Assembly (NCBI GenBank): GCA_017445025.1
Contig: JAFSVJ010000031.1
Span: forward strand, 1-64,000
Origin: Abditibacteriota bacterium
Lineage (GTDB): Bacteria > Armatimonadota > UBA5829
DNA length: 64,000 nt
Direction of reading: 5' to 3'
The notes below the pieces were generated by a model, which saw nothing but the letters and a program-made list of their open reading frames with translations, was not told where the DNA came from and made no database searches. Positions 1 through 64,000 of the stretch are shown one piece after another. The translations under genes were made by a program, and so were the position numbers. The number at the start of each line of letters is the position of its first letter. Position 1 is the first letter of the stretch.

Positions 1-1
1 T

Positions 2-205
2 GAAGCCTGTCATGATATAATTAACAAATACAAATGGCACTTGGCAACATTTGAAAAGCCTATTGACAAATACCCGAAAAATGTTCATATCTATTGGGCA
101 GAGCAGAATTTGGACGCCATTGCCGAAAAGGTTATTGAGATTTTGAAGATTAACCCCTCTCAAAAACAACACATCTACATCCCCGCAATAATCCACAGCA
201 GATAA
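2..205 (+). CDS. C-terminal end of an unrecognised protein (partial)
   Basis: Open from the window edge in one frame to a TAA at 203-205, giving the last 67 residues of a protein. Visible features are an alternating strand-helix pattern with NVHIYWAEQN followed by a helix (LDAIAEKVIEILK), as at the C-terminus of many alpha/beta enzymes. I do not recognise the family. It runs on the same strand as the glycosidase-like genes that follow, but a hairpin repeat (218-280) lies between them, so a shared transcript is uncertain. Confidence 0.6.
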   Translation, partial: EACHDIINKYKWHLATFEKPIDKYPKNVHIYWAEQNLDAIAEKVIEILKINPSQKQHIYIPAIIHSR

Positions 206-217
206 AAATGCAAAACA

Positions 218-280
218 CTGTCCCCCTAAGCCGAAGGCTTGGGGGGGTGGCATTGGCGGAGCCAATGACGGGGGGATGGA
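218..280 (+). repeat. Double-hairpin element, family A, copy 1
   Basis: Skeleton CTGTCCCCCTA - stem 1 (AAGCC/GGCTT) - GGGGGGTGG - stem 2 (ATTGGC/GCCAAT) - GACGGGGGGATGGA. It begins 13 nt after the upstream stop codon. No T-run follows, so it is not a standard intrinsic terminator. Confidence 0.85.
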
Positions 281-362
281 GATTTAATTCATAATAAATT
301 CTTAGAAATTTATTTCATAAATTTAGTTTTTTTATTCCTTAGTTTGAAAAAGGAGATAAAAA

Positions 363-2606
363 ATGTCTTTTTTTGTCACAATATTATTAATAACTTTAAC
401 TTTTTTTTCATCTTCAATTCTATATAGTCAAAATATGAATGTAGAAATAAACAATTTAACCTATAACATAATAGAAACAAAATCTTTTAAATATAATAAA
501 ATAATTTTCAAAGATACAGGTTTTGAGATTTTTGTCACTCCGAATATTAAAAACGGTTACAAATCATACAATCTAAGAGTTATTAATACAGACCAAGATA
601 AAGATAAATCTGCTATTATTTCAATTATTTATCAAACAAAAGGGGATCATTTGACCTGGTATTATGATGTTAATGCACAAACTGACTGTGAAATAGGAAA
701 TACCTATTTTGAGCAGGATTACAAACATCCCGCAAACCCTGATTTTGAGTTTTCATCTTGGCCCACGTTTATAAACGGACGGCGAGAAACACCTCTTCCC
801 ATAGGAGTTATATCAAGTAAAAATAAATCTCTCATTATGGGATATTTTTTGGATGAGCCTCGAGTTTACAGAATCAAATATACCCAAAACCAAAATCAAG
901 GGGAAATGAGATTTGAGGTTGATCTTGGTTTTTCTTCGTTTACCAAAGAGCCGAATGTGGCTGATTTTACTTTTTTTATTGAAGAAAAACCTACCCCCAC
1001 CACTTTTCGAGAAGCACTAAAAGAGTATTATAATAAATGTCCACAATACTTTGAAGATAAAAATTTTCTCGGCAGTGGTAGAGAACATGGTCAATGGACC
1101 TTGTGGATGCAGAAAAATGTTTTTGCGCCTTGGGATTTTCAAATAGGATACAACCAAATACAAGGAAACAGGGAAGAGCTTGAGAATGAGGGGTTAGGCA
1201 AATGGCAAGAGCCTGTTTTGTCATATACCGAGCCTTGGGGTATTTATCAATTATTCCCCGCAAATGATGGTTTTAAAAGAGAATATCAAGCATTTTGTTA
1301 TAATCCCATAAATACTCAAGATATGTTAAAAGTTATCAAAAACCATGCTGACGCCGAGTCTTCCTTGATTGACCCTTATATATATAATGTGTCCGAATCT
1401 GAAGCGGGAAAGTGTGCTTTGGACACTTCTGTATACAGAAATCCTTTAGGGGACTTGTGTTCCTATCATTGGTTTGAGTGCTATAATTTAAGAGATAAGG
1501 AAGAGTGGGGGGAACCTCTTCAATATTCCATGGTTATTGTCAATTCCAACCCTGCACTGCCTCATCCTAATAGATTTGACCTGTCTATGAAAGAATGTGA
1601 TATAAAAGGTTTTGACGGTTATCAGTTAGACAGTCTCAATGAGTTTTGCGGGCAACATGTGGATAATTACAGAAAAGAGCATTGGAGATATGAGGATATA
1701 CCTTTATGTTATGGTGCAGACACCAAATTACCTTGCCAAAGCCATATATTTGAAAACATACAGTATTTAAGAGCTTTAAGAGAAAAAGCAGATAAAAATG
1801 GTATGAGCATAATAGCTTCCAACACATGGCATCCTTGCATAACTTTTTCAGCTCCTTTTTTAGACGGTATAGGTGCGGGAGAAGGAGAAGTTAACTTTAA
1901 CATAGACGACAGGTGGTTTATGCTTATAAGGCAATTGGTTCCTTATAAAATAATCTCCTATCTTGACTATTCATTTATGACGGGAGACAATCAAGATCTT
2001 ATAATGATTCTTAACAGATACACGGGAGGTAATAAAACCACTTCGGACTTTTCATTATCTGAAATAAAAATGGAGAGATTATTATTCTTTGGAATATGGC
2101 CCGGCACAGGGAACGGTTGGAATGATCCGAATTTGGTAGAAGGCATAAGACCTCTTTATCAAAAATATATGCCACTGTTTAGGGAAATTTCTCAGGCCGG
2201 TTATGAGCCTGTTCAAAATGCCGAATCTGACAATGAATACTGCAAGATAGAACGTTATGGCACATTATCAAAGGGAACTCTTTTATATACCATAAGAAAT
2301 TACAAAAACAATTCTGAGAGTTATGAAATAAAGTTGATTGATTATCCTAAGGATATTGTTCTATATAATCTAAAAACTCTTAAGCCTATAAATTATAGTA
2401 TAAAAGGGAATGATATTATATTTAATCTTACTCTTAAAGGATTGGAAACGGGAGTTGTTAGAGTATTTAATAAATCTGACCTTTACGATTATAAACTTAA
2501 AATGGCAAAAAAACAAATTAATAATCTTTATAAACTTGTTCTTCAAGATAATTTTTGGAGTGGGGAAGAGGATAATGTAAAGATAAGAAATATGGTTAAA
2601 AAATAA
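363..2606 (+). CDS. Secreted TIM-barrel glycosidase-like protein, C-terminal tail lost to a stop codon
   Basis: 747 residues. A signal peptide (hydrophobic residues 3-19) is followed by a beta-rich N-terminal region, then a probable (beta/alpha)8 barrel carrying FDGYQLDSL, SNTWHP and IGAGEGE, then PGTGNGW and a C-terminal beta domain. It is clearly paralogous to the next gene (shared GREHG-WTLWM, NVFAPWDF, SYTEPWG, YQKYMPLF). The start has a good ribosome site (AAAGGAG, 8-nt spacing). The exact glycoside hydrolase family is not recognised; a DUF6259- or GH36/GH31-like clan member is possible. The reading frame continues past the TAA at 2604-2606 into sequence matching the paralogue's tail, so the gene has lost about 43 residues. 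An extracellular role in glycan breakdown is inferred. Confidence 0.7.
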   Translation: MSFFVTILLITLTFFSSSILYSQNMNVEINNLTYNIIETKSFKYNKIIFKDTGFEIFVTPNIKNGYKSYNLRVINTDQDKDKSAIISIIYQTKGDHLTWYYDVNAQTDCEIGNTYFEQDYKHPANPDFEFSSWPTFINGRRETPLPIGVISSKNKSLIMGYFLDEPRVYRIKYTQNQNQGEMRFEVDLGFSSFTKEPNVADFTFFIEEKPTPTTFREALKEYYNKCPQYFEDKNFLGSGREHGQWTLWMQKNVFAPWDFQIGYNQIQGNREELENEGLGKWQEPVLSYTEPWGIYQLFPANDGFKREYQAFCYNPINTQDMLKVIKNHADAESSLIDPYIYNVSESEAGKCALDTSVYRNPLGDLCSYHWFECYNLRDKEEWGEPLQYSMVIVNSNPALPHPNRFDLSMKECDIKGFDGYQLDSLNEFCGQHVDNYRKEHWRYEDIPLCYGADTKLPCQSHIFENIQYLRALREKADKNGMSIIASNTWHPCITFSAPFLDGIGAGEGEVNFNIDDRWFMLIRQLVPYKIISYLDYSFMTGDNQDLIMILNRYTGGNKTTSDFSLSEIKMERLLFFGIWPGTGNGWNDPNLVEGIRPLYQKYMPLFREISQAGYEPVQNAESDNEYCKIERYGTLSKGTLLYTIRNYKNNSESYEIKLIDYPKDIVLYNLKTLKPINYSIKGNDIIFNLTLKGLETGVVRVFNKSDLYDYKLKMAKKQINNLYKLVLQDNFWSGEEDNVKIRNMVKK

Positions 2607-2738
2607 GAATTATATGATATAAAATCCGCTATCCTCTATTGTCAATCTTTATTATTAGCTATAAACAATCTCTCCGGAAGAAGTAAAGATGAAGCGGAAT
2701 TTTTACTAAAGGATGCACTTAAATATTTATCTATGTGA
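2607..2738 (+). other. Untranslated remnant of the C-terminal tail of the preceding gene
   Basis: In the same frame as the preceding gene, directly after its TAA, 43 sense codons run to a TGA at 2736-2738. They encode a helical segment ending DALKYLSM, which matches the end of the downstream paralogue (ETALKYLVGN) with similar spacing. A single nonsense codon therefore separates the gene from its original tail. The segment could still be made by readthrough. Confidence 0.7.
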
Positions 2739-2746
2739 GGTGTGAT

Positions 2747-5086
2747 ATGTTAAAATGGACTTTTGTAATACTCTTATTGCTTTTGAGTATGATTAGTTTT
2801 TCTTTTGAAAAATATGAGCTCACACTTTTAGATCCAAAGACCAATGTCTTTGAGACTAAAACTTTTGATTTTAACAAATCAGAGATTATTTTTGAAAAAC
2901 TTAAGTATAAGGTGACACTTGATAAAAATAAATATCACAATTATGATACTGCTCTGGTAACTCTTGAAAATCTGTCTTTTGAAAAGGATAGAGCTTTGGT
3001 TGCCAAAGTTCACATATTTAGTAGCAAGACTGGTTATAACTGGCATTACGATGTGACCAAATCTACACTATGCGAGCCCGGAAAAACCTATTTTGAATGT
3101 GATTATTATTCAGATGATGAGCCTACATATAATCCCTGGGTAATTGACCTTAACGGACGCTCACAATCTGTTCTTCCAGTAAGTGTAATATCCAAAAGTG
3201 ATTCTTCTGTTATCTGGGGCTATTTTTTAGACTCCCCCGGAGTATATAGAATGAAATACAGAGAAAGTGAACAAGGTGGTGTCATTGTTTTTGAAACGGA
3301 TTTAGGCTTTTCCGATAAGACAGATAAATTTCCCAATATAAATATGTTTAGATTTTTTATTGAAGAAAAAGATAATGAATTTGATATGCGTCACGCTTTA
3401 AAGGAATATTACCAAAATAATCCGGATTATTTTGAAGATAAAAATGTTTTGGGAAAGGGAAGAGAACACGGTGCTTGGACTTTGTGGATGAGAAGTAATG
3501 TTTTTGCACCTTGGGATTTTCATATAGCATATAATCAAATTCAATTAAAAAGAGAAGATGCGGAAAATAAAAAAACAGATGAGTGGCAAGGTCCCCTTAC
3601 AAGTTATACAGAGCCTTGGGGTTATTATCAAATGTTTCCCCCAAAGGAAGGATTTACAAAAACTCAAGATAACTTGGACCTTCACCAAGTTGAGTCTAAA
3701 GATATTTTAAGAATGCTTAAAAAGAGTAGTGAAGTAGATCCTTCTCTTATTGATACTTATGTTATTAATATGACTCAAAAAGTCTGTGCTGAAGTAGCCC
3801 TTAAGACAGCTATTTATTATAACCCCCAAGGAGATTTATGTTCATATAAATGGCAACCTTGTTATAATGCTCGTGAGATGACAAGAGAAGAAGAAATAGA
3901 AGCTTGGGGATATCCTTATTTTTATTCAATGATTGTAGAAAATTGTGATCCCGATATTGAAGGGTTTAACAGATATGATATGTCCCTTACAGAGTGTGAT
4001 TTGCCCAACTTTGACGGATATCAATTGGACAGCTTGGCAGATTTTGCTACTCACCAAGATAATTACAGAAAAGAACAATGGAAATATGCGGATATTCCTT
4101 TGTCTTTTGGTGCTGAAACAAAGGAAGTGACTCAGCCACATTATTATAATTGTTTGGAGTATTTATATAAATTAAGAAAGCATGCGGACGAGCAAAACAG
4201 AGTCATTGCCTCAAATACATGGATGCCCTTTATAACATTTAGTGCTCCTTATTTGGATTATATAGGGGCCGGTGAAAGTGACGTTACTCAGTATCCTTTT
4301 AGATGGTATTATGCCATGAGAAGCCTTGTTCCCTATAAAAATCTTTCTTACTTGGATTATTCCATACAAATGAATGATTGCGACTATCCCGAAAATATAC
4401 CTGTGAAAATGGAAAAAATGTTGTTTTTGGGAGTGTGGCCCGGAACTGGAAACGGTTGGCATTTCCCTGAGAAAGTAGAGGCTATAAGACCTTATTATCA
4501 AAAATATATGCCTTTATTTAAATATATATCTGAAGCCGGTTGGGAACCTGTCACTGAGGCTTACAGTCCTAACAGTGATATTGAAATTGAAAGATTTGGT
4601 AATTTAGATAAAGGGAATATGTATTTAACTGTCCGAAATTCAAAGGGAGAGTTGGGGGATGTGATTTTAAAGACAGATAAAGAAGTTGTAGTATATAATA
4701 TGAAACTGTTTTTGCCTATTCCTTATAAAAGGCTCTCTTCCCAAGAAATAAGTTTTAGCCTTTTACCAAGAAAGGGAACAACTGAGGTTGTAAAAGTAGC
4801 TTATAAAGAGGATTTAGATGCATTTTTATTAAAGGAAGCAAAGCATTACATAAACTTGCTAAATGATTTAACAGATACTAAACAAGTTTGGAGTGACGAC
4901 GAAAGCTTTAAGCCTGTGAAAGAAATTGTTCAAGATAAATGTTTAGATGTTGAATCTCTTTCAAGAGATGAATGTATCAGTCTTTGCAATAAAATTCTTC
5001 CTAATGTTAAAAATGTTGAAGGGAAATGTGGCGTTGAGGCAACATATCTTATTGAAACCGCTTTAAAATATTTGGTAGGTAATTAA
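2747..5086 (+). CDS. Secreted TIM-barrel glycosidase-like protein, full-length paralogue
   Basis: 779 residues from ATG 2747. GTGAGG at 2735-2740 serves as the ribosome site, which makes this start better than the GTG at 2735. Hydrophobic signal peptide (residues 4-18). Same architecture and motifs as the gene before it: GREHGAWTLWM, NVFAPWDFH, FDGYQLDSLADF, SNTWMPFITFSAP, YIGAGESD, WPGTGNGWH. It has an additional C-terminal helical tail with four cysteines (DKCLDVES..DECISLCN..EGKCGVEA). The stop abuts the ATG of the UroD-like gene at 5087, indicating one transcript. The family is probably a glycoside hydrolase of unassigned class and the substrate is unknown. Confidence 0.75.
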   Translation: MLKWTFVILLLLLSMISFSFEKYELTLLDPKTNVFETKTFDFNKSEIIFEKLKYKVTLDKNKYHNYDTALVTLENLSFEKDRALVAKVHIFSSKTGYNWHYDVTKSTLCEPGKTYFECDYYSDDEPTYNPWVIDLNGRSQSVLPVSVISKSDSSVIWGYFLDSPGVYRMKYRESEQGGVIVFETDLGFSDKTDKFPNINMFRFFIEEKDNEFDMRHALKEYYQNNPDYFEDKNVLGKGREHGAWTLWMRSNVFAPWDFHIAYNQIQLKREDAENKKTDEWQGPLTSYTEPWGYYQMFPPKEGFTKTQDNLDLHQVESKDILRMLKKSSEVDPSLIDTYVINMTQKVCAEVALKTAIYYNPQGDLCSYKWQPCYNAREMTREEEIEAWGYPYFYSMIVENCDPDIEGFNRYDMSLTECDLPNFDGYQLDSLADFATHQDNYRKEQWKYADIPLSFGAETKEVTQPHYYNCLEYLYKLRKHADEQNRVIASNTWMPFITFSAPYLDYIGAGESDVTQYPFRWYYAMRSLVPYKNLSYLDYSIQMNDCDYPENIPVKMEKMLFLGVWPGTGNGWHFPEKVEAIRPYYQKYMPLFKYISEAGWEPVTEAYSPNSDIEIERFGNLDKGNMYLTVRNSKGELGDVILKTDKEVVVYNMKLFLPIPYKRLSSQEISFSLLPRKGTTEVVKVAYKEDLDAFLLKEAKHYINLLNDLTDTKQVWSDDESFKPVKEIVQDKCLDVESLSRDECISLCNKILPNVKNVEGKCGVEATYLIETALKYLVGN

Positions 5087-6088
5087 ATGACAAGCAGAGA
5101 GAGAGTTTTAAAGACATTAAACCACGAGCCTGTGGACAGAGCTCCAAGACATTTGTGGACATTGCCTTATTTAAAGGCTGATTTAAATAGATTTTTTGAA
5201 AGATTTCCCGATGATTTTACCGGTCCCGACTTTTCATACGGAAAGAGCAGATATGCGCAGGGAACATTCTTTATGCCACCGGGGTATGTGGATGATTTTG
5301 GTGCGCAGTGGCATGTTACCGGATACGGTGTTACGGGAGAGGTTCGAAACTCTCCTTTGTTTGATTGGTCAGGCCTTGACACATACGAATTTCCTTGGGA
5401 AATGTTGAAGGAAGCTGATTTTAGCAGAGTAAACGAGAGTTGTGCTAAAACCGATAAATTTGTCCTTGCGGGAAGTTTGTCCAGACCTTTTGAAAGGCTT
5501 CAGTTTTTTAGAGGAACAGAAAATCTGTATATGGATCTCGCTTATGGTGATGAGAGAATTTTCAAACTTATTGATATGATGCAAGAGTTTAACTTGGCTG
5601 AAATGGAGATGTGGGCAAAGACGGATGTGGACGGTGTGTCTTTTATGGACGACTGGGGCTCACAGACATCACTTTTGATTAGTCCTAAAATGTGGCGAGA
5701 GATTTTTAAACCTTTGTATAAATCCTATTGTGATATTTTAAGGAGTGCAGGTAAGAAAGTCTTTTTCCACTCTGACGGTTATATTAGGTCTATTTATCCC
5801 GATTTGATTGAGATAGGAATTGACGCTGTTAACAGTCAACTTTTCTGTATGGATATAGAAGAAATAGGTGAAAGCTTTGCCGGAAAGATAACCTTTTGGG
5901 GTGAGATAGACAGACAGAATATAATACCCTTTGGCACAGAAGAAGATGCTCGCATAGCAGTCAGACGAGTGAGAAAAGCTCTCGATAAGGGCAATGGTGG
6001 TGTTATTGCTGAGGTGGAATGGGGCCACGATGCCAAAGAAGAGAATATATATGCTATATATGAAGAGTGGGAGAAAGAAAGTCTTTAA
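5087..6088 (+). CDS. Uroporphyrinogen decarboxylase (UroD/MtaA/CmuA) family protein
   Basis: 333 residues, UroD-superfamily TIM barrel. It opens with the typical TSRERVLKTLNHEPVDRAPR; later it has FMDDWGSQTSLLISPKMWREIFKP and FHSDGYIRSIYPDLIEIGIDAVN. These are the signatures of the corrinoid-methyltransferase-like branch found in many anaerobes rather than of true HemE, which lacks the FHSDG/GIDAVN form. It has no signal peptide, so it is cytosolic. It starts directly at the stop codon of the secreted glycosidase-like gene, suggesting co-translation and a linked pathway. The substrate, perhaps a methylated or decarboxylated small molecule released from glycans, is unknown. Confidence 0.8.
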   Translation: MTSRERVLKTLNHEPVDRAPRHLWTLPYLKADLNRFFERFPDDFTGPDFSYGKSRYAQGTFFMPPGYVDDFGAQWHVTGYGVTGEVRNSPLFDWSGLDTYEFPWEMLKEADFSRVNESCAKTDKFVLAGSLSRPFERLQFFRGTENLYMDLAYGDERIFKLIDMMQEFNLAEMEMWAKTDVDGVSFMDDWGSQTSLLISPKMWREIFKPLYKSYCDILRSAGKKVFFHSDGYIRSIYPDLIEIGIDAVNSQLFCMDIEEIGESFAGKITFWGEIDRQNIIPFGTEEDARIAVRRVRKALDKGNGGVIAEVEWGHDAKEENIYAIYEEWEKESL

Positions 6089-6479
6089 ATTACCAAAAAA
6101 GACAATTTTTAATAGAAAAATATATGAGTGTATGAGCAAAATTTTATGGTAAGCTAATTTTAGCCGAGCGAGTAGCTCGGCGGTGTATTTGGCTTTATTT
6201 TTCAATAAAATGGTGTTTCGAATTTATTCGGAGCCTCATTTTATTAGGAAAATATGCCAAAGACAAAAATGCGTCACCAAAAATTTTGACGAATAACACG
6301 AATAATTATTTTTCGTATATTAAAAATTAGGATTTTTTAGGGAATTTAAAGACTTTCTTTGAAAAAACGAATTTGCGAAGCAAATTCCAACCTTTCCCCA
6401 TTTGTTTGCCAAAAACTCCCGGAACTTTCTGGCAATTTACTCACATTTCTCCTTACACTTTTTGAGAAAATGTTTTTAA
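6089..6479. other. Gene-free stretch with two short hairpins
   Basis: 390 bases without a convincing gene. Two perfect hairpins are present: GCCGAGC/GCTCGGC at 6163-6181 and GAATTTGC-GAA-GCAAATTC at 6369-6387. The second uses the same stem and GAA-loop style as stem 2 of the family A repeats but lacks their G/C flanks. Neither has an immediate T-run. Confidence 0.5.
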
Positions 6480-6508
6480 TTGACATTTGTTTTGAAGTAT
6501 GGTATAAT
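6480..6508 (+). promoter_or_regulatory. Sigma-A-type promoter for the DUF805 gene
   Basis: TTGACA at 6480-6485, 17-bp spacer, TATAAT at 6503-6508: an exact consensus match. Transcription would start near 6515, so translation must begin at ATG 6534 and not at the upstream in-frame codon. Confidence 0.85.
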
Positions 6509-6533
6509 TATTGTAATACTTAGAGAGGGCATT

Positions 6534-7310
6534 ATGAGAAAGTTTTTTGATATAAACATTCCTTTCAACAGGTTACAGTTTAATTCTTGTTTTTTTGGAT
6601 TATTGTTATTTGTTTTATTATTATTCTTAGTTTTAAGTAAAATTGATTCTACAGGCGAGAGTATAAAAGCTTGGTATGTTTTTAATTATATATTAGGTTT
6701 TAGTCCTATTTTGGTTTTTGTGGCATTGTATAAAAGATTAAAGGATTTGAATAAGAAAAATACTTTTATTTTTAATTGTTTATTTGGATGTAGTTTGTTT
6801 ACTCTAGGTTTATTATTGCATATTATTATTAGTAGTAATATTAGTAATATTAGATTAAGTAGAGTTATATTTATAATCTTTAATGTCATTTCTTTACTTA
6901 TTGCATTATATCTGCTTCTTTTAGCTATATTTGTTAAGGGAAACAATGATGATTATGATTGTTATAAACCTAAGTTTAGAAATATTTTTAATTTTAAGTT
7001 TTTTAAAAATTGGTTGGATTTTAAAGGAAAAGCTACGAGAAGTGATTTTTTTCTTTGCGGTATATTGATTTTGCTTTGGATTGTTCGCTATTTATTCCTT
7101 TTTTTTAATTGTGATGGTGTTATTTTATTGATAGTTGTCTTGTTTCCTATTTTAACATTATCTTGTGGCATAAGGCGACTGCGTGATATAGGTCTCTCAC
7201 CATGGCACTATTTAATTTTGTATGTGTTCCCCGTGAATGTGTTGTTATTAATTGTATTAATGTTTGGTGAAAGCGAAAAGCCAACCGAAAACGAAAAAGC
7301 CTCTCAATAG
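6534..7310 (+). CDS. DUF805-type multi-spanning membrane protein
   Basis: 258 residues, about seven hydrophobic segments. The C-terminal half matches the DUF805 pattern: WLDFKGKATRSDFF, then membrane helices, then IRRLRDIGLSPWHYL. The N-terminal half looks like a diverged second copy (FDINIPFNRLQF, then YKRLKDLN), so the protein is probably an internal duplication. Function is unknown for the family; it is an integral membrane protein. It stands alone between its own consensus promoter and its own terminator, whose loop-and-stem contains the stop codon. The C-terminus is charged and cytoplasmic-looking (ESEKPTENEK). Confidence 0.8.
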   Translation: MRKFFDINIPFNRLQFNSCFFGLLLFVLLLFLVLSKIDSTGESIKAWYVFNYILGFSPILVFVALYKRLKDLNKKNTFIFNCLFGCSLFTLGLLLHIIISSNISNIRLSRVIFIIFNVISLLIALYLLLLAIFVKGNNDDYDCYKPKFRNIFNFKFFKNWLDFKGKATRSDFFLCGILILLWIVRYLFLFFNCDGVILLIVVLFPILTLSCGIRRLRDIGLSPWHYLILYVFPVNVLLLIVLMFGESEKPTENEKASQ

Positions 7311-7323
7311 AGAGGCCTTTTTT
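7299..7323 (+). terminator. Intrinsic terminator overlapping the DUF805 stop codon
   Basis: GCCTCTC (7299-7305), loop AATA, GAGAGGC (7310-7316), then a run of six T. The TAG stop codon (7308-7310) sits at the loop/stem edge, so the last codons of the gene form the left arm. Confidence 0.9.
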
Positions 7324-7342
7324 CTGTTCCCTTAAACTCAAA

Positions 7343-7385
7343 CCCCTAAAATTTCGCTTTGCTCAATTTTTGGGGACCCCTGAAA
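7343..7385 (+). repeat. Hairpin repeat, family D, diverged copy
   Basis: CCCCTAAAATT (7343-7353) pairs with AATTTTTGGGG (7365-7375), followed by ACCCCTGAAA. The layout matches two better-preserved tandem copies just upstream of rpoB (61262-61359). Confidence 0.55.
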
Positions 7386-7410
7386 GTGAAGCTTTTGGAA
7401 TTTCTGATTT

Positions 7411-8430
7411 TTATAAACTGTTGCCGGGGATGTAAGTAGGGGATAGTTTAATAATACCAACAGATTCCCCTTTTAGGAGTTTGTCCAAACACTCTAAAAG
7501 TATTTTAGCTGTTCTGTCGTGGTCTGATCCGAAACGATAAAACTCTGCGGGGTAGTTAAACTTTTTGTGAGTGTTGGCGAAGGTGATGATAGCCAAATCC
7601 TCCGGGATTTTTACATTATTCATATACAAATATGGAATTATAATGTCCAAAATTCCGTCATCTTGAATAAAAAGGGCATTGCTTCTCTTCGGGCTTTCAT
7701 ACCACTCTTTAAATTTATTAAAGGTATCTTCGTAATCATAGGATTTAATCTTTAGGCTTTCCTTGTCAGTCCAAGAGTCTGCTAATTTTTTCAAGTGTTC
7801 AAATTGCTGATTTCCCGCCTTTTGAATACTATCTTCTGTATATATGATAGCCGGATTATCATATCCCTTTTCTTTAAATAATTCTTTGGCTTTTATAAAT
7901 ATTTCATTATAGTCGATATATATGGCATTATCTCCATAAGGGATTATTGCGGAAAAATTAATTACCGGCACATCCATTTTCCCCATATCATAAGCCATAG
8001 TATTCACTATTGCCACAATTTCTTTTGAGAAGGGCTTTCGGAAGTAAGCGTCAATACTTTCCTTTATTTCGGCTATGGACTGTCCGTAACCTACAGCAAT
8101 AAGGGTGTCATATCCTCTGTTTTTGGCATATGTGTTAATGGATTTAATGAGGGTGGGATACCAAACAGTGGAAGAGATAAGGTTTTCAAAACGAACACAA
8201 ATACAAATAGTTCCTTTATATGCCGGCACTCTTGTGACATAGGAACCCAATCCATGTCGCTTTTCTATTATTCCTTCTGATGTTAAGCTTGTTAACACTT
8301 CCCTTATGGTAGACCTTCCGACATTATATTCGTTCATTAGGTCAAATTCTGTTGGCAGTCTGTCACCAAGTTGATATTTCTTCTCAATTATTTGATTTTT
8401 AATAGAATTATATATTTCTTTTGATTTCAT
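7411..8430 (-). CDS. GntR-family regulator with LacI-type sugar-sensing domain
   Basis: 339 residues. Residues 1-66 form a GntR winged helix-turn-helix (LGDRLPTEFDLMNEYNVGRSTIREVLTSLTSEGIIEKRHGLGSYVTR is the classic span). The rest is a periplasmic-binding-protein-like effector domain of the LacI/AraR type (ALFIQDDGILDIIIPYLYMNNVKIPEDLAIITFAN). This architecture is that of AraR-like sugar repressors. It is the last gene of the minus-strand run and starts 19 bases after the GH78 gene ends, so it probably senses a rhamnose-containing or related sugar and controls this operon. The ribosome site is weak. Confidence 0.85.
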   Translation of the reverse strand: MKSKEIYNSIKNQIIEKKYQLGDRLPTEFDLMNEYNVGRSTIREVLTSLTSEGIIEKRHGLGSYVTRVPAYKGTICICVRFENLISSTVWYPTLIKSINTYAKNRGYDTLIAVGYGQSIAEIKESIDAYFRKPFSKEIVAIVNTMAYDMGKMDVPVINFSAIIPYGDNAIYIDYNEIFIKAKELFKEKGYDNPAIIYTEDSIQKAGNQQFEHLKKLADSWTDKESLKIKSYDYEDTFNKFKEWYESPKRSNALFIQDDGILDIIIPYLYMNNVKIPEDLAIITFANTHKKFNYPAEFYRFGSDHDRTAKILLECLDKLLKGESVGIIKLSPTYIPGNSL

Positions 8431-8449
8431 TATTTATTCCGGTTTAATA

Positions 8450-10528
8450 TTAATAATTGTTATATTTATATTTAAAATAGAAATAAGCCGGTATGGCACT
8501 CCAACCGTGGGAGAGAGAGTCTCCCCCTTCACCATACCAACCTCCGTGTTGTGTCTCCCAAAAACTGGTGGCACCGGCGTATAACATTCTTCCCCACTGT
8601 TTTTCTATATCATTAAACACAAAATCATAATACTTTTTATCTCCCAAAAGAGTCTCATATTTATACAGACACATAGACAAAGTTGTATCTATCAAATCTT
8701 TGTTATATGCTATATTTTTTCGGACAAAGTCTTGTTTTTCTTTTGGAGTGATGCCTGCGCATAAGGCCAATGAGTTGCTTATTTGGGCATAGTGAGGGTC
8801 AAAGGGACTGTCTATATATGTTTTATACATACTATTTTCTTCATCCCAAAAGGCATTATGTATTATTTTATCCATATCTTTAATATTATTTGTAAAGTCT
8901 TTACATTCTATATTTGTTTTTTGGCACATGTAGATAAAGGCGTTTATTGCCATAAGGGCAAAAGCATTATGAGGCAGGGAATATTTTCCTGTGTTTTTCC
9001 CGTCTCCTATAAGCCCCACTCGCCATTCCACAAAATTCCAATATTTATCTCCGGGAGGAGTGGGGAAAATGCCGGTTTCATCCTTTGTTTCAATTAATTT
9101 TTCTATAATTGTTGTGGCAGTGGGAATCATTTCTTTAATAAAATCAGTATCTCCGGAGTAAATGAGATAATCTTGAAGCCATAAAACCCACACATAGGTA
9201 AAAATAGGAATGGGTATGTAGAAATTTGAGGGAGCTGTAAGCATTAAATGCCCTTCATTCGTTAATGTAGGGACAAAGAGCCTTATGTTCTCTTTTACAT
9301 AATCAAAATCTTTAAAGAGATAATAATTGCAAAGAGATTGGTTTCTTGAGTCCATAGTGTAAAGGCCTTGCTCTCGCCATGGAGTATCTTCAAAGTGGTC
9401 GTGAATGCACTTTCTTAAGGTGTTCTCGCAAACGGACATAATTTTGTTTTCAAGAGAGTTTTTGCTTTTAAATTCATATTTTTTTTCTACAGGGTAGTCT
9501 GTTGGAATGATCCGTGCATCATAGAAATTGGCTTTTCCGGTCACGTGGATTTCTAAATATCTTCCCCCTAATCTCACAAATCTGTGGGTAAAGATATTTA
9601 TGCCTTTTTTGACAAATATTCTAAAGCCGAAATTGTGAGTGTTGAATTGACCTCTCACTCTCATATCGTGCAAGTGTTCTCCGTAGGAACATGTTAAAAC
9701 AGTTCCTTCTTCAGCTTCAAAATTAAGGTGCAAATGTCCGCACACAGTTTCTCCCATATCCACTATAAAATATGAGTTATGGACGGGAAAATCTTTGTAA
9801 TTATGGGGAAAGTCTATTTTTTTTCTTAAATCGTTGCCACCTAAGAAATCTCTGTCACAGGTTTTTGCGGCGGAAGGAAATTCTTCTTTTCTTATAAAAG
9901 GACCTTTAACTATAATTTGAGCTTTTTTATTTTGGTCATAGACAAGCTTTTTTACAGGTCTTGGTATAAAACTGCAATCTTTTGTGTAAGTGTCTTCTTT
10001 GGCGATTTTAGAGAAACCTTTAGTGTTGTTTTTTGTCCAATCATCTGCGTATCTTAAATCCGCTTCAAAGGTATAATTTAGTTGGAGAGACAGTTTTTCT
10101 ATGTCTCCTTGTTTGTAGACGGGAGAAAGTCTGTAATAAGTATTTTCTCCCGAACAGAAATAATCTGTTTGACCGTCTTTATAAATGCATTCTATGGTAT
10201 AAATGACACCGGCTTTATCTGAAATGTATGAGCAGAAATCCGTATAACAATTGTATCCTTCAATACATATTCTGTTCGAATTTTCTTTAATAAATTCGGT
10301 TATATTTATTTTATCATAGGATTTCATATTAGGATAATCAGTCCACTGTCCGAAAGATACAAAAGAGCCGTTAATATAGAGATTGTAATCTTTGTTGGAA
10401 CTGATATAGAAATATGCTTCTTTAATGGGTTTTGGTACTATAATCTCTCTTATGAATTGGCAATATTGGTTTATTTTTTCCTGTGATGACTTTGGCCATA
10501 TCCATAAGGATTTTTCAAAAACATTCAT
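8450..10528 (-). CDS. GH78 alpha-L-rhamnosidase family protein, intracellular
   Basis: 692 residues, no signal peptide. An N-terminal beta-sandwich region (LWIWPKSS..) is followed by a jelly-roll with VDMGETVCGHLHLNFEAEEG and FVRLGGRYLEI, then an (alpha/alpha)6 barrel with HDHFEDTPWREQGLYTMDSR. The latter corresponds to the GH78 hallmark that carries the general acid and substrate-binding acidic residues. The C-terminus has SFWETQHGG..LSHGWSAIPAYF, also typical of GH78. It would release L-rhamnose from imported oligosaccharides or glycosides in the cytosol. The ATG shares one base with the stop of the upstream secreted-protein gene (TAATG), implying coupled translation. Confidence 0.8.
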   Translation of the reverse strand: MNVFEKSLWIWPKSSQEKINQYCQFIREIIVPKPIKEAYFYISSNKDYNLYINGSFVSFGQWTDYPNMKSYDKINITEFIKENSNRICIEGYNCYTDFCSYISDKAGVIYTIECIYKDGQTDYFCSGENTYYRLSPVYKQGDIEKLSLQLNYTFEADLRYADDWTKNNTKGFSKIAKEDTYTKDCSFIPRPVKKLVYDQNKKAQIIVKGPFIRKEEFPSAAKTCDRDFLGGNDLRKKIDFPHNYKDFPVHNSYFIVDMGETVCGHLHLNFEAEEGTVLTCSYGEHLHDMRVRGQFNTHNFGFRIFVKKGINIFTHRFVRLGGRYLEIHVTGKANFYDARIIPTDYPVEKKYEFKSKNSLENKIMSVCENTLRKCIHDHFEDTPWREQGLYTMDSRNQSLCNYYLFKDFDYVKENIRLFVPTLTNEGHLMLTAPSNFYIPIPIFTYVWVLWLQDYLIYSGDTDFIKEMIPTATTIIEKLIETKDETGIFPTPPGDKYWNFVEWRVGLIGDGKNTGKYSLPHNAFALMAINAFIYMCQKTNIECKDFTNNIKDMDKIIHNAFWDEENSMYKTYIDSPFDPHYAQISNSLALCAGITPKEKQDFVRKNIAYNKDLIDTTLSMCLYKYETLLGDKKYYDFVFNDIEKQWGRMLYAGATSFWETQHGGWYGEGGDSLSHGWSAIPAYFYFKYKYNNY

Positions 10529-11685
10529 TAATAGTCTTCTTCCTTGTCAAAAGTTATATCTGCCAACCCTTCGGGATTTTGATTTGAGAATAGCATATTA
10601 TTTTTCAATTTAGAAAAATCAAAGGTTTTGTCTATATCAAGGCTTATAGCATAGTTATATAGTGCAAACCAGTTTATATGATCCTTTGAAAGTTTGATAA
10701 AGTATCCGTCTTTGTATTTTTTATTGATTTTATCAAAGATTTTCTTGTCAATTTTGATTGTATTGAAAGAAAGATCCCCGGGTTTGTTTTCGGCGACTTT
10801 TTCCCAGTCTTCTCCGTCACAAGAAATATATATACCTATGCCGGATTGAATGGTAGTCCAAAGGATTTCTCCCCCCTTTGCCTTAGGAGAATTTATTTTC
10901 TTTACTACATATTGGTCCCGTGCATTTCCGTCTCCGTTTAAAAGACCGTCAGCACCTGAATATTTGATAACATCCAAATCGGATTGAATTGTGTCAAATT
11001 TCTTTTCCCAATTTTCTTTGTCGTTGATACTGTCAAAGTAGAAAGCTTTTTCTTCGTTCATTTTGAAATTGGCAGTAATTTTAAGGTTTAGGAGGCAAAG
11101 CCAATTGTTTCCCTGTGGGTTAAAGATTTTAATATAAAAAGGTTTTTTGAAATTGCAAGAGTTATATCTTCCCCAATAGAGAACATCTATATTTCCTAAG
11201 GATTTCCATTCTTTGCAGTCTTCACTTATATAAACTTCCAAGTCGTTTGTATCAATAGAAGAAGTTTCTATGGAATAATAGGTTATGGGGTAAAATCTTG
11301 TGTCTATCATATAGATTACTGTATCTTCAAACATAGAGTTATCAGACACAAGGGCACCGTCTCCCAAATCTCCCTCTTTGTGGATAACCAAATTATCTCC
11401 CCCGGTGCTTGAGAAATATAGAGCTCTGTCTTTCCAGTTTTCACTTGAAAAATCTTCGTTAAATGTCCAAGTACCGGTTCTGTTGCTGCGAACAGTAATT
11501 TCTCCCCCTTTGTAGAGATAGTTTCCGAAGACTTGACCGTTAAGGGCGGGACATTGAAGGTCTGTTAAAGCTTTAATGGTAATGTTTTTCTTGGGAGTTT
11601 CTGCCAAAATACCTCCGTCTGTCACCTCTGTGGCAAAAACAGAAACCGATATGATAATTAAAAGAATGATAAATATATTTTTCAT
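10528..11685 (-). CDS. Secreted protein with two discoidin-like beta-sandwich modules
   Basis: 385 residues from ATG 11685, chosen because an AAGGTA ribosome site precedes it and the signal peptide (KNIFIILLIIISVSVFAT) then sits at the very N-terminus. Two successive beta-rich segments of about 150 residues each contain FYPITYYSIETSSIDTNDLEVYIS..CKEWKSLG and GGEILWTTIQSGIGIYIS..GEDWEKVA, the look of F5/8 type C (discoidin) carbohydrate-binding folds. No catalytic motif is visible. Translationally coupled to the GH78 gene (one-base overlap). It probably binds the same glycan outside the cell. Confidence 0.55.
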   Translation of the reverse strand: MKNIFIILLIIISVSVFATEVTDGGILAETPKKNITIKALTDLQCPALNGQVFGNYLYKGGEITVRSNRTGTWTFNEDFSSENWKDRALYFSSTGGDNLVIHKEGDLGDGALVSDNSMFEDTVIYMIDTRFYPITYYSIETSSIDTNDLEVYISEDCKEWKSLGNIDVLYWGRYNSCNFKKPFYIKIFNPQGNNWLCLLNLKITANFKMNEEKAFYFDSINDKENWEKKFDTIQSDLDVIKYSGADGLLNGDGNARDQYVVKKINSPKAKGGEILWTTIQSGIGIYISCDGEDWEKVAENKPGDLSFNTIKIDKKIFDKINKKYKDGYFIKLSKDHINWFALYNYAISLDIDKTFDFSKLKNNMLFSNQNPEGLADITFDKEEDY

Positions 11686-11715
11686 AATCTTTACCTTGAT
11701 AATAATAATTACATT

Positions 11716-11766
11716 AGCCAACTATAAATTGAAGAGCCCATCAACCTAAGTGGGACGAAGTCCCAC
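11716..11766 (-). repeat. Hairpin repeat, family B, copy 1
   Basis: On the minus strand: GTGGGACTTCGTCCCAC hairpin, then GGTTGATGGGCTCT and, after a short spacer, TAGTTGGCT. The same order of parts is seen at 25367-25421 and 48256-48310. Confidence 0.7.
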
Positions 11767-11767
11767 G

Positions 11768-11832
11768 CTGTCCCCCTAAACTCGAAGAGTTTGGGGGGTG
11801 GATTTTTGCCGAAGGCAAAAAGACGGGGGGAC
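11768..11832 (+). repeat. Double-hairpin element, family A, copy 2
   Basis: CTGTCCCCCTA skeleton with stem 1 AAACTC-GAA-GAGTTT and stem 2 TTTTTGCC-GAA-GGCAAAAA, ending GACGGGGGGA. Directly abuts family B copy 1 and subfamily A2. Confidence 0.85.
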
Positions 11833-11833
11833 T

Positions 11834-11880
11834 ACCCCCTTTTTAAAAGGGGGTGATTTTGCAAGGCAAAATCGGGGGTT
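11834..11880 (+). repeat. Double-hairpin element, subfamily A2, copy 1
   Basis: ACCCCCTTTTTAAAAGGGGGT followed by ATTTTGC-AAG-GCAAAAT and CGGGGGTT. Same two-stem plan as family A, but stem 1 is made only of the C-tract/G-tract and T4/A4. Confidence 0.75.
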
Positions 11881-11930
11881 TTATTTTGCATTTTGCATTT
11901 AATTTTGCATTATGCATTTTGCATTTTTCA
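11881..11930 (-). repeat. TGCA-rich short tandem repeat block, copy 1
   Basis: Five imperfect units of the type AAAATGCA/ATAATGCA read on the minus strand. Similar blocks occur at 25314-25362 and 48152-48205, each next to family A or B hairpins. Confidence 0.7.
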
Positions 11931-13406
11931 TTATTTCGTTTCTTTTAATACTTTTATATAATCTTCCGGGTTTACTCCTTTTTCTTTGCAATAGTCAGGG
12001 TCTAAGGTTTTTATGGGGTTTCCTGCGTGAGGGTTTCCTTCGTTGTATATCCAAAATGCGGGAGCGTTGACCTGGGTTTCTTCTATTTGTTCTTTCAGAT
12101 ATTCAGGGAGATACATAGGCTTTTTCAGTCTTGTGTTCCATGGGTGGAAACCGGGGATAACTCCACTGATGAAGGGGTATGATCTCCAAATCCATTCCAC
12201 TTCTTCGTCCGGGTGACAGAACCAACTTGTTATGAAGTCCAGGGTATCATCACTCTTAAGTTCGCCTTTTCCCGCACCGTAGGTTTTTTCTGTGGCAATT
12301 CTAATATTGGTGATACCTGCGTCAAACATGCCTTTTAGGAACCAGTAGTGACCTTGGCGACAGTCGTTTCTGTCCGCATATAATCTGGCTTCGTAAAGAT
12401 TAATGAAATTTGGACCTATGGTTTTTGACATAATTTTTCCCACTTCATAGCCTCTGTGGTAGTAGGCTCCTTTGTATCCCCATTCTTCTTCAAAGGACCA
12501 AGGAGTGAAGTGATCTGTAAACTCAGGGCGAATGGGTAGGGGACCCATATAGTTTTCGGCGTCAAACATAATTCCCGTAAAGCCCAGTTCTTTGGCTTTT
12601 GAGTATACCTTTTCCATTTCTCTTATGGTGGTTTGCCATAGGGTCTCATCGTTAAGACTTTCTGTGGAAGTGATCATGGTGCAGAAAGCTTCGTGCTCGT
12701 CCATCCAGTATCTGATACCCGCTTTTTGAAGAGCAGGTAATACACCGGACTTTTCCAAATAGTTAAAACCTACATTGGTGTTGGTTTGCGGAAAGGCAGA
12801 TTCAACATAGTCTAAGGTAATATCCGTAATGCCTATTTCTTGTAAATAGGGGATTTCTTCTTTTAGTTGGTCATAGTCTGTGTGCCAGTAGAGAAGATGT
12901 CTCTCCGGCTTGTTATATTTTCCGTAGATTTCTATTTCATTGACAGAGGCTGTTTCTCCGCCACCGGCAAGGTAAAGATAAATATATCGACCTACTACAC
13001 CTTTTGGTAGGGTGATTTCCGTTTTGGCTGAGCCATTGTGGTTGAGATTTACGGGGCGACCTAAGGGCTTTATCATTTTTTCTTGCTCTCGAGGACCTTC
13101 TATGCCAAAACCTTTAGGGGGAAAGGCTGAAATTTGAAGGTCAGTAAGCCAGTTGATACCTTCTTCTCCGTTAATAATGGTTATGTGATCGATTTCATAA
13201 CCTGCACCTAAGTCCAAAACAGTTTTTAAACCTTGATTTCCGTTGATGAAGAGAAGCCCGGTTAAGGGGTCACCGTCGGTTAAGGCTTTTGCATTGTCTA
13301 TGGTAGCTTGAAGAGCTTCAATATAAAGAGTTTTGGTAGGGATTTTTTCTCCATAGCATAAACTTCCTATAAAGAAAAGAATAGTGATTAGCAATAATAG
13401 TTTCAT
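11931..13406 (-). CDS. Secreted TIM-barrel protein with N-terminal discoidin-like domain (paralogue 1)
   Basis: 491 residues. Signal peptide (residues 1-19), then an N-terminal beta domain of discoidin type (ALTDGDPLTGLLF..TVLDLGAGYEIDHITIING..GRYIYLYLAGG..VNEIEIYGK), then a (beta/alpha)8-like domain with DEHEAFCTM, GFTGIMFDAENYMGP and FINLYEARLYADRND. The acidic residues at strand ends suggest a glycosidase, but the family is not recognised (DUF4434/GHL-like is possible). A TAGGAG ribosome site lies 7 nt upstream, and the gene has its own promoter (13424-13452). About four-fifths identical by eye to the next gene. Confidence 0.75.
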   Translation of the reverse strand: MKLLLLITILFFIGSLCYGEKIPTKTLYIEALQATIDNAKALTDGDPLTGLLFINGNQGLKTVLDLGAGYEIDHITIINGEEGINWLTDLQISAFPPKGFGIEGPREQEKMIKPLGRPVNLNHNGSAKTEITLPKGVVGRYIYLYLAGGGETASVNEIEIYGKYNKPERHLLYWHTDYDQLKEEIPYLQEIGITDITLDYVESAFPQTNTNVGFNYLEKSGVLPALQKAGIRYWMDEHEAFCTMITSTESLNDETLWQTTIREMEKVYSKAKELGFTGIMFDAENYMGPLPIRPEFTDHFTPWSFEEEWGYKGAYYHRGYEVGKIMSKTIGPNFINLYEARLYADRNDCRQGHYWFLKGMFDAGITNIRIATEKTYGAGKGELKSDDTLDFITSWFCHPDEEVEWIWRSYPFISGVIPGFHPWNTRLKKPMYLPEYLKEQIEETQVNAPAFWIYNEGNPHAGNPIKTLDPDYCKEKGVNPEDYIKVLKETK

Positions 13407-13423
13407 AACAGTCTCCTAAAAAC

Positions 13424-13452
13424 ATTATATCATAATTTACTGTTAAAAGCAA
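13424..13452 (-). promoter_or_regulatory. Promoter for the minus-strand gene ending at 11931
   Basis: On the minus strand: TTGCTT (13447-13452), 17-bp spacer, TATAAT (13424-13429), with an extended -10 (TGA directly before TATAAT). Confidence 0.7.
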
Positions 13453-13501
13453 AATAAAGGTTATGAGATGAGGGGGGCTAAAATCAGGGCGTTAATATTT
13501 G

Positions 13502-14977
13502 TTATTTTGTTTCTTTTAGCACTTTAATATAATCTTCTCCGCTAATTTCCATTTCTTTACACCAGCTTCGGTCTAAGGTTTTCGTTGGGTTTCCGGCGTA
13601 GGGATTTCCTTCGTTGTAAATCCAAAAGGCGGGAGCGTTGACCTGTGCTTCTTCTATTTGTTCTTTCAGATATTCCGGTAAATACATACCTTTCTTGAGA
13701 CGACAATTCCAAGGGTGGAAGCCGGGTATAACTCCGCTTATGAACGGATAGGCTTCCCATATTTTTTCCACTGTTTCATCCGGGTGTCGGAACCAACTTG
13801 TGAGAAAATCCGCAGAATCCTGGCTTTTCAGTTCTCCCTTTCCGGCTCCGTAGGTTTTTTCTGTGGCAATTCTTATATTGGTGACTCCGGCATCATACAT
13901 GCCTTTGAGAAACCAGTAGTGACCTTGGCGACAGTCGTTTCTGTCTGCATAAATTCTGGCTTCGTAAAGATTTATGAAATTTGGTCCTATGGTTTCTGAC
14001 ATAACTTTTCCCACTTGAAGCCCTCTTTGGTAGTAGGCACCGCTGTATCCCCATTCCTCTTCAAAAGACCAAGGAGTGAAGTGGTCTGTGAATTCGGGGC
14101 GTATATTTAAAGGTCCCATATAGTTTTCTGCGTCAAACATAATTCCCGTAAAGCCCAGTTTTTTAGCTTTTGAGTATACTTCTTCCATCTCTCTTATGGT
14201 TGTTCGCCAGGAGATATCATCTCTTAAGCTTTCAAGAGAATTGACAAGAGTGCAGAAACAACCGTGTTCATCTATCCAATATCTGATACCTGCATCTTTA
14301 AGGGCTTTTAGGACACCAACCTTTTCCAAATCATCAAAGTTTAGGTTGGAGTTGGTTTGTGGAAAGCCTGTTTCAATGTTATCAATATATATGTCGGTTA
14401 TGCCAATTTCTTGCAAGTAGGGGATTTCGTTTTTTAATTGTTCAAAGTCGTTATACCAATAGAGGAGATGTCGCTCCGGCTTGTTATATTTACCATAGAC
14501 TTCTACTTCGTTGAGAAAAGCATTTTCATCTCCTCCGGCAACGTAGAAATAGATATATCTTCCCACAATACCTTTTGGAAGAGTGATTTCTGTTTTGGCG
14601 TCCCCTTTGTGGTTTAGGTTTATGGGACGACCTAAGGGCTTTATCATATTTTCCTGTTCTCGAGAGCCTTCTATACCAAAACCTTTTGGGGGAAAGGCGG
14701 ATACTTGAAGGTCTTTGAGCCAATTGATACCTTCTTTTCCGTTGATGAATGTAACGTGGTCTATTTCGTAGCCACTGCCTAAATCCAAAACAACTTTAAG
14801 ACCAAAATTCCCTGTTGTAAAGTGAACTCCTGTTGAGGGGTCACCATCGGTTAAGGCTGAGGCATTGTCCAAAGCTCCTTGAACCGCTTGGATATAAACA
14901 GTTTTTGTTGATATTTTTTCAGAAAAACAAATAAGAGGGATAATAGTTAAAATAAGGGCTAAAAGTATTATTCTCAT
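13502..14977 (-). CDS. Secreted TIM-barrel protein with N-terminal discoidin-like domain (paralogue 2)
   Basis: 491 residues, the same length and arrangement as its downstream neighbour: signal peptide, discoidin-like domain (LTDGDPSTGVHF..VVLDLGSGYEIDHVTF), catalytic-type barrel (DEHGCFCTL, GFTGIMFDAENYMGP, LYEARIYADRND, TNIRIATEKTYGAGKGEL). AAGGAG ribosome site 8 nt before ATG. It is the first gene after the divergent promoter region. The tandem pair is a recent duplication; both copies are intact. Probably extracellular glycan-active; substrate unknown. Confidence 0.75.
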   Translation of the reverse strand: MRIILLALILTIIPLICFSEKISTKTVYIQAVQGALDNASALTDGDPSTGVHFTTGNFGLKVVLDLGSGYEIDHVTFINGKEGINWLKDLQVSAFPPKGFGIEGSREQENMIKPLGRPINLNHKGDAKTEITLPKGIVGRYIYFYVAGGDENAFLNEVEVYGKYNKPERHLLYWYNDFEQLKNEIPYLQEIGITDIYIDNIETGFPQTNSNLNFDDLEKVGVLKALKDAGIRYWIDEHGCFCTLVNSLESLRDDISWRTTIREMEEVYSKAKKLGFTGIMFDAENYMGPLNIRPEFTDHFTPWSFEEEWGYSGAYYQRGLQVGKVMSETIGPNFINLYEARIYADRNDCRQGHYWFLKGMYDAGVTNIRIATEKTYGAGKGELKSQDSADFLTSWFRHPDETVEKIWEAYPFISGVIPGFHPWNCRLKKGMYLPEYLKEQIEEAQVNAPAFWIYNEGNPYAGNPTKTLDRSWCKEMEISGEDYIKVLKETK

Positions 14978-15012
14978 AATATTCTCCTTGTGTTGTCTGA
15001 CAACCTAATTTT

Positions 15013-15041
15013 ATTATATCACAATTTTAAAAAAAAGTCAA
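15013..15041 (-). promoter_or_regulatory. Promoter for the minus-strand secreted-protein genes
   Basis: Minus strand TTGACT (15036-15041), 17-bp spacer, TATAAT (15013-15018). The -10 region reads TGTGATATAATAA, identical to that of the opposing plus-strand promoter. Confidence 0.8.
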
Positions 15042-15052
15042 AAGAATAAATA

Positions 15053-15081
15053 TTGTAAAAATTTCTTAACTGTGATATAAT
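15053..15081 (+). promoter_or_regulatory. Promoter for the aminopeptidase operon
   Basis: TTGTAA (15053-15058), 17-bp spacer, TATAAT (15076-15081), with extended -10 (TGATATAAT). It is back to back with the minus-strand promoter; the -35 boxes are about 11 bp apart. Confidence 0.75.
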
Positions 15082-15167
15082 AATTATGGTAATAGATATG
15101 ATTTGTGACTTAAAAAATGATTTTGTGATTTGAAAAAATAGATTTCATAATAATTAAGGAGTTATAT

Positions 15168-16286
15168 ATGTTAGATCCGCGAATGACAAAACTTGCCAAG
15201 TTGTTGGTAAACTATTCTTGTGAAATAAAAGAGGGAGAGAAAGTATATATTTCTACCTCAGGTATTCCTGCAGAAATGAACTGTGAACTTATAAAGGAAA
15301 TATCAAAAGTAGGTGGTATGCCCTTTAATCACATTGGGAACGCAAGAATTTCCAGAGAAATGAATAAACACATAACCAAAGAACAGCTTGAAATAATGGT
15401 AAAATATGATTTGCCTCTTATGAAGGAGATGGATGCTTATATAGGTATTGGTGGTTATGAGAACGATACGGAAGGTTCTGATGTGCCTCACAGTCAACTT
15501 GATTTGATAAAGAATGTATATGGAACTCCTGTTCTTAACGAAAGAGTAAATAATACAAAATGGGTTATTCTTCGTTGGCCTACACCGAGTATGGCTCAGA
15601 GAGCTTGTATGTCTACGGAAGCTTTTGAATACTTTTTCTTTGATGTTTGCACTCTTGATTATGAAAAATTGAAAAAAGCCGAGCAGGTTTTGATAGACAG
15701 AATGGATAAGGCAGATAAGGTTCATTTGGTAGGACCTAATGATACTGACCTAACTTTCTCTATTAAGGGTATTAAGTCCATAGGTTGCTGGGGGGACAGA
15801 AACATTCCTGATGGTGAAGTTTATACAGCTCCTGTTCGTGACAGTATTAATGGTGTTATACATTATAATTGTCCCACCATTTATGACGGAAAGCCCTTTG
15901 ATGATGTCCGATTTGTATTTGAAAAGGGAAAAATAGTGGAAGCTACAGGTTCCGACCCGAAGGGAATAAACAGTATTCTTGATTCTGATGAAGGTGCCAG
16001 ATATGTGGGTGAGTTTTCACTTGGTGTAAACCCGAAAATCGACAGACCAATGAGAGATATTCTCTTTGACGAAAAAATCTCAGGTTCCATTCATTTAACT
16101 CCGGGAAGAGCTTATGAAGAAGCTTTTAACGGAAACGACAGTAAAATCCACTGGGATTTGGTAATGATTCAAACAAAGGAATACGGTGGCGGAGAGATTT
16201 GGTTTGATGACGAACTCATAAGAAAAGACGGAATATTTGTTCCCGAATATTTGAAATCTCTCAATCCGGATAACTTTGTTTTATAG
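15168..16286 (+). CDS. M29-family aminopeptidase (PepS/AmpS-like)
   Basis: 372 residues, close to the family's ~370-410. The N-terminal Rossmann-like domain begins LDPRMTKLAKLLVNYSCEIKEGEKVYIS. The C-terminal domain has the expected metal ligands in IPDGEVYTAPV, GARYVGEFSLG, SGSIHLTPGRAYEE and KIHWDLVMI. Cytosolic metallo-aminopeptidase that trims N-terminal residues from peptides, probably for peptide recycling. AAGGAG ribosome site. The dCMP deaminase gene follows after 8 bases, so the two are probably co-transcribed from the 15053-15081 promoter. Confidence 0.9.
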   Translation: MLDPRMTKLAKLLVNYSCEIKEGEKVYISTSGIPAEMNCELIKEISKVGGMPFNHIGNARISREMNKHITKEQLEIMVKYDLPLMKEMDAYIGIGGYENDTEGSDVPHSQLDLIKNVYGTPVLNERVNNTKWVILRWPTPSMAQRACMSTEAFEYFFFDVCTLDYEKLKKAEQVLIDRMDKADKVHLVGPNDTDLTFSIKGIKSIGCWGDRNIPDGEVYTAPVRDSINGVIHYNCPTIYDGKPFDDVRFVFEKGKIVEATGSDPKGINSILDSDEGARYVGEFSLGVNPKIDRPMRDILFDEKISGSIHLTPGRAYEEAFNGNDSKIHWDLVMIQTKEYGGGEIWFDDELIRKDGIFVPEYLKSLNPDNFVL

Positions 16287-16294
16287 AGGGTTTT

Positions 16295-16759
16295 ATGTCA
16301 CGTCCGAATTTTGATCAAGTGTATATGGAAGTGGTGGAGATTATAAGCCAAAGGTCCACTTGCTTGAGAAAGAAAGTGGGTGCTGTGGTCACCATTGATA
16401 ATAGGATTCTCTCTCACGGATATAACGGTTTGCCCGCAGGCTTTCCCAACTGTTGTGATACGGGAGAATGTATGAAAACCAAGCACGATGATGAAGATTA
16501 TAAGATATGTGTTCATGCAGAGCAAAATGCTATTTGTCAGTGTGCCAAGAGGGGATTGGCACTTGAAGGTGCCACTATGTATGTGAACGCTGACATCTGT
16601 ATGACCTGTGCCAAGCTTATAGTTTCTTGTAATTTCAGTCGTGTGGTTGTGAAGCGAGATTTTAAAAATCAAGGTGAAGGCATTAATCTCATTAAGAAAG
16701 CAGGCATAAAAGTAGATTTTTGGAATAGTGAAAGTAATAAAATTATTTGTGAATTGTAA
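16295..16759 (+). CDS. Deoxycytidylate (dCMP) deaminase family protein
   Basis: 154 residues. Zinc-dependent cytidine/deoxycytidylate deaminase fold: CVHAEQNAI supplies the His ligand and the catalytic Glu, and CMTCAKLI the two Cys ligands. An upstream CCDTGEC segment is typical of dCMP deaminases with a second zinc site. It converts dCMP to dUMP for thymidylate synthesis; ComEB of Bacillus is the same family. It follows the M29 gene closely. Its 3' end overlaps the assumed start of the amidase gene by about 32 bases. Confidence 0.9.
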   Translation: MSRPNFDQVYMEVVEIISQRSTCLRKKVGAVVTIDNRILSHGYNGLPAGFPNCCDTGECMKTKHDDEDYKICVHAEQNAICQCAKRGLALEGATMYVNADICMTCAKLIVSCNFSRVVVKRDFKNQGEGINLIKKAGIKVDFWNSESNKIICEL

Positions 16760-17663
16760 TTGCAAAAGAAACAATTACAATTCACATTTAAAAAAGGATC
16801 AAATTAAAAGTTTGAATTTTAGAGAGCCTAAAAAAGATATTTCTTTAAATAATGATATTGATAATAAAGAATGTGATAAAATAAGTTTTGTTTCTCATAC
16901 ATCTGAGATTTTTTGGAATGACAATTGGCAGTATGGGGAATATTCAAAGATACATAATTCTCCTGTAAAGATATATTATTCAAATATTCCTGAGAAAAAG
17001 AATAAAATAATATGTGTGAATGCAGGTCACGGAACAGTGGGCGGTGAGAAAGTTATGACATATTGTCATCCCGATAAATCTCCCAAATATATTTCCGGAA
17101 GCACAACAAAAGGCCAAGTCTATGCCGTAGCAGTTAGTAACGGAATGATTTTTCAAGACGGAATGCCTGAGGCAGAGGTAAATTTGTCTTTGGCTTTGAT
17201 ACTAAAGGAAGAATTGCTGAAAGCCGGTTATGATGTTCTTATGATTAGGGAGAGTGACGATTGTCAATCAGATAATATAGCAAGAACGGTTTTTGCCAAT
17301 AACAATGCAGATTGTCATATAGCTTTACATTATGATTGTTCAAATATGGATAAAGGATTGTTTTATATATCGGTTCCGGATATAGAAGAATATAAAAATA
17401 TGGAGCCGGTTAAACCTTTATGGCAAATTCACAATAAGTTAGGTGAGGATTTGTATTTTGGAGCGAAAATATCCGGTGTTAAGGTATATGAGAAAAAGGA
17501 TTATCCCATAGACTTAACTCAAACTTCTTATTCCACAATCCCCTCGGTGGTTTTGGAAGTAGGTGACAGAAAATCCGACTATTCAAGCATTACACAAAAA
17601 AGAATAGCACTTGGTATTATAACGGGATTAGATAAATTTTTTGGTTTTGAAATACAAAATTAA
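16728..17663 (+). CDS. N-acetylmuramoyl-L-alanine amidase (Amidase_3) family protein
   Basis: Up to 311 residues. The Amidase_3 zinc ligands and catalytic Glu can be read in order: VNAGHG (His), PEAEVNLSLA (Glu), ALHYD (His) and VVLEVGD (Glu). The family cleaves the bond between muramic acid and L-alanine in peptidoglycan. The start is unclear: the frame opens with GTG 16728 inside the preceding gene, and a better AAAAAGGA sequence at 16790-16797 has no ATG at normal spacing. No signal peptide is visible from either start, which is unusual for a wall hydrolase; it may act on imported muropeptides or be exported by another route. Confidence 0.75.
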   Translation: MKVIKLFVNCNCKRNNYNSHLKKDQIKSLNFREPKKDISLNNDIDNKECDKISFVSHTSEIFWNDNWQYGEYSKIHNSPVKIYYSNIPEKKNKIICVNAGHGTVGGEKVMTYCHPDKSPKYISGSTTKGQVYAVAVSNGMIFQDGMPEAEVNLSLALILKEELLKAGYDVLMIRESDDCQSDNIARTVFANNNADCHIALHYDCSNMDKGLFYISVPDIEEYKNMEPVKPLWQIHNKLGEDLYFGAKISGVKVYEKKDYPIDLTQTSYSTIPSVVLEVGDRKSDYSSITQKRIALGIITGLDKFFGFEIQN

Positions 17664-17824
17664 ATATGAAAAAATGTTTTAATATTAAAAGAAGTTCCCG
17701 AAAAAATCAGTGTTTATTTAAAAGATATATATTTTAGAGGGGCTGATGAAAAAAACATTTGTATGATTTTATAACCAAAAAGAAAAGTTTATTTAGTAAA
17801 TCATAAGAAATATATTATTAAAAG

Positions 17825-17847
17825 GAGCCTTTTGGCTCATTTTTTTA
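17825..17847 (+). terminator. Intrinsic terminator after the amidase gene
   Basis: GAGCC (17825-17829), short T-rich loop, GGCTC (17834-17838), A, then eight T. The rest of 17664-18053 holds no recognisable gene. Confidence 0.8.
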
Positions 17848-17920
17848 TTTTTGGCTTAAGAGGTCAATTAATAAACTAACCTTCCTTAAATACCTGTCCT
17901 TATGGGGGGGGTCTTATTAT

Positions 17921-17949
17921 TTGAAAAAAAAAACTATATATGATAAAAT
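17921..17949 (+). promoter_or_regulatory. Probable promoter of the GH106-like operon
   Basis: TTGAAA (17921-17926), 17-bp spacer, TAAAAT (17944-17949), preceded by TGA as an extended -10. It leaves a leader of about 100 nt before ATG 18054. Confidence 0.55.
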
Positions 17950-18053
17950 AATTATGATTGTATATATATTTTATCTTAAAAATACTAAAAAAATCTTAAC
18001 AAACACTAAAAATCTTTTAATAAACTATTTTTCAAAGAAAACCGGAGATTATA

Positions 18054-21050
18054 ATGTTAGACAAAATAAAAAACCCTTCATCCATTATGAGACCGGCGCC
18101 TTTTTGGTCATGGAATGACAAGCTTGACCCGGATGAGTGTCGTCGTCAGATAAAGGAAATGGCTGAAGAAGGCTGGGGATCGTTTTTCATGCACTCTCGT
18201 GTGGGACTTGTGACTCCATACCTTTCAAAAGAATGGTTTGACCTATGTAATATATGTGCCGAAGAGGCAGAAAAATATGGTATGTTCGCATGGCTTTACG
18301 ACGAAGACAAATGGCCCTCAGGTTTTGCCGGCGGTTTAGTGCCACAAAACCCGGAATTCAGAGCCAAAGAGCTTATCCTTCTCAAAAAAGACCAAATCAC
18401 AGAAAATGACACTGTTCTCAAGGAATATGAAAACAAGGGGGCCACTTATTATATTTGTAAGAGAATAGAGCCCTTAGGAAATAAATGGTTTAACTTTGCC
18501 GCATATACAGATCTTATGAGCAGAGATGCTATTAAATATTTTCTTGAAACCACTCATGAGCAATATAAGAAATACTGCGGAGACAAATTCGGAAAATCCA
18601 TTCCGGGATGTTTTACCGATGAGCCTTGTTATCTATTCTACGGTCATGACGGTCAATACAGAACCCCATGGTCCGATTGTCTTCCCTCTTTCTTTGAAAA
18701 GATGCATGGTTATAAAATTGAAGACCAAGTTGAAAAATTATTCTTTGATGTAGAGAATTACAAAAAAATACGATTTGACTATTACAAAGCTTGCACAGCT
18801 CTCTTTAAAGAAAGTTTTACAAAACAGTATTATGATTGGTGCACAGCTAACAATCTAAAATATGTAGGTCACTACATGGCAGAGGATTCTTGTTGGTATC
18901 AAACCCAGTGGGTGGGGGATGTTATGAGCCAATACGAATATATGTCCTGGCCCGGCACAGACAAGCTTTGTCGTCACATAGAGCAAAATGTCACCAACAA
19001 GCAAGCTTCTACCGTTGCAGACCAATTAAATAAAGAAAGAGCTTTCTCCGAAGTTTTCGGGTGTCAAGGCGGACAGGTTTCTTTCTTTGAGAGAAAGTGG
19101 GTTGGGGACTGGCAAACTGTCCTCGGTATCAACTTTGTAAACCATCATCTCTCCCTCTACTCCATGCGTGGTGAAAGGAAGAGAGACTATCCCGCCAACC
19201 TTTTCTACCAACAGCCTTGGTGGAAGGAAGAAAAATACTTGTCAGATTACTTTGCTCGTATTTGTGCCTTTGGTGCCGAAGGAAAGAGAGATGTTTCTGT
19301 TCTCTTATTCCAGCCCCTAACCACAGTATGGTGTAATTATTCTCCCATGCACATGGATACAAGTAATTTTGATACATCTTGTCTTCTTGAGAAATCCTTT
19401 GATATTCCTTTTGCCACGGCAGCAAAGAGATTTATGGATGAAAAATTGGATTATCACTTTGGTAACGAGGAAATTATGTCCAAATACGCCAAAGTTTCCG
19501 GTGACAGAATTGTTATTAACGATTACTCATATTCAGTTGTGTTTGTGCCACCTATCGAAAACATGACTTCTTCCACATATGAGTTATTTAAAGAATTTTC
19601 TCAAAATGGCGGTAAGCTTATCTTTACGGAGGGGCTCCCAACCATGATAGACGGAGAAGAGGCAGAGATTTCCTTTGATAACTATCAAATAGGAATGGAC
19701 CTTAACGACTCCATAAAAATGGCTAAAGATGCATATACCCCTGATATAAAGATAGAGGACAGAGCCTTATTCTTTCAAAAGAGGGAGGACTGCAACTGCC
19801 CCGAGATATGGTGTCACGCCAGAGAAGTGGAAGGCTCCAAGAGATATTTCTTGGCAAATACCAACGAAAAGAGAATAATAGATGCCAAGATTACCATAGA
19901 TACTGATAAGCCTGTAGCTGTTTTGGACACCTTTGACGGATCATTATACAAAGCTAAGTCCAATGTTATGGAATGCACATTTGCAAAGGCGGGCTCTTTG
20001 CTGATAGTGGTGGGAGATGAAGCAAAGGAAGCCACAGAACTCTGTCCGCCTGTTATAGGTTCCGGCGTTTGCTTTGCAGATCTTTCAGGGGAGTTGCCTG
20101 TTGCCACCATTAACAACTTTGAAACAAAGGTGTTAGACAAAAATGTTCTTTTGTTAAATGAGATAAAACTTAGTATGAACGGAGAGGTTTACGAAGGCCC
20201 TATTTGCGGTTCTTGGTTTACTCTCTTTTATGAGGCTCCCGACGGATGCCCATACATAGCCCAATATTCTTTTGATTCTGCCATAGAGATTGAAAACTGT
20301 TTCCTTGCCATGGAAGTGGCAGAAAACAACGATGAAATTCTCTTTAACGGAGTGCCAGTAAAGCCTCTTAAAAAATATGGTGAAATGGGTGCTTTCTCAC
20401 CTGAAAAGAGTTGGCTGGATGTTAACTTTACAAAAGTTCCTCTTCCAAAAATCAAAATAGGAACCAACACCATTACCATAACAGGTAAAAAGATAAACAA
20501 CATTACAGGTCCCGGCTTCCACGACAAAATTCATGTTCCCATAGAGGAGTATCACCCAACTGAGGTGGAAGAAGCTTATATAGTAGGTGATTTTTCACTT
20601 CTAAAAGTATCTGATGGGAAATTTGTAATTGTAAACAAACAAGAGCCTGACCATAAAAACATTACAGACTCCGGATATCCTTTCTATATAGGAAAGGTGT
20701 CTTTGAAGAGTTGGTTTGAGGCAGACAAACTTGTGGGTAAAAAATATTATATAAAGCTTATGGATGCTTATAAATCCTCCGCAGAGGTCATTGTAAACGG
20801 TAAAAAGTGTGGTGTGGGGATTTTTGATAACGATATGATAGACATAACAGAGGCTATGAAGATGGGGCACAACGATGTGGAAATAATATTTGCCACCACT
20901 CTTGTAAACTGTTTCGGGCCTAACAGAAACTACTTGATAAAGGATATGAAGGGAATAAGTCCCGGTCTCTTTATCTCAATGGATATGTTCCATAATTCTT
21001 ATGAGTTGTTCCAATATGGAATAGGAAGTTATTCCGTTTGGGAAATATGA
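18054..21050 (+). CDS. GH106-type alpha-L-rhamnosidase-like glycosidase, intracellular
   Basis: 998 residues. The N-terminus carries the GH106 signature (RPAPFWSWNDKLDPDECRRQ, then EEGWGSFFMHSRVGLVTPYL and WLYDEDKWPSGFAGG), followed by a long barrel with GCFTDEPCYLFYGHDG and YVGHYMAEDS, and C-terminal beta-sandwich domains (YYIKLMDAYKSSAEVIVNGK; NDVEIIFATTLVNCFGPNRN). No signal peptide, so a cytosolic enzyme acting on imported oligosaccharides. GH106 enzymes are alpha-L-rhamnosidases, but distant members are uncharacterised, so the sugar is inferred. First gene of a four-gene operon; GGAG ribosome site. Confidence 0.7.
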   Translation: MLDKIKNPSSIMRPAPFWSWNDKLDPDECRRQIKEMAEEGWGSFFMHSRVGLVTPYLSKEWFDLCNICAEEAEKYGMFAWLYDEDKWPSGFAGGLVPQNPEFRAKELILLKKDQITENDTVLKEYENKGATYYICKRIEPLGNKWFNFAAYTDLMSRDAIKYFLETTHEQYKKYCGDKFGKSIPGCFTDEPCYLFYGHDGQYRTPWSDCLPSFFEKMHGYKIEDQVEKLFFDVENYKKIRFDYYKACTALFKESFTKQYYDWCTANNLKYVGHYMAEDSCWYQTQWVGDVMSQYEYMSWPGTDKLCRHIEQNVTNKQASTVADQLNKERAFSEVFGCQGGQVSFFERKWVGDWQTVLGINFVNHHLSLYSMRGERKRDYPANLFYQQPWWKEEKYLSDYFARICAFGAEGKRDVSVLLFQPLTTVWCNYSPMHMDTSNFDTSCLLEKSFDIPFATAAKRFMDEKLDYHFGNEEIMSKYAKVSGDRIVINDYSYSVVFVPPIENMTSSTYELFKEFSQNGGKLIFTEGLPTMIDGEEAEISFDNYQIGMDLNDSIKMAKDAYTPDIKIEDRALFFQKREDCNCPEIWCHAREVEGSKRYFLANTNEKRIIDAKITIDTDKPVAVLDTFDGSLYKAKSNVMECTFAKAGSLLIVVGDEAKEATELCPPVIGSGVCFADLSGELPVATINNFETKVLDKNVLLLNEIKLSMNGEVYEGPICGSWFTLFYEAPDGCPYIAQYSFDSAIEIENCFLAMEVAENNDEILFNGVPVKPLKKYGEMGAFSPEKSWLDVNFTKVPLPKIKIGTNTITITGKKINNITGPGFHDKIHVPIEEYHPTEVEEAYIVGDFSLLKVSDGKFVIVNKQEPDHKNITDSGYPFYIGKVSLKSWFEADKLVGKKYYIKLMDAYKSSAEVIVNGKKCGVGIFDNDMIDITEAMKMGHNDVEIIFATTLVNCFGPNRNYLIKDMKGISPGLFISMDMFHNSYELFQYGIGSYSVWEI

Positions 21051-21065
21051 TAAAAGGAAAAAGGT

Positions 21066-23045
21066 ATGAATTGGCATTATAATTGTAATTTTGGTATTCA
21101 TTTTGACCTTCACGCAAGCGAGAAAGATACGGAGCTGGGGGCAAAAATCACTCATGAAAATTTAAAGGAAACTCTCACTCTTATTAATCCGGATTGGATT
21201 CAGTGTGATTGTAAGGGACATGCGGGATATACGGCTTGGCCCACAAAATACGGCTACATGGCTCCCGGAGTTATTCGCAACGCTATGAGAGTCCATGCGG
21301 ATGTGTGCAAGGAGCTTGGTATAAAGCTGGGTATGCATTATAGCGGAGTTATAGACACAAAGGCTTGCACAGAGCATCCCGAGTGGGAGGCAAAGGCTCC
21401 TAAGGGGAAAGACGGAGAAGCTCAAGGGTATTCTTCCGAGATGAAGAGTGTGTGTCCTCACAGCGCCTATTATGATGAGCTTATGATTCCCCAAATGCTG
21501 GAGCTTATAGAAGACTACGATGTAGACGGTTTTTGGGTGGACGGAGACTGCTGGGGGGTTCGCCTATGCTATTGTGACAAATGTTCATCTGAATTTAAGG
21601 AAAAGTATGGTATAGAGCCTCCCACGGACCAAGAGTCTAAAGAGTGGCGACTTTGGACGGACTATCACAGAGACTTGTTTGTTAAAAACACCAACAAGTA
21701 TATAGAGGCTGTTCACGCCAAAAAGAAAGATTGTTTGGTTATTTCCAACTGGATGCTTACTTTCGGAGCTCCCATAGAAAATGTTTTGCACGAAGATTAT
21801 ATATCCGGTGATCTCTCTCACAATTTAGGTCTTCGTTCCGCAGCCTTGGAAGGTCATTTCCTCCCTAACAGAGGCATGGATTGGGACCTTATGGTATGGG
21901 GATTCATGAGTAACGACTTTGGACACTGGACGGCAAAAACTATTCCCCACCTCACTCAAGAATGTGCTTACATAGTGGCTTGTGGCGGTGCCGTCATGAT
22001 ATACGAAACCCCTCACAGAAACGGGCTTATAACAAGGTGGCACGCAGAAGATTACAGAAAGATAGGAGACTTTTTAAAGCCCAGAGCCTTGGTATCACGA
22101 CATTCCAAATCTGTGCCCCAGGTGGCTGTTATTCACAACCCAAATGATTATTGGGACGACACCAATGATGGTGTATATACCATTAATCTTACTCATCCTG
22201 CTTATAAAAGACATATAGGTGCCGGCACCCTTCTTAACGAATGCCATTATCATTATGACTATGTTATGCCCTCTATGGTAAAGGGTAGATTGAGTGATTA
22301 TAAGGTTGTGGTTCTTCCGGAAGTCTACAAATTAGAAGAAGATTTCTCAGAAGAGATAAGGGAATACGTAAAGGCCGGTGGCTCTCTCCTTGTGACGGGT
22401 CTTAACTGCACAAAGACTATGTCCGACATTTTGGGCGTATCCGGTGAAGAGATTATGAAAGAAGGGTATAACTACCTTTCCGCCGGGAACAGGGTGACCA
22501 CCTTTGGTGATACATTTACCAAGGTGACTCCCACAAGTGCCAAGGTCCTTAAATATATTATGAAAAACCAGATAATAGGGGAGGATGAGACGGAAAACCC
22601 CGCCGTCACGGTAAACCAATACGGAAAAGGTGTTGTTGTGGGCGTCTACTTTAACATGTTTGAATCTGAGGCTGATACTCACTATCCTTTAAACAGAGTT
22701 TTCTTCAAAGAGATTATGGATAATTTCCCTGTAGAGTGGAAAATAAGTGATGTTGAAGCTCCTAACTATGTTCACTTTAACCTGAGAGAGAAAGAGGGAA
22801 AGCTTATAATTAACCTTGTGAACGTGGGAAAGGTGACCACAGCCACAGAGCTGAATAATGTGGATATGGTGGAGAGGATACCCCAGGTGCCCTATCTAAG
22901 ATTTAAGGTGAAGGCAGATAAAGAGCCCACGGGGGTAGAGTTGATTCCCGCACAAACCAATATTGTGACCACCTATAAAGAAGGATATTTAACTGTGGAA
23001 GTTAAGAATTTGGATATTATGGAAAGTGTGGTTATAAATTTATAA
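21066..23045 (+). CDS. GHL6-like glycosidase with GH42-type trimerisation domain
   Basis: 659 residues, cytosolic. The N-terminal barrel begins NWHYNCNFGIHFDLHASEKD and contains WIQCDCKGHAGYTAWPTKYG, GIKLGMHYSG and YDVDGFWVDGDCWGVRLCYC, resembling hypothetical glycosyl hydrolase family 6 (GHL6) and fucosidase-like barrels. Residues ~350-480 look like the beta-galactosidase (GH42) trimerisation domain (YKVVVLPEVYKLEEDFSEEIREYVKAGGSLLVTG is the core span). The stretch FWVDGDCWG offers a candidate catalytic Asp. Sits 15 bases after the GH106-like gene and 12 before the oxidoreductase gene. Substrate unknown. Confidence 0.65.
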   Translation: MNWHYNCNFGIHFDLHASEKDTELGAKITHENLKETLTLINPDWIQCDCKGHAGYTAWPTKYGYMAPGVIRNAMRVHADVCKELGIKLGMHYSGVIDTKACTEHPEWEAKAPKGKDGEAQGYSSEMKSVCPHSAYYDELMIPQMLELIEDYDVDGFWVDGDCWGVRLCYCDKCSSEFKEKYGIEPPTDQESKEWRLWTDYHRDLFVKNTNKYIEAVHAKKKDCLVISNWMLTFGAPIENVLHEDYISGDLSHNLGLRSAALEGHFLPNRGMDWDLMVWGFMSNDFGHWTAKTIPHLTQECAYIVACGGAVMIYETPHRNGLITRWHAEDYRKIGDFLKPRALVSRHSKSVPQVAVIHNPNDYWDDTNDGVYTINLTHPAYKRHIGAGTLLNECHYHYDYVMPSMVKGRLSDYKVVVLPEVYKLEEDFSEEIREYVKAGGSLLVTGLNCTKTMSDILGVSGEEIMKEGYNYLSAGNRVTTFGDTFTKVTPTSAKVLKYIMKNQIIGEDETENPAVTVNQYGKGVVVGVYFNMFESEADTHYPLNRVFFKEIMDNFPVEWKISDVEAPNYVHFNLREKEGKLIINLVNVGKVTTATELNNVDMVERIPQVPYLRFKVKADKEPTGVELIPAQTNIVTTYKEGYLTVEVKNLDIMESVVINL

Positions 23046-23057
23046 ATAGGAGAAAAT

Positions 23058-24137
23058 ATGAAAGTAGGAATTATAGGTTGCGGAGGTATATCTCAGTTTC
23101 ATTTTAAAGGTTATGAAGCTACTGATGCAGAGATTATATGGTGCTGTGATTTAAGAGAAAATGCAGCCAAGAATATGGCTGAAAAGTATGGGGCAAAAGC
23201 TACCTGCGATTTTATGGATGTTGTTAAGGACCCGGAAGTGGATGTTATTAACATTTGTGCCATGACCAACAGTCACAATCAAATAATAAAGGCTGCCGCA
23301 AAAGCCGGGAAGAAAGTTATTTGTGAAAAAACCTTAGGGTTTGATGTGAAGGATGCCTTGGATATTGCCAAGTGCGTGGAAGAGGCGGGAATATGGTTTG
23401 CCACAGCCTATATGAAGAGGTATTTCTCTGCCGTTAAAATGGCAAAAGAGATAATAAGGGAGACAGAGGCAAAGGTTTTATCTGTTTACGCCAGAAGTTT
23501 TCAGCCTTGGTCTACCATGTATGACCCGGATAACGAAGAGATGATTCTCTCTACCAATGGTCTTTTGAAAGGGCACGGCGGAGGTGTTTTGGTATGCGGA
23601 GGAAGTCATATCCTTAATTTACTTCACTATTTCTGCGGACTTCCCGTCTCTGTTTTCGGACAAATGGATTTTGCTCCAAAGGCTACCTTTGACAGAGATG
23701 CCAATGCTATGATAATTTTTGAAAACGGTTCTGTTGCCCACTTTGAAACCATGTGGCATGAGTATAAGAAAGGGGGTTTTGAGAGAAACGGATGGGACGA
23801 GAGACTGGAGATAAACACGGATAAGGGGGTTATTAACTTTGCCACTACCAAGTGGGATGAGCCTGTAAACCCTGTAAGACTTTCATATTTGGACGCAAGA
23901 AGCGGAGAGTATACGGAATATCGTTTTGATGTGGAAAACCCTTTCACCAACGAAATGATTGAACTTAATGAGAGGATTAAGGAGGGCTCACTTCCGAGAA
24001 TAGACCACTGGGACGGGTATATTGTGGATGCCATGATAGACGCCATAACAAGGTCTGCCAAGACGGGCGAACTTATTGATATGATCTGGCCCCCGGAATT
24101 TTTAAAAGTAAAAGATACACACGCAATAGGTAAATAA
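23058..24137 (+). CDS. Gfo/Idh/MocA family NAD(P)-dependent sugar oxidoreductase
   Basis: 359 residues. N-terminal Rossmann fold with VGIIGCGGISQFHFKGY and the family's EKP-type catalytic motif (KKVICEKTLGFDVKDAL). The C-terminal alpha/beta domain has GGGVLVCGGSHILNLLHYFCG, which contains the usual catalytic His/Asp region. Oxidises or reduces a hydroxyl of a sugar, inositol or glycoside. AGGAG ribosome site. Between two glycosidase-like genes and an alcohol dehydrogenase, it probably handles the sugar those enzymes release, or makes a keto-sugar intermediate. Confidence 0.9.
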   Translation: MKVGIIGCGGISQFHFKGYEATDAEIIWCCDLRENAAKNMAEKYGAKATCDFMDVVKDPEVDVINICAMTNSHNQIIKAAAKAGKKVICEKTLGFDVKDALDIAKCVEEAGIWFATAYMKRYFSAVKMAKEIIRETEAKVLSVYARSFQPWSTMYDPDNEEMILSTNGLLKGHGGGVLVCGGSHILNLLHYFCGLPVSVFGQMDFAPKATFDRDANAMIIFENGSVAHFETMWHEYKKGGFERNGWDERLEINTDKGVINFATTKWDEPVNPVRLSYLDARSGEYTEYRFDVENPFTNEMIELNERIKEGSLPRIDHWDGYIVDAMIDAITRSAKTGELIDMIWPPEFLKVKDTHAIGK

Positions 24138-24138
24138 T

Positions 24139-24199
24139 CTGTCCCTCTAAAGCGTTAGCTTTGGGGGGTGGCAGTCCGTAGGACTGACGGGGGGATGGA
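24139..24199 (+). repeat. Double-hairpin element, family A, copy 3
   Basis: CTGTCCCTCTA skeleton with stem 1 AAAGC-GTTA-GCTTT and stem 2 AGTCC-GTA-GGACT, ending GACGGGGGGATGGA. Starts 2 nt after the oxidoreductase stop codon, inside what is otherwise a four-gene operon. Confidence 0.85.
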
Positions 24200-24245
24200 A
24201 ATCCCAAAATTACGGATAGTATCTTATAACAACAAGGAAAAATAT

Positions 24246-25244
24246 ATGAAAAGTAGAAGTTTATTTGTGACAAAACCCTATAATTATGAATTAAAAGAAA
24301 TTGATATGCCGGAGATAGAGCAAGACGAGTGTTTGCTTCAGATAATTTGTTGTGGTATATGTGGGTATGATTTGGAGATTTCAGGCTATTTGGCAGATAA
24401 TCCCACAGCTTTAGGTCATGAGTATGTGGCAAAAGTGTTAAAAGTGGGTGGTGCTGTCACCAATGTGAAAGTGGGGGATCAAGTGACTGCCGAGTCCTGT
24501 ATGGCTTGCGGTTTCTGTGACGATTGCAGAAACGGACGCCCTGATCTTTGCCAATCCACTCCAAAAAAGAATATTTGGAATAATTACGCTCAAGGTTTTG
24601 CCGATTATACCATAGCTCCCGCAAAGGCGCTGGTGGTTTGCAACGATTTGGACCCCATGGATGCGGTCCTCTCTGAGCCTTGCGGAGTGTCCCTTGACCT
24701 TGTAAAAACCGCCGATTTGGACTTAACAGACGATGTCTTGATAGTGGGACAGGGACCTATAGGATCAATGGCTTTGCAAATAGCTGCCCACAAAACCGTG
24801 GGAAAGATATATGTTGTGGACAGACATGAGAAACGCAGAGAAATAGCCCTTAAAAACGGGGCATCTGTGGTTTTTTCTTCCATGGACGACATAGGAGAGG
24901 TGAAGTTTAATAAAGTCCTTCTGACGGCCGTTCCGGAGCTTTTGCCGGAGTGTATAAACCATACAAAATTTGGGGGATATGTGTGCTTCTTGGGCTCCAA
25001 CTTCAAAACAGGGGGGGTGGTGGCAATAGACACTCACCAAGTCCACTTTAATAAACTGCAACTAAGGGCAAGCCACGCCAGCCCCGCCATGTATTTCCCA
25101 CAGGTCCACAAGCTTTTGAAGACAAAGGCTGTGAAGAGTGAAACCATCATAACCCATGTTTACAAATTAGAGGAGTATGAAAAAGCCTTTGGGGAACTCC
25201 TTCATAACAAGGACAACGCCATAAAGGTGGTAATAAAACCATAA
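24246..25244 (+). CDS. Zinc-dependent medium-chain alcohol/polyol dehydrogenase
   Basis: 332 residues from ATG 24246 (AAGGA ribosome site); the frame is open further upstream only through the repeat. Catalytic-zinc region CGICGYD and GHEY, structural-zinc cysteines in CMACGFCDDCRNGRPDLC, and a Rossmann motif IVGQGPIGSMALQIAA. Typical of sorbitol/threonine-dehydrogenase-like MDR proteins that oxidise sugar alcohols or sugars with NAD(P). It ends the GH106-like operon; a family A hairpin element separates it from the oxidoreductase gene, which may tune its expression. Confidence 0.88.
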   Translation: MKSRSLFVTKPYNYELKEIDMPEIEQDECLLQIICCGICGYDLEISGYLADNPTALGHEYVAKVLKVGGAVTNVKVGDQVTAESCMACGFCDDCRNGRPDLCQSTPKKNIWNNYAQGFADYTIAPAKALVVCNDLDPMDAVLSEPCGVSLDLVKTADLDLTDDVLIVGQGPIGSMALQIAAHKTVGKIYVVDRHEKRREIALKNGASVVFSSMDDIGEVKFNKVLLTAVPELLPECINHTKFGGYVCFLGSNFKTGGVVAIDTHQVHFNKLQLRASHASPAMYFPQVHKLLKTKAVKSETIITHVYKLEEYEKAFGELLHNKDNAIKVVIKP

Positions 25245-25249
25245 AAAAA

Positions 25250-25306
25250 CTGCCCCCTAAGCATAAGCTTGGGGGGTATATTTTTGTGAAGCAAAAGACG
25301 GGAGAT
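25250..25306 (+). repeat. Double-hairpin element, family A, copy 4 (slightly eroded)
   Basis: CTGCCCCCTA skeleton, stem 1 AAGC-ATAA-GCTT, stem 2 TTTTG/CAAAA, end GACGGGAGA. Begins 6 nt after the dehydrogenase stop codon and ends in a T-run, so this copy could also act as a terminator. Confidence 0.7.
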
Positions 25307-25313
25307 TTTTTCA

Positions 25314-25362
25314 ATGAAAAATGCAAAATGCATAATGCAAAATTAAATGAAAAATGCACAAT
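25314..25362 (+). repeat. TGCA-rich short tandem repeat block, copy 2
   Basis: Repeated AAAATGCA/ATAATGCA units with an internal AATTAAATG, the same composition as the blocks at 11881-11930 and 48152-48205. Confidence 0.7.
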
Positions 25363-25366
25363 AATT

Positions 25367-25421
25367 GTGGGACTGCGTCCCACTATGGTTGCCGGGCTCT
25401 AAGCTTTGTAGTCGCTCTGTG
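25367..25421 (+). repeat. Hairpin repeat, family B, copy 2
   Basis: GTGGGACTGCGTCCCAC hairpin, then GGTTGCCGGGCTCTAA and a diverged TAGTCGCTCTGTG tail. Confidence 0.65.
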
Positions 25422-25437
25422 TAATTTTAAACGCCGG

Positions 25438-25503
25438 TAAATGTGTCCCCATATTTTCGAAGAAAATGGGGGGTGGCAGTTGCGTCAGAAACTAACGTGG
25501 GAT
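25438..25503 (+). repeat. Double-hairpin element, family A, copy 5 (stem 2 decayed)
   Basis: TAAATGTGTCCCC left end as in the DUF559-flanking copies. Stem 1 ATTTTC-GAA-GAAAAT is intact; stem 2 is reduced to AGTT/AACT and the terminal G-tract is lost. Confidence 0.65.
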
Positions 25504-25633
25504 TAAAATTTCTGACACTCCCATAAACATAGGGATAAAAAACAAGTATTTTGTTCTTTTTGTGCGTAAAATCCGATAATTTGCCAAAAGGTTAAAAAAT
25601 ATATACCTAAAATTAGTAGATTTTCGGAAAAAT

Positions 25634-25643
25634 ATGGTATAAT
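25634..25643 (+). promoter_or_regulatory. Extended -10 promoter of the restriction island
   Basis: TGGTATAAT (extended -10) with TATAAT at 25638-25643; no clear -35. It lies 30 nt before ATG 25674. Confidence 0.6.
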
Positions 25644-25673
25644 ATATATGAAATAAAATAAAAAGGTATGATA

Positions 25674-26237
25674 ATGAAAATAAAAGATATTGCTAGAATT
25701 GTTGTTGGAAAACCCATTAGTCGTTTTACTGAAAAATCCGGCAATCAAGTGTCTATACTTCAGTGTAAAGATTTTACTGACTTTATAGATTTTGATAACA
25801 TGGAAAAGGTTTTTATTAATTCACAAGAGAGGGTGAATTTTGTTGAAAAAGGCGATATTTTAATTAAAACAATGTCCCCTTATAATATATGTGTTTATGA
25901 TTTTGATGATCCTTGTGTTTTAGGTTCAAGTATGTTTTTACTTAAGGTTAAAGAAGAATACAAGAAAATGTATGATTCTTTCTTTTTAGGTTATTTCATT
26001 AGCAAAAACCTTAATCTTAATTTTGTTAGTAGTGATGGAAGAAAAGCGATTTATAAAGAAGCGTTTATAGATTTAGATATTCCAAATATAAATTATTCAT
26101 TACAAAAACATATAGGAGAGGCTTGGGTTAAGAATAGAAGTATATATAGAATTGAACTAGATTTGGCAAAAAAGAATTATACTTATAATTGTAGTTTACT
26201 TGATGAACAATTTGAAAAAATAAGAGGAAATAAATAA
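25674..26237 (+). CDS. Half-length HsdS-like DNA specificity protein
   Basis: 187 residues from ATG 25674; AAGG sits 7 nt upstream, whereas the ATG at 25668 has no room for it. A single target-recognition-type domain: KIKDIARIVVGKPISRF at the start, KGDILIKTMSPYNICVYDF in the middle, and SLQKHIGEAWVKNRSIYRIELDLAKKNY as the closing conserved helix. Full HsdS proteins have two such domains, so this would act as a dimer or as a partner to the adjacent degenerate methylase. The stop is one base before the next ATG. Very AT-rich, like the rest of the island. Confidence 0.7.
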   Translation: MKIKDIARIVVGKPISRFTEKSGNQVSILQCKDFTDFIDFDNMEKVFINSQERVNFVEKGDILIKTMSPYNICVYDFDDPCVLGSSMFLLKVKEEYKKMYDSFFLGYFISKNLNLNFVSSDGRKAIYKEAFIDLDIPNINYSLQKHIGEAWVKNRSIYRIELDLAKKNYTYNCSLLDEQFEKIRGNK

Positions 26238-26238
26238 T

Positions 26239-27546
26239 ATGTTAAAAGATGCTTATATTTTGTCAAGTATATTGAGACTTTATAGATTAGGAACAGAATA
26301 TAGTATAAAATTATTAGGGTCTGTTTTTTTATTAAAAAAAATATCTGAAGATTATCTTGCCAAGAAAACAACATATAACATTGATGATGAGCATTTATTT
26401 GAACCGGCTGATGTGTTTTTAGAAGATAATTCGTCTACCTTACGGTTAAAAAAGTGCTTGAAGTTTTTAGCAGATAATAATATTATTCTTAAAGATGTGT
26501 TATATATAGATTTTCCTGATAGTATAGATTTATCTTCCTTAATTAATAAAGTTGATGAATGTGATATTAATAGTTTTTCTACTATTTTGGAATATTTATA
26601 TTTAGTTATGACATCAAGATTTGGTGTATATGTTATACCTAAAACAGAAGATTTGGTTAAGAAATTGATAATTAACAGTAATATTGATGTAAATGAAATA
26701 TATAATCCTTGTATTGATAATGGAAATTTTATTTTTAATTTAAAAGATATTAATTGTAAATATTATGGTCATATCAATGATCGTTCAAAAGAATGGGTAA
26801 TTAAGGTTAAGTTATTACTCTTGGATAACAGTTGTGAAAATGTAATTGCAAGTTCCTCTATTACTGAACCTTTTTTTGATAACAGAGAGTTTGATTGTGT
26901 AATATGTGCTCCAACGATTGGAATAAAAATAAATCCAACTTTTTTTATACATAAACTGCCTTCTCAAGGAGTTGAACATATTCACAATTTGTTTTCTGAG
27001 GGATTGTATGTTATAGATTGTATAAATCATTTATCAGATAGTGGGATTGGGCTAATATTTGTTCCTAATATGTTTTTATTTAACCTTATGAATATAGAAG
27101 TTAGGGAAATGTTAGTTAAGAATAATTATATTGATAGTGTAATTAGTCTTGGTCAAATTATTGATAAATCCGGGGTTAGTCTTTCACTTTTAGTTATTCG
27201 AAAGAATAAGAAAAATAAGAATATACAATTTATAGATACTTGTGAAGAAGATAATACCAAAGATTTGCGAAAAAGTATTCTTAATACGGATATTAATAAA
27301 GTAATTGAGGAATACAATTCTACTGAAGAAACAGAGAATAAAGTTATATTGCCTATTGATAAAATAAGTGATAGTTATATACTTCAAGTAGATAATTATT
27401 TAGTAAAGGAAAAACCAAATCCTATTGATACAGGCCGGTTATATGAAGATATAAGAAAATTAAATAAAGAATTGGCAGGTAATAAGGTTATGTTTAAGTA
27501 TCACCTTAATGAGATTAGAAAATTAGTTGAGAGTGAGGTGAAATGA
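26239..27546 (+). CDS. Degenerate HsdM-like protein lacking methylase motifs
   Basis: 435 residues. It aligns by eye with the genuine HsdM encoded at 28861: the region after motif I, the segment LSDSGIGLIFVPNMFLF against LANKGVIAAVAPHGVLF, and SVISLGQIIDKSGVSLSLLVIRK against AVIGLPENLFYGTSIPACILVFK. Motif I (DPTCGSG in HsdM) is NPCIDNG at residues 156-162, and the catalytic NPPF/NMPF motif is CAPT at 223-226. It therefore should not bind S-adenosylmethionine normally or methylate adenine, yet the frame is intact over 435 codons. A DNA-binding scaffold, decoy or sensor role with the half-HsdS is possible. It overlaps the next gene (ATGA). Confidence 0.75.
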   Translation: MLKDAYILSSILRLYRLGTEYSIKLLGSVFLLKKISEDYLAKKTTYNIDDEHLFEPADVFLEDNSSTLRLKKCLKFLADNNIILKDVLYIDFPDSIDLSSLINKVDECDINSFSTILEYLYLVMTSRFGVYVIPKTEDLVKKLIINSNIDVNEIYNPCIDNGNFIFNLKDINCKYYGHINDRSKEWVIKVKLLLLDNSCENVIASSSITEPFFDNREFDCVICAPTIGIKINPTFFIHKLPSQGVEHIHNLFSEGLYVIDCINHLSDSGIGLIFVPNMFLFNLMNIEVREMLVKNNYIDSVISLGQIIDKSGVSLSLLVIRKNKKNKNIQFIDTCEEDNTKDLRKSILNTDINKVIEEYNSTEETENKVILPIDKISDSYILQVDNYLVKEKPNPIDTGRLYEDIRKLNKELAGNKVMFKYHLNEIRKLVESEVK

Positions 27547-28193
27547 TGGATATACCTATTGATATAACTAATGCTATAATCGAGAATGAAAAAAATGTTT
27601 TAAAATGTAGAGAGTGCGGTTGTGAAAGCTTTTTTGATAGCCAAGAAACTTCATTTATTGGGGATGTAGTAAATAATGAGATTAAAGACTTAAGCATAGA
27701 AGTTTATTTTTGTAAAAATTGTGGTATGCCTTTAGCTAAAATTAAATTAGAAAATATAGATGCTGAGAAAATAGAGGTTTCTGAAGGCGGTAAGAAAGAA
27801 GAAGAATTCTATCCTTTCTTCCCGTATGTAGAAGAAATGGAGTTTGAAATAGATGATTATTATAAAAAATATTATAAGGAAGCCTTAAGACTTAAAGATA
27901 TTAATCCAAGGGCATGTATATGTTTATTAAGAGTTCTTGCAGAGCGTTTGCTAATTAGGGAATTTGGTGTTGAAGGAAATACTCTTGGAGATTTAATAAA
28001 TGATTTTAAATCTAAATGGAAAATAAATAAAAGCTTAAGTAATACCTTGAATAATTGTATGAATTTAGGGAACAGTGCCGCACATGGTAATTCAGAAGAA
28101 ATAACTATTATAGATGTATTTTCTATGAATGAGCATATAAAAACTATATTTGAAGAAATATTAGTTAAAGAATCGTATGAATATAAAATGTAA
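27543..28193 (+). CDS. Zinc-ribbon DUF4145 protein (copy 1)
   Basis: 216 residues. N-terminal zinc ribbon (CRECGCES at ~19 and CKNCGMP at ~58), then a DUF4145-type helical domain (NPRACICLLRVLAERLLIREFG; CMNLGNSAAHGN). DUF4145 domains occur alone or fused to type I restriction subunits; their biochemical role is unknown. The ATG overlaps the stop of the degenerate HsdM gene by four bases, so the two are translationally coupled. A second protein of the same architecture sits before hsdR at 33040. Confidence 0.8.
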   Translation: MMDIPIDITNAIIENEKNVLKCRECGCESFFDSQETSFIGDVVNNEIKDLSIEVYFCKNCGMPLAKIKLENIDAEKIEVSEGGKKEEEFYPFFPYVEEMEFEIDDYYKKYYKEALRLKDINPRACICLLRVLAERLLIREFGVEGNTLGDLINDFKSKWKINKSLSNTLNNCMNLGNSAAHGNSEEITIIDVFSMNEHIKTIFEEILVKESYEYKM

Positions 28194-28219
28194 TAATATA
28201 TTATTGCAAAATTTAACAC

Positions 28220-28248
28220 TTGACTTTTTTAGAAAAATATGTTATAAT
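28220..28248 (+). promoter_or_regulatory. Promoter of the active type I RM operon
   Basis: TTGACT (28220-28225), 17-bp spacer, TATAAT (28243-28248). The start site would lie near 28255, which argues for translation from ATG 28290 rather than the in-frame ATG at 28254. Confidence 0.8.
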
Positions 28249-28289
28249 AGAATATGACAGTAAAAACGAAAAGAGAAGAGTGCTTTTTT

Positions 28290-28868
28290 ATGAAAAAGAT
28301 GAAGTTAAAGGATATTGCTTTTATTCAATCCGGTTTAGTGTTAAGTAGGAAAGAAAGTGAGAATAAGGGGAAAGTATATAAAAGATTAACATTTAGGTCT
28401 ATTGGAGATGACGGATTTGATATAAATTCACTGGAAACCTTTAGGACTAATGAGGATATATCACAGTTTTTAACGCAGGAAAATGATATTATTCTAAAGT
28501 TATTTGTTCCCTTAAGAGGAGTTTTGATAGATAAAAAGACTAAAGGTTTTGTGGTTCCTTCTCAATTATGTATTTTGCGACCTAAAGACAATATAGATCC
28601 CGGTTTTTTACTTGGGTATATTAATAGTTTAGGTAATAGAATAGATAATTTGGTGGAAGATGTGGGTTTGTTAGGTCAAAGACTTGTAAAAGTAAAGAGT
28701 CTTAGAGAGATAGAAGTGCCAATGGTTAGCATGGAAAAACAGATATTGGTTTCAAGTATTATTAAAGAACAAAATAAATTGAATGAATTATATAGGGACC
28801 TGATAAAAGAAGAAAACTATAGATTAACAAATATTATTAATTCAGTGTTGGAGATGGGAAATGACTAA
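28290..28868 (+). CDS. Half-length HsdS-like DNA specificity protein (second copy)
   Basis: 192 residues from ATG 28290. Single target-recognition domain: KLKDIAFIQSGLVLSRKE, ENDIILKLFVPLRGVLID, LCILRPKDNIDPGFLLGYINS and the closing conserved helix EIEVPMVSMEKQILVSSIIKEQ. It overlaps hsdM by eight bases. It resembles the half-HsdS at 25674 in size and position relative to an M-type gene. Together with the full-length HsdS at 31912 it gives the locus three specificity genes. Confidence 0.75.
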   Translation: MKKMKLKDIAFIQSGLVLSRKESENKGKVYKRLTFRSIGDDGFDINSLETFRTNEDISQFLTQENDIILKLFVPLRGVLIDKKTKGFVVPSQLCILRPKDNIDPGFLLGYINSLGNRIDNLVEDVGLLGQRLVKVKSLREIEVPMVSMEKQILVSSIIKEQNKLNELYRDLIKEENYRLTNIINSVLEMGND

Positions 28869-30423
28869 TAGAAAGGATATTGAAAGAGCTTTATTTGCAG
28901 GTGCAAATTCTTTAAGAGATACAATAGATGCAGCTAATTACAAAGATTATGTTTTACCCATAATGTTTTTGAAATATTTAAGTGATACTTATTTGGAAAA
29001 TGTGGAAGAGTTATCAAAGCATTATGAAGGTGAGAGATTAGAGCGTCAGAAAAGTTATCTACCTTTTGTTATTGCTGATGAATATTTATTTGACAGTTTG
29101 TATCAAATAAGAAATGATATTAGAATCGGTGAAAAGTTAAATCAAGCAATGAGAGGTATTGAAAACGATAACAGCGACCAGTTATCGGGCGTTTTGAATA
29201 CAGTAGATTATAATTCAGAAATGGCATTGGGGACCAAGGATCATAAGAATGCAATTCTCCGAAACCTTTTGGAAGATTTTAAGAATTTGGATTTAAGACC
29301 TTCACATATAGAAGTCACTAAGGGGGAAGTGCCGGCTGATGTTATAGGTGATGCTTATGAGTATATGATTGGGCAGTTTGCAAGTATGGCAGGAAAAAAG
29401 GCCGGTTCTTTCTATACTCCGGCAGCTGTGTCACAATTAATGGCAAATATAGTTAATGTTCAAGGCGGAGAAAGAGTTTATGACCCGACTTGCGGTTCAG
29501 GTTCATTGTTGATTAAGGCGGCAAAGAAACAGGATCTAAAAAACGTTTCAATTTATGGTCAAGAGGTAAACGGTTCTTCTGTTTCTATGGCAAAAATGAA
29601 TATGTTTATTCATGGAATAAGTGATGCTCATATTGGTTGGGGAGATACTTTGGCAAATCCATTGTTTAAGGATGGCGACGGAAATTTAATGTTGTTTAAT
29701 AAGATAGTTGCCAATATGCCTTTTAGTAAAGATAAGTGGGCGGAAGGCTTTAACCCCGGTGGTGAAGTGACAGAGAATAATGATAAAAAGTTTAAGATGG
29801 AAGCCAAGTTTGATCCTTATAAAAGATTTGCTTGGGGAGTGCCACCGGCAGGTAAAGGAGATTGGGCTTTCTTGCTTCACATGATTTATTCTTTGGCAAA
29901 TAAAGGTGTTATTGCCGCAGTTGCTCCTCATGGTGTTTTGTTTAGGGGTAATGCAGAGGGTAAAATAAGACAGAAGGTAGTGGAAGAGAACCTTTTGGAT
30001 GCTGTTATCGGTTTGCCCGAAAACCTATTTTACGGCACTTCCATTCCTGCTTGTATATTGGTTTTTAAGAGAGGTAAGACAGATAATGATATTTTGTTTA
30101 TAGACGCAAGTAAAAAAGATGAAAAGGGTAATTTAAGGTATGAAAAGGGGACTAATCAAAATCAATTAAACTCTAAGCATATTGAAGATATAATAAATGC
30201 TTATAATGAGAGAAGAGATATTGATAAATTTGCTCATGTGGCAAGTCTTGAAGAAATACAGAGCAATGATTTCAATTTGAATATACCGAGATATGTGGAT
30301 ACTTTTGAAGAAGAGAAATTAATTGATTTTGATGAGGTGCAAAGAAATATATCTAAATTGAAAGTGGAAATAGAGAAATCAGAAGCTCAAATGGAGAAAT
30401 ATTTAAAGGAGTTGGGGTTATAG
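28861..30423 (+). CDS. hsdM: Type I restriction-modification DNA methyltransferase subunit
   Basis: 520 residues. N-terminal HsdM helical domain (KDIERALFAGANSLRDTI; YVLPIMFLKYLSDTYLE), S-adenosylmethionine motif I DPTCGSGSLL from residue 208, motif IV NMPF at 285-288 in place of the usual NPPF/Y, and GVLFRGNAEGKIRQ with AVIGLPENLFYGTSIPACILVF near the C-terminus. It methylates adenine as M2S or M2S2 with HsdS and joins HsdR to cut unmodified DNA. The Asn, Pro and aromatic residues of motif IV are kept, so activity is likely. Translationally coupled to the half-HsdS gene before it. Confidence 0.92.
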   Translation: MTNRKDIERALFAGANSLRDTIDAANYKDYVLPIMFLKYLSDTYLENVEELSKHYEGERLERQKSYLPFVIADEYLFDSLYQIRNDIRIGEKLNQAMRGIENDNSDQLSGVLNTVDYNSEMALGTKDHKNAILRNLLEDFKNLDLRPSHIEVTKGEVPADVIGDAYEYMIGQFASMAGKKAGSFYTPAAVSQLMANIVNVQGGERVYDPTCGSGSLLIKAAKKQDLKNVSIYGQEVNGSSVSMAKMNMFIHGISDAHIGWGDTLANPLFKDGDGNLMLFNKIVANMPFSKDKWAEGFNPGGEVTENNDKKFKMEAKFDPYKRFAWGVPPAGKGDWAFLLHMIYSLANKGVIAAVAPHGVLFRGNAEGKIRQKVVEENLLDAVIGLPENLFYGTSIPACILVFKRGKTDNDILFIDASKKDEKGNLRYEKGTNQNQLNSKHIEDIINAYNERRDIDKFAHVASLEEIQSNDFNLNIPRYVDTFEEEKLIDFDEVQRNISKLKVEIEKSEAQMEKYLKELGL

Positions 30424-30451
30424 ACCATTTTGCTGACGCCAGCAAAATGGT
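30424..30451. repeat. Perfect 12-bp inverted repeat after hsdM
   Basis: ACCATTTTGCTG (30424-30435), loop ACGC, CAGCAAAATGGT (30440-30451), starting at the base after the hsdM stop. No T-run follows. It could attenuate or protect the transcript between hsdM and the downstream insert. Confidence 0.75.
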
Positions 30452-30495
30452 TGATAAAGAATAATAGATAATAGATAGGAGATTTTTATTTTTAT

Positions 30496-31407
30496 ATGAG
30501 TATAGTTAAGAGTTTTTCAGTAGGAAATGGAGATTTGTTTTATATTAATCATGATTCAGATAATTTTACTATGATAGATTGTTGTTTAAATGATGATAAG
30601 AAAGAAGAGAAAATTAAAGAAATAGTAGATTTGGCAAAAAATAAAGGAGTTATAAGATTTATTTCTACACATCCGGACGATGACCATATACATGGTTTAA
30701 AAGATTTGGCAAATAAATTTGGTGTTTTAAATTTTTATTGTGTTGAGAATCAAGTAAACAAGGAGAAGGATAAGGAAGATTTTAATAAATATTATGAATT
30801 AAGAGACGGAGAATATCATTACTATTTAAAAAGAGGCTGTGTAAGAAGATGGATGAATTTAAGTGATGAAGAAAGGAAAGATGCAGGAATTAATATATTA
30901 TGGCCTGATACTAGTAATATAAATTTTAAGGAAGAACTTGCGGCTGCAAATGAAGGTAAAAGATTTAATAATATATCTCCAATAATTCAATATAGCGAAA
31001 ATAATGTTTCAATATTATGGTTTGGTGATTTAGAAGCAGACTTTATGGAAAAAATAAAAGGCTGTATTACTCTGCCTAAAGTAGATATTATATTTGCACC
31101 ACATCATGGTAGAAAAAGTGGCGAATTACCTAAAGAGTGGATAGAACAAATGAAACCAACTTTAATAATAATAGGAGCCGGAGAATCAAAGGATCTATGT
31201 TATTGTTATAGTGAAGATACTAAAACTATTACTCAAAATAGTGCCGGTGATATAGTTTTGATATGTAAACATAATAGTATTTATATTTGTGTTTCAAATG
31301 ATTCATATGAAATGAGTGGTAACAATAACAATAAAATAGAATTTTATAAGGATAAAAAAAATGAATACGGGAAAATAATTTGTCGTATTATATTAAAGGG
31401 AAATTAA
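30496..31407 (+). CDS. ComEC-like metallo-beta-lactamase-fold hydrolase
   Basis: 303 residues. Starts with a short strand pattern typical of stand-alone ComEC/Rec2-type MBL domains (SFSVGNGDLFYINH, then TMIDCCLND). The metal motif is HPDDDHIHG at residues 59-67 (HxDDDH form), followed by GDLEAD (Asp178) and APHHGRKSGE (His203-His204). All expected ligands appear present, so a nuclease, phosphodiesterase or other hydrolase is likely. Cytosolic. It sits within the RM operon between hsdM and hsdS and 3 bases before a small membrane-protein gene, suggesting the two act as a pair. Confidence 0.85.
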   Translation: MSIVKSFSVGNGDLFYINHDSDNFTMIDCCLNDDKKEEKIKEIVDLAKNKGVIRFISTHPDDDHIHGLKDLANKFGVLNFYCVENQVNKEKDKEDFNKYYELRDGEYHYYLKRGCVRRWMNLSDEERKDAGINILWPDTSNINFKEELAAANEGKRFNNISPIIQYSENNVSILWFGDLEADFMEKIKGCITLPKVDIIFAPHHGRKSGELPKEWIEQMKPTLIIIGAGESKDLCYCYSEDTKTITQNSAGDIVLICKHNSIYICVSNDSYEMSGNNNNKIEFYKDKKNEYGKIICRIILKGN

Positions 31408-31410
31408 ATA

Positions 31411-31902
31411 ATGAAAATAGAAATACCTTTTTATAATCTTATAAATATTCTTTTTGTAGGGGTTTCATTTAGTTTTATAAATATAATGATGTATCCTAAA
31501 ATAATGAATTATATGAAAATTCTTAATTATAATAAAAGCTTAATAATATGGATAATATTTATATCATTAACTTATTTTATAGGAGTTATTATAAATCGTT
31601 TTGGTTCATTAATTGAAGATTTTTTAAAGAAATTTAAATTAATAAATTTTGATAATGATTATAAGAAATATCAGATAGTTTTTAAAAAATATCCTAATAT
31701 GTCAACATTATCTAGAGAGTATGCTTTATCAAGAACAGGTGTAGCTATGTTTTTGGTATTATTTGTTGAAACTTTAATAAAAATAATATTATTTAAGACA
31801 ATAATGTATTTTTATTTATCTTTACTATTTTTAGTTATATTATTTGTTTTTATATTTTCTATGAGAAAGTATTCAAATAAAATTTATGTATTAATGCAAT
31901 AG
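31411..31902 (+). CDS. Small four-helix membrane protein paired with the MBL gene
   Basis: 163 residues, four hydrophobic segments at about 8-27, 43-64, 107-130 and 133-153, with a charged loop (residues 68-105) between the second and third. No domain recognised. No charged residues inside the helices to suggest a transporter. It begins 3 bases after the MBL gene and its stop is immediately followed by the hsdS ribosome site. The pairing of a soluble hydrolase with a membrane protein resembles sensor/effector pairs in defence islands, but this is inference. Confidence 0.7.
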   Translation: MKIEIPFYNLINILFVGVSFSFINIMMYPKIMNYMKILNYNKSLIIWIIFISLTYFIGVIINRFGSLIEDFLKKFKLINFDNDYKKYQIVFKKYPNMSTLSREYALSRTGVAMFLVLFVETLIKIILFKTIMYFYLSLLFLVILFVFIFSMRKYSNKIYVLMQ

Positions 31903-31911
31903 GTGATTATT

Positions 31912-33030
31912 GTGAATAAAGAAATTAATAACAGAATTAATGTTACAAATAATTTAAGAATTAATTATTTAAGGGATATAGTCAATATATCTGTTGGTGG
32001 TGATGTTCCAAAAGATAATTATTCAAAAAACAGAAATGAGAAATATCAAATTCCCATATATAGTAACGGAATAAGAGAAATGGCATTATATGGTTGGACT
32101 GATCAAATAAAAATAAATGAACCTTGTATTACAATTTCAGCGAGAGGAACGATTGGGTATTGTACATATAGAAATGAACCGTTTTATCCTATTGTAAGAT
32201 TAATTTGTATAACAAAAAAAGATAAGAAAATTGATTTAAAATTTCTATTCTATTATTTAGATAATATGAATTTTATTCATACAATATCAGGTATTCCACA
32301 ATTAACTATTCCAATGATAAATAAAATTAAAATTCTTGTGCCGCCGAGAGAGGAGCAAGAAAAGATTGCAAATATTTTAGGGGAGTGTGATAGACTTATA
32401 GCACTTAAAAAAGAAAGAATAGAGGAAGAAAAGAAGCTTAAAAAATATCTTATGCAAAAGTTACTCAATCCTAACAGTGGCCTTCGCCTTCCCGGTTTCA
32501 CAACCTCTTGGAAAAAAGATTTATTACAAAACTTATGTTCTATTGATACTGGGAAAAAAGATGTTAAAAATAAACAAGATAATGGCTTGTATCCCTTATT
32601 TATAAGGTCTGAAAATATAGAACGTATAAATACATATTCATATGATGGTGAAGCCATTTTGATCCCAGGTGATGGGAAAGTAGGTGATGTTTTTCATTAT
32701 TACATTGGTAAATTTGATTATCATCAAAGAGTGTATAAATTAAGTGATTTTAATAATTGTTTAGGTAAGTATATTTATTATTATTTGCAAACTCATTTTA
32801 AAAAAAGAGCTTTGGCACTGACTGCAAAAGCAACTGTAGATTCATTAAGAATGGAAATGCTTACAAAAATGCAGATATTAATTCCCTCTTTAGATGAGCA
32901 AGAAAGTATTGTTAATATATTATCTTCCCAAGATAATAAAATTGAACTTCTTGAAAAAGAACTTGAAGAGTGGAAAACCAAAAAGAAAAGTTTAATGCAG
33001 TTGTTATTAACCGGTATTGTCAGAGTGTGA
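31912..33030 (+). CDS. hsdS: Type I restriction-modification specificity subunit, two target domains
   Basis: 372 residues from GTG 31912 (AGGTGA 5 nt upstream; the GTG at 31903 lacks a site). Two target-recognition domains, each closing with a conserved helix: first KIKILVPPREEQEKIANILGECDRL then the coiled-coil spacer KKERIEEEKKLKKYLMQKLL; second KMQILIPSLDEQESIVNILSSQDN then LEKELEEWKTKKKSLMQLLLTG. This is the standard full HsdS that would set the DNA sequence methylated and cut by the complex. It is separated from hsdM by the MBL and membrane genes, which is unusual. Confidence 0.9.
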   Translation: MNKEINNRINVTNNLRINYLRDIVNISVGGDVPKDNYSKNRNEKYQIPIYSNGIREMALYGWTDQIKINEPCITISARGTIGYCTYRNEPFYPIVRLICITKKDKKIDLKFLFYYLDNMNFIHTISGIPQLTIPMINKIKILVPPREEQEKIANILGECDRLIALKKERIEEEKKLKKYLMQKLLNPNSGLRLPGFTTSWKKDLLQNLCSIDTGKKDVKNKQDNGLYPLFIRSENIERINTYSYDGEAILIPGDGKVGDVFHYYIGKFDYHQRVYKLSDFNNCLGKYIYYYLQTHFKKRALALTAKATVDSLRMEMLTKMQILIPSLDEQESIVNILSSQDNKIELLEKELEEWKTKKKSLMQLLLTGIVRV

Positions 33031-33039
33031 GGTAATATT

Positions 33040-33723
33040 ATGGCAAAAAAAGATCCTATGGAATGTCCACACTGTGGAAAAGGAATTTATATAGAATTTA
33101 CTGAAAATAAAATTGTTAATGGTAATAATGAAGTTGGTGATAATTATATTTTATTATTAAGTGGATTTTGTCCTTTTTGTAAAAACCCTATAGTATTAAT
33201 GAAAAAAGGTGAGCTGATTGAAAACTATCAATTAGATACTTCTATTAAGGATTATTTGTGGGGACAAGAAACGATTTATCCAAAGTTTTTATCAAAAGAC
33301 AAATTAAGTGAATATATTCCAAATGATTATCAAAAAGAATATAATGATGTAAAAATAATAAAAGATATTAATCCGAAGGCAAGTGCTTGTTTATGTAGGT
33401 ATTTATTACAAAAGATTCTTCATGAAGAATTAAAAATAAACAAAGGAAATTTACATAAAGAATTAGAAGAATTAGAAAGTATACAAAAGATTCCTTCTGA
33501 ATTGTGTGAAATGCTACAAATATTACGAAAAGTCACTAATTCCGGAGCTCATCCGAATTTGGACAAAAAAACATGTGAAATAATCGAAACAGAACCCGGT
33601 GAAATTGAAATAATGCTTGAAATTTTAAAACAATTATTTGATTTTGTTTTTGTGAAACCTAAGATGTATGAAAAAGCAAAACTTGAGTGGAATGAAAAGT
33701 ATGGAATTAAAATAGATAAATAG
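33040..33723 (+). CDS. Zinc-ribbon DUF4145 protein (copy 2)
   Basis: 227 residues. N-terminal zinc ribbon (ECPHCGKG and GFCPFCKNP), then a DUF4145 helical domain (INPKASACLCRYLLQKILHEEL; VTNSGAHPNLDKKT). Same architecture as the protein at 27543, but clearly diverged. GAGGTA ribosome site. Placed between hsdS and hsdR, it probably associates with the restriction complex; DUF4145 is also found fused to HsdR proteins in some bacteria. Confidence 0.8.
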   Translation: MAKKDPMECPHCGKGIYIEFTENKIVNGNNEVGDNYILLLSGFCPFCKNPIVLMKKGELIENYQLDTSIKDYLWGQETIYPKFLSKDKLSEYIPNDYQKEYNDVKIIKDINPKASACLCRYLLQKILHEELKINKGNLHKELEELESIQKIPSELCEMLQILRKVTNSGAHPNLDKKTCEIIETEPGEIEIMLEILKQLFDFVFVKPKMYEKAKLEWNEKYGIKIDK

Positions 33724-33733
33724 GAGGTGGAGA

Positions 33734-36700
33734 ATGCCTAATCATACCATATTAAATGAGCGTCCCGAATCGCAGGAAAGAGCATTAAAAGTTCTTGAAA
33801 AGTTAGGTTATGAGAGAGTATCTGTATCAGATTCTGATAAAAAGAGAAATGTATCTCAAAGCAAAAAGAATGTTCTTTACTATGATGAGCTTGAAAAATT
33901 CCTTTTAAAGCAAACTTACGATTATGGTAAAGGTCCCACCCGGTTCTCTTCTGCTTCAATTACCAATGCCATAAATGCTTTAGAACCTATTGAACCCAAT
34001 CTTGCCGCCAAAAATAAATCCATATATGAAACCTTATGCAAGGGGAAAAGTCTTGAAGAAATATTGCCCAACGGAGTTCAATCTTTTGACATAAATTATA
34101 TTGATTTTGATAACATAGAAAACAATACTTTTCAGGTGACTGATGAGTTTTCCGTTGAAAGAACTGCCGGCAATACTAATGCTCGCCCGGATATTGTTAT
34201 TTTGATTAATGGTATTCCTCTTGTTGTAATCGAGTGTAAAAAATCTGCTGTTGACGTCATAGAAGGAGTTCGTCAAAATATCAGAAACCAAAAAACCGAT
34301 TATATTCCTCATCTTTTTCAATATTCTCAACTTGTTATTGCCATGAACCCGGATAAAGTTCTCTACGGAACTTGCGGAACCCCCGAAGAGCATTTTACTT
34401 TTTGGCATGAAGATAATACAGATAGGCTTCTCGAAAAATGCAAAGAGTGTTCTCCTGACGGCACCGTTAAAGAACAAGACAAATCTATCATTTCACTTTT
34501 AGAACCCAAAAGACTTTTAGATCTCATCGAAAACTTTATAATTTATGATAACAAGATTAAAAAAATAGCTCGATATAAACAGTATTTTGCTGTTAAAAAG
34601 TCAATGGCTCGTATATTGGGACAAGATGGAAAAGAAACTCATAACGGTGTTATTTGGCATACTCAAGGTAGCGGTAAAACCCTCACCATGATTATGCTTG
34701 CCAAAATGATATTAAAAGAGAGTTATAAACCAACATCTCCTTTCAAAAATCCAAGATTTGTAATGGTGACAGACAGAATCAACCTTGACAAGCAAATATC
34801 AGATAATTTCAGAAAAACATCTATGACACCCATAAAAGCTACTTCCGGAAAGAATCTTGTGACTTTATTACAAAATGATAATAATACTGTTATTACCTCT
34901 ATTGTAAACAAATTTGAAGCAGCCATAAAACAAAGGTTTAAAAAAGAAGATGATAACATATTTGTATTTATAGACGAAGGACATAGAACTCAATACGGAA
35001 AGCTTAATTTCTATATGCAAAATGTGCTTCCTAATGCTGTTAAAATTGCCTTTACCGGAACTCCCTTAATTTCAAAGCCAAAAAGAAACTCAATTTTGCC
35101 CGCAAGGGATACTTTTAAGAAATTTGGTCCTTTGATTGATAGTTATACATTTACCGATGCCATTAACGATGGTGTCACCGTTCCTATAGTCTATGAGGGA
35201 AGGATCATTCCTCAAAATGTGACCAATGATGAAATTAACAAACACTTACAAATGATAACAATAGGCTTAAATGATGAAGCTAAAAAGGACCTTGAAAAAA
35301 AATATTCTCAATATATAAGGTTGTCACAAACAGATCAAAGACTAAGGATATTGGCTTTTGATATATATGATCATTTTATAAAATATGTAAAAAGTTTTAA
35401 TTATAAAGCAATGTTAACTTGTTCTTCAAGAGCCTCTGCCGTAAAAATGTATAATCTGTTAAAAACTTTTCAAAACATAAACCCCGCTGTTGTTATAAGT
35501 GGTTCAAGTCTTAAAGAGGGAGATGATGAAGTTTTAACAAAAGAAGATGAAATTTTAATCAATAATTTCTTTAAAGACGTTGTGGACCCTCAATATAAAA
35601 ATAATTATGATGATTATGAGGATATGGTGACAGAAAACTTTGTAGACCCGGAAGGAGATATTGATTTTCTTATTGTTAAAGATAAACTTTTAACAGGATT
35701 TGACGCTCCGGTAGCACAAGTTTTATATGTAGATAAATCCTTAAAAGAACACAATCTTCTTCAAGCTATTGCAAGAGTAAATCGTGTTTTTCCGGAAAAG
35801 GCCTTTGGTTTAGTTGTTGATTACTGCGGTATATTTAAAAAGTTAAATACTGCAATGGATATGTATTCTGACGAAAAATCAGAATTAGATATATTCAGTG
35901 AAAAAGATTTGGAAGGAGCGCTTGTATCTATCGCTGATCAAAAGAAGCAAATTGAAGAATTATATTCAAAATTATTTAGTTTCTTTGAAGGTATTGATAA
36001 AAATGAGTCAAATCCCAATAAATGGCAAACAGCTCTTGAAGATGATCAAAAAAGAAAAGAATTTTATGATATTTCTTCAAAATTCAATAAATATATAGAT
36101 TTATTGTTTTCTTCAATAGATTTATATAATGAAATCGGAGAAAATCAAGCAAAGATTTATCAATCTGATAATATTTTCTTTGAGAAACTAAAGCGAAGTG
36201 TTAAATTAAGATATAATGATATTGTAGACTTTTCTAAATATGAAAGTGGTGTAAAAGCTTTAATAGATACTCATGTTATGGCTGAAACTGCTAAAACTTT
36301 AATCGCTCCACTTGACATTTCTTGTAAAGAAAAAATGGAAGAACAACTTGAAATTCTTGGGGATAATTCTGCGGCAAAAGCTGATGCCATAAGAACAAGG
36401 CAAACAGAAATACTTGAAAGTTGTCAATATGATGATCCTTTAAAATATATTACTTTCAAAGACAGAATTAATAACACCCTTCAAGAATATGCCAAAGAAA
36501 GAGATGCTGAAAAATACTTAATTGAAATGGAAAATATAAGAGAAGATTTTCAATTAGGTTTAAGTCAAGGTTCTTATCCTGATAATATTACTTTTGACTC
36601 TAATGCAAAATCATTCTTTGGAAGTATGTGCAGTGGATTAAAAAAGAAAAATAAGTCTTCTAAGGGATTTGATAACCAAATTACAGGAAATATGGCTATT

Positions 36701-36898
36701 AATATTAAAAAAGTGATTGAAGATAATACTACAAAGCCTGACTGGAGAGAAAGTTCAGAAACTATTAAAAATATTAAGGCAAAATTAGATAATATTCTCT
36801 GTGACTATATGGATAATAATAAAGAAGCCGGGTGGGATTATGATCTGGTAGATATTATTATTGAAGAAATTTTAATGACAGCTAAAAGGATCTATTAA
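33734..36898 (+). CDS. hsdR: Type I restriction endonuclease/translocase subunit
   Basis: 1054 residues. N-terminal PD-(D/E)xK nuclease with Asp153, Glu167 and Lys169 (ARPDIVILI..LVVIECKKS). Superfamily 2 motor with Walker A GSGKT around Lys315, DEGH at 414-417, AFTGTPL, and LLTGFDAPVAQVLYVDKSLKEHNLLQAIARVNR for the late helicase motifs. The C-terminal helical region contacts the methylase. ATP-driven translocation and cleavage of DNA lacking the HsdM/HsdS mark. TAGGAGGTGG ribosome region. It overlaps the following peptidase gene (TAATG), so that gene is part of the operon. Confidence 0.95.
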   Translation: MPNHTILNERPESQERALKVLEKLGYERVSVSDSDKKRNVSQSKKNVLYYDELEKFLLKQTYDYGKGPTRFSSASITNAINALEPIEPNLAAKNKSIYETLCKGKSLEEILPNGVQSFDINYIDFDNIENNTFQVTDEFSVERTAGNTNARPDIVILINGIPLVVIECKKSAVDVIEGVRQNIRNQKTDYIPHLFQYSQLVIAMNPDKVLYGTCGTPEEHFTFWHEDNTDRLLEKCKECSPDGTVKEQDKSIISLLEPKRLLDLIENFIIYDNKIKKIARYKQYFAVKKSMARILGQDGKETHNGVIWHTQGSGKTLTMIMLAKMILKESYKPTSPFKNPRFVMVTDRINLDKQISDNFRKTSMTPIKATSGKNLVTLLQNDNNTVITSIVNKFEAAIKQRFKKEDDNIFVFIDEGHRTQYGKLNFYMQNVLPNAVKIAFTGTPLISKPKRNSILPARDTFKKFGPLIDSYTFTDAINDGVTVPIVYEGRIIPQNVTNDEINKHLQMITIGLNDEAKKDLEKKYSQYIRLSQTDQRLRILAFDIYDHFIKYVKSFNYKAMLTCSSRASAVKMYNLLKTFQNINPAVVISGSSLKEGDDEVLTKEDEILINNFFKDVVDPQYKNNYDDYEDMVTENFVDPEGDIDFLIVKDKLLTGFDAPVAQVLYVDKSLKEHNLLQAIARVNRVFPEKAFGLVVDYCGIFKKLNTAMDMYSDEKSELDIFSEKDLEGALVSIADQKKQIEELYSKLFSFFEGIDKNESNPNKWQTALEDDQKRKEFYDISSKFNKYIDLLFSSIDLYNEIGENQAKIYQSDNIFFEKLKRSVKLRYNDIVDFSKYESGVKALIDTHVMAETAKTLIAPLDISCKEKMEEQLEILGDNSAAKADAIRTRQTEILESCQYDDPLKYITFKDRINNTLQEYAKERDAEKYLIEMENIREDFQLGLSQGSYPDNITFDSNAKSFFGSMCSGLKKKNKSSKGFDNQITGNMAINIKKVIEDNTTKPDWRESSETIKNIKAKLDNILCDYMDNNKEAGWDYDLVDIIIEEILMTAKRIY

Positions 36899-37617
36899 TG
36901 GAGACCATAAATATTATTATTGATAATAAAACCATTCCCGTATCGGTTGAAAGAAAAGACATTAAAAGAATAATCCTTAAAGTCACCCCTTTAATGGAAG
37001 TTAAAGTTTCAGCTCCTAAATATATATCTTGCCAAATTTTAAATGATTTTCTTAATGAAAAAACTAATTGGATAAAGAAGAAATTAGATAATTTTTCTAA
37101 AACAGAAGGCTATGCCTCTACAATAGATATAAAAACAGGTTCTTCATTTGTAATAGATGGAATGGATTACATTATTGAAATTAAACAAGGAGAAACTGAT
37201 TCTGTAGCCTTAGATTACAAAAAAATAATCGTTTTTGTTACTGACATAAATAATAAAACTTTAATAAAGAAAACATTTGATTCTTGGTGGAATGAATTTA
37301 GTATCTTTATCATAAAAAAATCTCTTGATAAAATGTATCCTATTGTTGCTAAACATAATATTCCTTATCCTTCAATTTCATTGAGAACTATGAAAACTAT
37401 GTGGGGGAATTGTAATATTCAAAAACATAAAATAGTATTTAATAGATATTTATGTAAAGGGAAAGTATATCTAATTGAATATGTGGTTCTTCATGAATTG
37501 GTTCATTTTTTATATCCAAAACACAATAAACTTTTTTATGATTTTTTAAGCATTCATATGCCAGATTGGAAGCAAAGAAAAAAAGAACTTGATCTTGAAG
37601 TAGTTCATGGATTATAA
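36898..37617 (+). CDS. YgjP/SprT-like zinc metallopeptidase (DUF45/M48-type)
   Basis: 239 residues. The DUF45 (YgjP-like) pattern is clear: KRIILKVTPLMEVKVSAPKYIS near the N-terminus, MWGNCNIQKHKIVFNRYLC, then HELVH at 199-203 with a third His in YPKHNKLFYDF and MPDWKQRKKEL. Cytosolic metalloprotease fold. The ATG shares a base with the hsdR stop. Genes of this family are often found after hsdR; a role in turnover of the restriction complex is plausible but not shown. Confidence 0.88.
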   Translation: METINIIIDNKTIPVSVERKDIKRIILKVTPLMEVKVSAPKYISCQILNDFLNEKTNWIKKKLDNFSKTEGYASTIDIKTGSSFVIDGMDYIIEIKQGETDSVALDYKKIIVFVTDINNKTLIKKTFDSWWNEFSIFIIKKSLDKMYPIVAKHNIPYPSISLRTMKTMWGNCNIQKHKIVFNRYLCKGKVYLIEYVVLHELVHFLYPKHNKLFYDFLSIHMPDWKQRKKELDLEVVHGL

Positions 37618-37769
37618 TAGTCTAATTAAAAACAATTGATATCTGGTATGAGTGTAGTTTTTTATGCGAAAATTGAACTATAATAGTGATTAAATTATTG
37701 GATATTTAAAAAGAGATCGTTTAGAAAGTGGATGAAGTGAATAGACCAAATAAGATCTGAAATTTAGAG

Positions 37770-37799
37770 AAAAAAAAGCCCAAGGTGTTGTCTTGGGCT
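37770..37799 (-). terminator. Intrinsic terminator of the minus-strand LRR gene
   Basis: AGCCCAAG (37777-37784) and CTTGGGCT (37792-37799). On the minus strand the stem is followed by eight T (plus-strand A-run 37770-37777). It also meets the end of the plus-strand RM operon. Confidence 0.85.
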
Positions 37800-37814
37800 A
37801 TATCTTTGTTTTAT

Positions 37815-38620
37815 TTAATATACTTTGCTTTTTGTTTTAAAATCATATAAATGTTCCTTTTTATCCGGACCTATGAAGTAAATATTTTTTAAAGTTAAAT
37901 TTGTGTTTATATTATTTGTTTTATTTTCTATTTCTTTTAATGTTAAATAGTCATTATAATTATCGTAATTATTAAATTTAATAGATCCTACTTTTGATAT
38001 TGCAAATGCATCAGAATCAAATGTAGTGCTGTTATCTACATTAAGATCTTGTATAGCGGTAAAAGCAAAAGCATATCTTCCAATATGTTTAGTTATTTTT
38101 ATATTTAAGTAATTCAATCTAATGCAATGATTAATAGCTGTTTCATCAATACTTGCTAATGAATTTTTAAGATTTATACTTTGCAGATTTAAACATTTAG
38201 AAAAACAACACGTAGGTATATTATCCAACCCCTTAGCTTTTAAGTTAACTGAATTAAGCGACTGACACTCTCTAAAACTATATTCGTTTAATATAACAAT
38301 GTTTCCTACAGAGTATATTTTTTCTAAATATTTAATATTGACAAAACAAAATCGATCTATCATTCTAACACTTTCCGGAATATAGAAAATATCCCCGGTT
38401 TTTTCACAAGGATATGAACATATTACAGATGGTTTCCTTTTTTTATCGTCTTGTTATAACCATATATTACCCCATCGATAGCTTCAAAATTACTATTATA
38501 ATCCATATGAAAAGCTTTTAAAAATGGAAGATAGTAAAAGGCACCATAGTAGAAGCTTTCTAAAGAACTTGGCAAATATATTTCTTTGATTTGTAGTCTA
38601 TTTTCAAAAGCAAAACGCAA
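37815..38620 (-). pseudogene. BspA-type leucine-rich repeat protein, 5'-truncated and frameshifted
   Basis: Read on the minus strand, LRR_5 repeats run from FAFENRLQIKEIYLPSSLE to the end (CQSLNSVNLKAKGLDNIP, CLNLQSINLKNSLASI). The frame breaks in a run of seven A (about 38438-38444). With eight A the protein reads through as GYNKTIKKRKPSVICSYPCE, followed by TGDIFYIPESVRMIDRF, which is exactly the usual linker of this family. The 5' end is cut off abruptly at about 38620, where an HsdR fragment on the other strand starts. BspA-like proteins are usually surface or cytosolic binding proteins. A slip-prone A-run could restore some product. Confidence 0.8.
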
Positions 38621-39125
38621 AAACTTAGTTATTAAAGATTTAGAAGAACTAATACAAGAAAAAATTAATAATTTAATTACTGTAAATCCTACTCATATCA
38701 GAATGGATTATTATAAAAGATATCAAGCAATTATTGATGAATATAATAGCGAACAGGATAAATCAAAAATAGAAAAAATTTTTAATGATTTAATGAGACT
38801 TGTTGAAGAATTAACAGAGGAAGAAAAAAGATATATTAGAGAAGAGTTTGATAATGACGAAGAATTAGCATATTATGATATGTTATTCCGTGAAAATCTA
38901 AGTAAAAATGATATTAAGAAGCTAAAGGAAGTTGCAGTAGAACTTTATAATAATCTTAAAGTTAAAATTGAAGAGCTTGATAATTGGAAAGAAAAAGATA
39001 ATACAAGAGCTACAGTTAGAAATTTAATTAAAAACACTTTATATGATAAATTACCGGATAGTTATGCTACGGAAGTTATTCCTCAATATATTGAACAATT
39101 ATATGAATATGTTTATAGTAGATAA
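38613..39125 (+). pseudogene. C-terminal fragment of a second HsdR (DUF3387-type)
   Basis: About 170 residues with no proper start, ending at a TAA at 39123-39125. The sequence matches the C-terminal helical domain of type I restriction R subunits: NPTHIRMDYYKRYQAIIDEYN, then MRLVEELTEEEKRYIREEF, ELAYYDMLFRE, ATVRNLIKNTLYDKLPDSYA. It differs from the C-terminus of the intact HsdR upstream, so it comes from another R gene. Its N-terminal ~900 residues are missing and it is joined head-on to the truncated LRR gene. Confidence 0.8.
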
Positions 39126-39163
39126 GTCCTGTAATTAAGAGTATATTGTGATGTGTAGTAGTA

Positions 39164-39228
39164 TGAACGAAAATGAAGATAATATGAAGATAAACTTTTT
39201 TTCTTTTATTTATCTTCATTTTCGTTCA
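39164..39228. repeat. 18-bp perfect inverted repeat
   Basis: TGAACGAAAATGAAGATA at 39164-39181 and its exact complement at 39211-39228, with a 29-nt centre. No T-run follows on either strand, so it is not an obvious terminator. Confidence 0.85.
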
Positions 39229-39300
39229 AAAAATAATAAAAATGTTGATAAATTAGGTAAAAATACCGATAAATCCGGGAGAAGTGTCGATAAATCTTAA
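39184..39300 (+). CDS. Possible 38-residue ORF ending in VDK/TDK heptad repeats
   Basis: ATG 39184 to TAA 39298-39300. The last part encodes three seven-residue units (VDKLGKN, TDKSGRS, VDKS) with an exact 21-bp period. Such repeats occur near the C-terminus of AlbA/RecG-like ATP-binding proteins, so this may be a scrap of one. No good ribosome site. It lies largely inside the right half of the inverted repeat and the stretch beyond it. Probably not a functional gene. Confidence 0.25.
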   Translation: MKINFFSFIYLHFRSKNNKNVDKLGKNTDKSGRSVDKS

Positions 39301-39402
39301 AATAGGCATATAAAACATTGTGAAAGATTGTTTTGCGTCTTGTGTGGGTTTTGATAATAATAATTTTCTTATAAATGTAAATACAATAAGGAGAATTGTA
39401 TT

Positions 39403-39613
39403 ATGAGAAAATATATTTTATTTATTGATAATACTTACTGTTGCGCTTGTAAAGGATTATTCGATTAATGATGCCTTAAACCTTAAGAACACATCAAAGG
39501 AAGTGACAATATATTTGGTTGTTCAGCAAATAAATCAATATAATGGAATTGATACTTTAAATTTAGAAGTATTTGAGAAAGAGATAAATCCTTATAATAA
39601 TTGTAAGTTTTAA
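39403..39613 (+). pseudogene. Small secreted-protein gene, frameshifted
   Basis: AAGGAG ribosome site (39388-39393) and ATG 39403 give MRKYILFI before the frame runs to an early TAA. The adjacent frame from about 39425 continues as IILTVALVKDYSINDALNLKN and on to a stop at 39613. Joined, they form a signal peptide plus a ~50-residue body. One extra base near 39411-39427 would explain the break. Followed by a strong terminator. Family not recognised. Confidence 0.5.
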
Positions 39614-39644
39614 GATTTAATATTTATAATTGTTTAATATAAAT

Positions 39645-39670
39645 ACCATCATTAATATGATGGTTTTTTT
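39645..39670 (+). terminator. Intrinsic terminator
   Basis: ACCATCAT (39645-39652), loop TAAT, ATGATGGT (39657-39664), then T-run to 39670. Confidence 0.85.
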
Positions 39671-39714
39671 GAAATGGTATAAGGTTTATTTTAGTTTTCC
39701 ACTCTCCCTATAAT

Positions 39715-39743
39715 TTGAGATAAAAGAGAAAAAGTGTTATAAT
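39715..39743 (+). promoter_or_regulatory. Promoter of the alpha-galactosidase gene
   Basis: TTGAGA (39715-39720), 17-bp spacer, TATAAT (39738-39743). The transcript would begin near 39749, so the ATG at 39748 cannot be the start codon. Confidence 0.8.
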
Positions 39744-39765
39744 AATTATGAATAGGGGGAATGTA

Positions 39766-42348
39766 ATGAAGATGATTATGTTTTGTATTTTACTTTTAAC
39801 TTTTTTATTGTCTGCCGGGGTTTTTGCCGCTTCGGATTTTGCCGAAAGGGATGAGTTTTTAAAGAGCTTTACGGAAAAGCCTAAGGGACCTGCTGTTGCC
39901 TTAGGCCTTAAATGTATAAAAAACGGATGGGAAGACATTTATTTCAATCACGGAATAAATGTTGACACATTCAAGCTTTATGGCAGAGATTGTACCTATG
40001 GTTTTGTGACTCACGCTCCCAGCGAGGTGGAGATACCTTTAAACAAAGCCTTTTCTCGGTTGACCTGTTATGTAGGCCAAGAGAACAGTTGGATAACCAG
40101 GACTATAGCTCCCAAATATTTTAAATACAAGTTTTTGGGGGACGGAAAGGAATTGCTTGTTGTAGATCAAAAATTAGATTTCTGTCCCATAGTATTAGGT
40201 AAATTAGAGGATGTTGAAACCTTAACTCTCATCAGTGAACCTTTTGACGGGGATAACCATTTCGGATATATCCTTTGGGGAGATGTGACCCTTTACGCCA
40301 AAGACGGAAAGGAATACTATATAGGAAGAACCTTTGGGGAGAACAAATTGCCCTTCAGTTTTAATTATGGTGGGGAGTCCTCAGACAGTTTTCTTTACAA
40401 GTGGGATTATACTTGTGAAAGGGATGATGACAAGTATAAAATCACATATCAGGACCCGGAAACCGGCTTGGCTGTTATTATAGACGCCATTAAATACAAG
40501 GATGACGGGGCTCTTTGGTGGGATGTTTATTTTGAAAACAGGGGGAAGGAGAATTCCAAACAAATTTCTCAAGTTAAGGTTTTGGATGCCAACTTTGAAG
40601 GTTTTGAAAATCCTGTTTTGCACTCTGCCAAGGGGACCACTGCGGCTATAAATGATTTTGAGCCTTTACAATACTCTTTCAAGGTGGGGAAATCTATTGA
40701 TTTATGGTCTACCGGCGGAAAGTCTTCCAACCATAACATTCCTTACTTTAATATTAGGTCCGGAAATAAATCCGTTGTAGGTGCCATAGGGTGGTCCGCT
40801 CAGTGGAGAGGAAGGTTTACCAAAGTTGCCAATTCTGTTTGTAATTGTGCCATGGGCCTTGATGATTATGTAGACTTTCACCTTCTCCCCGGAGAAAAAC
40901 TTCAAATGCCTTCCATGGCTCTTGTTTTCTCTAAGGGAGATTTTGAAGAAAACCAAAATGATTTCAGAAGATTCTTGGTGGACTATATTGTTCCAAAAGA
41001 TGATTCAGAAGATAAAAATTCCATTCCCCCGTCATATCCATCCCCCCGTCTTTTTGCTACGCAAAAATCCACCCCCCAAGCCTATGGCTTAGGGGGACAG
41101 ATGTTTAACATTCGTGGCAGACAGATAAAGCCTGCTCCCATAACTGTAAGTGCCTGGGGCGGTATGAGGACAAGTGAGTTTGAAAAGAGGATTGACGCCA
41201 TAGGCAAAAACAAGCTCCCCTACGAATACTACTGGGTGGATGCCGGATGGTATGGTCCTGAGGACTCCTACTCTCCCGATGAGTGGACCGGGGACTGGTC
41301 AAGTCACGTGGGGAACTGGCAAGCTAACCCAAAGGCTCACCCTAAAGGGATCAGATACTTAAGCGACAGGTTTGGGGAGATAGGGTTAAAATTCCTCCTT
41401 TGGGTGGAGCCGGAAAGAGCTATCTACGGCACTCCCGCATATAAGGAGCATCTGGACTATTGGATAGGGAAAAGAGAGGAGAAAGCCAGCTTATACTTAG
41501 ATATGTCAAAGGATGAGGCTTGTGATTGGGCTATTGACTTCATGAGTGATACCATAGAAAAATATAATATAAAGTGTTTCAGGGAAGACTACAACTTTGA
41601 GCCCATAGAGGATTGGAAAGCTATGGACCCCGAAGGAAGAAAGGGGATAACCGAGATAAAGGCTGTAAATAACGGATATCGTTTTTGGAGAACTCTTCTT
41701 GAAAGATTTCCGGATCTTATTATAGATAACTGTGCCGGCGGCGGAAGGAGGTTGGATATAAATCTTGCGAAGATGTCTTTCGCTTTATGGAGAACTGACT
41801 ACCAGTGTCGTTTTGATTATGACCCTATGGGACCTCAGTTGGTTCAAAATTGGCTTTCTCCTTGGGTTATTAATCAGTCTACGGGAACTCAGCAGTTCCC
41901 CGGGGACACTTTCCGAATAAGGGCTTGTATGGCTTGCGGTTTGTCCATGCATTTCTCTTCCTATGAAAAATTCCCCATTCCTGATGACTATCCTTATGAT
42001 TGGCACCGAAGGATGCTTAATGATTACAGGAGAATAAGACCTTACTACTACGGAAATTATTATTCTCTCATGCCTGCCAAGTTTGACTACAACATATGGA
42101 TAGCTTATGAGATGTATAGAGATGATATAGATGAAGGGTGTGTCTTTGTGTTCCGAGAAGAAAAGTCTGTTTATAAAGTTTCCGATGTTCGTTTTAAAGG
42201 CGTGAAACCGGAAAAAACTTATATTATTGAAGATTTGGATGATAATTCCACTGTGGAAGTTTTAGGTAAGGACTTGCTGGCCGGGTGGGAAGTCTCCATT
42301 CCCAAGGCAAGAGAGAGTAAACTCTTTATTTTCAAAGTAAAAGAATAA
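39766..42348 (+). CDS. Secreted GH36 alpha-galactosidase with N-terminal NPCBM domain
   Basis: 860 residues from ATG 39766 (AGGGGG 6 nt upstream). Signal peptide (KMIMFCILLLTFLLSAGVFA). Residues ~40-160 form an NPCBM-type carbohydrate-binding domain (YGFVTHAPSEVEIPL..FSRLTCYVG). A beta-sandwich follows, then a GH36 barrel with YYWVDAGWYG, FLLWVEPERA, the probable nucleophile Asp608 in CFREDYN and the acid/base Asp678 in RTDYQCR, plus CAGGGRRLD. It would release alpha-galactose outside the cell. Residues ~419-445 are encoded by an inserted family A repeat at the linker before the barrel. Single-gene unit with own promoter and terminator. Confidence 0.85.
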   Translation: MKMIMFCILLLTFLLSAGVFAASDFAERDEFLKSFTEKPKGPAVALGLKCIKNGWEDIYFNHGINVDTFKLYGRDCTYGFVTHAPSEVEIPLNKAFSRLTCYVGQENSWITRTIAPKYFKYKFLGDGKELLVVDQKLDFCPIVLGKLEDVETLTLISEPFDGDNHFGYILWGDVTLYAKDGKEYYIGRTFGENKLPFSFNYGGESSDSFLYKWDYTCERDDDKYKITYQDPETGLAVIIDAIKYKDDGALWWDVYFENRGKENSKQISQVKVLDANFEGFENPVLHSAKGTTAAINDFEPLQYSFKVGKSIDLWSTGGKSSNHNIPYFNIRSGNKSVVGAIGWSAQWRGRFTKVANSVCNCAMGLDDYVDFHLLPGEKLQMPSMALVFSKGDFEENQNDFRRFLVDYIVPKDDSEDKNSIPPSYPSPRLFATQKSTPQAYGLGGQMFNIRGRQIKPAPITVSAWGGMRTSEFEKRIDAIGKNKLPYEYYWVDAGWYGPEDSYSPDEWTGDWSSHVGNWQANPKAHPKGIRYLSDRFGEIGLKFLLWVEPERAIYGTPAYKEHLDYWIGKREEKASLYLDMSKDEACDWAIDFMSDTIEKYNIKCFREDYNFEPIEDWKAMDPEGRKGITEIKAVNNGYRFWRTLLERFPDLIIDNCAGGGRRLDINLAKMSFALWRTDYQCRFDYDPMGPQLVQNWLSPWVINQSTGTQQFPGDTFRIRACMACGLSMHFSSYEKFPIPDDYPYDWHRRMLNDYRRIRPYYYGNYYSLMPAKFDYNIWIAYEMYRDDIDEGCVFVFREEKSVYKVSDVRFKGVKPEKTYIIEDLDDNSTVEVLGKDLLAGWEVSIPKARESKLFIFKVKE
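41021..41100 (-). repeat. Double-hairpin element, family A, copy 6, in frame inside the GH36 gene
   Basis: Minus orientation. Core 41037-41100: stem 2 TTTTTGC-TAC-GCAAAAA, stem 1 AAGCC-TAT-GGCTT, ending TTAGGGGGACAG. A partial duplicate of the outer end (CCATTCCCCCGTCA) precedes it at 41021-41034. It is translated as PSPR..ATQKSTPQAYGLGGQ without a stop. Confidence 0.85.
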
Positions 42349-42360
42349 AACAATTTTAAT

Positions 42361-42390
42361 AATGGATTTTTTATAAAATCCATTTTTTAT
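42361..42390 (+). terminator. Intrinsic terminator after the GH36 gene
   Basis: AATGGATTTT (42361-42370), loop TTAT, AAAATCCATT (42375-42384), followed by T's. Confidence 0.85.
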
Positions 42391-42418
42391 GTGTGACCTT
42401 CCTATGCCCTCTTTAATA

Positions 42419-42448
42419 TTGAATAAAAACCTTAAAAAGTAGTATAAT
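42419..42448 (+). promoter_or_regulatory. Promoter of the glucuronate-isomerase-like gene
   Basis: TTGAAT (42419-42424), 18-bp spacer, TATAAT (42443-42448). Confidence 0.65.
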
Positions 42449-42476
42449 ATATATAGACAACTATAAGGAAATTAAA

Positions 42477-43703
42477 ATGATTGATTTAGAAAAGACTATT
42501 GACAAGTATTTAGACGAAACTCCCATATATGATATCCATACTCATTTATATAATGAAAGTTTCGGTTCACTCCTTTTGTGGGGAATAGATGAGCTTTTGG
42601 TATATCATTATCTCCTTGCCGAAGCAAACAGATATAATCCTATGCCTGTGGAAAAATTGTGGGCTATGTCTAAAAAAGAAATGGCAGAGTATGTTTGGAA
42701 AACAGTTTTTATAGATCATACCCCCATTTCCGAAAGTGCTCAGGGTTTGTTGACCACACTTAAAGTTTTGGGATGTCCTGTCACTAAGGATTTACCTAAG
42801 ATAAGAGAGTTTTTTTCTTCATTTTCTACAGAGGAGTATATAGATAAAATCTTTGCTCTCTCCAATGTTAAGAAATTAATAATGACCAATGACCCTTTTG
42901 ATGATGTTGAATTTAATGTTTGGGAAAAGGGTTATAAAGAGGACCCACGTTTTGAAACAGCTCTTCGAATAGATGCTCTTTTGTTAAAATATCCCCAAAT
43001 TATGAGTAAATTACAAAGGTGGGGATATAAGGTTTCTCCTATGATTAATCCTTCAGCTCAAGAAGAGATTAAGAGATTTTTGCGAGATTGGATAGAGAAA
43101 ATCAATCCTGTATATTTGGCAGCATCTCTCCCTCCCACCTTTAAAGTTCCGGAAAACTCTTTGACAAGTGATATTCTGCTAAAATGTGTTCTTCCTGTTT
43201 GTGAAGAATTTAACCTTCCTTTCGGAATGATGATAGGGGTAAAAAAACTCATTAATCCGGACTTGAAGTTGGCGGGCGATGGTGTGGGAAGAAGTGACAT
43301 TTCCACAGTGGAATATCTCTGTGCCAATTACCCAAAGAATAAGTTTTTACTTACATATCTATCCAAAGAAGACCAACACTCCTCAGTGGTTTGTGCGAGA
43401 AAGTTTGCCAATTTGCATATATTCGGTTGTTGGTGGTTCTGTATCAACCCTGTCATAATGGATGAAATGACCAGAATGAGAATAGAAATGATAGGCTCAT
43501 CAGTCACTCTTCACCATTCCGACGCAAGAGTTTTGGACCAATTAATATATAAATGGCTCCACTTTAAGAGAATTTTAAAAACTATCCTTACGGAAAAATA
43601 TACCACTCTTATGGAAACCGGTTGGGATTTGACTGAAGAAGAGATTAAGAGAGATATTTATTCTGTCTTCGGAGGAGCCTTTGAAGAATTTATATCTCGA
43701 TAA
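42477..43703 (+). CDS. Glucuronate isomerase (UxaC)-like amidohydrolase-fold protein
   Basis: 408 residues, somewhat shorter than typical UxaC (~465). N-terminal YDIHTHLYNE metal-binding motif, LLLWGIDELLVYHYL as in uronate isomerases, then RIDALLLKYP and GMMIGVKK, and the C-terminal IEMIGSSVTLHHSDARVLDQLIYKW. UxaC interconverts glucuronate/fructuronate or galacturonate/tagaturonate, but the shorter length and divergence leave the substrate open. AAGGAA ribosome site. It precedes, with a repeat-flanked nuclease gene between, a run of sugar-phosphate and sugar-acid enzymes. Confidence 0.75.
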   Translation: MIDLEKTIDKYLDETPIYDIHTHLYNESFGSLLLWGIDELLVYHYLLAEANRYNPMPVEKLWAMSKKEMAEYVWKTVFIDHTPISESAQGLLTTLKVLGCPVTKDLPKIREFFSSFSTEEYIDKIFALSNVKKLIMTNDPFDDVEFNVWEKGYKEDPRFETALRIDALLLKYPQIMSKLQRWGYKVSPMINPSAQEEIKRFLRDWIEKINPVYLAASLPPTFKVPENSLTSDILLKCVLPVCEEFNLPFGMMIGVKKLINPDLKLAGDGVGRSDISTVEYLCANYPKNKFLLTYLSKEDQHSSVVCARKFANLHIFGCWWFCINPVIMDEMTRMRIEMIGSSVTLHHSDARVLDQLIYKWLHFKRILKTILTEKYTTLMETGWDLTEEEIKRDIYSVFGGAFEEFISR

Positions 43704-43776
43704 AAATAATGCTCAATTAAATTTCTTCCGGTTGTTGATAAAGTTTATTTAGATTGACTATAGTATTAGGAAATGC

Positions 43777-43845
43777 TAAATGTGTCCCCCTATTTTGCAA
43801 AGCAAAATGGGGGGTGGCAATTGCGAAGCAATTGACGGGGGGAAT
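43777..43845 (+). repeat. Double-hairpin element, family A, copy 7 (left end of DUF559 unit)
   Basis: TAAATGTGTCCCCCTA left end, stem 1 ATTTTGC-AAA-GCAAAAT, stem 2 CAATTGC-GAA-GCAATTG, end GACGGGGGGAAT. Nothing else is seen between the isomerase-like gene and this copy. Confidence 0.88.
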
Positions 43846-43941
43846 ATAAAAAAACGAAGTTTTTTTGTGATAATTTGTAAAATTATCACTAATTACCGCA
43901 ACTTATTTCTGTATATTAAAATAAATGGATTTTAATAAAAA

Positions 43942-44502
43942 ATGCAAGACATTATTCCTTATGAAAAGCGTATAAGAGATAAAAGATATAGAAAGATAAT
44001 AGAAGAGAAAATCATTTTAGGCGAAAAAGTTGATATTTATGATTTTGCCCAATATATGCGTTTTAACCCCACTTTAGGGGAGTATATTCTTTACCATGAG
44101 TTTTTATTCAAACGACAAGAAAAATTTAGAAAACAACATATAATTAAACCCTTTATTGTGGATTTTTATTGCCCCGGTTTAAAATTGGTTATAGAAGCTG
44201 ATGGTTCAAGTCATGATGATAAATATGAATATGATATTAGACGAGAAGCTTTTTTAATTGAAAAAGGATATAATATTGCCAGAATAACGGAAAAAGATAT
44301 TTTAAGGAACTTAGACAGTGTTGCACAGTTTTTGGCTGATGTTTTTAAATATATTTTCTTATTGAAGAAATATAATATAAAACCCGGTGTTGGGGAAAGA
44401 TATTTGGCATCACCTCTTTCTTTTGGAAAAAAAGAAATTTTGGATTTATTTACAGAAGAGGAAAGAAAGCCGGTTGAAGATGTTTTTGAAAAATGGTATT
44501 AG
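43942..44502 (+). CDS. DUF559 (Vsr-like PD-(D/E)xK) endonuclease-fold protein
   Basis: 186 residues. The DUF559 core is complete: LGEYILYHEFLFKRQEKFRKQ, FIVDFYCPGLKLVIEADG, SSHDDKYEYDIRREAFLIEKGYN, ITEKDILRNLD. The Asp of VDFYC and Glu of VIEADG match the nuclease active site of very-short-patch-repair-like enzymes. The C-terminal ~50 residues add a helical tail. The ribosome site is poor and no promoter is visible. The gene lies alone between inverted copies of the family A element whose outer 16 bases are perfect inverted repeats, which makes a mobile unit or a link to the repeats worth considering. Confidence 0.85.
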   Translation: MQDIIPYEKRIRDKRYRKIIEEKIILGEKVDIYDFAQYMRFNPTLGEYILYHEFLFKRQEKFRKQHIIKPFIVDFYCPGLKLVIEADGSSHDDKYEYDIRREAFLIEKGYNIARITEKDILRNLDSVAQFLADVFKYIFLLKKYNIKPGVGERYLASPLSFGKKEILDLFTEEERKPVEDVFEKWY

Positions 44503-44561
44503 TTATGGTTCATTAGAAAAAATCAAAGATTTTTTCTTAAAATTTGCAAGCAAATTTTAAT

Positions 44562-44631
44562 ATTCCCCCCCGTCTTTTTGCTTCGCAAAAATCCACCCCC
44601 CATTTTTCTTGCGAAAAATAGGGGGACACAT
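44562..44631 (-). repeat. Double-hairpin element, family A, copy 8 (right side of DUF559 unit)
   Basis: Minus orientation: stem 2 TTTTTGC-TTC-GCAAAAA, stem 1 ATTTTTC-TTGC-GAAAAAT, ending TAGGGGGACACAT. A further hairpin AAAATTTGC/GCAAATTTT lies just before it at 44540-44559. Confidence 0.88.
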
Positions 44632-44635
44632 ATAG

Positions 44636-44673
44636 CGTCCCAAAATTTTCAAAGTAATAGGGGGACACATTTA
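44636..44673 (-). repeat. Partial family A element (stem 1 half only)
   Basis: Contains CCCAAAATTTTC, then TAGGGGGACACATTTA at 44658-44673, which is the exact inverse of 43777-43792 at the other side of the DUF559 gene. Confidence 0.7.
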
Positions 44674-44700
44674 ACAGGGTTTTAAAATTTATAGTATAAT
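44671..44700 (+). promoter_or_regulatory. Promoter of the phosphofructokinase operon, -35 at repeat edge
   Basis: TTAACA (44671-44676), 18-bp spacer, TATAAT (44695-44700). The first three bases of the -35 box are the last three of the right-hand repeat. Confidence 0.6.
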
Positions 44701-44711
44701 AGGTATAAATT

Positions 44712-45980
44712 ATGAAGAAAAACGTTTTGGTAGCTCAGTCGGGAGGACCTTCTCCCGTTATAAACTCATCTCTCTTAGGTGTAATAAGGGGATGTCAGTC
44801 TTATGATTGTTTCGGCACAATCTATGGTGGTTATCATGGTATAGAAGGTGTTCTAAAAGAAGAATTAATTAATATTTCTGCTCAAGAAGATGAAGAAATA
44901 TCTCTTCTCAGAACCACTCCCGCAGCCGGAAGTATAGGAACATGTCGTTATAAATTAAAGGGTGATAAACCGGAAGATTTTGACCGAGTTTTGGAAGTAA
45001 TCAAGGCTCACAATATAGGATATTTCTTTTACATAGGCGGAAACGATTCCATGGATACTGCCAATAAGGTTTCCATACTTGCAAAGGAGAGAGGAATTGA
45101 ACTTATAGCTACAGGTGTCCCAAAAACCATTGATAACGACCTTGGTGACGATGAGGAAATTCTTATCGATCATACTCCCGGCTATGGTTCTTGTGCCAAA
45201 TATTGGGCCCATTATATTCAACAGTTAAACGAGGAGAATATGGGTTCAAGTCCCGCTGACCCTGTGACCATAGTTCAAGCTATGGGACGAAAAATAGGGT
45301 TTATAGCTGCCGCTGCTCGTCTCGGAGATCCCAACAGAGAAATGCCTATGCAGATTTATATGGCGGAAACAGGCCATTCTTTGGAAGAAGTGGCAGAAAA
45401 TGTAAATTCTATGTTAAAAACTTCCAAAAGAGCTATTTTGGTTGTGAATGAAGGTCTTGACGTTTCGGGTATAGGAGAGGCAAAAGATGCTTTTGGTCAT
45501 GTGGAATATTCTGCTTCAAAAATGACTGTTGCTCAATTGTTGTGTAATTACTTAAATGATAAAGGTTTACCTGTCAGAGGTATGGCTCGTTGTGCAGTGC
45601 CCGGTTGCGATCAAAGAAATTCTGTAATATTCGCTTCTCCGGTTGATTTAAATGAAGCCTATAATTTGGGACTTAAAGCTGTGGAAATAGCCATAAAAGA
45701 AGGTAGCGGTTATATGTCCACTATATTGAGATGTCAAGGAGATATATATAATGTTTATTATGATAAAGTGCCCTTGGAAAAAATGGCAAACAGTGAGAAA
45801 CATTTTCCCAAATCTTGGATAGATGAAAGCAGAACAGATGTGACTGATGATTTTATAAATTATGCAAGACCTCTTATAGGTGAGGGGTTTGTCAGCGTCC
45901 CTGTGGTAAAGGGATTGATGAGATTTACCAAATTTAAACCCATATTTGCAGAGAAAAAGCTTTCAATATATAGTATATAA
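44712..45980 (+). CDS. 6-phosphofructokinase family protein, PPi-dependent type
   Basis: 422 residues. Phosphofructokinase fold with VLVAQSGGPSPVINSSLLGV at the N-terminus and YIGGNDSMDTA with Asp112 where ATP enzymes have Gly. The catalytic segment is GVPKTIDNDL, with Lys138 and Thr139. Both features mark pyrophosphate-dependent enzymes. Further matches are VQAMGRKIGFIAAAARL and VNEGLDVSG. It would phosphorylate fructose 6-phosphate, or a related sugar phosphate such as sedoheptulose 7-phosphate. First gene of a tight run with the HAD and LarA-like genes (12-base gaps), which is unusual company for glycolytic PFK. Confidence 0.88.
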   Translation: MKKNVLVAQSGGPSPVINSSLLGVIRGCQSYDCFGTIYGGYHGIEGVLKEELINISAQEDEEISLLRTTPAAGSIGTCRYKLKGDKPEDFDRVLEVIKAHNIGYFFYIGGNDSMDTANKVSILAKERGIELIATGVPKTIDNDLGDDEEILIDHTPGYGSCAKYWAHYIQQLNEENMGSSPADPVTIVQAMGRKIGFIAAAARLGDPNREMPMQIYMAETGHSLEEVAENVNSMLKTSKRAILVVNEGLDVSGIGEAKDAFGHVEYSASKMTVAQLLCNYLNDKGLPVRGMARCAVPGCDQRNSVIFASPVDLNEAYNLGLKAVEIAIKEGSGYMSTILRCQGDIYNVYYDKVPLEKMANSEKHFPKSWIDESRTDVTDDFINYARPLIGEGFVSVPVVKGLMRFTKFKPIFAEKKLSIYSI

Positions 45981-45992
45981 ATAGGTGAAAAT

Positions 45993-46877
45993 ATGAGTTT
46001 TTTTGATAAAATAGAAAAGAAAAATGATTTTTTGGTGGGAATAGATTCTGATGGTTGTGTTTTTGACACTATGGAGATTAAGCAAAAGGAATGTTTTACT
46101 CCAAACACAATAAAATACTTCGGCTTGCAACCTATTTCCAAATATGCTCGTGAGTGTTGCTTATTTGTAAATCTCTATTCTCAAACAAGAGGTATAAACC
46201 GTTGGCCCGCTCTTATTAAGGAATTGGATTATGCCAACAACAGACGAGAAGCCAAAGCCAGAAACTTTAAATTAATGGAGTTGCCTTATTTGAGAGAGTG
46301 GGTGGCAAAGGAGCCAAAGTGGAGCAATAAAAAGCTTAAAGAATATATAGCAAAACAGACTAACCCAAAGGCAATAGAAGAATTGACTCACGCTTTAGCT
46401 TGGTCTGAAGCTGTTGATGCCACTATTAAAGATATGGTTTATGGTATTCCTCCCTTTCCTTTTGTGGAGAAAAGCCTTATAAAAATGAGAGAGAGGGCTG
46501 ATATGTTGGTGGTTTCCCAAACACCTGTGGAAGCTCTTGAAAGAGAGTGGAAAGAACATTCCATAGACAAATACGTCACTTGTATTGCGGGACAGGAAAT
46601 GGGAACCAAAGCTGAACATCTAAAATATACCATAGCAAAAGGTTATGATATTGACAAGGTCTTAATGATAGGGGACGCTTTGGGAGATTTAAAGTCTGCA
46701 AGAAGTAATAATTGTCTTTTTTATCCCATAATCCCGGATCATGAAGAAGACAGTTGGGAAAGATTTTACAGTGAAGGTATAGACAGATTTTTTGCCGGCA
46801 CATACAAAGGTCAATACGAAGAAGAATTAATAAAAGAATTTAATAAATACTTACCGGAAAATCCTTCTTGGGAGTAA
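45993..46877 (+). CDS. HAD-superfamily phosphatase-like protein
   Basis: 294 residues. HAD motifs in order: nucleophile motif GIDSDGCVFDT, motif II VVSQTP, motif III Lys in GTKAEHLKY, and motif IV MIGDALGDLKSA. A large helical cap separates motifs I and II (residues ~30-160). Cytosolic; probably dephosphorylates a sugar phosphate or sugar-acid phosphate. 12 bases after the phosphofructokinase gene and 11 before the LarA-like gene, so part of the same operon and pathway. Confidence 0.85.
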   Translation: MSFFDKIEKKNDFLVGIDSDGCVFDTMEIKQKECFTPNTIKYFGLQPISKYARECCLFVNLYSQTRGINRWPALIKELDYANNRREAKARNFKLMELPYLREWVAKEPKWSNKKLKEYIAKQTNPKAIEELTHALAWSEAVDATIKDMVYGIPPFPFVEKSLIKMRERADMLVVSQTPVEALEREWKEHSIDKYVTCIAGQEMGTKAEHLKYTIAKGYDIDKVLMIGDALGDLKSARSNNCLFYPIIPDHEEDSWERFYSEGIDRFFAGTYKGQYEEELIKEFNKYLPENPSWE

Positions 46878-46888
46878 TGGTATAAGAA

Positions 46889-48151
46889 ATGAAAGAAATT
46901 CCATCCCCCCGTCAGTTGCCCTTGGCAACTGCCACCCCCCAAACCTACGGTTTAGGGGGACAGTATAGTGAATTAAGTGATTATATATCTCAAAAAATAT
47001 CTTTTTTGAAGGACAGGAAAGTTCTTGTAATAGTGCCTGACGGGACCAGAAGCTTTCCTCATAAAGATATTTTTATGATTTTGGATAATGTTTTGCCAAC
47101 CTGTGATTACATGATAGCTTTGGGAACTCACCCTCAAATGCCTATGGAGGAAATGGCAGAGCTTTTTTCCTTGGATATGGAAGAGTATGAGGCAAAGTAT
47201 TCCGGTCATAAGCTCATAAGTCACAATTATAAAGACGAAAGTGAACTGAAATTGATAGGTGTTCTGTCAAAGGAAAAGATTAAGGATCTGTCTCAAAATA
47301 TGTTTTACGAGGAAGTTCCCGTAAAGATAAACAAACATATTTTTGAGTATGACCATATCCTTATATGTGGGCCGGTTTTTCCTCACGAGGTGGTAGGTTG
47401 TTCCGGAGGCCATAAGTATTTCTTTCCCGGCATAAGCGGTAGGGAAATTACAGATTTTTTCCATTGGTTGGGAGCATGTATTTTTCAAAAAAATATTATA
47501 GGAATTAAAGACACTCCGGTCCGAAGAGTGGTGGAAGAAGCTTCCGGTTTTGTGACTGTCTCTCACAGTGCTTTTTGTTTAAATGTTAAGGAAAACCAGA
47601 TTTTGGATATATATTATGGGGATACAAGAGAGGCTTGGAGTTTTATCTCGGATAAAGTCCAAAAAACCCATATAAAATATACAGGGAGAGCTTATAAGAC
47701 TGTTTTATCTCTGTGTCCTGAAATGTATAAAGATATATGGACAGCGGGAAAGTGTATGTATAAGCTGGAGCCTGTTTTGGAAGAGGGAGCCAATCTCATC
47801 ATTTATGCTCCTCACATAGATGAAATTTCTTATACTCATGGGGAGGTTTTAAGAGAGATAGGTTATCATACAAGAGATTATTTTTTGAGGGATTGGAATA
47901 GGTTCAAGTCATATCCTTGGGGCATATTGGCTCATTCTACCCATGTTAAAGGTTGCGGTAAAATGGAGGGAGACATTGAGAAGCCGAATGCCAACGTTAT
48001 TTTGGCAACATCCATTCCCGAAGACCTTTGTAAGAGTATAAATTTAGGGTATATGGATTACAGATCCATTAATATTGAAGACTATACGAATAGGGAAGAT
48101 GAAGGAGTTTTGGTAGTCCCTCATGCCGGAGAAATTTTATATAGAATATAA
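46889..48151 (+). CDS. LarA-like nickel-pincer racemase/epimerase family protein
   Basis: 420 residues. LarA (DUF2088) motifs: VIVPDGTRSFPHKDI, ALGTHPQMP, then GPVFPHEVVGCSGGHKYFFPGISG, which holds the cofactor-lysine/His region, and FVTVSHSAFC. LarA enzymes use a nickel-pincer nucleotide to racemise or epimerise 2-hydroxy acids, so a sugar acid is a likely substrate. Residues 4-25 (PSPR..TPQTYGLGGQ) come from an inserted family A repeat, so the native N-terminus has been replaced or extended. No larB/C/E cofactor genes are seen in this window. GGAG ribosome site. Confidence 0.8.
   Translation: MKEIPSPRQLPLATATPQTYGLGGQYSELSDYISQKISFLKDRKVLVIVPDGTRSFPHKDIFMILDNVLPTCDYMIALGTHPQMPMEEMAELFSLDMEEYEAKYSGHKLISHNYKDESELKLIGVLSKEKIKDLSQNMFYEEVPVKINKHIFEYDHILICGPVFPHEVVGCSGGHKYFFPGISGREITDFFHWLGACIFQKNIIGIKDTPVRRVVEEASGFVTVSHSAFCLNVKENQILDIYYGDTREAWSFISDKVQKTHIKYTGRAYKTVLSLCPEMYKDIWTAGKCMYKLEPVLEEGANLIIYAPHIDEISYTHGEVLREIGYHTRDYFLRDWNRFKSYPWGILAHSTHVKGCGKMEGDIEKPNANVILATSIPEDLCKSINLGYMDYRSINIEDYTNREDEGVLVVPHAGEILYRI
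46900..46963 (-). repeat. Double-hairpin element, family A, copy 9, in frame at the 5' end of the LarA-like gene
   Basis: Minus orientation, 64 bases: stem 2 CAGTTGCC-CTT-GGCAACTG, stem 1 AAACC-TAC-GGTTT, ending TTAGGGGGACAG. It starts 11 bases after the ATG and is read in the same frame as copy 6 in the GH36 gene. Confidence 0.88.
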
Positions 48152-48205
48152 AAAATGCACAATGCGCAATGCACAATGCACAATTAAATGCAAAATGCAT
48201 AATAT
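48152..48205 (+). repeat. TGCA-rich short tandem repeat block, copy 3
   Basis: Repeated AATGCACAATGC units, then AATTAAATG and AAAATGCATAAT, starting at the stop codon of the LarA-like gene. Confidence 0.7.
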
Positions 48206-48206
48206 A

Positions 48207-48253
48207 ATCCCCCGGCATCTCTGCGAGATGCCACCCCCTTTAAAAAGGAGGTA
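48207..48253 (-). repeat. Double-hairpin element, subfamily A2, copy 2
   Basis: On the minus strand: CCTCCTTTTTAAAGGGGGTG, then GCATCTC-GCA-GAGATGC and CGGGGGATT. Inverse orientation to the A2 copy at 11834. Confidence 0.75.
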
Positions 48254-48255
48254 GT

Positions 48256-48310
48256 GTGGTGCTTCGCACCACTTTTGTTGGTGGGCTCTAAAATTAGTAG
48301 TTGGCTTTGA
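48256..48310 (+). repeat. Hairpin repeat, family B, copy 3
   Basis: GTGGTGCTTCGCACCAC hairpin, then GTTGGTGGGCTCTAAA and TAGTAGTTGGCTTTGA. Confidence 0.75.
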
Positions 48311-48364
48311 GGGATTTGAAATTTTATTTTTAAATAAATAAATTAAAAATAGGAAGTTTAAAAT

Positions 48365-49747
48365 ATGAATGATATTGCTATGATGGGACTTGGTGTTATG
48401 GGTCAGAATTTGGCTCTCAATATGGAAAGGGCGGGCTATTCTGTTGCAGCTTATGATATAGATAAATTAAAATGTGACGCCTATAAAGAAAAGACTAAAG
48501 GTAAAAATATAGAAGTTTTTTACAGTGCTCGGGATATGATTAAAAGTCTCAAAAAGCCTGCACGAATTATGCTTATGGTTCCTGCAGGAAAATATGTTGA
48601 CAGTGCTGCCATAAGCATTATAGATTATTTGGACAAAGATGATATTATAATTGATGGTGGTAATTCCAATTTTAAAGACACTCAAAGAAGGTGTGAATAT
48701 TTCAAAGAGAAAGGAATTAAATTCATAGGTTGTGGTGTCTCAGGTGGGGAAGAAGGAGCTTTGAAAGGTCCCGCCATGATGCCGGGTGGGGAAAGAGAAG
48801 CTTTTGATAAAGTTAAACATATTTTTTTTGATATTTGTGCAAAATATGGTCAAGTCCCTTGTTGTGATTATATGGGAGAGGATGGTGCCGGTCATTTTGT
48901 AAAAATGGTCCACAACGGAATAGAATATTCCGATATGGAAATTATATGCGAAGCCTATCTTATAATGAAAAGAGCCGGCTTTTCTTATGATAAAATGAGT
49001 GAAGTATTCGGCAAATGGAATACCGGTGAGTTGAAGTCTTATTTAATTGAGATTACAAGCAACATATTAAAAATGAAAGATCCAATAACCGGTAAGCCCT
49101 ACCCTGAGGTGGTTTTAGATGCAGCCGGACAAAAGGGGACCGGAAAATGGACCGCCACAAATGCTCTTGACCTTGGTGTTTCTGCTCCCACTATTGCCGA
49201 AGCTGTTTTTGCAAGATGTCTCTCAGCTATAAAGGATGAGAGAGGTGTGGCAAGTGAGGTTTTTGAAACCAAAGAATCCGGTCCGGCTGAGGAAGATTTG
49301 CTTCTTCATTTGGAAAAAGCCCTTTACTGTGCTAAAGTGATTTCATATGCTCAAGGGTTTATGATTTTGAAAGAAGCCAAGAAAGAGTATAATTGGTCTT
49401 TGGATTTCTCAAAGATAGCAAACGTATGGCGCGCCGGATGTATTATCAGAGCCGATTTCTTAAATGATATTTCAAAGGTTTACAGAGATAATGAAGATAT
49501 TAATTTGTTAATATCTCCTTTGTTTAAAGATAAGATAGAGAATTATTCAAATGATTTGAGATATATTTGCAGTGAGTGTATAAATCGAGAAATACCGGCA
49601 CCTAATTTTATGTCAGCACTGAGTTTCTTTGACGGATATAAGAGTTTGGTTTTACCTGCAAACCTTTTGCAATGTCAAAGAGATTATTTCGGAGCCCATG
49701 GTTTCAAGCGAATAGACAAACTCGGAGATTTTCATTTGGAATATTAA
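48365..49747 (+). CDS. gnd: 6-phosphogluconate dehydrogenase, decarboxylating
   Basis: 460 residues, normal length. N-terminal Rossmann domain (IAMMGLGVMGQNLALNMERAGY), catalytic-region motifs IDGGNSNFKDT, FIGCGVSGGEEGALKGPAMMPGG and HFVKMVHNGIEYSDM, and the all-helical C-terminal domain with LDAAGQKGTGKWTATNALD and the FGAHGFKRID end. Oxidises 6-phosphogluconate to ribulose 5-phosphate with NAD(P). It sits alone after a repeat island and before an FAD oxidoreductase gene. No glucose-6-phosphate dehydrogenase gene is in this window, so its substrate may come from gluconate or another sugar acid. Confidence 0.93.
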   Translation: MNDIAMMGLGVMGQNLALNMERAGYSVAAYDIDKLKCDAYKEKTKGKNIEVFYSARDMIKSLKKPARIMLMVPAGKYVDSAAISIIDYLDKDDIIIDGGNSNFKDTQRRCEYFKEKGIKFIGCGVSGGEEGALKGPAMMPGGEREAFDKVKHIFFDICAKYGQVPCCDYMGEDGAGHFVKMVHNGIEYSDMEIICEAYLIMKRAGFSYDKMSEVFGKWNTGELKSYLIEITSNILKMKDPITGKPYPEVVLDAAGQKGTGKWTATNALDLGVSAPTIAEAVFARCLSAIKDERGVASEVFETKESGPAEEDLLLHLEKALYCAKVISYAQGFMILKEAKKEYNWSLDFSKIANVWRAGCIIRADFLNDISKVYRDNEDINLLISPLFKDKIENYSNDLRYICSECINREIPAPNFMSALSFFDGYKSLVLPANLLQCQRDYFGAHGFKRIDKLGDFHLEY

Positions 49748-49807
49748 TATATATTTGTATTTTAAGTCGGAGGCTTGTGGGGACCACCGGCCGGGGATGA
49801 TATTTTC

Positions 49808-50980
49808 ATGCAATTAAAAGAAAATAATGATTATGATATAATAGTTGTAGGTGGTGGTGTTGCCGGGGTTTCCGCAGCTTTGGCTTCTGCTCGTCAAGGT
49901 AAAAAAGTGCTTATAATTGAAAAATCCTATATTCTTGGCGGTCTTGGAACAAGTGGATTGGTGACTGTTTATTTGCCTTTGTGTGATGGTATGGGACATC
50001 AGGTTTCTTTTGGTATTGCGGAAGAACTTTTAAAATTGTCAATTAAAGATGCCTATGAAGATAGATATCCAACGCCTTGGCTAAAAGGTGGTTCAAGAGA
50101 GGAAAAAATAAAAAATAGATTTTTGGTTCAATATAATCCTCACCTTTTTGCCATAGTTAGTGAAAATCTTTTGGAAAGAGAAGGAGTTGATATTATATAC
50201 GGTTCCTTTGTGACAAACACTATTGTAGAGAATGACAGAATTAAATATGTAGTCCTTGAAAATATATCCGGCAGATACGCCTATGGTTGTAAAAATGTCA
50301 TTGACGCCTCCGGTGACGGAGTATTGGCTTATAAATCCTGTGAAGATGTGGTAGAATTCAAACAAGGAAATGTTCTTGCGGCTTGGTATTACAGTGTTTC
50401 AAAAGAAGGCTATAAACTTAATATATTAGGTGCCGCCGATATACCTGAGGATGAAAAAACAGGAAATGAAGAATATCTTTGTGACAAGAGATTTAAAGGT
50501 CTTGACGCAAAAGAAATATCTCTAATGGTATCTCTCAGTCACAAAGTTATTTATGAAGATTTTAAAAAGAAGAGAGCTTTGGACCATAAATTTCTTCCTG
50601 TAAATATTGCCGGAATTCCTCAAATCAGAATGACAAGAGGGTTGAAAGGGGAATACCTTATGAGTGTAAGTGATGACAAAAAGAGTTTTTCCGACAGTGT
50701 TGGTCTTTTTTCAAACTGGAAAAAATCAGGTCCTGTATACGAATTGCCTTTCAGAGCTTTGCACGGAACCAAAATAAAGAATCTCCTTGCTTGCGGAAGA
50801 GCTATGGGAGCAGAGGATTCTATGTGGGATGTCACAAGAGTTATCCCGGTTTGTGCTGTGACGGGAGAAGCCTGTGGAGTGGCTTCTGCATTAGGGGATT
50901 GGGATAAAATCTCTGTTTCTGATATTCAAAAAAAATTAAGAGAAAACAGAGTTAAATTAAAAGTTAAGGAAGTGATTTAA
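49808..50980 (+). CDS. FAD-dependent oxidoreductase
   Basis: 390 residues from ATG 49808. FAD-binding Rossmann start (YDIIVVGGGVAGVSAALASARQGKKVLIIEKS), ILGGLGTSGLV, VIDASGDGVLAYKSCE and the C-terminal FAD contact CGRAMGAEDSMWDVTRVIPVCAVTGEACGVAS. This is the FAD_oxidored type found in many anaerobe carbohydrate clusters; no substrate is established for this branch. Cytosolic. GGGGATG lies about 10 nt before the ATG, rather far. An in-frame GTG at 49775 has no ribosome site. Confidence 0.82.
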   Translation: MQLKENNDYDIIVVGGGVAGVSAALASARQGKKVLIIEKSYILGGLGTSGLVTVYLPLCDGMGHQVSFGIAEELLKLSIKDAYEDRYPTPWLKGGSREEKIKNRFLVQYNPHLFAIVSENLLEREGVDIIYGSFVTNTIVENDRIKYVVLENISGRYAYGCKNVIDASGDGVLAYKSCEDVVEFKQGNVLAAWYYSVSKEGYKLNILGAADIPEDEKTGNEEYLCDKRFKGLDAKEISLMVSLSHKVIYEDFKKKRALDHKFLPVNIAGIPQIRMTRGLKGEYLMSVSDDKKSFSDSVGLFSNWKKSGPVYELPFRALHGTKIKNLLACGRAMGAEDSMWDVTRVIPVCAVTGEACGVASALGDWDKISVSDIQKKLRENRVKLKVKEVI

Positions 50981-51008
50981 AACAAGTTATCCCCCTTGTT
51001 TATTAAAT

Positions 51009-51038
51009 TTGACATAATAAATCATAATGTTGTATAAT
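51009..51038 (+). promoter_or_regulatory. Promoter of the PHP-gene/glycyl-radical run
   Basis: TTGACA (51009-51014), 18-bp spacer, TATAAT (51033-51038), then AAGGAA ribosome site before ATG 51067. Confidence 0.8.
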
Positions 51039-51066
51039 TTTAAAAGATAATAATTAAGGAAATACC

Positions 51067-52098
51067 ATGAAATATTTAAAAGGTCAATTACATTTACATT
51101 CCAATATGTCTGATGCGGATGCTTCACCGGAGATTGTGGCTAAAGAGTTTAGAGAAATGGGGTATGATTTTATATATTTTACAGATCATTTCAATAATTT
51201 TGATGTTAGTGATATAAAAGAAGAGGGGCTTTTGGTTATGCCGGGTATTGAATTTGCGGCAAAAGTTCATAATCCTTATTATGGCAATAAAGCTGTTATC
51301 CACACAAATGCTTTGGGAAGACTCAGAGGAGATTGGGGAATTCTCTTCAAATGGGTTGAGGCTTATTGCGATAATATTGATGATGAGGTCTTTTTCGGAA
51401 AAAAACATACCATATCCGAGATAATAAACCTTACTTTATCCGAAATTTACAGATATGGAGCTATTCCAACCGTAAACCATATTAATTGGTGGGGTGGAGA
51501 TTTTAGTCCTTATGACTATAGAGAATTGCTAAAAATAGATTTGCCTTATATAATGGAATTGAAAAACGCTTCTGACCAATTTGAAGAGGGATATAAGTCC
51601 TTAGAAAGTGCAGAGTATGTTTGGGATGTATTGTTATCAAATGGAAAAGATGTTTTCTGTGCTTTTACCGATGATTCTCATAATTATAGCAAAAATATTA
51701 GAGACGTTTTGTGTGAGAACAATAGTCTTCCTAAATATATGATTCCAGGAACAACTTTTATTATGGTAAAAGCAGACCAAAATCAAGAGTCCGTAGAAAA
51801 AGCTTTGAGGTGTGGAGATTTTTATGCTTCCACAGGTGCGAAAATTGAAGAATATGTTGTTAGTGACAAATCTATTTATGTGAAAGTTAAAGATACAGGT
51901 AAGATCAATAATATTATATTTAAGGGTAAAATGGGATTGCCTTTAAAATGGGTCACCGGAAACGAGGCTGAGTATGTGTTTACAGGCTCTGCTGATGAAG
52001 AATATGTTAGAGTAAAGGTAGCTGACAGTGATTACAATATGGCGTTAACTCAACCTGTATTCCAAAATGGAAAGAAGATAATTTTGGTAAATAAGTAA
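51067..52098 (+). CDS. PHP-domain metal-dependent phosphoesterase-like protein 1 (cytosolic)
   Basis: 343 residues. PHP metal motifs in order: LHLHSNMSD, YFTDHFNNFD, MPGIEFAA, TVNHINWWGGD and FTDDSHNY, followed by a C-terminal ~95-residue beta domain (YASTGAKIEEY..IIFKGKMGLPLKWVTGNEAEYVFTGS is its core span). No signal peptide. The family hydrolyses phosphoesters with two or three metals. First of three tandem paralogues; its central and C-terminal parts are nearly identical in DNA to those of copy 2. Confidence 0.82.
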   Translation: MKYLKGQLHLHSNMSDADASPEIVAKEFREMGYDFIYFTDHFNNFDVSDIKEEGLLVMPGIEFAAKVHNPYYGNKAVIHTNALGRLRGDWGILFKWVEAYCDNIDDEVFFGKKHTISEIINLTLSEIYRYGAIPTVNHINWWGGDFSPYDYRELLKIDLPYIMELKNASDQFEEGYKSLESAEYVWDVLLSNGKDVFCAFTDDSHNYSKNIRDVLCENNSLPKYMIPGTTFIMVKADQNQESVEKALRCGDFYASTGAKIEEYVVSDKSIYVKVKDTGKINNIIFKGKMGLPLKWVTGNEAEYVFTGSADEEYVRVKVADSDYNMALTQPVFQNGKKIILVNK

Positions 52099-52132
52099 GA
52101 ATTTAATAATGATTAAATTTTGGTAAAATAAT

Positions 52133-53203
52133 ATGAAATATCTTAAAGGTCAATTACACTTACACACTTCTATATCAGATGGAGATGCTACCCCTATACA
52201 AGTTGCTCAAGAATATAAAGAAATGGGATATGATTTTATTTATTTTACGGATCATATCAGGAACTATGACGTAAGTGATATTAAAGAAGAGGGCATTTTA
52301 ACATTTCCCGGGGCAGAGTGGGCTGCAGTAGTTAAAAATCCTTATTATAACTCAATACACAGTATTCATATAAATGCTTTAGGTAAATATTTAGCTGATT
52401 GGGGTATTTTTAAATATTGGTCAAAAGAAGAAATGACTTATTATAAAGTTCCAAATGTAGAAAAAATAGAAGATGCTTCTGAATTTGAACAAATGTTTAA
52501 CACCTCTGCAGGAGATGTAATTAATGAATTGGTTAATGAAGCTTATAGATTAGGAGTTATTCCAACCATTAATCACCCTGTTTGGCATGGAATTAATTGG
52601 AATAAAACTACTTTTGATGCTTATGATTACAGAGAATTGTTAAAAGTAAAAAGACCATATATTTTAGAAGTTAAGAATGCAAGTATAGGTGATGATTCCA
52701 ATGGTTGCAAAACTCTTGAAAGCGTAGAGTATGTTTGGGATGTATTGTTATCAAATGGAAAAGATGTTTTCTGTGCTTTTACGGATGATTCTCACGAATA
52801 TGGTAAAGATGTCAGATTAATCGTTGATAAAAATACTATTCCGGAGCATTTGGTTCCCCGTAATTTTCACATTATGGTTAAAGCTGATTCCAATCAAGAA
52901 TCTATTGAAAAATCCTTGAAAAACGGTGATTTTTACGCTTCCACCGGTGTGGAAATAGAAGAGTATACAGTCAGCGATAAATCTATTTATGTGAAAGTTA
53001 AGGATATAGGCAAAACTAATAATATTATTTTTAAGGGTAGAATGGGTATGCCTTTGAAATGGTCAATAGGAAATGAAGCAGAATTTGTTTTTACAGGCTC
53101 TCCTGATGAAGAATATGTTAGAGTAAAGGTAGCTGACAGTGATTACAAAATGGCATTAACACAACCTGTTTTCCAAAACGGGAAGAAAATAAAATTATTA
53201 TAG
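52133..53203 (+). CDS. PHP-domain metal-dependent phosphoesterase-like protein 2 (cytosolic)
   Basis: 356 residues. Same motifs as copy 1: LHLHTSISDGD, YFTDHIRNYD, FPGAEWAA, TINHPVWHG, FTDDSHEYG, then the shared C-terminal beta domain. A ~15-residue insertion before the third motif (EEMTYYKVPNVEKIEDASE) distinguishes it. No signal peptide. The ribosome site is weak (GGTAAAATA). Ends 10 bases before copy 3. Confidence 0.82.
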   Translation: MKYLKGQLHLHTSISDGDATPIQVAQEYKEMGYDFIYFTDHIRNYDVSDIKEEGILTFPGAEWAAVVKNPYYNSIHSIHINALGKYLADWGIFKYWSKEEMTYYKVPNVEKIEDASEFEQMFNTSAGDVINELVNEAYRLGVIPTINHPVWHGINWNKTTFDAYDYRELLKVKRPYILEVKNASIGDDSNGCKTLESVEYVWDVLLSNGKDVFCAFTDDSHEYGKDVRLIVDKNTIPEHLVPRNFHIMVKADSNQESIEKSLKNGDFYASTGVEIEEYTVSDKSIYVKVKDIGKTNNIIFKGRMGMPLKWSIGNEAEFVFTGSPDEEYVRVKVADSDYKMALTQPVFQNGKKIKLL

Positions 53204-53213
53204 GAGTTTTGCA

Positions 53214-54353
53214 ATGAAAATTATATTATTCTTTATTATTGTATTTGTTTTAAGTATTAATATTTTGTTTGCGCAAGACGCAACAGGGTCAAAGAAGTAT
53301 TTGAAAGGTCAGTTGCACATGCATACAAATCTCTCTGACGGTGATGCCTCACCCATAGATGTGGCAAAAGAATATAAAGAAATGGGTTATGACTTTGCTT
53401 ATTTTACTGACCATTATCAAAGTAATGATGTTAGTAATATAAAGGTAGATGGTTTCCTTGCTCTTCCGGGAGCTGAGTGGGGAGCTGTTCTCAAAAACCC
53501 TTATTATAATGCAATTTTTAATCTACATGTAAATACCTTAGGAAAGAATCTTGATGATTGGGGTGTATTTGATTTGTGGAAAAAACATTATTATATACAC
53601 TATAGTTTGGCAGGTTATGAAGAATTTCTCTCTGAGATTGATCATGATGAAATGTTTAACAGAACATTAAGTGATGTTTTGACAGATTTTATTGAAGCTG
53701 CATATAAATATGGAACTATTCCAATTGTGAATCATCCTAACTGGATTACTTATGGGTTATGTCCTTTTGATTACAGAGAATTACTAAAAGTTGACCTACC
53801 ATATATCCTTGAAATTAAAAATGCCTCTGACGGTATTACAGAAGAAGGATATAAATCAGTAAACAGTGTAGAGTATACTTGGGATGTTTTGTTATCTAAC
53901 GGAAAAAATGTGTTATGCACCTTTGATGATGACGCTCACAATTACAGTAAAGAAGTAAGGGATAAACTTGACAAATACAACACTCCGGAATATATGGTTC
54001 CGGGTAAAACTTTTGTTATGGTAAAAGCTGACCTTAACCAATATTCTATTGAAAATGCCTTAAGATGTGGGGATTTTTACGCATCCACCGGCGTGGAGCT
54101 TGAAGAATATAAAGTCACCAAAAAGTCTATTTATGTAAAGGTAAAAGATAAGGGAAAAGTAAATAATATTATTTTTAAAGGTAAAATGGGATTGCCTCTT
54201 AAATGGGTTACCGGTAACGAGGCTGAATATATTTTTACAGGCTCCCCCGATGAAGAGTATGTGAGAGTGAAAATTGCTGATAGTGATTACAATATGGCAT
54301 TAACACAACCTGTATTCCAAAACGGAAAGAAGATAATATTGATTAATAAGTAA
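53214..54353 (+). CDS. PHP-domain phosphoesterase-like protein 3, with signal peptide
   Basis: 379 residues. The same PHP core (LHMHTNLSDGD, YFTDHYQSND, LPGAEWGA, IVNHPNWI, FDDDAHNY) and C-terminal beta domain as its two neighbours, but preceded by a clear signal peptide (IILFFIIVFVLSINILFAQ) and a short linker. The triplet therefore contains two cytosolic enzymes and one exported one. The last motif is DDDAH rather than TDDSH. AGGAG ribosome site. Confidence 0.82.
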   Translation: MKIILFFIIVFVLSINILFAQDATGSKKYLKGQLHMHTNLSDGDASPIDVAKEYKEMGYDFAYFTDHYQSNDVSNIKVDGFLALPGAEWGAVLKNPYYNAIFNLHVNTLGKNLDDWGVFDLWKKHYYIHYSLAGYEEFLSEIDHDEMFNRTLSDVLTDFIEAAYKYGTIPIVNHPNWITYGLCPFDYRELLKVDLPYILEIKNASDGITEEGYKSVNSVEYTWDVLLSNGKNVLCTFDDDAHNYSKEVRDKLDKYNTPEYMVPGKTFVMVKADLNQYSIENALRCGDFYASTGVELEEYKVTKKSIYVKVKDKGKVNNIIFKGKMGLPLKWVTGNEAEYIFTGSPDEEYVRVKIADSDYNMALTQPVFQNGKKIILINK

Positions 54354-54379
54354 GAATTTAATAAAATTTGGTATGTAAT

Positions 54380-56458
54380 ATGAAATCAATAGAAGAGCTT
54401 TTAAAGACTTCTCTTCAAAAAACAAAAGCAACCAAACAGGTTTACGAAGCAGATATTGAAACTTTCAAATACTTTGATGAATATTCAAATAAAAAGAAAT
54501 TTGAAGACTGGACTTATGAAGACTTGGTTGACTATAAGTCCAACCTTGCTTATAAGAGATTAAATGTTATAACCATAGAAACTCCCGGAGATTCTCCTTT
54601 TGTGGGTGCTCCCGTATATTGTAATAAAGATTATGAAGAGTTATTAAAATCTTACCAAACAGATGATACTAAAAAAAATTTTATAGATGCTTTTATAGGT
54701 GATGACGCTTGCCATTACGCTCCTGATTGGGAAAAACTTGTAAACAAGGGCTTTGTGGGTGTTTTAAACGAAATAAATGAATATGATAAAAACGCTCCCA
54801 AAGATAAAAAGCCATTTTATAAAGCTTGTCGACGAGAGATTGAAGCTATTTTAAATTATATAGAAAGAGTCGAAAAACTTTGTATAGAGTCTAATTTGCC
54901 CAAACAGGCAGAGTGTTGTCGTAATTTAAGAACGAAAGCACCTCAAACATTTTATGAGGCTCTTCAAGCTATTCTTTTCCTACATTACACTCTTTTTTGG
55001 GGAGAATGGACAACGGTCCTGTTTATGGGACATTTTGACTATATTTTATATCCATTTTATAAAAGAGATATTGAAACCGGAATACTGACGAGAGGAAAAG
55101 CAGTTGAATTTTTGTGTTATTTCTTTATTGAACATGCCACTTGTCAAAATCCCAATAATGCGGAACCCATAATTATAGGTGGTCTTGATCCGGATGGAAA
55201 TGAAGTTGTTAACGATTTAACCTTTGATATACTCAAAGCAAAAAGGCAATGCCCCATAGAAAATCCCGGGGTGGCTCTTGCTTATTTTAAGGGTATGAAT
55301 GAAGAACTTTTAAAGGAGTGTTTTGATACAATTTGGACAGGAAACCCGGCTCTTTTTAATAATGATTTAATAGTAAAAGCTCTTGTGGAACAGGGTGTGG
55401 AAGAGAGAGACGCAAGGTTGTGGAGCATTCAGACTTGTGCTGAAATAGGGGTTGCCGGAAAAGGAAATATTTGGGGGCTTAGCCCACTATATAATACAGC
55501 TGAGATTTTAAACGATACAATTAAACATAATCTATCTTGTGAAACTTTTGATAGTTTTAAAGAAGCTTTTAAGGATAATATTAAGAAGAAAATAGATATA
55601 GAATTTAAAGTTGTTGAAAAGAATATGGCGGAAAGCCTACAAAAATGCGCTCGTCCCATGCTTTCCTGTTTTGTGGATGATTGTTTGGAGAAAGGACTGG
55701 ACTATTCACGAGGAGGAATCAAATATAAGTGGGTTCAGAATAATTTTATAGGTGTAACCACAGTTGTTGATAGTCTGATTTCCATAAGAGAAATAGTATT
55801 TAATAAAAAAATATGCTCATTAGAGGAGTTATACCAAGCTCTAAAAAATGATTTTGAGAATCAAATTCTTCTAAAAGAAATACAAAAGTTAGAATTTTTT
55901 GGTAACGATAATCCGGAGAATAACCTTTTGGCAAGAGAAATTTATGATTGCATAACAAAGGAATCTATGGCTCACGAGATTTGTGGTCACCCTTATATGC
56001 CCGGTGCTTTCGGTTATCTTTTCCATACATGGATGGGAAGGGAATTTATGGCTACTTCCGACGGAAGGAAAGCAAACACAAGCCTTTCGGACGGTATGGG
56101 AGCCACAAGAGGAAGGGATAAAAATGGACCTACATCTCTTATAAATTCTGCCCTATCTATTGATCAATCAAAAATGTTAGGGGGCAATGTTCTTAATCTA
56201 AAATTTGATAAGTCTTTTTATAATAATAAGAAAAACAGAGAAGCAATTAAGAATTTAGCAAAGACATATATGGATAGGGGAGGCTTTGAAATTCAGTTTA
56301 CAGTGACAGATACACAAGAACTTATAGATGCAAAAGCTCACCCGGAAGAACATGGCAATTTGATTGTGAGAGTGGCAGGATACAGCGATTATTTTGTTTT
56401 GCTGGATCCAAAAACTCAAGATGAAATTATTGATCGAAGTATGATAGATAGGATATAA
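54380..56458 (+). CDS. Glycyl radical enzyme (pyruvate formate-lyase/diol dehydratase family)
   Basis: 692 residues from ATG 54380; the frame is open to a TTG at 54368 with no ribosome site. C-terminal glycyl-radical loop VRVAGYSDYF with the radical Gly at 667. The active-site Cys is Cys353 in IQTCAEIG with Glu355, the C-x-E arrangement of glycerol/propanediol dehydratases and choline trimethylamine-lyase, not the Cys-Cys of pyruvate formate-lyase. Hence an eliminase (dehydratase or C-X lyase) is likely. It is shorter than typical members (~780-850). The radical SAM activating enzyme is not in this window. Substrate unknown. Confidence 0.85.
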   Translation: MKSIEELLKTSLQKTKATKQVYEADIETFKYFDEYSNKKKFEDWTYEDLVDYKSNLAYKRLNVITIETPGDSPFVGAPVYCNKDYEELLKSYQTDDTKKNFIDAFIGDDACHYAPDWEKLVNKGFVGVLNEINEYDKNAPKDKKPFYKACRREIEAILNYIERVEKLCIESNLPKQAECCRNLRTKAPQTFYEALQAILFLHYTLFWGEWTTVLFMGHFDYILYPFYKRDIETGILTRGKAVEFLCYFFIEHATCQNPNNAEPIIIGGLDPDGNEVVNDLTFDILKAKRQCPIENPGVALAYFKGMNEELLKECFDTIWTGNPALFNNDLIVKALVEQGVEERDARLWSIQTCAEIGVAGKGNIWGLSPLYNTAEILNDTIKHNLSCETFDSFKEAFKDNIKKKIDIEFKVVEKNMAESLQKCARPMLSCFVDDCLEKGLDYSRGGIKYKWVQNNFIGVTTVVDSLISIREIVFNKKICSLEELYQALKNDFENQILLKEIQKLEFFGNDNPENNLLAREIYDCITKESMAHEICGHPYMPGAFGYLFHTWMGREFMATSDGRKANTSLSDGMGATRGRDKNGPTSLINSALSIDQSKMLGGNVLNLKFDKSFYNNKKNREAIKNLAKTYMDRGGFEIQFTVTDTQELIDAKAHPEEHGNLIVRVAGYSDYFVLLDPKTQDEIIDRSMIDRI

Positions 56459-56490
56459 AATAATATTTTTATAGAAAATTATCAAAAACC

Positions 56491-56556
56491 CTATCTTAAA
56501 ACTTGACAATTTAGTTAACTATATGGTATAATATTTAATGTCACTTTTTAAGATAG
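56491..56556. promoter_or_regulatory. 11-bp inverted repeat flanking a promoter (possible operator)
   Basis: CTATCTTAAAA (56491-56501) and TTTTAAGATAG (56546-56556) are exact inverse copies placed just upstream of the -35 box and just after the expected start site. Two sites for one dimeric regulator, or a 44-nt-loop hairpin, would both fit. Confidence 0.5.
56503..56532 (+). promoter_or_regulatory. Promoter of the LRR-protein gene
   Basis: TTGACA (56503-56508), 18-bp spacer, TATAAT (56527-56532) with extended -10 (TGGTATAAT). Confidence 0.85.
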
Positions 56557-56582
56557 CGAATTTTTAGGTGGTAGGTGATTAG

Positions 56583-57239
56583 ATGAAAATTATCGTAAAC
56601 GGATATAATATAGAATTTGACCCATTAAAGCCGATTAAATCAAATGATGGTGAAGCTATTCCCACTTTTGAAGGAAATGTGGTTTCTTATGATGGTTGGG
56701 ACAAAGAGTTGGAAATTCCCGACGAAATTGAAGTGGAAAAAGCTTTTGAAGTAACCTCAAAAGATAAATTTACAGAAGTTAAATTGGAAAATAAATCTAA
56801 AATTATTGTGACTTCTATTGATATATCAGCTTTTGAAAATTATATTTATGCCGAAAAAGTTAAAATTCCGGAAACCGTAAAAACTATCGGTAAATTCGCT
56901 TTCAAAAAATGTTTATCATTAAAATATGTCTATGTTCCGGGTTCTGTTAAAAAAATACCCGATTATTGTTTTATCAATTGCACAGCTTTAGAAAAGATAG
57001 ATTTTAATGTAGGCCTTAAGGAAATAGGTGATTATTCATTTAGCGGTTGTGAAAAGTTGTCCTCTATTTCCATACCTTCCAGTTGTTATCATATAGGTTT
57101 TTCTTGTTTTGAAAAGTGCAGAGTTTTACGAACCGTTGAATTTCCCAAAGAATTTAAAATTAATAAAGATGTGGATTATTTTGCATTTAAATATTCCGGT
57201 TTTGAGAAAAAGTTTGCTGATATGCTTGATAAAAAATAA
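56583..57239 (+). CDS. BspA-type leucine-rich repeat protein, no signal peptide
   Basis: 218 residues. About five LRR_5 repeats: VKIPETVKTIGKFAFKKCLSL, KYVYVPGSVKKIPDYCFINC, IDFNVGLKEIGDYSFSGCEKL, SISIPSSCYHIGFSCFEKC. The N-terminal ~80 residues form a non-repeat beta region. No signal peptide or anchor, so it is probably cytosolic. Its function, perhaps protein binding, is unknown. It has its own consensus promoter flanked by an inverted repeat. Same family as the broken gene at 37815-38620. Confidence 0.82.
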   Translation: MKIIVNGYNIEFDPLKPIKSNDGEAIPTFEGNVVSYDGWDKELEIPDEIEVEKAFEVTSKDKFTEVKLENKSKIIVTSIDISAFENYIYAEKVKIPETVKTIGKFAFKKCLSLKYVYVPGSVKKIPDYCFINCTALEKIDFNVGLKEIGDYSFSGCEKLSSISIPSSCYHIGFSCFEKCRVLRTVEFPKEFKINKDVDYFAFKYSGFEKKFADMLDKK

Positions 57240-57271
57240 TATTAGATTTATTAAAAAAACGACTTTAGGAC

Positions 57272-57300
57272 TTGCATTTTTTTTTCAAATGTGGTATAAT
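57272..57300 (+). promoter_or_regulatory. Promoter of the rpmG-secE-nusG block
   Basis: TTGCAT (57272-57277), 17-bp spacer, TATAAT (57295-57300) with extended -10 (TGGTATAAT). Confidence 0.8.
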
Positions 57301-57355
57301 ATAATATGCATGTCTGTAAAAAAAACTATTATTTTAGAACGAATGGAGCTTAATT

Positions 57356-57529
57356 ATGGCTAAGAAATCCGGTGGTGATATCAGAATAGTTGTTAATCTT
57401 GCCTGTGAAGAATGTAAGAGAAAGAATTATTCTACAACTAAAAATAAAAGAAACACCCAAGCAAGACTTGAATTAAAGAAATATTGTCCTTGGGATAAAA
57501 AAGTTACCCTTCACAAAGAAACCAAGTAA
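57356..57529 (+). CDS. rpmG: 50S ribosomal protein bL33
   Basis: 57 residues, normal for bL33. Reads [23 protein letters not shown] then [19 protein letters not shown]. The first zinc Cys pair (CEEC) is present, but the usual second pair CPxC is CPWD, so one Cys is missing. Position directly before tRNA-Trp and secE is typical of Bacillota. Preceded by a GGAG-type ribosome site. Confidence 0.93.
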
Positions 57530-57555
57530 CTATAAAGGTGCTAAGCGCCTTGCGT

Positions 57556-57631
57556 AGGGGCGTAGCTCAGTTGGTAGAGCGTCGGTCTCCAAAACCGAAT
57601 GTCGCGGGTTCGACTCCTGTCGCCCCTGCCA
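57556..57631 (+). tRNA. tRNA-Trp (CCA anticodon)
   Basis: 76 nt with all arms: acceptor AGGGGCG/CGCCCCT, D-arm GCTCAGTTGGTAGAGC, anticodon stem TCGGT/ACCGA with loop CTCCAAA (anticodon CCA), T-arm with GGTTCGACTCC, discriminator G and encoded CCA. It lies between rpmG and secE, the standard location in Bacillota. Confidence 0.97.
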
Positions 57632-57682
57632 TTTTTATTGATATTCAATCAATGTTTTTATATTTTTGCAAGGATAATTATT

Positions 57683-57916
57683 ATGGCAAAGAATAACAAT
57701 AAGAAAAAAGAAGAAGAAGTAGGCTTTTGGAAAAAAGCAGGTCAGTTTTTTAAAGATTCATATATTGAAACAAGATATAAAGTAACTTGGCCAACAAAGC
57801 AAGAGCTTCGTCAATTGACAAATGTGGTTATTTTTGTTATAGTCCTTTCCGGGCTATATTTTGGAGTATTGGATTTTATATTTGGTAAAATTATCAATAA
57901 AATCGCTACTTTATAA
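57683..57916 (+). CDS. secE: Preprotein translocase subunit SecE
   Basis: 77 residues from ATG 57683 (AAGGA 8 nt upstream). Charged N-terminus, the SecE motif FFKDSYIETRYKVTWPTKQEL and one C-terminal membrane helix (NVVIFVIVLSGLYFGVLDFIF). Part of the SecYEG channel. Followed after 11 bases by nusG. Confidence 0.95.
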   Translation: MAKNNNKKKEEEVGFWKKAGQFFKDSYIETRYKVTWPTKQELRQLTNVVIFVIVLSGLYFGVLDFIFGKIINKIATL

Positions 57917-57927
57917 ACGGAGAAGTT

Positions 57928-58452
57928 ATGGCTGTAACTAAATGGTATACACTTCATGTTTTTTCTCAAAAAGAAGAAACTGTTAAGAACAAGCTTTTAG
58001 ACAGATTTAAAAATAACAAAAAAGATGATGAGATTAAAGAAGTGTATATTCCCAAAAGAATTGAATATGAGATAGATAGTAAGGGAAAACAACGGGAAAA
58101 AGAAAAAGTTCTTTTTCCGGGTTATATCTATATAAATATGAAATTAACGGATGAGAATTGGCACCTTGTTAAACAAACCGAAGGAGTCACAGGTTTCATC
58201 GGTGGCAGTGGTAGACCTACTCCGTTAAAAAGGGGAGAAATTGAAAAGCTTAAAGAATCCCTTGAAGATAAACCCGCTGATATTGTTTCAACTTGGAAAG
58301 AGGGTGACTCTGTTATTATCAAAAACGGTTCCTTTACCGCTTATGATGGTAAAGTAAAGACTGTTAAAGATAACAGTGTTGTTGTTGTTATTGAATTTTT
58401 TGACAGACCCACAGAAGTTGAACTTGATTTTATAGATATAGAAAAAGTATAG
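57928..58452 (+). CDS. nusG: Transcription termination/antitermination protein NusG
   Basis: 174 residues. NGN domain (KWYTLHVFSQKEETVKNKL; VLFPGYIYINMKLTDENWHLVK; GVTGFIGGSGRPTPL) and C-terminal KOW domain (WKEGDSVIIKNGSFTAYDGKV). Binds RNA polymerase and couples it to Rho or to the ribosome. Spacing and order with secE and rplK are as expected. GGAG ribosome site. Confidence 0.96.
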   Translation: MAVTKWYTLHVFSQKEETVKNKLLDRFKNNKKDDEIKEVYIPKRIEYEIDSKGKQREKEKVLFPGYIYINMKLTDENWHLVKQTEGVTGFIGGSGRPTPLKRGEIEKLKESLEDKPADIVSTWKEGDSVIIKNGSFTAYDGKVKTVKDNSVVVVIEFFDRPTEVELDFIDIEKV

Positions 58453-58593
58453 GTATTAACGATTTATCGTTTATATAATATTAAGATTAAATTAAATTTT
58501 AAATCCTAAGGGATTTTAGAATTGCGTAGGAGGGGATTTACCCCGCTTTACTGCGTTGCGTATGCGACCTCTTGCGACATCAAGGAGGAAAAT

Positions 58594-59022
58594 ATGGCTA
58601 AGAAAGTTGCCGGTATAGTGAAATTGCAAATCTTGGCAGGAAAGGCCACTCCGGCCCCCCCTGTAGGTCCAGCTCTTTCACCTTATGGCATCAACATGAT
58701 GGAATTCGTTAAGAGCTACAACGAAAAGACAGCTTCTCAAGCAGGTGAAACCATTCCTGTTGAGATTACAATTTATGAAGACAGAACATATACATTTGTT
58801 CTTAAGACACCTCCGGCAGCTGTAATGTTAAAGAAAGCTGCAGGAATTGAAACTGCTTCCGGTGAACCTAATAAAAAGAAAATCGGAAAGGTTACCAAAT
58901 CTCAACTTCGTGAACTTGCTCAAAAGAAGATGCCGGATCTTAACACTGATGATGTTGAAGCTGCTATGAAGGTTCTTGCCGGAACAGCACGTAGTGCCGG
59001 TATTGAAATTGTAGAAGATTAA
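58594..59022 (+). CDS. rplK: 50S ribosomal protein uL11
   Basis: 142 residues from ATG 58594 with a perfect AAGGAGG ribosome site. Reads [37 protein letters not shown], the invariant uL11 start; C-terminal RNA-binding half ends [20 protein letters not shown]. The 140-base spacer after nusG contains a GGGG-ATTTA-CCCC hairpin (around 58533-58545). Confidence 0.96.
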
Positions 59023-59067
59023 TTTTAATAAGATTTTCATTTTGAAAATATTATTTATTGACTTAAA

Positions 59068-59107
59068 CAGTCGGGAGACTTAATGTCGTTACCGCGTAAG
59101 CGGACTG
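59068..59107 (+). promoter_or_regulatory. Structured leader before rplA
   Basis: Outer pairing CAGTC (59068-59072) with GACTG (59103-59107) and inner hairpin CCGC-GTAA-GCGG (59092-59103 region) just before the ribosome site. Its position suits an L1 autoregulatory site; this is inferred from folding by eye. Confidence 0.4.
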
Positions 59108-59117
59108 GAGGAATTAT

Positions 59118-59834
59118 ATGGCAAAGGCCAAAGGTAAAAGATATTTAGAAGCTGCCAAAACCGTAGGCACAGAAAAAGAAATTAAGACCTCACTTGAGGG
59201 TTTAGAATTAGTAAAAAAAGCTGCTACAGCTAAATTTGACGAAACAGTGGATGTAGCTGTTAAATTAGGTGTTGACCCAAGACATGGTGATCAAATGATC
59301 AGAGGCGTCTGCAACCTTCCTTACGGAACCGGTAAAGTTCGAAAAGTTGCCGTTATTACTAAGGATGAAGGTATTGCAGCAGCTCAGGAAGCCGGTGCCG
59401 ATACAGTTGGGGGTGAAGAACTTGTAAAGCAAATTCAAGGTGGTTGGATGGACTTTGATATTCTTCTTGCAACACCAAATGTTATGAATCTTGTAGGTAG
59501 ATTAGGTTCTATTTTGAGAGCTAAGATGCCTTCTAAGAAAGCCGGAACCGTTGCTGAAAATATTGGCGATGTTGTTAAGCAAATTAAATCTGCTTCTCGT
59601 GTAGAATACAGAGTTGAGAAAGCCGGTATTGTTCACTGTCCAATAGGAAAGGCTTCCTTTGATGTAGAAAAACTTAACGAAAACTTATTAACTTTAATTG
59701 CTGCCCTTATTAAAGCCAAGCCGGCTTCAGCAAAGGGTAAGTATTTGGTAAATGTTTATGTATCCAGCACAATGGGACCTTCCGTTGAACTTGATACTAA
59801 CGAACTTGCCAAGGATTCAAAGAAATTAAAGTAA
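59118..59834 (+). CDS. rplA: 50S ribosomal protein uL1
   Basis: 238 residues, slightly longer than usual (~230). Conserved KGKRYLEAAK, AVKLGVDPRHGDQMIRGVC, LPYGTGKVRKVAV, ATPNVMNLVGRLGSILRA and VYVSSTMGPSVELD. Binds 23S rRNA at the L1 stalk and represses its own operon. GGAGG ribosome site. Confidence 0.96.
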   Translation: MAKAKGKRYLEAAKTVGTEKEIKTSLEGLELVKKAATAKFDETVDVAVKLGVDPRHGDQMIRGVCNLPYGTGKVRKVAVITKDEGIAAAQEAGADTVGGEELVKQIQGGWMDFDILLATPNVMNLVGRLGSILRAKMPSKKAGTVAENIGDVVKQIKSASRVEYRVEKAGIVHCPIGKASFDVEKLNENLLTLIAALIKAKPASAKGKYLVNVYVSSTMGPSVELDTNELAKDSKKLK

Positions 59835-59879
59835 TTTCTTAATATATTAGATAGTTTTGGGATATTCCCATTACATACT

Positions 59880-60052
59880 GTGCCGTAGACAGTTGGTACC
59901 ATTAGGTTTAATTTACTATACAAAAGCCAACCGAGGAAGTATGTAGCCCGGTTTTGAAAGTATTTAGGGTTACCTATTTGTCTGCGTGATTTAATAGAGT
60001 AACCTTTTTTATGGATAAACTTTGCATACGGCACAGCAATCTTTAAAGGAGG
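59880..60052 (+). ncRNA. L10 (rplJ-rplL) leader RNA
   Basis: Lies between rplA and rplJ and carries the hallmark GTGCCGTAGACAG near the 5' side, GCCAACCGAGGA after a variable arm, and TACGGCAC (60028-60035) pairing back with GTGCCGTA (59880-59887). This is the L10-leader layout through which the L10-L7/L12 complex represses its own translation. Confidence 0.85.
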
Positions 60053-60057
60053 TATTT

Positions 60058-60597
60058 ATGGCTCAATTTGAGAGAAAAGCTTACAGACCCGAGAAAATCA
60101 AAGCTATTGATGATTTGAAAAATATTATCAATAACAGTTCCGTTATTTTAACTGATTTTCAGGGAGTAGACGTGGTTGGTATGGCTGACATAAGAAAAGC
60201 CCTAAAGCCTTGCGGTGCTACTTACAAGGTTGTTAAGAATACTCTTTTGACAATTGCCGCCGATGATACTGATGCAAAGGATTTGGTTAAAGATTTATCC
60301 GGTTCTACTGCTATTATGTATACAGAAGGCGATCCCGTAGCTGCAACAAAGGCTCTTATGGCTTTTACAAAGACACCAAAGCCAATTAAGATTAAGTCAG
60401 CTTTTGTTGAAGGTCAAATTTTGGATGAAGGTAAAGTAGTTGAATTATCCAAAACTCCTTCAAAAGAAGAACTTATTGCATCTATTCTCGGATCCATTGA
60501 AGCACCTATTGCCGGTGTTCCTCAGGTTATCAACGCTCTGTTGTCTGACCTTGTATTTACAATTGATGCTGTTGCTGATAAAAAGGCAGAAGCTTAG
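60058..60597 (+). CDS. rplJ: 50S ribosomal protein uL10
   Basis: 179 residues from ATG 60058 (AAAGGAGG upstream). Typical sequence KIKAIDDLKNIINNSSVILTDFQGV, then CGATYKVVKNTLL. The C-terminal helix binds bL12 dimers. Regulated by the leader RNA directly upstream. Confidence 0.95.
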   Translation: MAQFERKAYRPEKIKAIDDLKNIINNSSVILTDFQGVDVVGMADIRKALKPCGATYKVVKNTLLTIAADDTDAKDLVKDLSGSTAIMYTEGDPVAATKALMAFTKTPKPIKIKSAFVEGQILDEGKVVELSKTPSKEELIASILGSIEAPIAGVPQVINALLSDLVFTIDAVADKKAEA

Positions 60598-60654
60598 TAA
60601 GACCCTTGCCGGGTATAATGGCATATTAAATTAAAATTTAGGAGAATAAATAAA

Positions 60655-61032
60655 ATGGCAAACATTGCTGAATTAGTTGAAACAATTAAGGGTATGACAG
60701 CCCTTGAACTTAAGGAATTGAAGGAAGCTCTTCAAGAAGAATTTGGTGTAACCGCAGCTGCTCCCGTAGCAATGATGGCTGCAGGTGCTGCTCCTGCTGC
60801 TGCAGAAGCTGCTGAAGAAAAGACAGAATTTGATGTTGAATTGACAGAAGTTGGTGGTCAAAAGCTTCAAGTTATCAAAGTGGTTAGAGAAATCACAGGT
60901 TTAGGTCTTAAGGAAGCTAAGGACCTCGTTGATGGTGCTCCCGGTATGGTTAAAGAAGGTGCATGTAAGGATGACGCAGAAGCTATTAAGGCTAAACTTG
61001 AAGAAGTTGGAGCAAAGATTACTCTTAAGTAA
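60655..61032 (+). CDS. rplL: 50S ribosomal protein bL12 (L7/L12)
   Basis: 125 residues. N-terminal dimerisation helix region ([21 protein letters not shown]), Ala-rich hinge, and C-terminal domain ([45 protein letters not shown] span). GGAG ribosome site. Confidence 0.97.
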
Positions 61033-61075
61033 TTTATTTTTGATTTTTTGTGCATAGCTATGCTGTGCCTTAATT

Positions 61076-61096
61076 TGTGGGGCATAATGCCCCACA
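61076..61096 (+). other. Hairpin after rplL
   Basis: TGTGGGGC (61076-61083), loop ATAAT, GCCCCACA (61089-61096), with T-rich sequence starting about 4 bases later; possible partial terminator. Confidence 0.6.
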
Positions 61097-61187
61097 CAAT
61101 TTGATTTTATTTTTCTTTTTTTTTATATTTTTTTATAATTTATAAATGATTTTATTATTTTAATTAAAATTTAATAATGTATGGTAT

Positions 61188-61240
61188 AAACACCGGCGAA
61201 AATTGTATAAATCGCTTACGGTGTTTTTGTTGTTTTTTTA
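61188..61240 (+). terminator. Terminator/attenuator between rplL and rpoB
   Basis: AAACACCG (61188-61195) pairs with CGGTGTTT (61219-61226), with inner GCGA/TCGC pairing, followed by TT and, after GTTG, a seven-T run. A TGGTATAAA sequence at its left edge (61182-61190) could be an extended -10 promoter for rpoB. Such attenuators commonly set the ratio of ribosomal protein to polymerase. Confidence 0.65.
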
Positions 61241-61261
61241 TAAAAATATTTTGATTTTATT

Positions 61262-61307
61262 CCCAAAAAGTTTTCGCTTATGCTTCAACTTTTTGGGAGC
61301 CCTTGAA
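61262..61307 (+). repeat. Hairpin repeat, family D, copy 1 upstream of rpoB
   Basis: CCCAAAAAGTT pairs with AACTTTTTGGG, followed by AGCCCTTGAA. Tandem with the next copy. Confidence 0.75.
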
Positions 61308-61314
61308 ATTCATT

Positions 61315-61359
61315 CCCTAAAAGTTTCACTATTCGCTCAACTTTTTGGGAGCCCTTGAA
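61315..61359 (+). repeat. Hairpin repeat, family D, copy 2 upstream of rpoB
   Basis: CCCTAAAAGTT pairs with AACTTTTTGGG, followed by the same AGCCCTTGAA tail. Only the loop sequences differ from copy 1. Confidence 0.75.
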
Positions 61360-61395
61360 TATGTCCAAAATATGATATCACATGGGAGGTCAATA

Positions 61396-64000
61396 ATGAC
61401 TGAAATCCAGCATAAAACCAAAGAAACTTTATACGATCAACAAATCCCCAATTTGGTTGAATTGCAAATAAAATCCTACGAATGGTTTAAGAATGAAGGT
61501 TTAAAAGAGTTACTCGAAAGTTTTTCACCCATAAAGAATTTTAATGATACATATTATCTTGAATTTATAGGAGATCCTGAGTTTGAAGAGCCTATTAACA
61601 CGGAAGAAGAGTGTCGTAGAGATATGAACACTTATCAGAGTGCTATTAAGGTTAAAGTAAGATTAAGTCACAGAGATGAAAATAACGTAACTACTTTTCC
61701 GGCTGAGGAAGAAATATGTCTTGCTCACTTGCCTCAAATGACGGATAACGGAACTTTTATTGTTAACGGAGCAGAAAGAGTAGTTGTTTCTCAGCTTTCC
61801 CGTTCATCAGGTGCATATTTTGAACAAAATTTTGATAACGCCGGTAGACCTGTATATTCAGGTAAAATTTTGCCTACCCACGGTGGTTGGATAGAAATGT
61901 CTACTGAAGGAAACGAAATGAAGGCTCTTATAGCCCAATCAAATAAGTTTCCTATTACAGTTTTATTAAGAGCTTTTAGTGTAATACCGGAAGCTTGTCC
62001 TGTTAAAATAGACAGTCTTTTAGGCAAAGAAATCAATTCAGAAATATTAGGTCCTGACGGAAAAGTTTTAATTTACCCACCAGCAAATGCTAAAAAATCT
62101 TCTTCAAAGAAAAAGAAGAGTGAAGCTAATACAGGTATTATAACCAAAGCACAAGTGGATCAACTTAAAAAACTATATCCTGAAGGTTATATATATACAA
62201 AAGACTACAACGAAATAAGCACTACGGTAGATCTTCTTAATACTTTTGGTGTTAAAAAGTTTATCCCAATATCTCTTGTTTATAATATTAAAAATTACAG
62301 AGTAAATGAAGACGGTAATTATGATAAAATTACCGATAGTATATATGTGCCTATAAATGATAAATCAAAATCTTCAATTGCTAAAAAGATAGACAGTCGT
62401 TTGAGAGTCTTAAAAGATGACATTTACAGTGATGACAAAAAACTCCTTTTTAAGGCCGGTCAGAAAATAGATGCGGAAGAGCTTCTTTGGAATTTACCTG
62501 TTAATTCAGTAAAAATCAGTGTAAAGGGAAAGAAAGGGACAAAAGAAGAGAAAGAATTTAGCAAAAAAGATTATATTGAATATGTTTTATCTGAAAAAGT
62601 ATCTAAGGATATGAAAGCAAAATATGATGCACTTGTATCTGAAGTAGATTTTGACGAAAAGTGTAATATTTTGTTGGAATATTTAAAGATTAAAAATCAA
62701 GAGCTTGATGTTAAAGAACCTTACTATAATATTTTGGGTTTGCGTTCTGTTAAGAATATAATTCTTGAAGATGATAAATTGGTATTTGAAGATTATGATT
62801 CAAAGGATAAATCTGATACTGATTCTAATAATGAAGATAAATATTGGGTTAAGGCCGGAGATATAATCAACGAAGATAAGGCAAAGAAAATATATGAATT
62901 AAGTCCTTCCGTATATTTTGAATATTATGAAGTTAATGAATTAATCTCAAATACAATTAAAAACGAAAGTCCAAAGCATGAGCAAAATAAGAGAGATATA
63001 TCTGTTGACGATAAGATAGGTGGTCTTTTGGCTTTTCAAAGATATATGAAACCAAGCGAGCCTTCTGACGAAAAAGCTGCCGAATCATTGTTAAGAGGAT
63101 ACTTATTTGATAACAAGCGTTATGATGTGGGAAAGGTTGGTCGTTATAAACTTAACCGTAAGCTTGGTTTGTCTCTTCCTAATTTTTCCACTCCCGGACA
63201 TGTTCGTTCTATAACGAGAGATGACCTTGTAAAATTAATTAAATATGTTCTTTTCTTGTCAAAAGATGGTGTAATGATTTCTAATTTTTACGAGGACAGA
63301 AAGGCTAAGATTATTGATGTCATTGATGAATACATTAACCTTGTAAAGAGCAACAAGTTAGAAGGTATCAGTGAAATAACTTATGTGGAAAATCAAGAAC
63401 AAGACGGAACTACCAAAATTAAGACAAAAGCTTTTCATTCTAAATATTTAAAAGAAGAGACATATTTGCTTGATGGAAGATTAGCTTTATATAATCGTTT
63501 TAAACAACTTATTTTCGAATCAGAGAAAGGTTATTTAATCAGTAAGGAAGAATTTAAAAAGCTTCAGGAGTTTTTGAAAACCATAGCACAAGATATGGCA
63601 AAATATAATGGAGTTTCTTTAGATACATATAACTTTATTATTTATGCATTAAGTGAAAATCCAGCCGATTTGAATATGGATTATGTTTTCATGAGAGTTA
63701 ATCCTTGTATTACAGATGAAATTGACCACCTTGAAAACAAGAGAGTTCGTTCAGTTGGTGAATTGTTACAGGATGAATTGAGAAATGGATTCTTGAGATT
63801 GGAAAGAAGTGCAAGAGATAAAATGAATGCCAATAATAAAGAAACTATGACATTAAATAATCTCATTTCTAATAAATCCATTACAAGCACCATTAATCAT
63901 TTCTTTGGAAACAGTCAGTTATCTCAGTTTATGGATCAAACCAATCCTTTGGCAGAATTAACTCACAAAAGAAGATTGTCAGCTTTAGGACCCGGTGGTC
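61396..64000 (+). CDS. rpoB: DNA-directed RNA polymerase subunit beta, 3' end beyond window
   Basis: ATG 61396 with GGGAGGT ribosome site; open to the window end (868 codons seen). Conserved blocks: [20 protein letters not shown]-type segment [55 protein letters not shown], and the rifampicin-site cluster [19 protein letters not shown] then [14 protein letters not shown]. That cluster starts at residue 836 here, against about 505 in E. coli. Two long extra segments, Lys/Asp-rich and without recognised domains, lie between residues ~200-545 and ~620-770. Residues Asp, His and Ser of the rifampicin pocket are wild type. Confidence 0.95.

Follow-up and report, generated by a model that had tools for sequence, protein, structure and literature searches.

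Beside a type I restriction-modification (RM) operon in an Abditibacteriota bacterium stand three tightly coupled genes, encoding a half-HsdS (S1), an HsdM-like protein devoid of methyltransferase motifs (M1) and a zinc-ribbon DUF4145 protein (D1). The question raised by this locus is whether parts of a type I RM system that appear unable to modify DNA may still serve a purpose, or whether they are what is left of a system that once did. A pseudo-enzyme that retains the recognition apparatus of a defense enzyme is a natural candidate for a role as guard or decoy, and the trio is a compact three-gene test case. All positions refer to the window, the whole stretch of 64,000 nucleotides that was analyzed.

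The trio, its promoter and the neighboring operon

The trio spans positions 25674-28193, with a gap of 1 base between S1 and M1 and an overlap of 4 bases between M1 and D1, in agreement with the initial annotation. That annotation also gave the trio a promoter of its own, a claim supported by a terminator-like hairpin at the end of the upstream metabolic operon and by an extended -10 sequence, AAAAATATGGTATAATA, matching a genome-wide motif (in this genome it occurs 19 times exactly, compared with 2 for the reversed control, and 95 times with up to one mismatch). The Shine-Dalgarno sequences of M1 and D1 are plausible. The same promoter type recurs in the interval between D1 and S2, so that the trio is probably transcribed separately from the RM operon downstream of it. 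The likeness of the promoters in front of S1 and S2 was at one point taken to indicate duplication, an argument that we dropped since the motif is genome-wide.

Table 1. Features of the trio and of the adjoining RM operon (window positions).
Feature	Position	Strand	Evidence
Terminator-like hairpin, end of upstream metabolic operon	25251-25278	+	
S1-M1-D1 promoter, extended -10 AAAAATATGGTATAATA	25628-25644	+	genome-wide motif
S1, half-HsdS, 187 aa	25674-26237	+	PF01420 23.7 bits; half-S family alignment
M1, catalytically dead HsdM-like, 435 aa	26239-27546	+	PF02384 59.4 bits; motifs X, I-IV lost; HsdM-like model
D1, zinc ribbon + DUF4145 (HEPN family), 216 aa	27543-28193	+	PF13643 40.4 bits; alignment; model
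Separate promoter of the RM operon, extended -10, TTGACT-17-TATAAT, 11/12	28220-28248	+	
S2, half-HsdS (alternative start 28254)	28290-28868	+	PF01420 27.3 bits; chassis relatives
M2, intact HsdM, DPTCGSG, motif IV NMPF	28861-30423	+	TIGR00497, PF02384
Metallo-beta-lactamase (MBL)-fold cargo, PADLOC PDC-M48B	30496-31407	+	410 bits
PDC-M48A-like cargo, predicted membrane protein	31411-31902	+	47 bits
S3, full HsdS	31903-33030	+	PF01420 154 bits
D2, zinc ribbon + DUF4145 HEPN, R and H kept	33040-33723	+	PF13643 45.5 bits; related to 9y9c
HsdR	33734-36898	+	TIGR00348 503 bits
SprT/YgjP-like metalloprotease, last gene of operon	36898-37617	+	PF01863 151.5 bits

The RM operon (28254-37617) encodes, in this order, S2, M2, the MBL-fold and PDC-M48A-like cargo proteins, S3, D2, HsdR and SprT. 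Its layout follows a chassis of half-S, M, cargo, S, cargo, R and SprT that we found at 19 loci. These loci come from Campylobacterota, Pseudomonadota and the phylum of the window itself; some are truncated ahead of R or SprT, and one (L084) has uncertain gene ends. Examples with the two variable cargo slots and the terminal SprT are L018, L082, L182-L188 and L191-L197, and the cargo of the chassis ranges over RhuM, Abi, NucS, Shedu, TIGR04141, DUF3800, KAP and PIN proteins. No described role for the half-S or the SprT of this chassis was found in the literature that we searched.

The window showed several further features around these genes. The MBL-fold and membrane protein pair (30496-31902) is inserted between hsdM and hsdS; relatives of the MBL-fold protein occur on plasmids at 45-54% identity, one of them near a type I RM system in Staphylococcus epidermidis. 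The NMPF that replaces NPPF in M2 has a counterpart at locus L059, where the motif IV of a second HsdM reads NIPF. No long high-identity inverted repeat of the kind expected for an invertible hsdS was found between the S genes. The GC content of the defense region (25500-39000) is 25-35%, against 40-44% in the genes just upstream, as expected for acquired DNA. Downstream of the operon, a frame at 38586-39122 matches PF11867 (60 bits), a profile for the C-terminal part of type I HsdR; this remnant of another type I system suggests a defense hotspot.

Loss of motifs and retention of the frame

The initial annotation aligned M1 with HsdM along its length, and both the family profile (PF02384) and the AlphaFold2 model agree. 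The top PDB matches of the model are HsdM structures (3lkd at E 9e-16, PacII and EcoR124I; Foldseek), and the model closes with a long C-terminal helix (400-434). Mean pLDDT is 65.7, with values of 80-94 in places within the core and low confidence at the N-terminus, where the domain is shrunken by large deletions. The motifs for SAM binding and catalysis are gone, and the loss is wider than first claimed. In motif X, GEFxTP has become VYVIP; in motif I, DPxCGSG has become NPCIDNG; GQE of motif II and GDTL of motif III read GHI and SSIT. The annotated NPCIDNG is thus right, whereas the CAPT given for motif IV lies one column early, the NPPF columns reading A-P-T-I in our alignment. All of the other approximately 100 aligned HsdM homologues (some rows being overlapping copies of one gene) keep Asp-Pro in motif I and Asn in motif IV; M1 alone lacks them. 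M1 retains 23 of the 52 conserved columns of the C-terminal half, twice the proportion seen across the motifs (11 of 51). Judged by these motifs, M1 is almost certainly a pseudo-methyltransferase and not a methyltransferase.

Could M1 simply be a normal hsdM in recent decay? Its identity to every relative found is 18-25%, and close relatives with intact motifs, which the initial annotation had named along with frameshifts as signs of decay, were absent from the searched collections. Neither stops nor frameshifts occur in the three consecutive genes. An open frame of 435 codons has a chance probability of about 2e-20 at this composition, and when M2 was subjected to simulated neutral decay down to 25% identity it acquired at least 24 stops, with a mean of 35. 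Because the 435 codons have stayed open and the approximately 19 indels that separate M1 from other HsdM proteins are all in frame despite identities of at most about 25%, recent decay appears very unlikely from the sequence. Moreover, the codon usage of S1, M1 and D1 follows that of the RM genes (r 0.90-0.93). These frame, indel and codon arguments for constraint are indirect, and compatible with weak present-day selection.

The partners of M1 are recognizable. S1 scores just above the Pfam threshold of the HsdS specificity domain (23.7 bits, cutoff 22), and its IPxI...Q..I pattern and C-terminal region align with a half-S family, which bears out the conserved closing helix of the initial annotation. 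In 19 other type I loci, a member of this family immediately precedes a single intact HsdM. D1 matches DUF4145 (PF13643) and carries two CxxC pairs; its low-confidence model (pLDDT 55.7) is most similar to HEPN proteins, with a Foldseek E of 0.07 at best. DUF4145, a part of the HEPN superfamily, is known to occur alongside zinc ribbons and within R-M operons; an Arg...His motif is conserved in approximately 80% of its members (PMC3710099). D1 keeps the His of this motif and D2 keeps both residues. Arg is present at the other motif position in D2 and in 11 of 15 relatives, but D1 has Met there; with the Arg...His pair of HEPN RNases incomplete, D1 may not be an RNase. By sequence, the DUF4145 protein of the RAZR:GP77 structure (PDB 9y9c) is matched by D2 at E 3e-4 and by D1 at E 0.18, and PADLOC gave PD-T7-4 matches.

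Relation to the neighbor and search for sister modules

The trio and the adjoining operon share three pairs of paralogues side by side, S1 with S2 (local alignment score 88, identity ∼20-24%), M1 with M2, and D1 with D2 (30% identity). Because of these pairs, the trio resembles an additional, diverged copy of the 5' unit of the RM chassis together with its HEPN cargo, an origin that fits better than three unrelated new parts. Direct duplication of M2 into M1 is unsupported, since M1 could not be placed on a tree (its end branch is ∼10 substitutions per site); it is no nearer to M2 (27 bits) than to other HsdM proteins (60-67 bits).

The initial annotation spoke of a module, and we therefore searched for co-occurring homologues of the three proteins; a second example did not emerge from the accessible collections. 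No orthologue of S1, M1 or D1 was found in 291 genomes of the phylum, 28 of the class among them. Peptide patterns run against GTDB genome contigs gave a single match, an ordinary HsdM, and whatever matched in the phylum genomes, plasmids, phages and viral contigs, if anything did, proved to be an ordinary HsdM or DUF4145 protein; the pattern-based scans reach fairly close relatives only, so that a distant sister module could escape them. One candidate, on a Fusobacteria plasmid (L190, 9827-12190), was rejected, the 594-aa protein that follows its half-HsdS being unrelated to M1. This pair lies between hsdR and hsdM, and the 594-aa protein ends in an Rx4H (RHCSAH) HEPN-like motif, placing a half-S beside a possible HEPN effector. 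Since the trio stands alone across the collections accessible to us, a singleton, naming a new system is premature. The statement that no described system has this composition agrees with the literature that we searched.

Possible roles and known systems

The reading that we prefer, tentatively and at somewhat less than an even chance, is that S1 and M1 form a non-methylating S-M recognition complex that is coupled to D1 and acts as a sensor, decoy or regulator beside the RM system. By analogy with known systems, we infer that S1 and M1 would assemble and bind DNA, either as an M2S2 complex like that of AhdI or mixed with S2 and M2, and that the product would neither bind SAM nor methylate. 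In defense it would act without catalysis, by sensing, by serving as a decoy or by regulating the neighboring RM system, and its tie to D1 would resemble that of the EcoprrI RM complex to PrrC, a HEPN nuclease. The joint loss of motifs X and I-IV, while the C-terminal half was better retained, argues for such a complex, as do the frame kept open through extreme divergence, the codon usage shared with the RM genes and the HsdM-like model with its C-terminal helix. Each step has a precedent. Half-HsdS can dimerize and work with M in M.AhdI (PMC2878638), as can engineered half-S (PMC6158711); in PacII the C-terminal tail of M assembles M with S, in a heterotypic M1M2S complex (PMC9613975); and PrrI keeps PrrC inactive (PMC3710099). 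Against our preferred reading stand the singleton status of the trio, which leaves co-conservation unproven, the Met for Arg in D1 with its weak model, and the shrunken, low-confidence N-terminus of M1. The more specific proposal, that half-HsdS and pseudo-methyltransferase would constitute a DNA-reading or anti-restriction-decoy complex controlling a HEPN-family effector, and thereby an undescribed type of system, we regard as unlikely. If it were true, the trio would show, through its dead HsdM, dedicated half-HsdS and HEPN partner, that parts of type I RM systems can be turned to sensing without modification. The finding also points to the widespread half-S/M/cargo/S/R/SprT chassis.

Other explanations must be weighed against this reading. 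S1 and M1 could instead replace an active subunit in M2-S2 or M2-S3 complexes, leading to hemi-methylation or to damped modification and restriction, and D1 may likewise mix with D2. The adjacent paralogous pairs, the heterotypic assembly known from PacII, the C-terminal helix kept in M1, and the lack of catalytic residues in one partner of the M pair and one of the D pair all favor mixing; however, the low score of M1 to M2 and the low identity of S1 to S2 make compatible interfaces doubtful, and we consider this explanation rather unlikely. The trio could also be a relic: an old half-S/M/HEPN unit would have been left without its restriction partners and would now drift, with selection weak or absent. 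Its singleton status, the catalytic residues gone from M1 and partly from D1, the large N-terminal deletions of M1 and the fragment of another hsdR nearby are what a relic would predict. However, three consecutive intact genes at a divergence where approximately 35 stops would be expected, indels that are in frame without exception, an intact promoter and ribosome-binding sites, and the still recognizable HsdM family of M1 argue otherwise, and a relic seems to us fairly improbable.

In a third explanation, D1 would be an ordinary abortive-infection HEPN protein of the RAZR/PD-T7-4 type that senses phage proteins, with S1-M1 as a mere antitoxin-like partner or scaffold devoid of a DNA role. RAZR is an RNase activated by phage ring proteins, and the zinc-ribbon DUF4145 layout of both D1 and D2, the PD-T7-4 matches and the similarity to the RAZR:GP77 structure point in this direction. 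However, D1 lacks the arginine of the family, and PD-T7-4 and RAZR are to our knowledge described without S-M partners. We consider this explanation a long shot.

None of the known systems compared matches the trio in full. The chassis operons of Gluconobacter, Paracoccus, Acinetobacter, Aliarcobacter and other plasmids share the layout of the neighboring operon and the half-S family of S1, but a second HsdM or a DUF4145 gene is present in none of the 19 loci. RAZR and PD-T7-4 have the domain layout of D1 and D2, although D1 differs from them at the motif arginine, and we know of neither with a dead HsdM and half-S. The M.AhdI type resembles the trio in that a half-HsdS adjoins HsdM, S1 ending 1 base before M1, and in that a half-S dimer can replace a full S; in contrast to that enzyme, which methylates a palindromic bipartite site as M2S2, M1 has no catalytic or SAM motifs and the trio no cognate restriction gene. 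As in PacII, one locus encodes two different HsdM proteins. Both PacII proteins are active, however, with NPPF and NPPY and one S, whereas motif IV reads APTI in M1 and NMPF in M2, and here the dead HsdM is transcribed separately, together with a half-S of its own. Finally, although PrrI is an active RM system and PrrC an ABC-ATPase/HEPN nuclease, unlike the arginine-less zinc-ribbon D1, EcoprrI-PrrC shares with the trio the linkage of a HEPN-superfamily protein to type I RM components.
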